A stretch of 33,016 nt of DNA, taken from Clostridia bacterium. GTDB lineage: Bacteria > Bacillota > Clostridia > Christensenellales > CAG-314. Location: positions 1 to 33,016 of the forward strand of contig JAFVXX010000116.1 in the NCBI GenBank assembly GCA_017500905.1, read 5' to 3'. The translations under genes were made by a program, and so were the position numbers. Shown in pieces: positions 1 through 33,016 of this stretch; within the stretch, counting starts at the first letter, position 1; each line of letters starts with the position of its first letter. The notes under the pieces are model-generated. The model was not told the origin of the DNA. It made no database searches and worked only from the letters and a program-made list of their open reading frames with translations.

Positions 1-699
1 CTGGCATATGACGGCACGGGCGTATATGCCTCGGAGGGTGGTGGGTTGGTGGGCATGACGCAGCAGTTGATCGACCTTGACAACGTGCTGCAATTTGTTC
101 AAAGCAACCAACGCTTGGCATCCAAGCCGCTGTTTTTGTTTGGCCACAGCATGGGAGGTTACGCCTGTAGCGCCATACTTGCTTTGCGTGGTGCAACCGT
201 CAAGGCGGCTGCCTGCATTGCCCCTGTCAACGATGCTTCAACGCTGATGATGGACGTCAGCCGTAGGTACGTTGGCAATCTTGTGTGGGTTACAAAGGGT
301 GTGTTTGATGGCTACCAACGCTCTATTTTTGGCGATTGGCTGTACTACGACGGCGTGGACGGCATCAACTCGGTGGATATCCCCGTGTTTATTGCCCAAG
401 GCCTAAACGACAGTCTGATTCCTCACGACAGCCTGTCCATCACGGCGCATGCCGACCAAATTACCAATCCCAACGTCACGCTGTACTACCAGGACGGCCT
501 GCAGGGCAGCCACACCGACCTAATGTACTCTAAGGAGGCTACCCGGTACCGTGTTGACGTCAACAGCCGGCTTAAAAAGTGTATGGGCAACGTAAGGCGC
601 AAAAAGAAGCTTGTTTCAAGCGTTGACCACGACCTTTACAGCCAAGTAAACACCCAATTGTTTGACAAAATAATTCAAATGTACGTTCAATCAATTTGA
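1..699 (+). CDS. alpha/beta hydrolase (3' part, start outside window)
   Basis: The frame is open from the first base and ends at a TGA at 697-699, so this is the C-terminal part (about 232 residues) of a longer protein. The nucleophile elbow GHSMGG is encoded around 142-159 with the serine codon at 148-150. The likely acid is the Asp codon at 409-411, in the context QGLNDSLIP, and the likely base is the His codon at 511-513, in GSHTD. This Ser-Asp-His order and spacing is typical of alpha/beta hydrolases of the serine aminopeptidase S33 or monoacylglycerol-lipase type. The substrate cannot be told from sequence. The first visible ATG, at 46, lies inside the fold and is unlikely to be the true start. 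The C-terminal tail is lysine/arginine-rich (around 565-620). No terminator is seen before the next promoter, whose -35 begins 9 bases after the stop. Confidence 0.85.
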   Translation: MAYDGTGVYASEGGGLVGMTQQLIDLDNVLQFVQSNQRLASKPLFLFGHSMGGYACSAILALRGATVKAAACIAPVNDASTLMMDVSRRYVGNLVWVTKGVFDGYQRSIFGDWLYYDGVDGINSVDIPVFIAQGLNDSLIPHDSLSITAHADQITNPNVTLYYQDGLQGSHTDLMYSKEATRYRVDVNSRLKKCMGNVRRKKKLVSSVDHDLYSQVNTQLFDKIIQMYVQSI

Positions 700-707
700 C
701 AATGCTA

Positions 708-736
708 TTGACACCCCCGTTGTTTAGTGGTATAAT
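708..736 (+). promoter_or_regulatory. Sigma-A type promoter for the zinc-ribbon genes
   Basis: TTGACA at 708-713 and TATAAT at 731-736 are separated by 17 bases. TGG directly before the -10 gives an extended -10. Both hexamers match the housekeeping consensus exactly. The ATG at 766 lies 29 bases downstream of the -10, so the leader is short. Confidence 0.85.
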
Positions 737-765
737 TGTACTACCATTAGGCAAAGGGGGTTTGT

Positions 766-1200
766 ATGTACTGCATCAAATGTGGAAAGCCATTGCAAAA
801 TAAATCGGTGCTTTGCAATCAATGCAAAGGCATTGAGCCTGCCCCTGCGCCCGTAAGCAAGGTCATCAAGGTGCATATCCAACAAACTGCACCACAAGTT
901 ACAAGCAAATACGGAGTTTGGTCCTTTGTAATCAGCGTGGTGTCGTCAGTTGCAGCCTTTGTAGCCACCCTATGCGCCCTTTGGGACCAAAGCATTACTT
1001 GCTTTGTTGTGCCGTTTCTTGTCGTTGCCGAGGCCGTTTCGGTTATGCTTGCAGTCAAAGCCATTTCGGTCTTTAGATACGCCGTACGCACAGGTGGCAA
1101 AAAGCCCGTTGCAGGATTGGTAACCGCCATAGTTGCATTGGCAAATCAAATAGAAGCATTTAGTATCGTAGGAGCATGCATTGCCCTGGCCTTGGCGTAA
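766..1200 (+). CDS. Zinc-ribbon membrane protein, paralogue 1
   Basis: This 144-residue protein begins with a zinc ribbon made of C3-x2-C6 and C17-x2-C20 (MYCIKCGK ... LCNQC). A short Pro/Val-rich linker follows, and then roughly 95 hydrophobic residues that should form three or four membrane helices. The start is fixed by AAAGGGGG at 753-760, five bases before the ATG. It is the first of three tandem paralogues that share the ribbon spacing and a C-terminal segment of the form KKPVAG-hydrophobic. The layout resembles bacterial zinc-ribbon plus DUF4190-like membrane proteins, whose function is generally unknown. I assign no activity; a membrane sensor or scaffold with a cytoplasmic metal-binding head is an inference only. 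Confidence 0.8.
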   Translation: MYCIKCGKPLQNKSVLCNQCKGIEPAPAPVSKVIKVHIQQTAPQVTSKYGVWSFVISVVSSVAAFVATLCALWDQSITCFVVPFLVVAEAVSVMLAVKAISVFRYAVRTGGKKPVAGLVTAIVALANQIEAFSIVGACIALALA

Positions 1201-1302
1201 ATATAAATGGAATGATTATATAGTAATAAAAATAAATTATAAATACATTGCAAAGGTCACGTCTAAGGGGGATTGGCATTTGCAAATATCAGGAGGTACT
1301 TT

Positions 1303-1752
1303 ATGTATTGCAACAAATGTGGAAAGTATATCGAATCCGACGAAACCTTGTGCCCCGAGTGCAAACAAGTACAACAAAACGTAAGCACGCCAAACGTAGT
1401 TGTAATCGAGCGGCAAGCTACACCCATTACATATGCGGCAGCCCCATCCAACAAGCCGGGCGTCATCTCGTTGGTGCTAAGCATGGTAGGGCTTGTAGGA
1501 ATTTTTATTGCTGCTTTTTCAATTGGGTTTGAAAGTGTCGGATTGATGGTTTTTGCATCTGCAGTTGTAATTACGGGCTTTGTAATTTCGTTGGTGCAAG
1601 GCATTAAGGCAATCAAAAGCTTTATTTACACATGCAAAAACAAGCTTAAAAAGCCAATCGCAGGGTTTATCATGGGAATTGTTGGCTTGGAAACGTCGGC
1701 GATAGTAATTTTGTACTGGTTTATTTTGGCAGTTTCGTTTGCAGCAATGTAA
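1303..1752 (+). CDS. Zinc-ribbon membrane protein, paralogue 2
   Basis: This 149-residue protein has the same design as its neighbours. Cysteines at 3, 6, 17 and 20 form a ribbon (MYCNKCGKYIE ... LCPEC), followed by a linker with Pro and Val and then hydrophobic helices from about residue 50. The frame extends upstream to a TTG at 1273, but AGGAGG at 1291-1296 sits six bases before the ATG at 1303, so 1303 is the start. KKPIAGFIMGIVGL near the C-terminus matches the KRPIPGFIMGIGGI segment of paralogue 3 closely, so these two copies are the nearest pair. About 100 A+T-rich bases separate it from paralogue 1, with no clear terminator and no convincing separate promoter. Function is unknown. Confidence 0.82.
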   Translation: MYCNKCGKYIESDETLCPECKQVQQNVSTPNVVVIERQATPITYAAAPSNKPGVISLVLSMVGLVGIFIAAFSIGFESVGLMVFASAVVITGFVISLVQGIKAIKSFIYTCKNKLKKPIAGFIMGIVGLETSAIVILYWFILAVSFAAM

Positions 1753-1801
1753 CAAACAAGGCAAAACGGTAGAGTAGTAGTTTGTCAGGAGGTATTATAC
1801 T

Positions 1802-2299
1802 ATGTATTGTAACAAATGTGGAAGGTATCACGAAACGGAGGGCATCTTGTGCCCCGAGTGTCAACAAGCACAACAAAACGTAAGCAAGCCTGCCGTTGCG
1901 GTAATCGAAAAAACGGCTACGCCCGTTGTAGCAACTGCGGAAAAGCCATCCAACAGGCAAGGCATCAAGGCCATCATTTTTGGTGGAGTGGGCTTTATGT
2001 TGGGCTTGATTGCTTACATTGTTTCGATTGTTGCCATGGTAGAGATTGAATACAGCGACCTTGGCTACGACTTTGCAGTGCTGGCAATTTTTTTGGCGCT
2101 TGCAACCATTCCGTTTATGGTGATGGGCATTGTTTTTGGCGTCCAAGCAATCAAGGTGTTTAAGGCAGCAGGCGCATCGGGACAAAAGCGTCCCATCCCC
2201 GGCTTTATCATGGGCATAGGTGGCATAGTGTTTGCAGGTACGTCAGCAATCGTTGCTGTGTGCGCATTATTTTTTGCAATGCTTGTGTCTGCCATCTAA
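1802..2299 (+). CDS. Zinc-ribbon membrane protein, paralogue 3
   Basis: This 165-residue protein carries the C3/C6/C17/C20 ribbon (MYCNKCGRYHE ... LCPEC) and then a Val/Ala/Thr-rich linker. About four hydrophobic segments span residues 55-165, including GFMLGLIAYIVSIVAMV and the final FAGTSAIVAVCALFFAML. AGGAGG at 1788-1793 precedes the ATG by eight bases. It is slightly longer than paralogues 1 and 2 because of an acidic insertion (EIEYSDLGYD) between the first two helices. It is the last gene before a strong terminator at 2362-2385, so the three genes probably form one transcript. Function is unknown; the duplication pattern suggests related but diverging roles. Confidence 0.82.
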   Translation: MYCNKCGRYHETEGILCPECQQAQQNVSKPAVAVIEKTATPVVATAEKPSNRQGIKAIIFGGVGFMLGLIAYIVSIVAMVEIEYSDLGYDFAVLAIFLALATIPFMVMGIVFGVQAIKVFKAAGASGQKRPIPGFIMGIGGIVFAGTSAIVAVCALFFAMLVSAI

Positions 2300-2361
2300 C
2301 GTATAGGCAAGCAGATTGTCCAACAAAACGCAAAATCAAACAAAAAAAGTCAGCTTTTTTG

Positions 2362-2385
2362 CCGTCCCTTGAGGACGGTTTTTTT
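2362..2385 (+). terminator. Rho-independent terminator after the zinc-ribbon genes
   Basis: CCGTCC at 2362-2367 pairs with GGACGG at 2373-2378 across a five-base loop, and seven T residues follow. It lies 62 bases after the stop of the third zinc-ribbon gene. Confidence 0.85.
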
Positions 2386-2567
2386 GTTGTGTTTGTGTAA
2401 AAATGTAACAAGCTTGCTAATGTGACAAATCAATCGGCACAAACAGGCACAAGGTGTCAGCTTTTGGCGTGGGCACAAATGCCAAAAACAAGGTCAAAAC
2501 GGCATTGCTTTGGCTCAATTTTTACGAAAAAAGAGTGCAAAAAAGCATGGTTTTTGCGCAAAAAAGC

Positions 2568-2587
2568 GGCACTTTTACCAACTAAAG
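2568..2587 (+). repeat. Degenerate copy of the intergenic direct repeat
   Basis: GGCACTTTTACCAACTAAAG matches the two better copies downstream, but with two bases missing and small substitutions. It lies 100 bases upstream of the next copy. Confidence 0.5.
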
Positions 2588-2667
2588 CAAGTAAAATTTG
2601 GGCAAAAACAGAGCAAAAATCGCCTCGCTTTTGCACGGCAAAACAGGGCAAAAATTGCTGCAAAAAA

Positions 2668-2690
2668 GGCTTGCTTTCATCAACTAAAGT
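2668..2690 (+). repeat. Intergenic direct repeat, copy A
   Basis: This 23-base unit (GGCTTGCTTTCATC followed by AACTAAAGT) is repeated with one mismatch at 2714-2736, 46 bases downstream. Read on the minus strand, both copies can be translated as TLVDES.P, but in frames that are not continuous with each other. Confidence 0.75.
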
Positions 2691-2713
2691 AGACGAGCAA
2701 AACGCCTCAAAAG

Positions 2714-2736
2714 GGCTCGCTTTCATCAACTAAAGT
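2714..2736 (+). repeat. Intergenic direct repeat, copy B
   Basis: This copy (GGCTCGCTTTCATC followed by AACTAAAGT) differs from copy A at one base (C for T at its fifth position). Confidence 0.75.
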
Positions 2737-3037
2737 GCCGTAAAGGCGACAACGGGGGCCTGGCTTTTGCAGCAACTTTCTTTGCAATTTGCCCCACAAA
2801 AGGCAGCGTACAACGTCCTGCAATTTGACGTAGTGCGAAGCCTTGCCAAAAATGCCAAAAGCAGTGCAAAAAACCACCTTGCTGCAGTTTGTCTGACCAA
2901 AGCGCCGTCGCTTGCGTGTGCGCCCGCACGCTGGAGGTGTCAAAAATGAACAAACGCTCATCGCTTTTTGTGAATAAACTGTCAAAAAAATTGCAAAAAA
3001 ATTAAAAAAAATTGCGTAAAACTTGCTTTTTTTTCAA

Positions 3038-3052
3038 TTTACCATAGGTAAA
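3038..3052. promoter_or_regulatory. Operator-like palindrome upstream of the giant BspA gene
   Basis: TTTACC and GGTAAA form a perfect six-base inverted repeat around ATA, ending three bases before the -35 at 3056. The position fits a regulator site. The 9-mer TAGGTAAAG that overlaps its right arm recurs at 11675-11683, upstream of the MoxR operon promoter. Confidence 0.45.
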
Positions 3053-3055
3053 GCG

Positions 3056-3085
3056 TTGACTTGACTAAATGCTTTGTGCTAAAAT
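3056..3085 (+). promoter_or_regulatory. Promoter of the giant BspA-like gene
   Basis: TTGACT at 3056-3061 and TAAAAT at 3080-3085 are spaced by 18 bases, with TGC directly before the -10 (extended -10). The leader to the ATG at 3160 is about 65-70 bases. Confidence 0.7.
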
Positions 3086-3159
3086 ATTTTATTATTAAAC
3101 TTAAAATGGCATATTAGCCGTTTTTGCTTGATGAAAAATCTTTATAGGAGGAAAAACTC

Positions 3160-6100
3160 ATGACAGCAAGAAAATGGAATTACCTAATGAAAACACTTGT
3201 AGTCGTTTTGCTTGTTGCAGTAATCGGCTTTACATTTGTTGCATGTGGTAAAAACAATTCCACTCCTGTCAGCGGAGTATATTACTACGAAGCAGAAGGA
3301 GAGGAATACCAAATCACGCTAAGTGAAGACTTTGGTTTTGTTCTTGATGCCAACGGCGAAATTCGTTCCGGCGAATATTTTGGCGACGGCACAAATTTGC
3401 GTCTTGTCTTTGGCAAGGACGACGAAACCACAGCTACACTTAAGGATGGTGTTTTTAAGCTTACTTACGGCACAGCAACCTTCAACATGTTGCAACGTGT
3501 CAACTACACAGTAACCTTCAACACCAACGGTGGCAATGCAGTTGACGCACAAAAGGTGCTAAACGGCAAAACAGCAACCAAACCGGTTGATCCTACTCGT
3601 GCAAACGACAGATTCTTGGGTTGGTACGTTGACAGCGCATTCAGTGCGCCATTCAACTTTGACACACAAATCATCACTCAAGACACTACCGTTTACGCAA
3701 ACTGGGAGGCAGAAGATCCCAATCAACCAGAGTTTGTTGTAAACTTTGATGCCAACTACCAAGGCGCAGCAGCAGTTGCATCTCAAACAACCTACAACGG
3801 CAAGCTTACAGCATTGCCCGAAGTAACACGTGAGGGATACGAATTTGCAGGCTGGTGGGCAAGCATGGTTGGCACAGGCGACAAGCTTTCCTACCAATGT
3901 GACACAAGCTACGTGTTTGCAAACAACACAACCTTGTACGCAATGTGGGTAGCTACAACGGGCGTTAAGCAACCTGTTGTTACAGTTGCTGGCAATGCTA
4001 TTTCCTGGACAACTACTGCCAACGCAGAGTACGTCTTTGAAGTAACAGGTCCACAAGGCTTTACAGCAATCAGCAAAACAACACAAGCAAACAGCGAGGT
4101 TGTAGACTTTGCAAATGCTCCAGCAGGCGAATACGCAATCAGCGTTGCTGCAAAGGTTGGACAAGAGCAATCTGCTGCAACGGTTGTCTACTACGTAAAC
4201 AAGGGCCTTGCAATGCCCGAGGTTTGGGTAGCAGAGCCTGCAACATTGGTTTACAGCCAAGTTCCAAATGCCGAAAAGTACATTGTTACAATCGAGTGTG
4301 GTAGCCAAGGTCACCAACACTACGTTGACAACGGCAAATCCACAACCCTTCCATTTGCAAACTGCGAAATGAAGGAGGGTGGCATTGTGTTTACCGTTAC
4401 TGCAGTAGCAAACGGCTACGCATCTGCAACCACAACCTACGTTTACGACAAGGTTTTGGCACAAGTTACAGGCGTAGCATTTGACAATGCAACCGAAACT
4501 CTTACTTGGGCACAAGTAGTGGGCGCAACCAACTACCAAGTAACCGTAACTGCAGGTCAACAAACCTACACCTACAACAACGGCACAAGCAACAGCTTCA
4601 GCTTGAAGCAATTTGCTCAAGGCGAAATCAGCGTAGCAATCGTAGCACAAAGCAAGGGCTACAACGCTTCGCAAGCAACAACCTATACATACAACAAGGC
4701 TACAGTAGCAACCCCAAGCAACATCAAGGTTGTTGGCAACCAAATCACTTGGGACGTAGTAGAGGGCGCAACCTACGACGTAAAGGTGGGTTCATCCGTA
4801 TACGCATGCGACACTGCAAGCTTTGACATCACAACCGTTGCAGGCTTGGCAGCAGGCACAAAGTACCAAGTAAGCGTACGTGCAAAGGCTGCAACAACAT
4901 CCAACTGGTCTGATGCTGTTACAGTTGGCTACCAAGTACTTGAAAACGTAAGCTACTACGCAAACGTTGCAACTTGGGACGCTGTAGCAGGCGCAACAAT
5001 GTACAAGGTAAAGGTTACCGGTGCAAGCGAATTTGAAGTAGAAGGCGCAAACTATGCTCCAATCACCTTTACACAAGCCGGTGCAAACACCATCGCAGTA
5101 TGCTTCTACAATGGCAGCCAATGGTCCAACTGGGTAGAAACAACTGTACAAGTATACGCAGTCGAGTTTGACGCACGTCTTGGTGCAGGCGTAGACGCAG
5201 TTTACGTAGCAACAGGCGACACAGTAGATCTTGACGTAACCACACGCAGCGGTTACGACTTTGCAGGTTGGTACAATGCTCCGGGTGGTGCAGCTACAGG
5301 CGCATACAACTACAAGGACGGCTTTGTTTACGACTTGACAACAAGCACAGTTTTGTTTGCAGCTTGGACCCCAATGAAGGCAACAGTATCCTACAACTTC
5401 ATGGGCATGGGCGATGCAACGGACTTTGGTACAACAACCGTAACCTTTGGCGAAGGCTACGCACTTAAGGTTCCAACTCCTCCAAGCACAGCATATTCGT
5501 TTGGTGGCTGGTTCGGCGACATAGCTTGCAGAGACAACAAGCTTACAGACGAGCACGGTAACAGCTTTACAAATTGGGACTACTACCAACCAGAGCGTAC
5601 AGTATACGCAAAGTGGTACCAACTTTTGACCTTTACAAAGCTTAACGATGGCACCTACCGTGTAAAGAAGGGTCCGGACATCAGCAAGGTTAAGGAAGTT
5701 ACAATCCCTGCAGAGTTTGACGGCGTTGCTGTTACACAAATTGCAGGCTTTGCATTTGAAAGATGCTACGAGCTGGAAGTAATCAACATTCCAGACACAA
5801 TCAAGTACATCGACTTGCTTGGTAAGGCATTTGACAAGTGTAGCAGACTTAAGGAAGTAAACGTATACCACGTCGAGGGCAACAATGAAATCGTTTACAA
5901 GTCCGACAACGGTATTTTGTTGGTATACGACAAAAACGGAACACAAAAGCTTGAGCTTGGTTTTGTTCCTGCAACAATGCAAGGCACGTTTGACGTACCT
6001 GCAGGCGTAGAAGTAATCCCAGAAAAGCTCTTTGCAAAGAGCTCCATCACCGAGATTACAATCCCAGCATCCGTCTCCATCATCGAGCCATATGCATTCC

Positions 6101-9100
6101 AAAACTGTGCAAGCCTCAAAAGGGTAACGTTCCTTCCTGCAGCAGAGGGAGAAACACCTGCACAACTTACAATCGGTCAATATGCATTTGCAGGCTGCAA
6201 GGCATTGGAAGAAATTACGTTGCCTGCAAACCTTGTAAATCTTGCTACAACAGAAAGTGGCGAGGTTACAGCATTCAACTCCTGCGTCAAGCTACAAAAC
6301 GTATTTGTTGCAGAGGGTAACCAAAACTACAAAAACCCAATTGACAAAACAGGTATTGTACTTAACAACGAGGGCGTGCTTGTATACGCTCCAAACGCAA
6401 TTACGGGTGCATACACAATCCCAGCAGGCGTTACAGCAATCGGTCCATACACATTTGCACAAGCAAAAGAGCTTACCGAAATTGTAATCCCGGCATGGGT
6501 AACAAGCGTACAACCATACGCATTCTACAACGCAACCAATCTTGGAAAGGTTACGTTTGAAGCAGCACAAGCAAGCTTTGGTGCAGTTACAATTGGCGAA
6601 TACGCATTTGCAAACTGTGCCTTCTTGACAGAGGTTGTATATCAAGCAGGCTCCAACGTAGTCGAGCTTGGCAACAGCGCATTTGCAGGCTGCTCGGCAT
6701 TGATGGCTCTTGAAATCCCAGCAACCGTAACAAAGGTTGGCAACAAGGTATTTAGTGGCTGTGGTGCAAGAACAGCAACAATCGCAGACGGCGAAAATGC
6801 AATCACATTTGGCACAGGCGTTTACGAAAATTGTAAAAATCTTTACGAAATCAAATTGCCGGCACGTGTAACTGCACTACCAGAGGGTGCATTTGCAGGT
6901 TGCGAAAGCTTGCGTAACGTAAAGGTTGACGAAGCAAACACCATCTTGAAGGATATCGACGGTGTATTGTTTACAAAGGACGGCAAGGAATTGTTGTTCT
7001 TCTCGCAAGTTCGTGGTGGCGACTACGAGGTACCGGCAGGCGTTGAAAAGATTGGCGCAGGCGTATTCCAAGACAACACAAGCTTGACAAACATCACGTT
7101 TGGTGCAGACGTCAAGGAAATTGGCGACTACGCATTTGCAGGCTGTACTGCAATTACTAACCTTCACATTGGCGCAAACGTAACACGCATCGGCAAGCAC
7201 GCATTTGATGGCTGCTCGCTTAAGACTGTAACGTTTGATCAAACGGGCACCGAAGAGCTTGTAATTGACGAGTACGCTTTCCAAGCAGGTATCAACAACA
7301 CCAGCACCTCTTCATCTAAGCTCGTTTTGGATATTCCAGCACGTGTAAAGGCAATTGGTAGCTACGCATTCTACAGCGCAAAATTTGTTGGCGTTAAGTT
7401 TAACGAAGGTCTTGTGACCATTGGCGACTACGCATTTGCAAACAACACCTACTTGTACGGCAACGACTACGACGACAAAGCTCGTGGTGGCACGCTTGCA
7501 TTCCCACAATCCGTTACAACAGTTGGAGATTACGCATTCTACAGGTGCTCAAAGCTTACTGTATTGAAGCTTGACACGGTAGAAAACTGGGGTGATTACG
7601 CATTCCGTGATTGTTCAGGTATTTCGGACGTTACGTTCCCAACTGCTTGGGAAGTAATTCCTAAGGGCTTCATGTGGATGTCTTCCTCCTCCGGTTTGAA
7701 GAACTTCAAGGGCACAGTAACAATTGCTAAGACAGTTAAGCAAATTGAGTACCGTGCATTCTACAGCGCATTTACATATGCAGCAGGTCTTGTATTTGAA
7801 GAAGGTGGCACGGCAGACCTTGTCATCGGTACAAAGGGTAAGGAAGACGTTCGTACAGGCGAATGGATTGACAATGGCAACTACTCGTCCGAGGCATTCT
7901 ACTACTTGGGCAAGAGTAACAGCAGCTTCAAGGTTGTAAATCTACCGGATCGTTTGACAATCATTGGTATTGCTTCCTTCAAGGGCGCAAGCAAGATTAC
8001 AACCTTCAACATTTCCGAAAACAGCAAACTTGCCAACATTGGTGAGGAAGCATTCTCCGGATGTAGTGCACTTACAAGCATCTTTATCCCAAGCACGGTT
8101 GTCAACCTGCCACAAACACCGGGCTACGACCAAGCATGTGCTATTGGTTACCGTGCATTCTACAACTGCAGCAAGCTTGCTACAATCACGTTTGAAAAGG
8201 ACGCAACGGCTACAGCAGCAACTGCTCCTTTGACACTTGACAGCCAAGCATTCTACGGCTGCAAGGCAAGCGGCTTTACAACTCTTGATCTTCCAGGCAG
8301 ATTGACCTACAACCTTGATGCAGACGGCGTAAGCTACTTGCTTCCGGGTATGGATCTAAACACCTTCAACGCAACCGACCTAAAGACAATCACAATTGAC
8401 GAAGGCGAAGGCTGCACGTTGATGGCAGAAAACAACATCATCTACTCTGTAGATCAAACACACCTTTACTACGCAGCTCCAAAGCTTACGGGTGATGTTA
8501 CAATTCCAAAGGAAACAACAGACATTGCTAAAAATGCATTCAAGTCCAACACAGGTCTTACAAAGATCATCTTTGAAAAGGGTGGCACGGCAGACCTTGT
8601 AATCGGCGACTCTGCATTTGAAGGCTGCACAAATATTACCGAAGCAGCAATGCCGGAGCGTGTTGTAACAATCGGCAGCAGAGCATTCTACAACTGCAAG
8701 CTTCTTCCATCCATCTACGTACCGGCATCCGTAACATCAATTGGCAGCAGTGCGTTCCAAGGTAGCGGCATGACTTACACCAGCATTGAGTTTGGACGTA
8801 ACGATGACGGCACAGTCAACTTCAAGAGCATTCCAAACAGCATGTTTAACGCATGGGAAGGCATGACCGAATGGGAAGTTCCGGAGGGCGTTGAAACAGT
8901 TGGTTCGGACTTTATTGCAAACACCAGCTTGCGTGATTCAATCACAAAGCTTACATTCCCAAGCACGTTGACAAGCATCAACAACCCAACAACCAACAGA
9001 CAAGTTTTGTATTCATTTGTTGGCTTGACGGAGGTTGTATTTAACAACAACAATGCACTTAAGTGCGAAGACGGCGCAATCTACACCAAGGACGGCGCAA

Positions 9101-11532
9101 CACTTCTTGCTGTACTACTTGGTATCGAACGTGACGAGTTTGTCGTAGCAGAAGGCACTGCAGAAGTTGCACCAAATGCATTCCAAAAGACAGACATCGC
9201 AAAGATTGTAATTGCAAGCACAGTTCAAAAGTTAAACAAAGCATTCGGTCAAAGCTACGTTGAAGACATCCAAATCCTTGACGGTGACATTCCATTGGTT
9301 CTTAACGGAGCTTTCGATAGCGTTCAATACGTAGATGAGATCACCATTCCTGCACGTGCAGTATCCATGATCAACTACCCACTGAGCTACTCCTACATCA
9401 AGAAGGTAAGCTTTGCTCCAAACTCCAAAATGGAAACAATGGGCGACATCTTCTGCTTTGCTTTGGGATTGGAAGAGATCTTCATTCCAAAGTCGGTAAA
9501 GACAATTACGATGTTGGAAGAGTTTAGCACTCCAACCTTGAAGAAGGTTGAGTTTGAGGAAGGTAGCCAACTTACCGAATGGGGCGTATTGTACGGCTTC
9601 TTGGAAGCTAAGTTGCTGCCTGACAAGCTTTGGGAGACAACAGATATCAATGGCGACGGCGTAGTCAACGGTGACGACATTGTTTTGACTCCTGTTGAAG
9701 TAATCAACTTCCCATTTGAAACAGTTTTGACTTATGCAGAGGGCTCGTTGGCAAACAGCACCATCACAAAGGCTAACTTTGCAGAAGGTCTTACAACCGT
9801 TCCTGCAAACTTGTTTAGCTTCTACCAAGATGAACAGGTCTTCTACAGAAAGAACTTCGTAACCGAGGTTACAATCCCAAGTACAGCTACAAGCATTGGT
9901 GCAAATGCATTTGCATACACAGGCATCACTGAAATGGTACTTCCGGAAGGCTTGTTGTCCATTGGCGACGGCGCATTTGAAGGCTGCAAACAGCTTACAA
10001 GCATCACGTGGCCAAGCACCTTGGAGCGCATCGGTAAGAGAGCGTTTAAGGATTGCGTAGGCTTGACAACCGTTACACTTGCTAACACACTTGTCAACGG
10101 CCCAGATCCAGCAGGTAGTGCTCGTGACGCAGAGCTTGGTCTTGACGACAGCGCATTTGAAAACTGCGTCAATCTTGAACAAGTTACGTTTACCGAAGGC
10201 GGCACAGCAGGCTTCTCCATCGGTAAGTACGCATTCAAAAACACACCAAAGCTTACAAGCATCACATTCCCAGAAAGACTTGTTGACGGCTTCTACTCCA
10301 ACAACGCCAACGGTGTTGACGAAGGCTTCATCCGTGAAGGCGCATTCCAAGGCTCCGGCTTGACAGAGGTTGTTCTTCCATACTCGCTAAGCTGCAAGAC
10401 ACTTGGTGTAAGAGCATTTGCAGATTGTGCAAACTTGACAAGCGTAACACTTGGCTACGGCATTGAAATGGTTAGCGAATACGCATTTGAAAACTGCGCT
10501 AAGCTGGAATACGCATTTATTCCTGCATCGGTTAAGACCTTTACAAATGCATTCTTTGGATGTGACAAGGTTGAACTTGACATTGACGCTGACAACCTTG
10601 ACTTTACAATGGTAAACGGCGTAATGTACAACGCTGCAGAAACTGCTATTATCTACGTAGCAAAAGATGCATCCGGCGAAGTAAATATGCCAAACACAGT
10701 AAAGACTGTTGCTCAAGGTGCATTCAAGGGCATTGCAGGCATTACTTCTGTAAAATTGAGCACCGCTTTGACAGCTGTAGAGGACTACATGTTTGAAGGC
10801 TCGGGCGTTACAAGCGTAGTAATTCCAAACGGCGTAACAACCATTGGCAAAAATGCATTTAAGAATTGCGTAAATCTTCAAACCGTAACCTTTGAAAAGG
10901 GCGGCACAAAGAATTTGACAATCGGCGAAGCTGCATTCCAAGGTTGTACGTCTCTACTTGCAGTAGAAATCCCAGATCGTTGCCGTTCTAACTCTAACGC
11001 AAGCAACCCAGTATATGCAGTTGGCAACAACGCATTCCAAGGTTGTACAGCATTGGCAAGTGTAACTTTTGAAGAACACACCGAAACAAGTGCGTTTGAA
11101 GAACTTTACTTATCCGGTATCCCAACAGACGTATTGACAATTGGCCATTACGCATTCCAAGGTTGTACGTCCTTGACAACAATCTCCTTCCCATACAGAT
11201 TGTTGGATGCTAACAGAGCAAATGGTGTTGTTGCTATCGGTAACTTCGCATTTGACGGTTGTACACAACTTGCAACTGTAAACTTCTGGACAAATCCAGA
11301 TACAGGCGATGTCGGTACATGGCACAGCTCTTACATTGCAATGGGTGGTAACGCATTTACGAATACTGCTTTGACAACTATCCGCATCCCATACAACACC
11401 GAATTTGCAAGAGCAACTAGCGAGGGTGGCGGATACTACGGCATTAAGTACTTCAATGGCGAGTGGGCTTCTTACACAATGGAAGGTCCATTTGTAAACG
11501 AAGGCGTTGAAATTACATACGGTGCAAACTAA
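3160..11532 (+). CDS. Giant BspA-like leucine-rich-repeat surface lipoprotein
   Basis: This is a 2790-residue secreted protein. AGGAGG at 3146-3151 sets the start at 3160. A signal peptide ends in FVAC with Cys29 as the likely lipidated residue. Two InlB/Listeria-Bacteroides-type repeats follow, at about 116-183 and 191-263 (ending in YANW and YAMW). Next come about five fibronectin-III-like units at about 266-665, then two more InlB-type repeats at about 668-739 and 742-821. From about 830 to 2760 there are dozens of BspA-type leucine-rich repeats (LRR_5), with recurrent YAFAGC, IP..V..IG and similar motifs. Six beta-hairpin spacer modules of the type DGVLFTKDGKELL interrupt the array at about 910, 1065, 1266, 1759, 1972 and 2486. 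A single dockerin-like calcium loop starts at residue 2162. No sorting signal is present at the C-terminus, so anchoring is by lipid only. BspA-type proteins mediate adhesion and host or matrix binding in other organisms; the ligand here is unknown. Confidence 0.9.
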   Translation: MTARKWNYLMKTLVVVLLVAVIGFTFVACGKNNSTPVSGVYYYEAEGEEYQITLSEDFGFVLDANGEIRSGEYFGDGTNLRLVFGKDDETTATLKDGVFKLTYGTATFNMLQRVNYTVTFNTNGGNAVDAQKVLNGKTATKPVDPTRANDRFLGWYVDSAFSAPFNFDTQIITQDTTVYANWEAEDPNQPEFVVNFDANYQGAAAVASQTTYNGKLTALPEVTREGYEFAGWWASMVGTGDKLSYQCDTSYVFANNTTLYAMWVATTGVKQPVVTVAGNAISWTTTANAEYVFEVTGPQGFTAISKTTQANSEVVDFANAPAGEYAISVAAKVGQEQSAATVVYYVNKGLAMPEVWVAEPATLVYSQVPNAEKYIVTIECGSQGHQHYVDNGKSTTLPFANCEMKEGGIVFTVTAVANGYASATTTYVYDKVLAQVTGVAFDNATETLTWAQVVGATNYQVTVTAGQQTYTYNNGTSNSFSLKQFAQGEISVAIVAQSKGYNASQATTYTYNKATVATPSNIKVVGNQITWDVVEGATYDVKVGSSVYACDTASFDITTVAGLAAGTKYQVSVRAKAATTSNWSDAVTVGYQVLENVSYYANVATWDAVAGATMYKVKVTGASEFEVEGANYAPITFTQAGANTIAVCFYNGSQWSNWVETTVQVYAVEFDARLGAGVDAVYVATGDTVDLDVTTRSGYDFAGWYNAPGGAATGAYNYKDGFVYDLTTSTVLFAAWTPMKATVSYNFMGMGDATDFGTTTVTFGEGYALKVPTPPSTAYSFGGWFGDIACRDNKLTDEHGNSFTNWDYYQPERTVYAKWYQLLTFTKLNDGTYRVKKGPDISKVKEVTIPAEFDGVAVTQIAGFAFERCYELEVINIPDTIKYIDLLGKAFDKCSRLKEVNVYHVEGNNEIVYKSDNGILLVYDKNGTQKLELGFVPATMQGTFDVPAGVEVIPEKLFAKSSITEITIPASVSIIEPYAFQNCASLKRVTFLPAAEGETPAQLTIGQYAFAGCKALEEITLPANLVNLATTESGEVTAFNSCVKLQNVFVAEGNQNYKNPIDKTGIVLNNEGVLVYAPNAITGAYTIPAGVTAIGPYTFAQAKELTEIVIPAWVTSVQPYAFYNATNLGKVTFEAAQASFGAVTIGEYAFANCAFLTEVVYQAGSNVVELGNSAFAGCSALMALEIPATVTKVGNKVFSGCGARTATIADGENAITFGTGVYENCKNLYEIKLPARVTALPEGAFAGCESLRNVKVDEANTILKDIDGVLFTKDGKELLFFSQVRGGDYEVPAGVEKIGAGVFQDNTSLTNITFGADVKEIGDYAFAGCTAITNLHIGANVTRIGKHAFDGCSLKTVTFDQTGTEELVIDEYAFQAGINNTSTSSSKLVLDIPARVKAIGSYAFYSAKFVGVKFNEGLVTIGDYAFANNTYLYGNDYDDKARGGTLAFPQSVTTVGDYAFYRCSKLTVLKLDTVENWGDYAFRDCSGISDVTFPTAWEVIPKGFMWMSSSSGLKNFKGTVTIAKTVKQIEYRAFYSAFTYAAGLVFEEGGTADLVIGTKGKEDVRTGEWIDNGNYSSEAFYYLGKSNSSFKVVNLPDRLTIIGIASFKGASKITTFNISENSKLANIGEEAFSGCSALTSIFIPSTVVNLPQTPGYDQACAIGYRAFYNCSKLATITFEKDATATAATAPLTLDSQAFYGCKASGFTTLDLPGRLTYNLDADGVSYLLPGMDLNTFNATDLKTITIDEGEGCTLMAENNIIYSVDQTHLYYAAPKLTGDVTIPKETTDIAKNAFKSNTGLTKIIFEKGGTADLVIGDSAFEGCTNITEAAMPERVVTIGSRAFYNCKLLPSIYVPASVTSIGSSAFQGSGMTYTSIEFGRNDDGTVNFKSIPNSMFNAWEGMTEWEVPEGVETVGSDFIANTSLRDSITKLTFPSTLTSINNPTTNRQVLYSFVGLTEVVFNNNNALKCEDGAIYTKDGATLLAVLLGIERDEFVVAEGTAEVAPNAFQKTDIAKIVIASTVQKLNKAFGQSYVEDIQILDGDIPLVLNGAFDSVQYVDEITIPARAVSMINYPLSYSYIKKVSFAPNSKMETMGDIFCFALGLEEIFIPKSVKTITMLEEFSTPTLKKVEFEEGSQLTEWGVLYGFLEAKLLPDKLWETTDINGDGVVNGDDIVLTPVEVINFPFETVLTYAEGSLANSTITKANFAEGLTTVPANLFSFYQDEQVFYRKNFVTEVTIPSTATSIGANAFAYTGITEMVLPEGLLSIGDGAFEGCKQLTSITWPSTLERIGKRAFKDCVGLTTVTLANTLVNGPDPAGSARDAELGLDDSAFENCVNLEQVTFTEGGTAGFSIGKYAFKNTPKLTSITFPERLVDGFYSNNANGVDEGFIREGAFQGSGLTEVVLPYSLSCKTLGVRAFADCANLTSVTLGYGIEMVSEYAFENCAKLEYAFIPASVKTFTNAFFGCDKVELDIDADNLDFTMVNGVMYNAAETAIIYVAKDASGEVNMPNTVKTVAQGAFKGIAGITSVKLSTALTAVEDYMFEGSGVTSVVIPNGVTTIGKNAFKNCVNLQTVTFEKGGTKNLTIGEAAFQGCTSLLAVEIPDRCRSNSNASNPVYAVGNNAFQGCTALASVTFEEHTETSAFEELYLSGIPTDVLTIGHYAFQGCTSLTTISFPYRLLDANRANGVVAIGNFAFDGCTQLATVNFWTNPDTGDVGTWHSSYIAMGGNAFTNTALTTIRIPYNTEFARATSEGGGYYGIKYFNGEWASYTMEGPFVNEGVEITYGAN
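9643..9681 (+). other. Dockerin-like Ca2+-binding loop inside the BspA-like protein
   Basis: Residues 2162-2174 read DINGDGVVNGDDI. This matches the type I dockerin EF-hand-like loop, D-x-N-x-D-G-x-V-N-x-x-D, at every ligand position (1, 3, 5, 9, 12). Only one loop is present, whereas true dockerins carry two, so calcium binding or structural stabilisation is more likely than cohesin docking. Confidence 0.65.
10933..11171 (+). repeat. Near-identical LRR unit cores in the BspA-like gene
   Basis: GCATTCCAAGGTTGTAC occurs at 10933, 11032 and 11152, spaced by 99 and 120 bases, each encoding AFQGCT at the same point of an LRR unit. The spacing is in whole codons, so recombination between copies would keep the frame. 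Confidence 0.7.
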
Positions 11533-11566
11533 TTGAAAAATTAGTTACAAACTAAATTAATTTTGG

Positions 11567-11605
11567 TTCGCGCGCCATGCGCCCACGTGTGCGTGGCGCG
11601 ACGAA
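11567..11605 (+). terminator. Long G+C-rich hairpin after the giant BspA gene
   Basis: CGCGCCATGCGC at 11571-11582 pairs with GTGCGTGGCGCG at 11589-11600 with two G-T wobbles, around a six-base loop. TTCG and CGAA extend the stem past one unpaired A. No T-tract follows, so it may act as a 3'-end stabiliser or an imperfect terminator rather than a classical intrinsic terminator. Confidence 0.6.
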
Positions 11606-11611
11606 TCTATA

Positions 11612-11694
11612 CATCCCACTTTGCCTAACAGAAGTAAAAACTTGCCTGTTTTTTGGCAAAAACGCCACTTTTTTTAGGTAAAGTACGTGGGATG
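11612..11694. repeat. 83-base nested inverted repeat in the leader of the MoxR operon region
   Basis: CATCCCAC followed by TTTGCCTAA (11612-11628) is complementary to TTAGGTAAA-GTAC-GTGGGATG (11674-11694), with one wobble and a four-base bulge. A smaller hairpin, TTGCC/GGCAA (11642-11646 with 11655-11659), lies inside. The element ends 22 bases before the -35 of the next promoter. It could be a structured 3' end, a small mobile remnant or a regulatory element; no coding content is seen. Confidence 0.55.
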
Positions 11695-11716
11695 GCATTT
11701 TATTGTATAGAAACAA

Positions 11717-11745
11717 TTTACAAAACGTGTCAAATTTGGTAAAAT
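11717..11745 (+). promoter_or_regulatory. Promoter of the MoxR/vWA operon
   Basis: TTTACA at 11717-11722 and TAAAAT at 11740-11745 have 17-base spacing, with TGG before the -10 (extended). The ATG at 11771 follows 25 bases after the -10. Confidence 0.7.
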
Positions 11746-11770
11746 AGTTTGACTAAAGGAGATTTTTAAT

Positions 11771-12823
11771 ATGAATGGCAAACAACTTTTTAACAAACAT
11801 ATTTCCCGCTTGAGGTGGGAAGGTGTACTGCGTTCCTTGTTTTTGGGGCTTGCAGTGGGTTTTGCCGTTGTATTTGTTGTTACGGCATTGCTGATACTGC
11901 TTTCGGTCTACGAAAAGATGTGGATTGTATTGGTAGCAGGAGCAAGTGCATTTGTGCTTTCGGTCCCTGTGGCATACTTTGTGTTTTACCGTCCAAACGT
12001 ATTGGCGGCAGCGCGTCGTCTTGACCAAACGGGATTGGAGGAAAGGGTAATTACAATGATGGAGCTTGCAAACGACCAGTCGATTATGGCAAGCTTACAA
12101 CGTCGTGATGCAACAGCAACGTTACAAAAGGTAAGCACCAAGGCAATCAAGATTGCGTTTCCCGTGGCATTGGCTATTGCGTGTGCTATTTGCTTGGTAC
12201 CGGCTACGGCTACAACCACCTACTACGCTTTGGTAAGCAACGGCTCTGTTGGACCGGTCATTCCTTTACCACCGGAGGAAACGTTTCAGATTGTGTACGA
12301 CGTGCATGAGGATGGCGGCGGCGAAATTTTGGACGAGCCCATCCAAGAGGTGATTCGTGGTGATGATGGTGTGACAGTTGAGGCAGTCCCAATGGAGGGA
12401 TATGCTTTTGACAGCTGGAGTGACGGATTTTCTGACCCTATCAGACAGGAAACCAACGTGCAAGACAACTTGTACGTAGTGGCAAGGTTTATTCCGGTTG
12501 GTGACGGCATGGAGGGCGACGGAGAGCCCGGCGAAAACGAAGGTGAGGGCAGTAAACCCCCACCGGAAAGTGATGCGTCCGAGCCAAGCGAAAAGCCATC
12601 GCATCAAGGTAGTGGTAAGTACGACCCTGCCAACCAAATAATCAATGGCCAAATTTTTTACGGCGACGTCTTTTTGGAGTACTACGAGCAAGCCATGAAG
12701 GAGCTTGCCGAAAACACCACAATGTCGGACGAATTGCGCGAAATAATTAAGGCGTACTTTGACATTTTATATCGAGAAAACGACACGGGCGAAGGCAGTG
12801 GTACAACACCCCCTAATCCCTGA
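11771..12823 (+). CDS. Membrane protein with DUF4175-like N-terminus and extracellular InlB-like domain
   Basis: This 350-residue protein is the first gene of the long operon; AAAGGAGA at 11755-11762 sets the start. Two helices at about 19-46 and 50-73 are followed by a loop of about 50 residues with RRLDQTGLEERVITMMELA. That pattern resembles the region after the first helices in DUF4175-type proteins that accompany MoxR/vWA clusters. A third helix spans about 124-153. The remaining 195 residues should lie outside the cell. They hold a divergent InlB-type repeat at about 168-240 (GYAFDSWSDG ... VVARF), an acidic Gly/Glu/Pro/Ser linker at about 243-278, and a short helical tail. The family match is from memory of the pattern and is moderate. 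The role is unknown; position and topology suggest a membrane partner of the downstream ATPase and vWA proteins. Confidence 0.75.
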   Translation: MNGKQLFNKHISRLRWEGVLRSLFLGLAVGFAVVFVVTALLILLSVYEKMWIVLVAGASAFVLSVPVAYFVFYRPNVLAAARRLDQTGLEERVITMMELANDQSIMASLQRRDATATLQKVSTKAIKIAFPVALAIACAICLVPATATTTYYALVSNGSVGPVIPLPPEETFQIVYDVHEDGGGEILDEPIQEVIRGDDGVTVEAVPMEGYAFDSWSDGFSDPIRQETNVQDNLYVVARFIPVGDGMEGDGEPGENEGEGSKPPPESDASEPSEKPSHQGSGKYDPANQIINGQIFYGDVFLEYYEQAMKELAENTTMSDELREIIKAYFDILYRENDTGEGSGTTPPNP

Positions 12824-12859
12824 TTAAATACAAAATACATATTAGAGAGGCAATAAAAA

Positions 12860-13897
12860 ATGATAACAGAAGCAAACATCGAAAAATTTAGCCAACAATG
12901 TAGCAAAATTTTTGAACAAATCAGACGTGACGTCATTGGTCAAACAGATATCATCGAAGGCACCGTAATTGCCATGATTGCTGGTGGTAACGTGCTTTTG
13001 GAAGGTGTTCCGGGCGTTGGTAAAACACGTTTGGTACGTAGCTTGGGCCGTGTATTTGACCTGCCATTTTCACGTATTCAATTTACTCCCGACTTGATGC
13101 CTGCCGACGTAACAGGTACAAACATCATCGTCAAGGATGAGCAAGGCAACTCTACCTTCCAATTTCAACCCGGCCCTGTATTTAGCAACATAATTTTGGC
13201 CGACGAAATCAACCGTGCTACGCCAAAGACACAATCCGCTTTGCTTGAAGCAATGCAAGAGCACACCGTAACGGTTATGGGTGTATCTCGCAAATTGCAA
13301 GAGCCTTTCTTCGTGCTTGCAACACAAAACCCAATCGAGCAAGACGGTACGTATCCACTTCCCGAAGCGCAAATGGACCGTTTTATGTTTAAGCTGATTG
13401 TCAAAAACCCAAGCCTAAACGAGCTTATGGACATTGTCACCATGACTCAAAAGACCATGGCCGAGGTTGCTGACGCTGTTTGCAGTGGCGAGGAGCTGCT
13501 TGAAATGAGAAAGACAGCCAATGCTATCCCAGTAGCAGAGGAAGTGCTTAGATACGCAATGACGTTGTGCTCGGCAACTCACCCTGACAGCGAGTGCGCA
13601 TCCAACGCTGCTAAAAAGTACGTTCGTCTTGGCGCAAGCCCACGTGCAGGACAAGCATTGATTTCGGCTGCAAAGGTAAAGGCATTGATGAGCGGTCGCT
13701 TCAACGTTTCGTACAACGACGTCAACGAGCTTGCTTACCCTGTATTGCGTCACCGTATGAAGATGACCTTTGAGGCAATTGCAGAAAGAGTGACTCCGGA
13801 CCAAGTAATTGGTATGATCATTGACGAACTAAACGGCAAAAAGCCAAGCGCAGAAGTAAAAGAAGAAACAAAAAAAGGTAAATTTGGGAGAAAATAA
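12860..13897 (+). CDS. MoxR-family AAA+ ATPase
   Basis: This 345-residue protein is of normal MoxR length. Walker A is GVPGVGKT at 49-56 (Lys55), Walker B is LADEIN with Asp115 and Glu116, and the sensor 1 Asn is at about 157 (ATQNPIEQDGTYPLPEAQ). The stretch PEAQMDRFMF is the family's arginine-finger region. AGAGAGG at 12844-12850 precedes the ATG. The stop TAA shares its last base with the next ATG (TAATG), which implies translational coupling. MoxR ATPases act as chaperones with vWA-domain partners, for example in methanol dehydrogenase activation and in the Bat aerotolerance cluster. The downstream DUF58 and vWA proteins are the expected partners here. The lysine-rich C-terminal tail is variable in the family. 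Confidence 0.95.
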   Translation: MITEANIEKFSQQCSKIFEQIRRDVIGQTDIIEGTVIAMIAGGNVLLEGVPGVGKTRLVRSLGRVFDLPFSRIQFTPDLMPADVTGTNIIVKDEQGNSTFQFQPGPVFSNIILADEINRATPKTQSALLEAMQEHTVTVMGVSRKLQEPFFVLATQNPIEQDGTYPLPEAQMDRFMFKLIVKNPSLNELMDIVTMTQKTMAEVADAVCSGEELLEMRKTANAIPVAEEVLRYAMTLCSATHPDSECASNAAKKYVRLGASPRAGQALISAAKVKALMSGRFNVSYNDVNELAYPVLRHRMKMTFEAIAERVTPDQVIGMIIDELNGKKPSAEVKEETKKGKFGRK

Positions 13898-14793
13898 TGA
13901 AGGGCTCGTACTTAAATGACGCATTTTTCGGTCGTTTAGAGACGCTTGCACTCAACCTTCGTGCAGACCTTACGGGATTTTTTGGGGGCAAACACTTGGT
14001 CAAGACCTACGGTCAAACGGTCGAGTTTGCCGACTACCGTGAGTATATGCTGGGGGACGACATTCGTCGTATCGACTGGAATCTATACAGTCGTTTTGAA
14101 AAGTTTTTCCTCAAATTGTTTACTGACGAAAGACAAATGCACATCCACTTGTTTTTGGATTGCTCGGCATCAATGGGCAAGGTAGAGCCTCAAAAGGGCA
14201 ACTACGCTGTTGCCGTTGCTGCTGCACTGGGATTTTTGGCCGTGCACAACATGGACAAAACGTCCTTTAAGCTGATCAAAGGCAACCGTGTTGAGGATCC
14301 GTTTGGCACAATCGTTGGTAAAAACACCTTTTTCAAAGCGATTAGTCAATTAGAAAATTTGCAATTTGATGGCGACAGCAGCATTGCTGATGCCGTGTGT
14401 AATTGCGAAATGGGCTCTAATGACGGTCTTGCTGTCATCATCAGCGACTTTTTTTCCGAAAACGAATGGAAAAAGGCTGTTGACTACCTGACGTACAAGC
14501 GTAAGCAAGTGCTTTTGGTACAAATTGTTACGCAGGACGAATTGGACCCCATCTACAGTGGTAGGTTTGACCTCATCGACTCGGAGGCTGAAGAGCTGAT
14601 GGACAGCAGAAACCTACGTCTACGCATTACACCAAGTCAACAAATTGCATATCAAGAGGCGCTTGCCGACATCTTTGAGGATATCAGGCAATATTGCGTT
14701 TCTCATGGCGCAGGCTACCTGCGTGTCTCCACGGACAAGCCGTTGGAGCAAATGTTGTTTAGCGAATTACTAAAGGTAGGTATCATGGAATGA
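13897..14793 (+). CDS. DUF58 domain protein (vWA-like fold)
   Basis: This 298-residue protein has the DUF58 signature: EYMLGDDIRRIDWNLYSR at about 49-66, then LFTDERQMHIHLFLDCSASM with Asp88, Ser90 and Ser92 forming a MIDAS-like DxSxS motif. No signal peptide or membrane helix is evident, so it is probably cytoplasmic. It overlaps the MoxR stop by one base and the next gene by four bases (ATGA). Members of this family are nearly always encoded next to MoxR ATPases and are thought to be their adaptor or substrate. The activity is not known. Confidence 0.92.
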   Translation: MKGSYLNDAFFGRLETLALNLRADLTGFFGGKHLVKTYGQTVEFADYREYMLGDDIRRIDWNLYSRFEKFFLKLFTDERQMHIHLFLDCSASMGKVEPQKGNYAVAVAAALGFLAVHNMDKTSFKLIKGNRVEDPFGTIVGKNTFFKAISQLENLQFDGDSSIADAVCNCEMGSNDGLAVIISDFFSENEWKKAVDYLTYKRKQVLLVQIVTQDELDPIYSGRFDLIDSEAEELMDSRNLRLRITPSQQIAYQEALADIFEDIRQYCVSHGAGYLRVSTDKPLEQMLFSELLKVGIME

Positions 14794-16694
14794 AGTGGTT
14801 AGTACCTTTGGGATTTATAGGGCTGGTCGGCATTTTGGTGCTGATTTTAATCTACATACTTAAGCCCAACTATCAACAAAAGTTTATTTCCAGCACGTAC
14901 GTGTGGAAAATGAGCTTGAAATATCGTAAAAAGAAAATTCCTGTCAGCAAACTACGCAATTTGCTTATTTTGATTTGCCAAATTTTGTCTATTGCGTTGC
15001 TGGCTACCATTTTGGCAAGACCAATCATCCCAGGCGAAGAGCTTAGCAACAATGAAAAGATTGTAATCATCGATTCGTCTGCCAGCATGCTTACCCAAGT
15101 TGATGGTGTTACTCGCTACGAAAGGGCTGTTACGCAAGTGAAAGCCTTGACGGAAGATGTTTTGTCAATGGACAACGGATGTCTGTCAATTATTTTGGCG
15201 GGCGAAACCACCAAGGTGCTTGCACAAAGGGCGCTCCCTGAAGAAAAGGACGAGGTTGTTGCAGCGCTGACTCCGTTGATTTCAGACAAGCTAAATCTTG
15301 CGTGTGGATATGGCGATGCCGATATCGACGGTGCAATGGCTTTGGCAGAGGAAATTTTGTTTGAAAACCCCAACGCCGAGGTTGTGCTGTACACGGGTAC
15401 AAACTACTTGCGCAAAAACGGCGTAAATGTAGTGGACGTATCCAGCGAATTGGAGTGGAACGTTGCCGTTTTGAGCTGCGAGTCCGACCTTGTAGAGGGC
15501 TACTGCCTGTTTAGCGTTGAGGTTTCAAACTACCATGGTCCGGACGTTGGCCCCGGCGACGTAACCGTTTCCATTGCTTTGGAAAACGCCAACGGTCTGG
15601 GACAAACAATGTCTATGGGACAAAAGGTAAATTGCGACAACGAAGTAACAAAGGTAGAGTTTTACTTTGCTGACCTTTCCAATGCCGTATATTCCTACGA
15701 CACTGCTCGTATATACGTTGAGTACGAGGACAGCAACATGCTGGACAACGTGTTCTACCTGTACGGCGGCAACAAGGAAAACGTCAAAATTCAGTACGCA
15801 AGTGGCAAGGCAAACCCATTTTTCCAAGCAACGCTGCTTGCAATGCGTGACCGTATGAGCTGGCGCTGGAACATTACTCTTGATGACGTACAACCCAACG
15901 AAACTCCCGTTTTGGAAGGCTTTGACTTGTACATCTTTGAGCACAAGGCTCCTCAACAATTGCCAAACGACGGCGTTGTAATCTTGATGAACACAAACGT
16001 GGTGCCTACCGGACTGGATGGGTTGAGCTACGCCGCAGTTGAAAGCGAAATAAGTGGCACCTTTACCGGTGTAAGCGAGCACCCAATTTTGAAGGAGGTT
16101 GACGTTTCGCAGATTGAAACAAGCGCATTTTTCCCGATTATGTCCTACGACGACTTTGAGCCCGTTATGTACTGTGGCACCTATCCAATGCTGCTTGTCA
16201 GAAACAATCCTGCTCAAAAGATTGCCGTAATGCCATTTTCGGTGCACAATTCCACCGTTGCAATGACGGAGTTTGCAGCAATCATTTACAACCTGTTTAA
16301 CTACTTCTTGCCATCTACTGCAACACAAAACGTGTTTGAGGTAAATCAAGAGGCCGAGTTTAATTGCCGTGGCGCAAAGCTTAGCGTAAAGGGTCCAAAC
16401 AACTTTGATCAAGAGTTTGTCGAATTTCCTGCTAAGGTAAAGATGGAAATGCCGGGGACCTACTCTATTGAGCAAGTGCTTGTATCGGGCAACACCATCG
16501 TAGAAAAGGTGTTTGTTCACATTGCCAAGGACCACAGCAACGTTTTGCTGGAGGTTGAAGAGCTTACGGCCCCTGTAGTACAAGAAAACAACAAAACCAT
16601 TGATCGTGATTTGATCATTTGGTTTGCAATTGCATTGGTAGCATTGCTGTTTATCGAGTGGATTTTGCACACTCGTGACTTTAAGCGGAGGTAA
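14790..16694 (+). CDS. BatA-like membrane protein with vWA domain
   Basis: This is a 634-residue protein. The N-terminus has the BatA-type layout: a helix at about 4-24, the basic segment YRKKKIPVSKLRNLL, and a second helix at about 53-72. The vWA-like MIDAS follows at Asp95, Ser97 and Ser99 (IIDSSASM). The long middle part (about 250-600) is beta-rich and probably extracytoplasmic. A C-terminal helix at about 608-627 is followed by RDFKRR in the cytoplasm. It overlaps DUF58 by ATGA and ends two bases before the next gene. BatA-like proteins form membrane complexes with MoxR ATPases; the physiological substrate here is unknown. Confidence 0.88.
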   Translation: MKWLVPLGFIGLVGILVLILIYILKPNYQQKFISSTYVWKMSLKYRKKKIPVSKLRNLLILICQILSIALLATILARPIIPGEELSNNEKIVIIDSSASMLTQVDGVTRYERAVTQVKALTEDVLSMDNGCLSIILAGETTKVLAQRALPEEKDEVVAALTPLISDKLNLACGYGDADIDGAMALAEEILFENPNAEVVLYTGTNYLRKNGVNVVDVSSELEWNVAVLSCESDLVEGYCLFSVEVSNYHGPDVGPGDVTVSIALENANGLGQTMSMGQKVNCDNEVTKVEFYFADLSNAVYSYDTARIYVEYEDSNMLDNVFYLYGGNKENVKIQYASGKANPFFQATLLAMRDRMSWRWNITLDDVQPNETPVLEGFDLYIFEHKAPQQLPNDGVVILMNTNVVPTGLDGLSYAAVESEISGTFTGVSEHPILKEVDVSQIETSAFFPIMSYDDFEPVMYCGTYPMLLVRNNPAQKIAVMPFSVHNSTVAMTEFAAIIYNLFNYFLPSTATQNVFEVNQEAEFNCRGAKLSVKGPNNFDQEFVEFPAKVKMEMPGTYSIEQVLVSGNTIVEKVFVHIAKDHSNVLLEVEELTAPVVQENNKTIDRDLIIWFAIALVALLFIEWILHTRDFKRR

Positions 16695-16696
16695 GT

Positions 16697-19465
16697 ATGA
16701 CAAATTTCAAAATTGAATTTACCCATCCGTTGCTACTATTGACCTTGATACTTGCAATCGGCTTTGCCCTGTTTACGTTTTTCCGTTCGGGCAAAAGATA
16801 TCGCAACAATCGCAATCGCATTGTGTCGCTTTGCTGCCACATTGTAGTGATGCTGTTGTGTATCTGCGTGCTTGCAGGCATCAGCTTTTCGTACGATAAG
16901 CCTAACACCGAAAACGAAGTAATTTTGCTTGTTGACGTGTCGGACAGCGAGTACGAAGCAGTGCAAAGACGTAATGCCTTTGTAAAATCAGTAATCGACG
17001 AGGGCGGAGATATGTTTAAGATGGGCGTTGTGACGTTTGGTTACGACCAAGTGTACGCTGTTCCTCTTACAAACAATGCCGACACCATTTACGACAAATA
17101 TCTCAATGCAGAGTTGCCTGACACCTCGGCATCGGATATCGCATCGGCACTTGCATTTGCCAGACAGCAAATTACAGTGCCACAAACAGCAAAAATCGTG
17201 CTTATCAGCGACGGCATGCAAACAGATACCAACGCACTTGGCGTAATCAGGTCCATTGTTTCTGAGGGTATCAAGGTGGATACAGCCTACTACGCATCCG
17301 AATACGGCAACGACCTGCAGGTTGTTGGGGTAACCACTCCCGATTACAACGTAGTTGCGGGTGAAACGTTTAAGCTGGGAGTAGATCTCAACAGTACGTT
17401 TGTAGGCGAAGCAACCATCACACTAACCGATATGCACACCAATGGCAACGTAGTTAGAGAGTACACGGTAAACGTCGTCAACGAATTGCAAACAATCGAG
17501 CTGGACCACTCGTTGTCCTTGCCCGGCTTGCATCAATTGATTCTGAGCGTAAGTAGCAGCAACGACACCTTGCAAAACAACAATGTCTACTGCACCTACA
17601 TCGATTTGCAGGTGTTTGACAAAATTTTGTTGGTCGAAACCTACGAGCACGAGGCTGATACACTAAACGATTTGCTGATTTTGGATTACGAAGTAACAAG
17701 AGTAAACGCACGTGATCCACAATTTCCAACCACATTGGGCGAGCTTCGTCAATACGACCAAATCATCATGGCCAACGTTGCAAGCGTTGATTTGCCTGCC
17801 GGATTTGACGTCACGTTGACGCAGTACGTCAAGGAATTGGGTGGTGGCTTGCTGACAGTTGGTGGCAACAGGTACGATGAGAACGGTAAGCCTGTTTTGG
17901 GCGAATATGACCTGCCTGTACCCAATGCTTACAACCCTGTTGACAACTACAACGTCAACAACCCCAACGCAAGCGAGCACCCCAACCCAACCTACCAGGA
18001 TTTGCTACCTGTCAAGGCCGAAAAGTACTCGCCACCTGTAGGCGTAATCATCATCATCGACCGTTCGGGCTCCATGATGAACAAATACGGCACCGACTCT
18101 AAGCTGGACTGGGCAAAAATTGGTGCAAAGGCATGTGTCGAGACGTTGAACGCACGTGACTACGTTGGCATAATGACGTTGGAGGATTACTACAACGAAG
18201 ATGCCAGCCTTACACCCGTTACTCACAAGAGTGAGGTGTTTAAGGCTATCGACAGCATTGAGTTTGGCGGTGGTACGGTATTTAAGGGCGCTTTGGAAAG
18301 AGCGGGCGCATCGTTGCTTGCAAACAAGTCCATCGAAAAGCGTCACATCATCTTGATTTCGGACGGCTTGCCATACGATGCAGACGCATATATGACGCCT
18401 GCCGGCTTTGGTCCTGAAATTATGCGTCTCAAAAAGCTGGGCGTAACCTTGTCCACAGTAATGGTTGCAGTTGAAAACCAAACTGCTGAGGACTTGATGA
18501 AAAACTGTGCTGAGGTGCTTGGTGGTGGTCGTTACTACAACGTACTTGACTACAAGGAATTTACCACCACAATGATTGACGAGCTTACCGTCAAGGAAAT
18601 CAAGGCATACAACCCGATAGACTTTACCCCTGTTGTTTCTACTCAAAACTCAGTCCTAAACGGAATTGACCTAAACGCAATCCCTCAATTGGGTGGCTTT
18701 TACGGATCACAAACAAAGCGTGGTGCAACCGAAGTGTTGTCTGCCGAGTTTGTTCCTGTGTATTCCACTTGGAAGGTGGGCAAGGGCCGTGTGGGCAGCT
18801 TTATGTGCGACCTAAACGGTACTTGGTCAAAAAATTGGTTTGAAAACAGCACCGGTAAGCAATTGATCAACAACATAGTCAACAACAGCTTTCCAACTGA
18901 AAACGTGGAAGGTCACGAAATTTCACTACAAATCAAGCAAAAGAATTACCAGCATGAATTAGGCATTGCTGCTCCAATGGCCGATGGCGATTGGCTGGAG
19001 GTGACGGTAAGTAATTTGTCTGATACACAACAAAAGGCTCAGGTGTTTAAGCCAAACGTGGACGGCGGATATGCACGTGTCAACTTTGCCATCACACAAA
19101 CAGGCTTGCACAAAATTGAAGTACAAAAGTACAACGCTTTAGGACAAAAGGTGGGCAAGCCAAAGGTAGAGTACAAGGAGTTTTCCTACTCGCAGGAGTA
19201 CGACTCCTTTGCCGATGCAACCACAGGCGTGGATTTGTTGGACAAGCTTTCTGAGCTTGGTGGCGGCAAAAGCATCAACAGCGCCAAAGATGTGTTTGAA
19301 AATGCTAAGCTTAGCATCCACATTGTCATCAATCCAAAGCCAACGTTTGTAATCATTTCGCTTGTGTTGTTCTTGCTGGATATTGCAGTACGTAAGTTTA
19401 AGTTTAAGTGGCCACACGAAATTGTTCGTGACAGAAAGATCAAAAAACAATTAAAGCAAAAGTAA
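16697..19465 (+). CDS. Large membrane protein with two vWA domains and a glutamine-amidotransferase-like domain
   Basis: This is a 922-residue protein; GGAGGT at 16687-16692 sets the start. Helices lie at about 11-29 and 42-64. The first vWA domain begins at VDVSDSEYEA (Asp80, Ser82, Ser84). A class I glutamine-amidotransferase-like segment spans about 310-400 (DKILLVETYEH ... YVKELGGGLLTVGG) without an obvious catalytic Cys, so it is likely structural. The second vWA domain has the MIDAS IIIDRSGSMM with Asp455, Ser457 and Ser459. A beta-rich region follows, then a C-terminal helix at about 884-901 and a very basic tail. The bulk should be outside the cell. Similar fold combinations occur downstream of BatA-like genes in Firmicutes. 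It is the largest component of the module and might hold extracellular ligands or proteins through its metal sites. Confidence 0.85.
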   Translation: MTNFKIEFTHPLLLLTLILAIGFALFTFFRSGKRYRNNRNRIVSLCCHIVVMLLCICVLAGISFSYDKPNTENEVILLVDVSDSEYEAVQRRNAFVKSVIDEGGDMFKMGVVTFGYDQVYAVPLTNNADTIYDKYLNAELPDTSASDIASALAFARQQITVPQTAKIVLISDGMQTDTNALGVIRSIVSEGIKVDTAYYASEYGNDLQVVGVTTPDYNVVAGETFKLGVDLNSTFVGEATITLTDMHTNGNVVREYTVNVVNELQTIELDHSLSLPGLHQLILSVSSSNDTLQNNNVYCTYIDLQVFDKILLVETYEHEADTLNDLLILDYEVTRVNARDPQFPTTLGELRQYDQIIMANVASVDLPAGFDVTLTQYVKELGGGLLTVGGNRYDENGKPVLGEYDLPVPNAYNPVDNYNVNNPNASEHPNPTYQDLLPVKAEKYSPPVGVIIIIDRSGSMMNKYGTDSKLDWAKIGAKACVETLNARDYVGIMTLEDYYNEDASLTPVTHKSEVFKAIDSIEFGGGTVFKGALERAGASLLANKSIEKRHIILISDGLPYDADAYMTPAGFGPEIMRLKKLGVTLSTVMVAVENQTAEDLMKNCAEVLGGGRYYNVLDYKEFTTTMIDELTVKEIKAYNPIDFTPVVSTQNSVLNGIDLNAIPQLGGFYGSQTKRGATEVLSAEFVPVYSTWKVGKGRVGSFMCDLNGTWSKNWFENSTGKQLINNIVNNSFPTENVEGHEISLQIKQKNYQHELGIAAPMADGDWLEVTVSNLSDTQQKAQVFKPNVDGGYARVNFAITQTGLHKIEVQKYNALGQKVGKPKVEYKEFSYSQEYDSFADATTGVDLLDKLSELGGGKSINSAKDVFENAKLSIHIVINPKPTFVIISLVLFLLDIAVRKFKFKWPHEIVRDRKIKKQLKQK

Positions 19466-19467
19466 AA

Positions 19468-19508
19468 GTTGCAAAGTGTACGCCCTTTGGGGCGTGCACT
19501 ACAGCAAC
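19468..19508 (+). promoter_or_regulatory. Intercistronic hairpin between the double-vWA gene and the second BspA gene
   Basis: AGTGTACGCCC (19475-19485) pairs with GGGCGTGCACT (19490-19500) around TTTG, with one wobble. GTTGC (19468-19472) and GCAAC (19504-19508) close an outer stem. No T-run follows, and no promoter is seen before the next start at 19524. An RNA-stability or processing element, or partial attenuation, fits better than full termination. Confidence 0.55.
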
Positions 19509-19523
19509 GTTTAAGGAGTAAAT

Positions 19524-22232
19524 ATGAAAAAATTCAGGGTAGTCCTGATATGTATAATATGCCTGTGCGTAATGCTGTCCCTTACGGCGTGTGCCAAGAT
19601 TAAGCTTGCAACGCCCATAGGTGTACGTATCAATTACGACAAGCTTATGCTAAACTGGGTTTCGGTAAACGATGCCGTTGCATACGAGGTTTCGGTGGAC
19701 GGCGAAGTGGTTGAGGAGGTACGCAAAACCAGTTGGGATATGTCGTTTATGGCTCCGGGCGAATACCAAATTGCCGTGCGCGCCGTGGGTGATGGAAACG
19801 TCACAAAAACGTCCGAGTGGTCTCAACCCGTACAGTTTATCAGAGATGCAGAAACAGGATTGGAGTTTAAGCTTTACAACAATTCTTCCGAATATATGGT
19901 TGTTGGTATAGGCAAATCGGGCGCAAACGTTGTCATTCCCGAATACTATCGCCAAAAGCCCGTCACAAGGATTTACGAAGCGGCTTTTGCCAACCATACA
20001 CGTGTCAAATCTGTGGTAGTAGGCTCCAACGTCACCGTAATTGACGACAAGGCGTTTGACAACTGCTCATTTATGGAAACAATCACCTTTTTGGCTGATG
20101 AAATGCAGTCCATTGGCGCAAACGCTTTTCAACGCTGCTGGGCATTGAAGGAAATTACAATCCCCAAGGGAATTACCACCATTGGCCCGTACACCTTCAA
20201 TTACTGCAAAGCGCTGGAAAAAGTGACCTTCAACGACGATTTGTACGTCATTGACAGCTACGCCTTTGACGGCTGTTCAAGTCTTAAGGAGGTTGTTTTG
20301 CCCGATTCGGTGGTTGCAATTGGCGAATATGCATTTAACAACTGCGATGAGCTCACATCCGTAACCTTTGGCAAAAATTTGCTTCAGCTTGGGCAATTCA
20401 GCTTTGCTAAGTGCGAAAAGCTTGCAACACTTGATTTTGGCGAAAGCAAGCTGCAAATTGTAGACCAATATGCGTTTACAGAGTGCTCTTCCTTGACAGA
20501 GGTTGCATTGCCCAGCGAGGTAATGGCCTTGGGTAATGCAGTTTTTAGCTTTTGTACCAATTTGGCCTCTGTTACCATTGGTGACAAGGTGCAACACATT
20601 GGCGCATATCTTTTGCACGAAACAGAGCTGCTAAACAAGGCAGAGGGCTTGGTTTATTTGGGCAATTGGCTTGTGTACAACAAGGACCCATTGGCAAGCA
20701 GCGTTGAGTTTAAGGAGGGCACGGTTGGTGTTGCCAACCAAGCCTTTGACAGCAACTCCGGCTTGGTAGTGGTAATTATGCCCGACACCATTAAGTACGT
20801 AGGTGCCTACGCATTTGTTGATTGTACCTCTTTGATGAGCGTTACGCTTAGCAATCAGCTTACCGAAGTACCATCTCATGCATTTAGTGGTTGTATCAAT
20901 TTGATTTCAGTAGTTTTTGGCTCAGAGATTGAATCTATTGGGCAGTACGCATTTTACAATTGCAGCAGTCTTTTAAACATAACGTTGCCTAATTCGGTTA
21001 CGAAAGTTGGATTGTATGCATTTAGACATACAAAGCTTTGGACGGACAGCACTCCGGGCGACTTTGTTTACGTTGGCAACTGGGCAGTAGGCTTTAAGCC
21101 CTCCATGTCGCCCATCATGCCTGAAACCTTTAAGGTAGGTACAGTAGGCATTGCCGATTACGCATTTTACGAAATGGAAGCAAACTACGTCACATTCCCA
21201 ACAACAATACAGTACTTGGGCGATTACAGCTTCTTCCGTGTCAGTATGGTATATCTAAAGCTGTCCAGCAGCCTCAAAAAGGTTGGTGACTATGCGTTTT
21301 TCCAATGCGTCGACCTTATGGAGGTGGTCATCCCTGAGGGTGTCGAGGAAATAGGTCGTTCGGCATTTTACCAAATTCAAGCAACCAACATACAATTGCC
21401 TCAATCAGTAAAGACAATTGGCATGTACGCATTTTACAGGCCTGCCAAGCTTATAACCGTCAATCTTGGTGGTGTCGAAACAATCGGCAGAGGAGCATTT
21501 TACAACGCACCATATCTAAGCGAGCTTGTGCTGCCTCAATCCACAAAGATTGTCGAGTCGTACGCATTTTACGGGGCTGCGACAATGGAAGCATTGACTC
21601 TAAACGAGGGATTGCAGGAAATTGGTGAGTATGCCTTTGCCAAGGCAGCAGCGGTTAAGTCGTTGAAAATCCCAAATAGTGTAACTACCATTGGCAGATA
21701 TGCCTTCAGAGACGCCATTTCTTGTCAAAGCATAGTGCTTGGCAATGCATTGCAAGCTGTTGGTGACGGCGCATTTATGAACAGTGGTGTAACAGCGTTG
21801 ACCGTTGTGGGCAACAACGTAGCCTTTGGTAAATATGTCTTCCGTGGATGCACCGATTTGCAAAGTGTGGTAATTACCGACTCTGTAAAATCTTTTGATA
21901 TGCATGCTTTTTACGGAAGTAAAAAAGCAACGTTCTTCATCGAAAACAACACCGACATGACAAACTGGAACGCAAGGTGGAACAGCTCTAAGGGTCCGGT
22001 TTTGTCGGGTGTAAACCTTTCGGCAGACAATTCGTACGTCGAAAGCTTTGTAAAAACAAATGACACTTTGGTGGTGGATACAGGCAAGGTTGCCTGTGCC
22101 CCTGTACGTGACGGCTTCGTCTTTGCAGGCTGGTCTACCACTTTGGGTGGAGCAAAAGAGTACACAATGGACACGTTGAAAACTGCCCCAGACGGCACAA
22201 CGTTGTACGCTTTGTGGGAGCCTAATGCGTAG
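19524..22232 (+). CDS. BspA-like leucine-rich-repeat lipoprotein
   Basis: This is a 902-residue protein; AAGGAG at 19513-19518 sets the start. The signal peptide ends in the lipobox LTAC with Cys23 as the lipidation site. A fibronectin-III-like unit follows at about 28-110 (LNWVSVNDAVAYEVSVDG). BspA-type leucine-rich repeats run from about 115 to 800, with YAF..C and IP..V..IG motifs. A truncated InlB-type repeat closes the protein (GFVFAGWST ... LYALWEPNA). The order is the reverse of the giant protein at 3160, where InlB repeats come first. It is 58 bases behind the vWA gene and 24 bases ahead of the next lipoprotein gene, in the same direction, so it probably belongs to the MoxR operon. 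Adhesion or a surface-receptor role is inferred from the family. Confidence 0.9.
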   Translation: MKKFRVVLICIICLCVMLSLTACAKIKLATPIGVRINYDKLMLNWVSVNDAVAYEVSVDGEVVEEVRKTSWDMSFMAPGEYQIAVRAVGDGNVTKTSEWSQPVQFIRDAETGLEFKLYNNSSEYMVVGIGKSGANVVIPEYYRQKPVTRIYEAAFANHTRVKSVVVGSNVTVIDDKAFDNCSFMETITFLADEMQSIGANAFQRCWALKEITIPKGITTIGPYTFNYCKALEKVTFNDDLYVIDSYAFDGCSSLKEVVLPDSVVAIGEYAFNNCDELTSVTFGKNLLQLGQFSFAKCEKLATLDFGESKLQIVDQYAFTECSSLTEVALPSEVMALGNAVFSFCTNLASVTIGDKVQHIGAYLLHETELLNKAEGLVYLGNWLVYNKDPLASSVEFKEGTVGVANQAFDSNSGLVVVIMPDTIKYVGAYAFVDCTSLMSVTLSNQLTEVPSHAFSGCINLISVVFGSEIESIGQYAFYNCSSLLNITLPNSVTKVGLYAFRHTKLWTDSTPGDFVYVGNWAVGFKPSMSPIMPETFKVGTVGIADYAFYEMEANYVTFPTTIQYLGDYSFFRVSMVYLKLSSSLKKVGDYAFFQCVDLMEVVIPEGVEEIGRSAFYQIQATNIQLPQSVKTIGMYAFYRPAKLITVNLGGVETIGRGAFYNAPYLSELVLPQSTKIVESYAFYGAATMEALTLNEGLQEIGEYAFAKAAAVKSLKIPNSVTTIGRYAFRDAISCQSIVLGNALQAVGDGAFMNSGVTALTVVGNNVAFGKYVFRGCTDLQSVVITDSVKSFDMHAFYGSKKATFFIENNTDMTNWNARWNSSKGPVLSGVNLSADNSYVESFVKTNDTLVVDTGKVACAPVRDGFVFAGWSTTLGGAKEYTMDTLKTAPDGTTLYALWEPNA

Positions 22233-22256
22233 TACCACTCAAAAATGGAGGAAACA

Positions 22257-25200
22257 ATGAAACACAGCAAAAAATTACTTATTGCAGCGTTGCTGTTAAC
22301 CTTTGTTTTGGCATTGTCGGCACTTGTTGCCTGCGCGCCAAAGGTTACTCTTCTCAGTGTAGAGCTGCAACAAACAACCTACGTTGTAGGACAACAGCTA
22401 AAAGGCTCGCTTAAGGTAGACGTAAAGGGCGAGGAGCAGCTTTGGGAATTTACCCAAGAGGGTGTAACCGTCAGTGGCTACAATCCAAATCAATTGGGTG
22501 AGCAAACCGTCACCGTAAGCTACGACGAGCAAACCGTGTCTGCAAAGGTAACCGTTGTGCCTCGTGTTGTTGCACAGGGTATCAAGCAAGACTACGTTGT
22601 GGGCGACAAATTTGACACTACGCAAGGCACGCTTAGATTTACACGTGACGACGGCACCACCAAGGATGTATTTTTTACCGATGCCAATCTGACGCTGACG
22701 GGCTTTGCATCCAACGTAGAAGCATTGCCACTTACAATCACTGCAACCTACGTTGACAACGGCACAACCTTGACAGGCGAGTTTGCAGTAAACGTATATG
22801 GCATCGACAACTTGTCGTTGACACGTCCCGTCAATCGCCAATACGCAAGCCACGACACAGCATTGGACCTAAACGGCTGCTTTTTGACAGTAACAACGGC
22901 ATTGGGACAAAGCTTTGTTCAAGTTACCGAAAATATGTGCAGCGGCTTTGACCTTTCGGTTGTAAACGAGGCAAATCCAACTGCTACGCAAACCATCACG
23001 GTTACATATGCAGGCAAAAGCAAGGCGTTTGAAATTGACATCACCTACAGCGACGTTTCGTATATCAAGGACAACGTTGCAGCTTTGGCCGAGGTTGATT
23101 GGTCCGGCGAGGAAACACCAACCTTGACGCCTGAGCAAGGCGAGCTTGCACGCAACATGGCCGAAAAGTACTTTGCACTTAGCGATGTTCACAAGGCAAT
23201 GATTTCGCCGGAAGAAAGTGCCGTTGTAATGAAAAATGCAGCAAGATATGTGTTTGGCTTGTATCTTGAGCAGTGGAATGTGTACGAAGCAGCTTTTGCC
23301 TTGGAAAGCTACCAAGCGGTAAAGGATGCATATACTCAGCTAAGTGTTGAGTCTGCGCCCCTTCGTGTTTACGGCCGTTTGCTGGAGAAAATTTCGGATG
23401 AGTTTGGCGCAAACGAGTTTTTCAAAACAATTACAATCAAAAGCTACCTTTCGGGTGTAGTAACCGAAGAGCAATTTGCTGGCAACCTTGCAATCTTCAA
23501 TTACGCAATCACGCTGCACGAGGGCTTGACTGTACCTGCCAATTGGCAAGCAGCTGAGTTGACTCAATATGCGCAACAAATTGACAACGTTGTGCTTGCA
23601 ATCAACTCTAACAGCTACCGTGGTAGTGCCTACCGTCAATTGTACTCAGTGCTTACCAACTGGAGAGAAAACAAAGACTACTTTGACATTTTGTACACGT
23701 ACTACTTCAATGCCGAAAATACAAACGTGCTGCTTAGCTTGGTAGATATTTACTTGCCGGGCCCAATGGAAGAGATGTATATTTGCATGGAAGAGGCGTT
23801 TATTCAAGCAGTCGGAATGCAAAACAAACAAGTCGTCGATTCATCCTTGTTTGTGCTTAATTACAATAGGGCATACGAAACGGCAAAGCAAATTGCATCC
23901 GGCGACAACGCAATGTACAAATTTTTGTACGCAAACAGCAAGCTTAAGGGCTTTTTGGTAGACGGCGACGGCAACGATGCCGAAATCAGCTTTGCAGGTC
24001 TGATGTACTACCTGACAGTTACAGATATCCTACAATTTGGTTGGAACAAGCACCAAGGTCCTATGCTTGGAAACGAGCAATTTGACGATATGTGGGACAA
24101 GTATCTGGTTGTTCTTGAGGGTGCGCTTACTCCTGATTACGTCAAGGGTGAGCAATTCCCAATTGACCTAAAGGCAATGCTTGACACCTTTGTTACACTT
24201 GCACCAAACACTCAATATGAGTTTATTCGTTCGGTCAATGCGTTTTACGATCAATCCTTCCCAACGTATGCGTTGGATACTTCCGAGTACTGCTACAGCT
24301 ACTTTACCTACTTCATCGTTGAGTACTACGAAACTGTAGTAACTCCAGAGGAAATGAAGGTGCTTAAGGATATGTTGGTTGCTATCGAATGCCACAGCTT
24401 GACCAACCATCGTGCCGGCTCGCACACCGAGTTTTTGACACGTATGGAAGCTGTTGCGACGGCGTTTGGCAACCTTAGCGATGAGCAAAAGGCAAGCTTT
24501 ACAGCCAACTTTGGCACTGCATACAGCCGTTACGAGCTGTTGTGGAAGATTGGCACCAATCAAGTGACCGGTCCCGAAGCAGACTTTGGCGAAGAGTTTA
24601 ATCCACTTGTTCAAGCAATCCTCGATGCAATCAGCCAAATGGCAGAAATCGAAAGAGCAATTTCGGCAGGCGAATTGACTGCAAACCGTGGTGTTGTTCG
24701 TTTCCTTTCGGCATTTGAATACGCAGAGTATCTAAGCGACTACATCATTGAAAATGCGTCTGCAGAGGCTGTACACAACTTCTACTACAACAAGTTTGTG
24801 CCATTGGACGGTCAAACATTTGTTACGTTGGAGTGGTTGATGTACTACTACCGTATCAGCTACGGCAATTTGCTGTACAGCGCAATGGTGGACTCTCGCA
24901 CCGCATTGGCTCAAATATACTTTGACACCAATTTGGAAGAGTTTTTGATCAAAGCATATCCTGTAATTTGGTACAACCCACCAGAAAACTTGACCAACAT
25001 CTACACGGACGCTGTGATGCTTGCAATCAATTCGTTTAGAGATTTGACTCAAGGCGACAAAATGCTGCTTATGGCACTTGACGTAAACAACGACTACTAC
25101 GGCAACGTAGACAAGTTTTTCAAGCTTGTACTAAACGAGCAATGTGTTCCCGTTGCAGAAAAGCTTGTTCAACTGGAGCAAACCTACCTTGCATACGTAG

Positions 25201-25373
25201 CAAAAACAGCCGAAATCACTTTGCAAAACTTGGTTGACCTAAGCGCACAAGTAACCGAGCTTAAAAATGCTTTGCAAGGCACAGACGTAAACAACTTTGA
25301 AGCCTTTTTGTTGGAGATGTACAACTACTACGTAACTGCTGTACAAGAGCTTCAACAACAAAGCCAAGCTTAA
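22257..25373 (+). CDS. Large lipoprotein with three Ig-like domains and an unknown helical domain
   Basis: This protein has 1038 residues from the ATG at 22257, which GGAGG at 22247-22251 supports. An in-frame ATG at 22245 is less likely because that Shine-Dalgarno sequence lies downstream of it. The signal peptide ends in LVAC with Cys26 as the lipidation site. Three bacterial Ig-like units (group 3 style, with YVVGQ/YVVGDKF and TVTVSYD) cover about 30-270. The other roughly 770 residues are rich in Tyr, Phe, Leu and Glu and look mainly alpha-helical. I do not recognise this region; no catalytic motif or coiled-coil heptad is obvious. It is the last gene of the operon, followed by a strong terminator at 25391-25419. 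A surface scaffold or substrate of the MoxR/vWA machine is an inference from position. Confidence 0.8.
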   Translation: MKHSKKLLIAALLLTFVLALSALVACAPKVTLLSVELQQTTYVVGQQLKGSLKVDVKGEEQLWEFTQEGVTVSGYNPNQLGEQTVTVSYDEQTVSAKVTVVPRVVAQGIKQDYVVGDKFDTTQGTLRFTRDDGTTKDVFFTDANLTLTGFASNVEALPLTITATYVDNGTTLTGEFAVNVYGIDNLSLTRPVNRQYASHDTALDLNGCFLTVTTALGQSFVQVTENMCSGFDLSVVNEANPTATQTITVTYAGKSKAFEIDITYSDVSYIKDNVAALAEVDWSGEETPTLTPEQGELARNMAEKYFALSDVHKAMISPEESAVVMKNAARYVFGLYLEQWNVYEAAFALESYQAVKDAYTQLSVESAPLRVYGRLLEKISDEFGANEFFKTITIKSYLSGVVTEEQFAGNLAIFNYAITLHEGLTVPANWQAAELTQYAQQIDNVVLAINSNSYRGSAYRQLYSVLTNWRENKDYFDILYTYYFNAENTNVLLSLVDIYLPGPMEEMYICMEEAFIQAVGMQNKQVVDSSLFVLNYNRAYETAKQIASGDNAMYKFLYANSKLKGFLVDGDGNDAEISFAGLMYYLTVTDILQFGWNKHQGPMLGNEQFDDMWDKYLVVLEGALTPDYVKGEQFPIDLKAMLDTFVTLAPNTQYEFIRSVNAFYDQSFPTYALDTSEYCYSYFTYFIVEYYETVVTPEEMKVLKDMLVAIECHSLTNHRAGSHTEFLTRMEAVATAFGNLSDEQKASFTANFGTAYSRYELLWKIGTNQVTGPEADFGEEFNPLVQAILDAISQMAEIERAISAGELTANRGVVRFLSAFEYAEYLSDYIIENASAEAVHNFYYNKFVPLDGQTFVTLEWLMYYYRISYGNLLYSAMVDSRTALAQIYFDTNLEEFLIKAYPVIWYNPPENLTNIYTDAVMLAINSFRDLTQGDKMLLMALDVNNDYYGNVDKFFKLVLNEQCVPVAEKLVQLEQTYLAYVAKTAEITLQNLVDLSAQVTELKNALQGTDVNNFEAFLLEMYNYYVTAVQELQQQSQA

Positions 25374-25390
25374 CAAGCAAATCAATACAA

Positions 25391-25419
25391 AAAAACTCCA
25401 CAATCGTGGAGTTTTTTTT
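25391..25419 (+). terminator. Intrinsic terminator of the MoxR/BspA operon
   Basis: ACTCCAC and GTGGAGT form a seven-base stem around AATC, extended by A-T pairs, and an eight-T run follows. It starts 17 bases after the stop of the large lipoprotein gene. Confidence 0.9.
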
Positions 25420-25427
25420 GTTGTCTC

Positions 25428-25456
25428 TTGACAAAAGGCTGACAATTTTATAAAAT
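25428..25456 (+). promoter_or_regulatory. Promoter of the SDR gene
   Basis: TTGACA at 25428-25433 and TAAAAT at 25451-25456 are 17 bases apart. The ATG at 25477 follows 20 bases after the -10. Confidence 0.7.
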
Positions 25457-25476
25457 GTAACTATTAGGAGAAGCTT

Positions 25477-26268
25477 ATGAAATACGTAGTAGTAACAGGT
25501 GCCAACGGCGGAATGGGCCGTGCCGTAGTAGAAAAACTTGCAAGCAGTGGTTACTTTGTGTTTGCTTTGGACAGACAATTGAGCGAGCCGTTTGACAACG
25601 TTTTGCCCCTTGCCGTGGACGTCACGGACACAGCCAGCGTGCAGCATGCATTTGACGTTGTAGCAAGTCACACCGACAATTTGTTTGCAGTGGTACACTT
25701 TGCCGGCATCTACCGTATGGATTCACTTGTGGAAATGGACGAAAAATCCTTTGCAGGCATATTTGACGTCAACGTCTTTGGCTGCTACAGGGTAAACAAG
25801 GCGTTTTTGCCCTTGCTTAAGCAAGGCAGCAAAATTGTAATTACCTCCAGCGAGCTTGCACCCCTTGACCCATTGCCCTTTACGGGCATTTACGGCATAA
25901 CCAAGTCCACGGTAGAAAAGTACGCCTTTTCGCTACGCATGGAGCTGCAGCTGCTGGGCATCAAGGTGGTAGTGTTGCGTCCGGGTGCAGTCAAAACCAA
26001 CATGCTGGGTGACTCTACCAGCCAGCTGGACCAATTTGTGTCGGGCACACAGCTGTACAGCTGCAATGCAGCAAGGTTTAAGGGCATTGTCGACAAGGTG
26101 GAGGCACGCAACGTTGCACCGCAAAGGGTTGCCAACAAAACGGCAAGGATACTAAGCAAGCGTCGCCCTCGCTACGTGTACAAAATCAATCGCAACCCCT
26201 TGCTGCTACTACTAAACGCACTACCGGATAGGTGGCAAACGGGCATAATCAAAATGATTTTGAAGTAA
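25477..26268 (+). CDS. Short-chain dehydrogenase/reductase (SDR)
   Basis: This 263-residue protein has the classical SDR layout. The nucleotide-binding motif TGANGGMG starts at residue 7, HFAGIYR takes the place of the usual NAG motif, the catalytic Ser is in ITSSELA (about 124-125), and YGITK supplies Tyr139 and Lys143. PGAVKTNM after the active site is also typical. ALDR at the end of the second strand has Asp, which would favour NAD(H) over NADP(H). The C-terminal part is basic (RILSKRRPRYVYKINRNP) and hydrophobic (LLLLLNALPD), which hints at membrane association. AGGAG at 25466-25470 supports the start. The substrate is not predictable. Confidence 0.93.
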   Translation: MKYVVVTGANGGMGRAVVEKLASSGYFVFALDRQLSEPFDNVLPLAVDVTDTASVQHAFDVVASHTDNLFAVVHFAGIYRMDSLVEMDEKSFAGIFDVNVFGCYRVNKAFLPLLKQGSKIVITSSELAPLDPLPFTGIYGITKSTVEKYAFSLRMELQLLGIKVVVLRPGAVKTNMLGDSTSQLDQFVSGTQLYSCNAARFKGIVDKVEARNVAPQRVANKTARILSKRRPRYVYKINRNPLLLLLNALPDRWQTGIIKMILK

Positions 26269-26271
26269 TTT

Positions 26272-26311
26272 ACAAGGACGGCTGTCAGTCCTTGTCCAAC
26301 AAGCATATAAT
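26272..26311 (+). promoter_or_regulatory. Hairpin and probable promoter before the TerB-like gene
   Basis: ACAAGGAC (26272-26279) and GTCCTTGT (26288-26295) form a perfect eight-base inverted repeat three bases after the SDR stop, without a T-run. TATAAT at 26306-26311 has a weak -35, CTGTCA at 26282-26287 (18-base spacing), lying within the hairpin. The hairpin could end the SDR transcript or act as an operator on the new promoter. Confidence 0.5.
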
Positions 26312-26335
26312 ATATTTAAGCAAGGAGAACAAACT

Positions 26336-26764
26336 ATGGATTGGAACAACACTTTTAGAGAATACGTCAATATGGACCCCAGCCTGCTGTACAACATTGC
26401 AACCAACAGCGCAGATGAAATTCAGTACACGCTGGAGGTTTACTTTGGCTATGGTCGCTCCAAAAGGCTAATGACACAAATTTTTGCCAGCTTTGCATCT
26501 GCAGACGACCGTACAACTCAGGCAGAGTACGACTTGTTTAGAAAGGTCACCGACACCTTGTTTGACGAGTACTACAGCTACAGCGAGTTTTGCGACATCG
26601 TCAGCGATTCGTACGATTGCGATTACGTAAGCACCGTAATGCCAATTGCAAGACAAAACGACGATTTGCGCAACGCCATCATACGTCTGGGACTGGCAGT
26701 ATGTGCAATTGACGATCGTATTTCGGTTGCAGAGCAAAACTTTGTTGCTTGGTTTGATCAATAA
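26336..26764 (+). CDS. Small soluble protein, possibly TerB-like
   Basis: This 142-residue acidic, helical protein has no signal peptide or membrane segment. AAGGAGA at 26322-26328 precedes the ATG. The end of the protein, CAIDDRISVAEQNFVAWF, resembles the helical Asp/Glu-rich repeat of TerB-type (tellurite-resistance-associated) proteins, in which acidic residues bind metal. FASADDRTTQAEYDLF at about 50-65 is a second copy of the same pattern, giving the two-fold arrangement expected for TerB. The similarity is weak and from memory, so hypothetical protein is the safe label. It is followed after 20 bases by an unrelated small gene and is probably co-transcribed with it. Confidence 0.65.
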   Translation: MDWNNTFREYVNMDPSLLYNIATNSADEIQYTLEVYFGYGRSKRLMTQIFASFASADDRTTQAEYDLFRKVTDTLFDEYYSYSEFCDIVSDSYDCDYVSTVMPIARQNDDLRNAIIRLGLAVCAIDDRISVAEQNFVAWFDQ

Positions 26765-26784
26765 TTGATATGAATGGAGTAAAA

Positions 26785-27252
26785 ATGAATTATCAACAAC
26801 ATTTGCAAAACCTTCTTAATATAATAGTAGGCAAAAAGCTTAATCATCTAAAGCCTATTTTTGAAGTAATGTCGTTTGGCTTTGGAGAGTACGCTCTTCA
26901 CACATTGGGGCTAACACGCATTATTAAGGACAATGATATTCTTGTGACCACGCTAGATTATCAAAATTGGGATGGTGAAGAGGCGTTTAACAACGACGAA
27001 CACTATTTTATTAAAAAATTCAACGACCAAATAGTGGGTGGAGTTGTAACGTCTATAAAGGTTTCGCCTTTGTATGATTTGAAAATCGAAATGGACAATG
27101 GTGTAAGGGTAGAAGTATACGTTCAAAATGGGCATCATCATTTTGACCGAGATAACAATCAATGGTTGTTTTTCAAAGTAGATGAAGAAGGCGACAATGC
27201 ACCGTTTGTTTCTGTTTACAACAAAACGGTAGACATTACGGGGGAATGGTAG
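26785..27252 (+). CDS. Hypothetical protein, A+T-richer orphan
   Basis: This is a 155-residue soluble protein. An ATG at 26770 is in frame, but AATGGAG at 26773-26779 lies between it and the ATG at 26785, so the latter is preferred. The pattern FGEYALHTLG ... VTSIKVSPLYDLKIEMDNGVRVEVYV ... NQWLFFKV resembles an unnamed Firmicutes family in which a short beta-sandwich core has the form DLKI-x-NG-V-x-V and ends in a W-x-FF motif. Such proteins often stand alone and some look like immunity proteins, but nothing here proves that. The codons are more A/T-ended than in neighbouring genes (many AAT, ATT, TTT), which suggests recent acquisition. No toxin gene is adjacent. Confidence 0.7.
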   Translation: MNYQQHLQNLLNIIVGKKLNHLKPIFEVMSFGFGEYALHTLGLTRIIKDNDILVTTLDYQNWDGEEAFNNDEHYFIKKFNDQIVGGVVTSIKVSPLYDLKIEMDNGVRVEVYVQNGHHHFDRDNNQWLFFKVDEEGDNAPFVSVYNKTVDITGEW

Positions 27253-27296
27253 TATTTTTGCAGAGTGTAAAAGATCAATTTAAATAGCTAAAAGGC

Positions 27297-27316
27297 CACC
27301 TGTAAAGGTGTTTTTT
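27297..27316 (+). terminator. Short intrinsic terminator
   Basis: CACCT and AGGTG pair around GTAA, followed by six T residues. It lies 45 bases after the stop of the orphan gene and just ahead of the next promoter. Confidence 0.65.
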
Positions 27317-27319
27317 GTA

Positions 27320-27348
27320 TTGACAAAAAATGCTTGGTGGGGTATAAT
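27320..27348 (+). promoter_or_regulatory. Promoter of the cysteine-synthase-family gene
   Basis: TTGACA at 27320-27325 and TATAAT at 27343-27348 are 17 bases apart and match consensus fully. The leader to the ATG is about 65 bases. Confidence 0.85.
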
Positions 27349-27357
27349 TTAATTCGC

Positions 27358-27407
27358 TAAAGCAATGCTTGTGGCAAAAGTGCCGCAACGTGAATAAAAT
27401 AGCTTTA
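27358..27407 (+). promoter_or_regulatory. Structured leader before the cysteine-synthase-family gene
   Basis: TTGTGGCA (27369-27376) and TGCCGCAA (27381-27388) form an eight-base stem with one wobble around AAAG. TAAAGC (27358-27363) can pair with GCTTTA (27402-27407), which abuts the AAGGAAG ribosome binding site. The fold could influence translation. It does not match a T-box or SAM riboswitch that I know. Confidence 0.35.
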
Positions 27408-27420
27408 AGGAAGTTTCAAA

Positions 27421-28347
27421 ATGATTTTAGACAACGTATTGCAAGCAATTGGCAACACTCCACTTGTAAGGCTTAACAGAGTGGTAGATAAAGACAGCGC
27501 CCAAATACTTGTAAAGGTAGAGGGCCTAAACGTAGGTGGCTCCATCAAGACACGCACGGCGTTTGCAATGATACAAGACGCCAAGCGTCGTGGTCTAATC
27601 AACGACGACACCGTAATTGTAGAGGCAACCAGCGGCAATCAAGGCATTGGCATTTCGCTGGTGGGTGCAGTGATGGGCAACAGGGTAGTGGTAGTAATGC
27701 CCGACTCGGTAAGCGAGGAAAGGCGCAAGCTTGTGCAGCTGTACGGCGCCGAGGTTGTGCTTGTGCACGACGAGGGCAAGGTGGACGACTGCTACAAAAA
27801 GTGCTTTGCTCTTGCAGAGAAAATGAGCAAGCAGCCCAATTACTTTTGGCCTCAACAATTTGAAAACCCCGAAAACTGCAAAGTGCACAATCAACAAACG
27901 GCAATGGAAATTGTCAATCAAGCAGGCTGCACAATCGACGGATTTTGCGCCGGCATTGGCACTGGTGGCACGCTGACGGGCGTTGGCACGGCATTGCGCC
28001 AAATCAATCCCGACATTGTCATTTGGGGCATCGAGCCTGCAACGGCATCGCCCTTGACGGGTGGGCAAATCGGCTCGCACGTTCAAATGGGTATTGGCGA
28101 CGGAATGGTGCCTCCCATCTTGGATTGCAGCGTGTTTGACAAGGTTGTCACCGTCACCGACCAAGAGGCAATCGAAATGGCACGTCAGCTTGGCAAATTG
28201 GAAGGCCTTGCTTGTGGCATTACAAGCGGCACCAACGTTGTAGTGGCAAAGCGTCTTGCAAAGCTGCTTGGTCCGGGCAAAACGGTAGTTACCGTGCTAC
28301 CCGACACGGCCGAAAGATACTTTTCGACACCATTGTTTCAGTTTTGA
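27421..28347 (+). CDS. Cysteine synthase family PLP-dependent enzyme
   Basis: This 308-residue protein is of standard fold-type II length. GNTPLVRLN begins at residue 11, the PLP lysine is Lys43 in GGSIKTRT, the substrate loop is ATSGNQGIG, and the phosphate-binding glycine motif is GIGTGGTLTG. It ends with TVLPDTAERYFSTPLF. SIKTRT and TSGNQ replace the SVKDR and TSGNT of classical CysK. This variant is one I recall from Clostridia proteins annotated as cysteine synthase; the substrate could be O-acetylserine, O-phosphoserine or another beta-substituted amino acid. Expected role is cysteine formation from sulfide in the cytoplasm. AAGGAAG precedes the ATG. The next gene follows within 47 bases with no clear terminator between them. 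Confidence 0.9.
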   Translation: MILDNVLQAIGNTPLVRLNRVVDKDSAQILVKVEGLNVGGSIKTRTAFAMIQDAKRRGLINDDTVIVEATSGNQGIGISLVGAVMGNRVVVVMPDSVSEERRKLVQLYGAEVVLVHDEGKVDDCYKKCFALAEKMSKQPNYFWPQQFENPENCKVHNQQTAMEIVNQAGCTIDGFCAGIGTGGTLTGVGTALRQINPDIVIWGIEPATASPLTGGQIGSHVQMGIGDGMVPPILDCSVFDKVVTVTDQEAIEMARQLGKLEGLACGITSGTNVVVAKRLAKLLGPGKTVVTVLPDTAERYFSTPLFQF

Positions 28348-28394
28348 CACAACAAGCCTAAATGGGCTTTGACAAACACAAAAGGAGAAGGCTT

Positions 28395-30005
28395 ATGAAA
28401 AAATCCATTGCTCTAATTTTGACGGCAGCGTTGTTGTTTGCTTTGACAACCTGTATGCTTACAGGCTGCAGCAAGCTGCCCGAAAAGCATCTCATTTTGG
28501 ATGCAGACGGCAACTACGGTGGCACGCTTGACGCAGCTCGCTACGGCGAGGGCGCACCACTAAACGGCATGTACGATCAAAAAAACTCGCAGTACTTTAC
28601 CGCTCCCGATTACTACAACATGCCAAGCACGGCAACTCGCACAATTTTCCCCAACTTTGCGCCTTATCAACAAACAATGAAGGATAGCAGTGGTGTTGCT
28701 TGCGCTTTGATGCTACTAAACTACTTTGGCGAAGACGTCAAAAACACCTACAACGAGTTGGCATTGGTAAACAAGTACGAGCAGCTTAACCAAGCCACCG
28801 TGTACGGCAACGGAACAACGGCCGACGGCCTTGTAAATTTGTTTACCGACCTTGGCTACGAGGCAGTTTCGGAAGAGTACGTGGAGTACTCGGCAGCAAC
28901 CGATGACAAAATTACTGACTTCAACATGTGGTTGGAAATGTACATCAACGATGGCAACTTTGTTTTGGTTAGATACAGAGACGACGTCAACGTTGGTTGG
29001 CACGTCATCATTGGCTACGACAACATGGGCACACCCAGCATCCCCAAGGACGACGTAATCATCTTTGCCGATCCATGGGACGGCTGGGACCACTACCAAG
29101 ACGGCTACACAACAAGTGGCTCGGGACGTTTTTACAGATGGTGGTTTGACAGCATCGAGTACACCGACGACGGCACAAAAATTACTCCAAGCCAAACCCG
29201 TGCGTTTGAAAACGTAATCGTAACCCCAAAGACACCAATTACCTTTGAACGTGTCGAAACGGACACCATGCCTACGCAAAAGGTGCCCGAGCATCACATG
29301 CTTCTTAATGCTGACGGCAGCTACGGTGGCACAACCAACGGCCTATTGTATGGCTCCATCAAGGAGAAAAACGGCTCGTCCGACCACTTGGACAAAACTT
29401 ACTACAAGTTTGTAGATTACTACAACATGAAGAGTACCTCCAGCCGTGTTATGCTTACCAATTACCGTGCATATCAACAAACCATGGCATCGTCTTGTGG
29501 TATTGCTGCAACAATGTCGGTGCTTAACTACTACGGACACGACATCGTTGGTACCTACAACGAAATTGCCCTTGTAGACAAGTATCACGAGCTTAACACC
29601 AACGAGCCCAACATCAAGGGTGTTGGCACAACCAGATTTGGTTTGCAAAAGATGCTGCAACACTACGGCTTTGATGCAACCATCACCCCTTACGAAAAGG
29701 AGGGCGACATCTACTTTGATACCTACCAAGCCTTTGTTGCTTGGGCAAAGGACGGACTAAGCAAGGGTATGCCTTTGACGATTTGCTTCAAGCCACACAG
29801 TGGTCACTGGGAAGTAATCATTGGCTACGACGACATGGGCACTCCATACGTGTACGACGACGTAGTAGTGCTTGCCGACCCTCACGACACCTTTGACCAC
29901 TACCAAGACGGCTACAACACCTTGTCGGCAATGACCTTTTACAGTCAATGGTACAACGGCAATTACAAGTGGCCACAAAAGTTTGTAATTTACCCAAACA
30001 AGTAA
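28395..30005 (+). CDS. Lipoprotein with two C39-like peptidase domains, the first lacking the catalytic Cys
   Basis: This protein has 536 residues from the ATG at 28395, which AAAGGAG at 28381-28387 supports; the in-frame ATG at 28362 lies upstream of that site. The lipobox is LTGC with Cys25. Two homologous halves each carry YYNM, YQQTM, LNYFGED/LNYYGHD, WHVIIGYD/WEVIIGYD, ADP and DHYQDGY. In the second half the papain-like triad is complete: Cys368 in SSCGIAA, His471 in SGHWEV and Asp495 in ADPHD. In the first half the Cys position is Ser99 (SSGVACA) while His203 and Asp226 remain. The first domain is therefore probably a non-catalytic copy, perhaps for binding. C39-type domains cleave peptides, often after double glycine. 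This one would act outside the cell, and its substrate is unknown. Confidence 0.85.
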   Translation: MKKSIALILTAALLFALTTCMLTGCSKLPEKHLILDADGNYGGTLDAARYGEGAPLNGMYDQKNSQYFTAPDYYNMPSTATRTIFPNFAPYQQTMKDSSGVACALMLLNYFGEDVKNTYNELALVNKYEQLNQATVYGNGTTADGLVNLFTDLGYEAVSEEYVEYSAATDDKITDFNMWLEMYINDGNFVLVRYRDDVNVGWHVIIGYDNMGTPSIPKDDVIIFADPWDGWDHYQDGYTTSGSGRFYRWWFDSIEYTDDGTKITPSQTRAFENVIVTPKTPITFERVETDTMPTQKVPEHHMLLNADGSYGGTTNGLLYGSIKEKNGSSDHLDKTYYKFVDYYNMKSTSSRVMLTNYRAYQQTMASSCGIAATMSVLNYYGHDIVGTYNEIALVDKYHELNTNEPNIKGVGTTRFGLQKMLQHYGFDATITPYEKEGDIYFDTYQAFVAWAKDGLSKGMPLTICFKPHSGHWEVIIGYDDMGTPYVYDDVVVLADPHDTFDHYQDGYNTLSAMTFYSQWYNGNYKWPQKFVIYPNK

Positions 30006-30015
30006 ATTGATACAC

Positions 30016-30045
30016 AAGCACTCAACTGCGGTTGGGTGCTTTTTT
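30016..30045 (+). terminator. Intrinsic terminator after the C39-like lipoprotein
   Basis: AAGCACTCAAC (30016-30026) pairs with GTTGGGTGCTT (30031-30041) with one wobble around TGCG, and the T-run extends to 30045. It begins 11 bases after the stop. Confidence 0.9.
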
Positions 30046-30054
30046 GTTGCTCAA

Positions 30055-30109
30055 TTCGTCAAAAAAGGGTGTTTGTCGCCCTTTTTTTGCGTTGTATTGA
30101 TGGTACAAT
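30055..30109 (+). promoter_or_regulatory. Probable spoIIE promoter with Spo0A-box-like sites
   Basis: TACAAT at 30104-30109, preceded by TGG, makes an extended -10 with no good -35. TTCGTCAAA (30055-30063) differs by one base from the reverse-complement 0A box TTCGACAAA. TTTGTCGCC (30072-30080) matches 7 of 9 in the forward orientation. In Bacillus, spoIIE is transcribed by sigma-A with Spo0A activation, so the arrangement is plausible but unproven. Confidence 0.45.
30061..30088. terminator. Symmetric A/T-flanked hairpin upstream of spoIIE
   Basis: AAAAAAGGG and CCCTTTTTT form a nine-base stem with T-runs on both strands, as in a bidirectional terminator. It directly follows the stronger terminator at 30016-30045 and overlaps the likely spoIIE control region, so it may insulate or regulate that promoter. 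Confidence 0.55.
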
Positions 30110-30138
30110 GAGGCAAAAGCATCTAAAGGAGTTTGACT

Positions 30139-32409
30139 TTGCTTAAAAAACTTACAAAAAAACAACTTTGCCTCAATCTTTCGGTTGCCCTGTTTATGCT
30201 TGCTTGTCAAAACCTGTTTGACGGCAGTCTGCTGTTTGGTGCCTACCTTGGTGGAGTTTGCTTTGCCAACGTCTACTTTTGCACGGCAGTTTTTGTAATA
30301 TGTGGATTGCTGCACGGGGCATCCATTTGGGTAGTAATCAGCAAGGCGTTGGTAGTGCTGGCGTGCACGGTGGTATATCGCTTGCTCAAACGCAGCTTCA
30401 ACAAGTGGACGGTGGCATTGCTGTACGTTGTTGCCAACGTGTTTTACCTTGTTTGGCGCACGGATGGCTACTTTGCCCTGTTTGACAAGCTAAGCTGGCT
30501 TGTTGTGGGCTTTGCCTTTACCTACGTTTGCATCTACACCTACAGGGCTGTGCTGGTCCGAGGGCTACGCTACCAGCCGGCATTGGACGAAAAAATTGCC
30601 ATTGGGCTGTTTGTCGTGGTGCTAAGCTACGCATTGGCAAAGTTCACCGTGTTTGATTACAACGTGCTTCAGCTTGTGGTGCCCTTTGCCTTGCTGTTTG
30701 TTTCGGTTACGGTGGACAACCAAACGGCGTTTGTTGCAGCCACTTTGTTTGGCGTAGGCCATTTGTTGGTGTATTTTGCCTTTGAGGTGCCCTGTATGTA
30801 CGTCGTAATGGCCCTTTCGTGCGTGCTGATGAACAACCTAAACAGGTTTGTATCGGCAGTGGCAGTGGTAATTTGCGACGTGCTGTTTGCTTACCTGTTT
30901 GATATATACCCCAACTTTACAGTATACAGCCTGCTGCCTACCTTTGTTTCGGCAACGGCGTTTTGCTTAGTGCCCGGCAAGGTGATACGCAACGCAGCAG
31001 ACATGCTATGTCAAAAGCAGCAATATTCGGGGCGTATGGTAATTACCAACTTTTGCAAAAGCCTGTCGCAAAAGCTTTACCGCCTGTCCGACGTATTTTT
31101 TGCAATGAAAAGCACCTTTGTATCCATGGCAATGCAGGCTGTAAGCAAGCAGGACGCTCAAATTGCCATCGTCAAGCAGGTGCAGGCAAGCGTATGCAAC
31201 GATTGCAAGCAAAAAAGCAATTGCTGGCGCAACAATCTGGAAAACACCGAGTCCAGCCTGCTTAGGCTCACCGAGTGCGCCCTAAGCCGTGGCAAGGTTA
31301 CTATTTTGGATATTTCACCCACGTTGTCCTTTAGGTGCGACAGGCTAAGCTTCATTTTGTCAACCATCAACACCCACGCCGAAAGCTTTTTGAGCTTTAT
31401 CAAAAAAAGCAAGGAGACGGACGGCAACAGGCTGCTTATTGGAGAGCAGCTGGGAGGAGTATCGCAAATTATGCAAAATCTTGCCAACGACTGCAAAACA
31501 AAGATTGTCTTTGACCAATCCAAGGAAAAGCAAATTGCCGAGGACCTTACCTTTCACAACGTGCTTACCAAGGAAACAATTTTTTTGGAGCAGGGCGACA
31601 GCGTTTCCGTAATTGTCACCGTTGCCCGTGCCGACTACGAGCAAGCCGTTGTCGAGCGCATAGTTTCTAATGCCGTCAAAAAGCAAATGCAGGTGCAAAA
31701 GGTGGAGTCCACCTCCAGCGACAAATGGATTTGCTTGTATCTTGCGCCCAAGCCACGCTTTTGTGTCAATTATGGCGTGGCAAGTGCCACCAAGCAGGGC
31801 AGTAGCCTTTCGGGCGATACGCACAGCTTTGTAAAGGTTGGCGACAGCAAGGTTATGTTTGCCGTATGTGACGGCATGGGTAGTGGCGCAGAGGCGGAAA
31901 AAATGAGCGACACAACCATTGGTTTGATAGAAAACTTTTACAAGGCAGGCTTTGACAACGACGTCATACTTAATTGCGTCAACAAGCTGCTGGGCAGCTT
32001 CAACACCGAAACCTTTACTGCTGTTGACGTTTGCGTTGTGGATTTACAAACCGGCCTTGCCGACTTCATCAAGTTGGGTGCAAGCAACGGCATGGTTAAG
32101 TGTGGTGGTCAGGTGCAGTACGTGTGCGGCAGCAGCTTGCCCATTGGCATATTAGATGAAACCAAGCCGTCCATATCCACCAAGGCCTTGTGCGATGGCG
32201 ACGTGGTGGTGCTGCTTAGCGACGGCGCTTGGGACAGCGTAGGCAATGCCGATTTGCTGGCAAATTGTCTTGCGCAAACCGTGCTGGTCAATCCCCAAGT
32301 GATAGCCAACGATTTGCTTTCAATGGTGCTTAGGCAATGCAACAGCATGCCAAAGGACGACGTCACCGTGCTGGTGGCAAGACTAAATCAACAAGGAGAC
32401 CAACAATGA
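30139..32409 (+). CDS. spoIIE: Stage II sporulation protein E (PP2C-type phosphatase)
   Basis: This protein has 756 residues from a TTG at 30139; AAAGGAG at 30125-30131 is seven bases upstream, whereas the TTG at 30133 is too close to it. About ten membrane helices fill residues 10-290. A central region follows, with the CNDCKQKSNCW cysteine motif that I recall from SpoIIE. The PP2C domain covers about 535-755. Metal ligands include Asp578 in CDGMGSG and Asp695 in LLSDGAWD, with DDVTVLVAR at the end. SpoIIE dephosphorylates SpoIIAA at the forespore septum, which releases sigma-F, and it also helps FtsZ placement. It is shorter than the 827-residue Bacillus protein, mostly in the linker. The stop overlaps the next ATG (ATGA). 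Confidence 0.93.
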   Translation: MLKKLTKKQLCLNLSVALFMLACQNLFDGSLLFGAYLGGVCFANVYFCTAVFVICGLLHGASIWVVISKALVVLACTVVYRLLKRSFNKWTVALLYVVANVFYLVWRTDGYFALFDKLSWLVVGFAFTYVCIYTYRAVLVRGLRYQPALDEKIAIGLFVVVLSYALAKFTVFDYNVLQLVVPFALLFVSVTVDNQTAFVAATLFGVGHLLVYFAFEVPCMYVVMALSCVLMNNLNRFVSAVAVVICDVLFAYLFDIYPNFTVYSLLPTFVSATAFCLVPGKVIRNAADMLCQKQQYSGRMVITNFCKSLSQKLYRLSDVFFAMKSTFVSMAMQAVSKQDAQIAIVKQVQASVCNDCKQKSNCWRNNLENTESSLLRLTECALSRGKVTILDISPTLSFRCDRLSFILSTINTHAESFLSFIKKSKETDGNRLLIGEQLGGVSQIMQNLANDCKTKIVFDQSKEKQIAEDLTFHNVLTKETIFLEQGDSVSVIVTVARADYEQAVVERIVSNAVKKQMQVQKVESTSSDKWICLYLAPKPRFCVNYGVASATKQGSSLSGDTHSFVKVGDSKVMFAVCDGMGSGAEAEKMSDTTIGLIENFYKAGFDNDVILNCVNKLLGSFNTETFTAVDVCVVDLQTGLADFIKLGASNGMVKCGGQVQYVCGSSLPIGILDETKPSISTKALCDGDVVVLLSDGAWDSVGNADLLANCLAQTVLVNPQVIANDLLSMVLRQCNSMPKDDVTVLVARLNQQGDQQ

Positions 32410-33016
32410 GCAACCTTTCACCCTGGGTATATATCGAGCCATCCGTAAGGCTTGGCAGCAACGTAACCATTGCACCCTTTGTGGTGCTTCGTGGCAACAC
32501 GGTGGTGGGCGACAACGTCATGCTGGGCAGCTTTTGCAGCATTGTCGACAGCACCATAGGCAGTGGCACAATGATTGACAGCAGCAATCTTGATGGTGCC
32601 GTTGTTGGCTGCAATTGCCAAATTGGGCCTTTTGCGCATCTTCGCCAAGGCACGGTTGTACAAGACAACTGCAGGGTGGGTAACTTTGTAGAAACCAAAA
32701 ACGCCACCTTGGGACGTGGCACAAAGGCAAGCCACCTGGCGTATCTTGGCGACGCCACCTTTGGCGAAGACTGCAACGTTGGTTGCGGTGTAATCGTTGT
32801 CAACTACGACGGCACGGCAAAGCACAACACAACGGTGGGCAACAACGTTTTTGTAGGGTGCAACAGCAACCTAATTGCCCCTGTAACAATTGGCGACGAC
32901 GTGTTTGTTGCCTGTGGCACCACGGTAGATGGCAACCTTCCCAACGGCTGTATGGCAATAGGCAGGGTGCGTCAGCAAGTAAAGCCCAACTACCCCCACA
33001 AATACCTCAAACGCCC
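32406..33016 (+). CDS. GlmU-type acetyltransferase domain protein, no uridylyltransferase domain (3' end outside window)
   Basis: The visible 203 residues are all left-handed beta-helix (hexapeptide repeats). They match the C-terminal half of GlmU: GPFAHLRQG, GNFVETKNA, ASHLAYLGDA and NYDGTAKHNT. By alignment to E. coli GlmU from memory, the active-site residues are kept: Arg80, Lys98, His110, Tyr113, Asn133 and Lys139. The full enzyme acetylates glucosamine-1-phosphate and then uridylylates it to UDP-GlcNAc. Here the protein starts directly with the helix, so only the acetyltransferase step is expected. The ATG overlaps the spoIIE stop and AAGGAGA lies at 32392-32398, so this is a real start and not a truncated end. 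The frame is still open at the window edge. Confidence 0.85.
   Translation, partial: MSNLSPWVYIEPSVRLGSNVTIAPFVVLRGNTVVGDNVMLGSFCSIVDSTIGSGTMIDSSNLDGAVVGCNCQIGPFAHLRQGTVVQDNCRVGNFVETKNATLGRGTKASHLAYLGDATFGEDCNVGCGVIVVNYDGTAKHNTTVGNNVFVGCNSNLIAPVTIGDDVFVACGTTVDGNLPNGCMAIGRVRQQVKPNYPHKYLKR

Follow-up and report, generated by a model that had tools for sequence, protein, structure and literature searches.

Peptidases of the C39_2 type have been described as single-domain proteins (PMC10318531). The C39-like domain (CLD) of HlyB is devoid of proteolytic activity and binds unfolded substrate (PMC6363468). SERA5 of Plasmodium carries serine in place of the catalytic cysteine within a papain fold and has a non-enzymatic role (PMC4671257), and menin, DUF2145, DUF2272, and DUF3750 are serine-type papain-like families with a conserved serine at the cysteine position (PMC10318531).

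The window (i.e. the whole stretch of 33,016 nucleotides analyzed here) encodes a protein of the Peptidase_C39_2 (PF13529) domain family, to which secreted peptidases and lipoproteins of Bacillota with a single domain also belong. Whereas these relatives have one domain with an intact Cys/His/Asp triad, the window protein has two domains, of which the first is very probably dead. Like the CLD of HlyB, domain 1 has a C39 fold without the catalytic cysteine. The CLD, however, is cytosolic and part of an ABC exporter, whereas the window protein is an extracytoplasmic lipoprotein composed of only two C39 domains and has no ABC exporter fused to it. Again unlike the CLD, domain 1 is fused to an active-type C39 domain and has Ser and Gly at the catalytic positions. 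It shares with the papain-like pseudoprotease SERA5 the serine in the cysteine place, but SERA5 keeps its His, belongs to another family and organism, and has no active twin domain noted in the same chain. In the serine-type papain-like families, the remaining two active-site residues are retained. Domain 1 stands outside them because its catalytic His is gone, with Gly at this position in 4/4 orthologs and Asn at the Asp position in 2/4.

The tandem gene and its two domains

The gene and its parts are located as follows.

28395..30005, + strand: tandem C39-type lipoprotein gene, 536 aa (translation, ORF list; PF13529 over the cut-off)
28395..28469, + strand: lipoprotein signal peptide up to the lipobox LTGC (Cys25), read from the sequence
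28473..29288, + strand: domain 1 and N-terminal extension (residues 27-298), pseudopeptidase (AlphaFold2, fold matches, HHalign)
29286..30002, + strand: domain 2 (residues 298-536), predicted active C39-type peptidase (PF13529, HHalign)

Translation showed that the frame 28395-30005 is open; an in-frame ATG upstream at 28362 would add 11 residues before the signal peptide. As read from the sequence, the protein has the signal peptide and lipobox cysteine of a bacterial lipoprotein, with LTGC at residues 22-25, and a signal peptide with Cys also starts the orthologs. Pfam Peptidase_C39_2 (PF13529) matched the protein over the cut-off in two stretches. No match was obtained in an NCBIfam search, and a PDB sequence search returned nothing meaningful. 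The tandem gene was present as a single copy in the window genome.

The two halves had been proposed to be homologs. This was borne out by 40% identity and by profile-profile comparison with HHalign (probability 100%, E 8e-57). Against the single-domain family, domain 1 reached E 5e-44 and domain 2 reached E 3e-43. Domain 1 alone scored 15.5 bits with PF13529, below the gathering cut-off of 24, but its homology was plain by HHalign. Domain 2 alone scored 33.3 bits, above the same cut-off, and its fold assignment is based on this Pfam match together with HHalign.

A C39/papain fold was predicted with confidence for domain 1. AlphaFold2, supplied with the 23-row alignment A2, gave a model of domain 1 alone with pLDDT 82.1 and pTM 0.86, in which Ser99 is the first residue of the nucleophile helix. 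Comparison of this model with known structures (Foldseek, VIA-align) yielded phytochelatin synthase Alr0975 as the best match (Z 14.7), followed by the C39 peptidase domains of PCAT1, LahT, and ComA (Z 13-14) and staphopain (Z 12.6). The predicted structure has a nucleophile helix packed on the His/Asp sheet, as in papain-like (clan CA) folds. The full-length model, built from four rows, was poor (pLDDT 48), and the arrangement of the two domains is not predictable from it.

Domain 2 has the complete Cys/His/Asp triad of PF13529, as had been claimed, and the three residues are invariant in the four orthologs.

29496..29498, + strand: Cys368, predicted nucleophile (Cys in 4/4 orthologs)
29805..29807, + strand: His471, predicted general base (His in 4/4 orthologs)
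29877..29879, + strand: Asp495, third triad residue (Asp in 4/4 orthologs)

An extra invariant His468 (PHxGHW; window 29796-29807) was seen in domain 2 of 4/4 tandems, at a place where the single-domain relatives usually read DWGGHW.

Orthologs and single-domain relatives

Among 41 genomes of the same family-level group, the full tandem occurred in two more genomes (54-55% identity), and a search of genome contigs added one further species, L006 (L005 is the same contig as L003). Four tandem orthologs were thus compared. No further ones turned up among the 41 genomes sampled at family, 396 at order, and 391 at class level; the order- and class-level samples contained only single-domain relatives and one unrelated tandem. 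The nearest single-domain relatives share QQT..xCG, GHWxVIIGYD, and ADPxDxxDHxQDG, and Cys, His, and Asp were invariant when 18/18 were aligned together. The unrelated tandem, G483 (L031/L034), is a 985-aa secreted protein with Cys and His in both halves. Thus, a tandem layout does not by itself bring catalytic loss.

The viral contigs searched contained no relative. A single-domain relative was present on L028 (MT837362.1), deposited as an unverified 'Bacteriophage sp.', which may well be bacterial DNA.

Loss of the catalytic residues in domain 1

The positions of domain 1 that bear on catalysis are listed below.

28671..28673, + strand: Gln93, oxyanion-hole Gln position, kept (invariant across both domains and the single-domain relatives)
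28689..28691, + strand: Ser99, codon AGT, nucleophile position (Ser, AGT/AGC, in 4/4 orthologs)
28701..28703, + strand: Cys103, four residues past Ser99 on the same helix (alignment)
28995..28997, + strand: Gly201, opposite the catalytic His (MAFFT, HMMER, HHalign; Gly in 4/4 orthologs)
29001..29003, + strand: His203, outside the catalytic-His column (His/His/Arg/Arg among orthologs)
29070..29072, + strand: Asp226, third triad position (Asp/Asp/Asn/Asn among orthologs)

The AGT codon of Ser99 was confirmed at 28689-28691. Alignment of the family, which the original prediction had proposed as a check, showed that Ser is conserved in all four tandem orthologs, encoded by AGT or AGC. These AGY codons are one step from TGY. 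The corresponding column holds Cys in 18/18 single-domain relatives and in both halves of the independent tandem G483. A read error or strain mutation was ruled out by the presence of Ser in four independent genomes. On this sequence comparison, the Ser of domain 1 is an old non-catalytic state and not a recent mutation.

The general base is lost as well. His203 had been taken for the kept catalytic His, but MAFFT, an HMM of 24 Cys-bearing domains (HMMER), and HHalign agreed in placing Gly201 in that column. The register of the His strand is fixed by VIIGYDxMGTP, common to both domains: G-H471-W-E-V-I-I-G of domain 2 aligned with V-G201-W-H203-V-I-I-G of domain 1, Trp with Trp. Because the shared VIIGYDxMGT set the register in all three methods, Gly201 lies opposite His471, and His203 lies opposite Glu473 of domain 2 (Gln in most of the family). 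On the same register, we rejected the idea that domain 1 has a Ser-His-Asp triad. The claim of a kept Asp226 held in part: the residue occupies the Asp column in the window protein but is replaced by Asn in 2/4 orthologs.

Domain 1 lacks the PF13529 triad, with Ser99, Gly201, and Asp/Asn226 at the three positions. Chance was excluded, as 4/4 orthologs have Ser99 and 4/4 have Gly201, whereas 18/18 single-domain relatives have Cys and His at these positions. As both nucleophile and general base are lost, domain 1 is to be regarded as a pseudopeptidase rather than a Ser-His-Asp enzyme, and we consider it very likely that it is catalytically dead and conserved in this state. The triad as originally described was thus right for Ser99, for domain 2, and for the Asp column, and wrong for His203; domain 1 is more degraded than had been claimed. 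In addition, 4/4 domain 1 copies have lost Pro at position 189 and the Gly preceding His, two residues that do not vary among the single-domain relatives. Besides Gln93, domain 1 retains the Gly that follows the nucleophile position, as well as Asp229/Asp232/Asp236/Gly237 of the acidic loop.

The alternative nucleophile suggested as "Cys102" is in fact Cys103 and looks like an ordinary helix residue. A role as substitute nucleophile was unsupported, since a Cys at +4 stands beside the catalytic Cys in the intact-triad relatives G447, G216, G373, and G263. The truncated relative G283 also has a Cys at +4.

An acidic loop of the form DPxDxxDHxQDG starts from the catalytic Asp position at window 29070-29105 and 29877-29912 and in all relatives. 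The DHNQDG inside this loop in many relatives resembles the calcium-loop motif DxNxDG and is possibly a metal site.

Origin and conservation of domain 1

In a maximum likelihood tree of 28 domains, the four copies of domain 1 fell into a single clade (100/99), the four of domain 2 into a second (100/97), and all eight domains of the tandem orthologs grouped together (100/100). These clades point to one duplication and a subsequent loss of nucleophile and base in the common ancestor of the four lineages. The end branches of domain 1 were not longer than those of domain 2.

Core identity between orthologs was 54-71% for domain 1 and 49-76% for domain 2. For the closest pair, G034-L006, domain 1 gave pN 0.20 versus pS 0.70; synonymous sites are near saturation in this comparison, and no dN/dS value is claimed. 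Neither stops nor frameshifts were present in domain 1 of the orthologs. Invariant positions made up 22/35 around the dead site of domain 1 versus 58/163 elsewhere (p 0.004), and 22/35 around the live site of domain 2 versus 59/154 elsewhere (p 0.013). The enrichment at the dead site equals that at the live site in degree but is suggestive only, because the active-site segments were chosen by hand from the alignment and are also core fold elements; the conservation seen there may for this reason be structural. Being conserved about as strongly as domain 2, dead site included, domain 1 is probably used, where "conserved" refers to few lineages, namely four orthologs.

Gene context

In three orthologs, a gene for a large lipoprotein with Big_3 Ig-like domains is located 12-14 bp upstream of the tandem gene. 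This partner was not found in the window genome (73.7% complete), where a cysteine-synthase-like PALP gene is upstream of the tandem. Single-domain relatives had no evident shared neighbors when read by eye. Because the Big_3 gene was not found in the window genome and the single-domain relatives lack shared neighbors, the context gives no function.

For one tandem ortholog, the upstream Big_3 lipoprotein genes (L005:5-4862) contain a near-identical repeated stretch (EKDVEYTVDYSAATEISDQQ...), which suggests a recent duplication in the partner gene. By eye, two large lipoproteins in the window (3160-11532 and 19524-22232) resemble BspA-type leucine-rich-repeat surface proteins; a MoxR/DUF58/VWA-like cluster, also recognized by eye, separates the two.

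Discussion

The window protein is a real, conserved pseudopeptidase/peptidase tandem. The original prediction of a pseudo-peptidase joined to an active-looking domain in a lipoprotein stood against both refuting conditions set for it, with Ser conserved and a C39/papain fold predicted for domain 1. An immunity-like binding role found no support.

The explanation that we prefer, with a probability of about 0.5 for the whole, is that dead domain 1 captures a peptide for active domain 2. The tandem, anchored in the membrane outside the cytoplasm and made up of two papain-like domains of the C39_2 type, arose by one duplication in a Clostridia lineage, with domain 2 as a putative working cysteine peptidase or amide-bond hydrolase. 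In domain 1, Cys changed to Ser and His to Gly before the known orthologs diverged, and purifying selection would then have held the domain as a non-catalytic module. Its dead groove, which retains the oxyanion Gln, the nucleophile helix, and the acidic loop, may hold a peptide or a second stretch of substrate and present it to domain 2, as the C39-like domain of HlyB does. By this analogy, the chances are about even that domain 1 acts by binding a ligand, with the substrate of domain 2 in this role. For function we relied on the HlyB and SERA5 precedents because gene context provides none. The groove may also be remodeled rather than kept, since Pro189 and the Gly before His are lost.

Domain 1 might alternatively bind no substrate at all and be the structural half of an intramolecular pseudo-dimer, serving to stabilize domain 2 or to tune it allosterically. 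Direct fusion, common ancestry, and the equal conservation of both domains are consistent with this proposal, as is SERA5, a papain-fold protein in which Ser replaces Cys and whose role is regulatory and not enzymatic (PMC4671257; PMC5500368). We nevertheless hold it to be rather unlikely: the former active site of domain 1 is enriched in invariant positions, a pattern not called for by a contact surface in another part of the domain, and the single-domain relatives give no sign of dimerizing. Slightly more doubtful is a newly gained extracellular binding role, with a specific peptide, a cell-wall stem, or a protein partner as ligand, by which domain 1 would gate domain 2. If true, the cell surface would carry a pseudopeptidase/peptidase switch that works in cis.

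Inhibition of domain 2 in cis, with domain 1 acting in the manner of a propeptide or a built-in inhibitor until its displacement or cleavage, agrees with the N-terminal position and tethering of domain 1 to an active-type domain and with the general observation that inactive homologs can regulate active relatives (PMC11266112). It appears improbable, as the G483 tandem, with its intact Cys and His in both domains, shows that the layout does not require inhibition, and the predicted structure does not define how the domains are arranged.

We give little credence to catalysis by a non-standard centre in domain 1, either Ser99 with His203 or Cys103. His203 does lie on the catalytic-His strand, two residues further on, and there are families in which Ser replaces Cys while the remaining two residues are retained (PMC10318531), but His203 is Arg and Asp226 is Asn in 2/4 orthologs, the His column is Gly in all of them, and Cys103, one helical turn past the nucleophile, accompanies a real Cys in several intact-triad relatives. 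Decay of a functionless domain 1, to which the loss of four family-invariant residues in all orthologs and the change of Asp to Asn in two would conform, is just as implausible in view of core identities about like those of domain 2, pN well below pS, and uninterrupted reading frames.

A pseudoenzyme fused to its active twin is a natural experiment, with the same fold dead and live in one chain. Well-known dead C39 members sit on ABC exporters, whereas the tandem is a small, extracellular, bacterial C39 case. With it, the proposal made for HlyB, that a C39 groove is retained after loss of catalysis because it captures peptides, could be put to a direct test.
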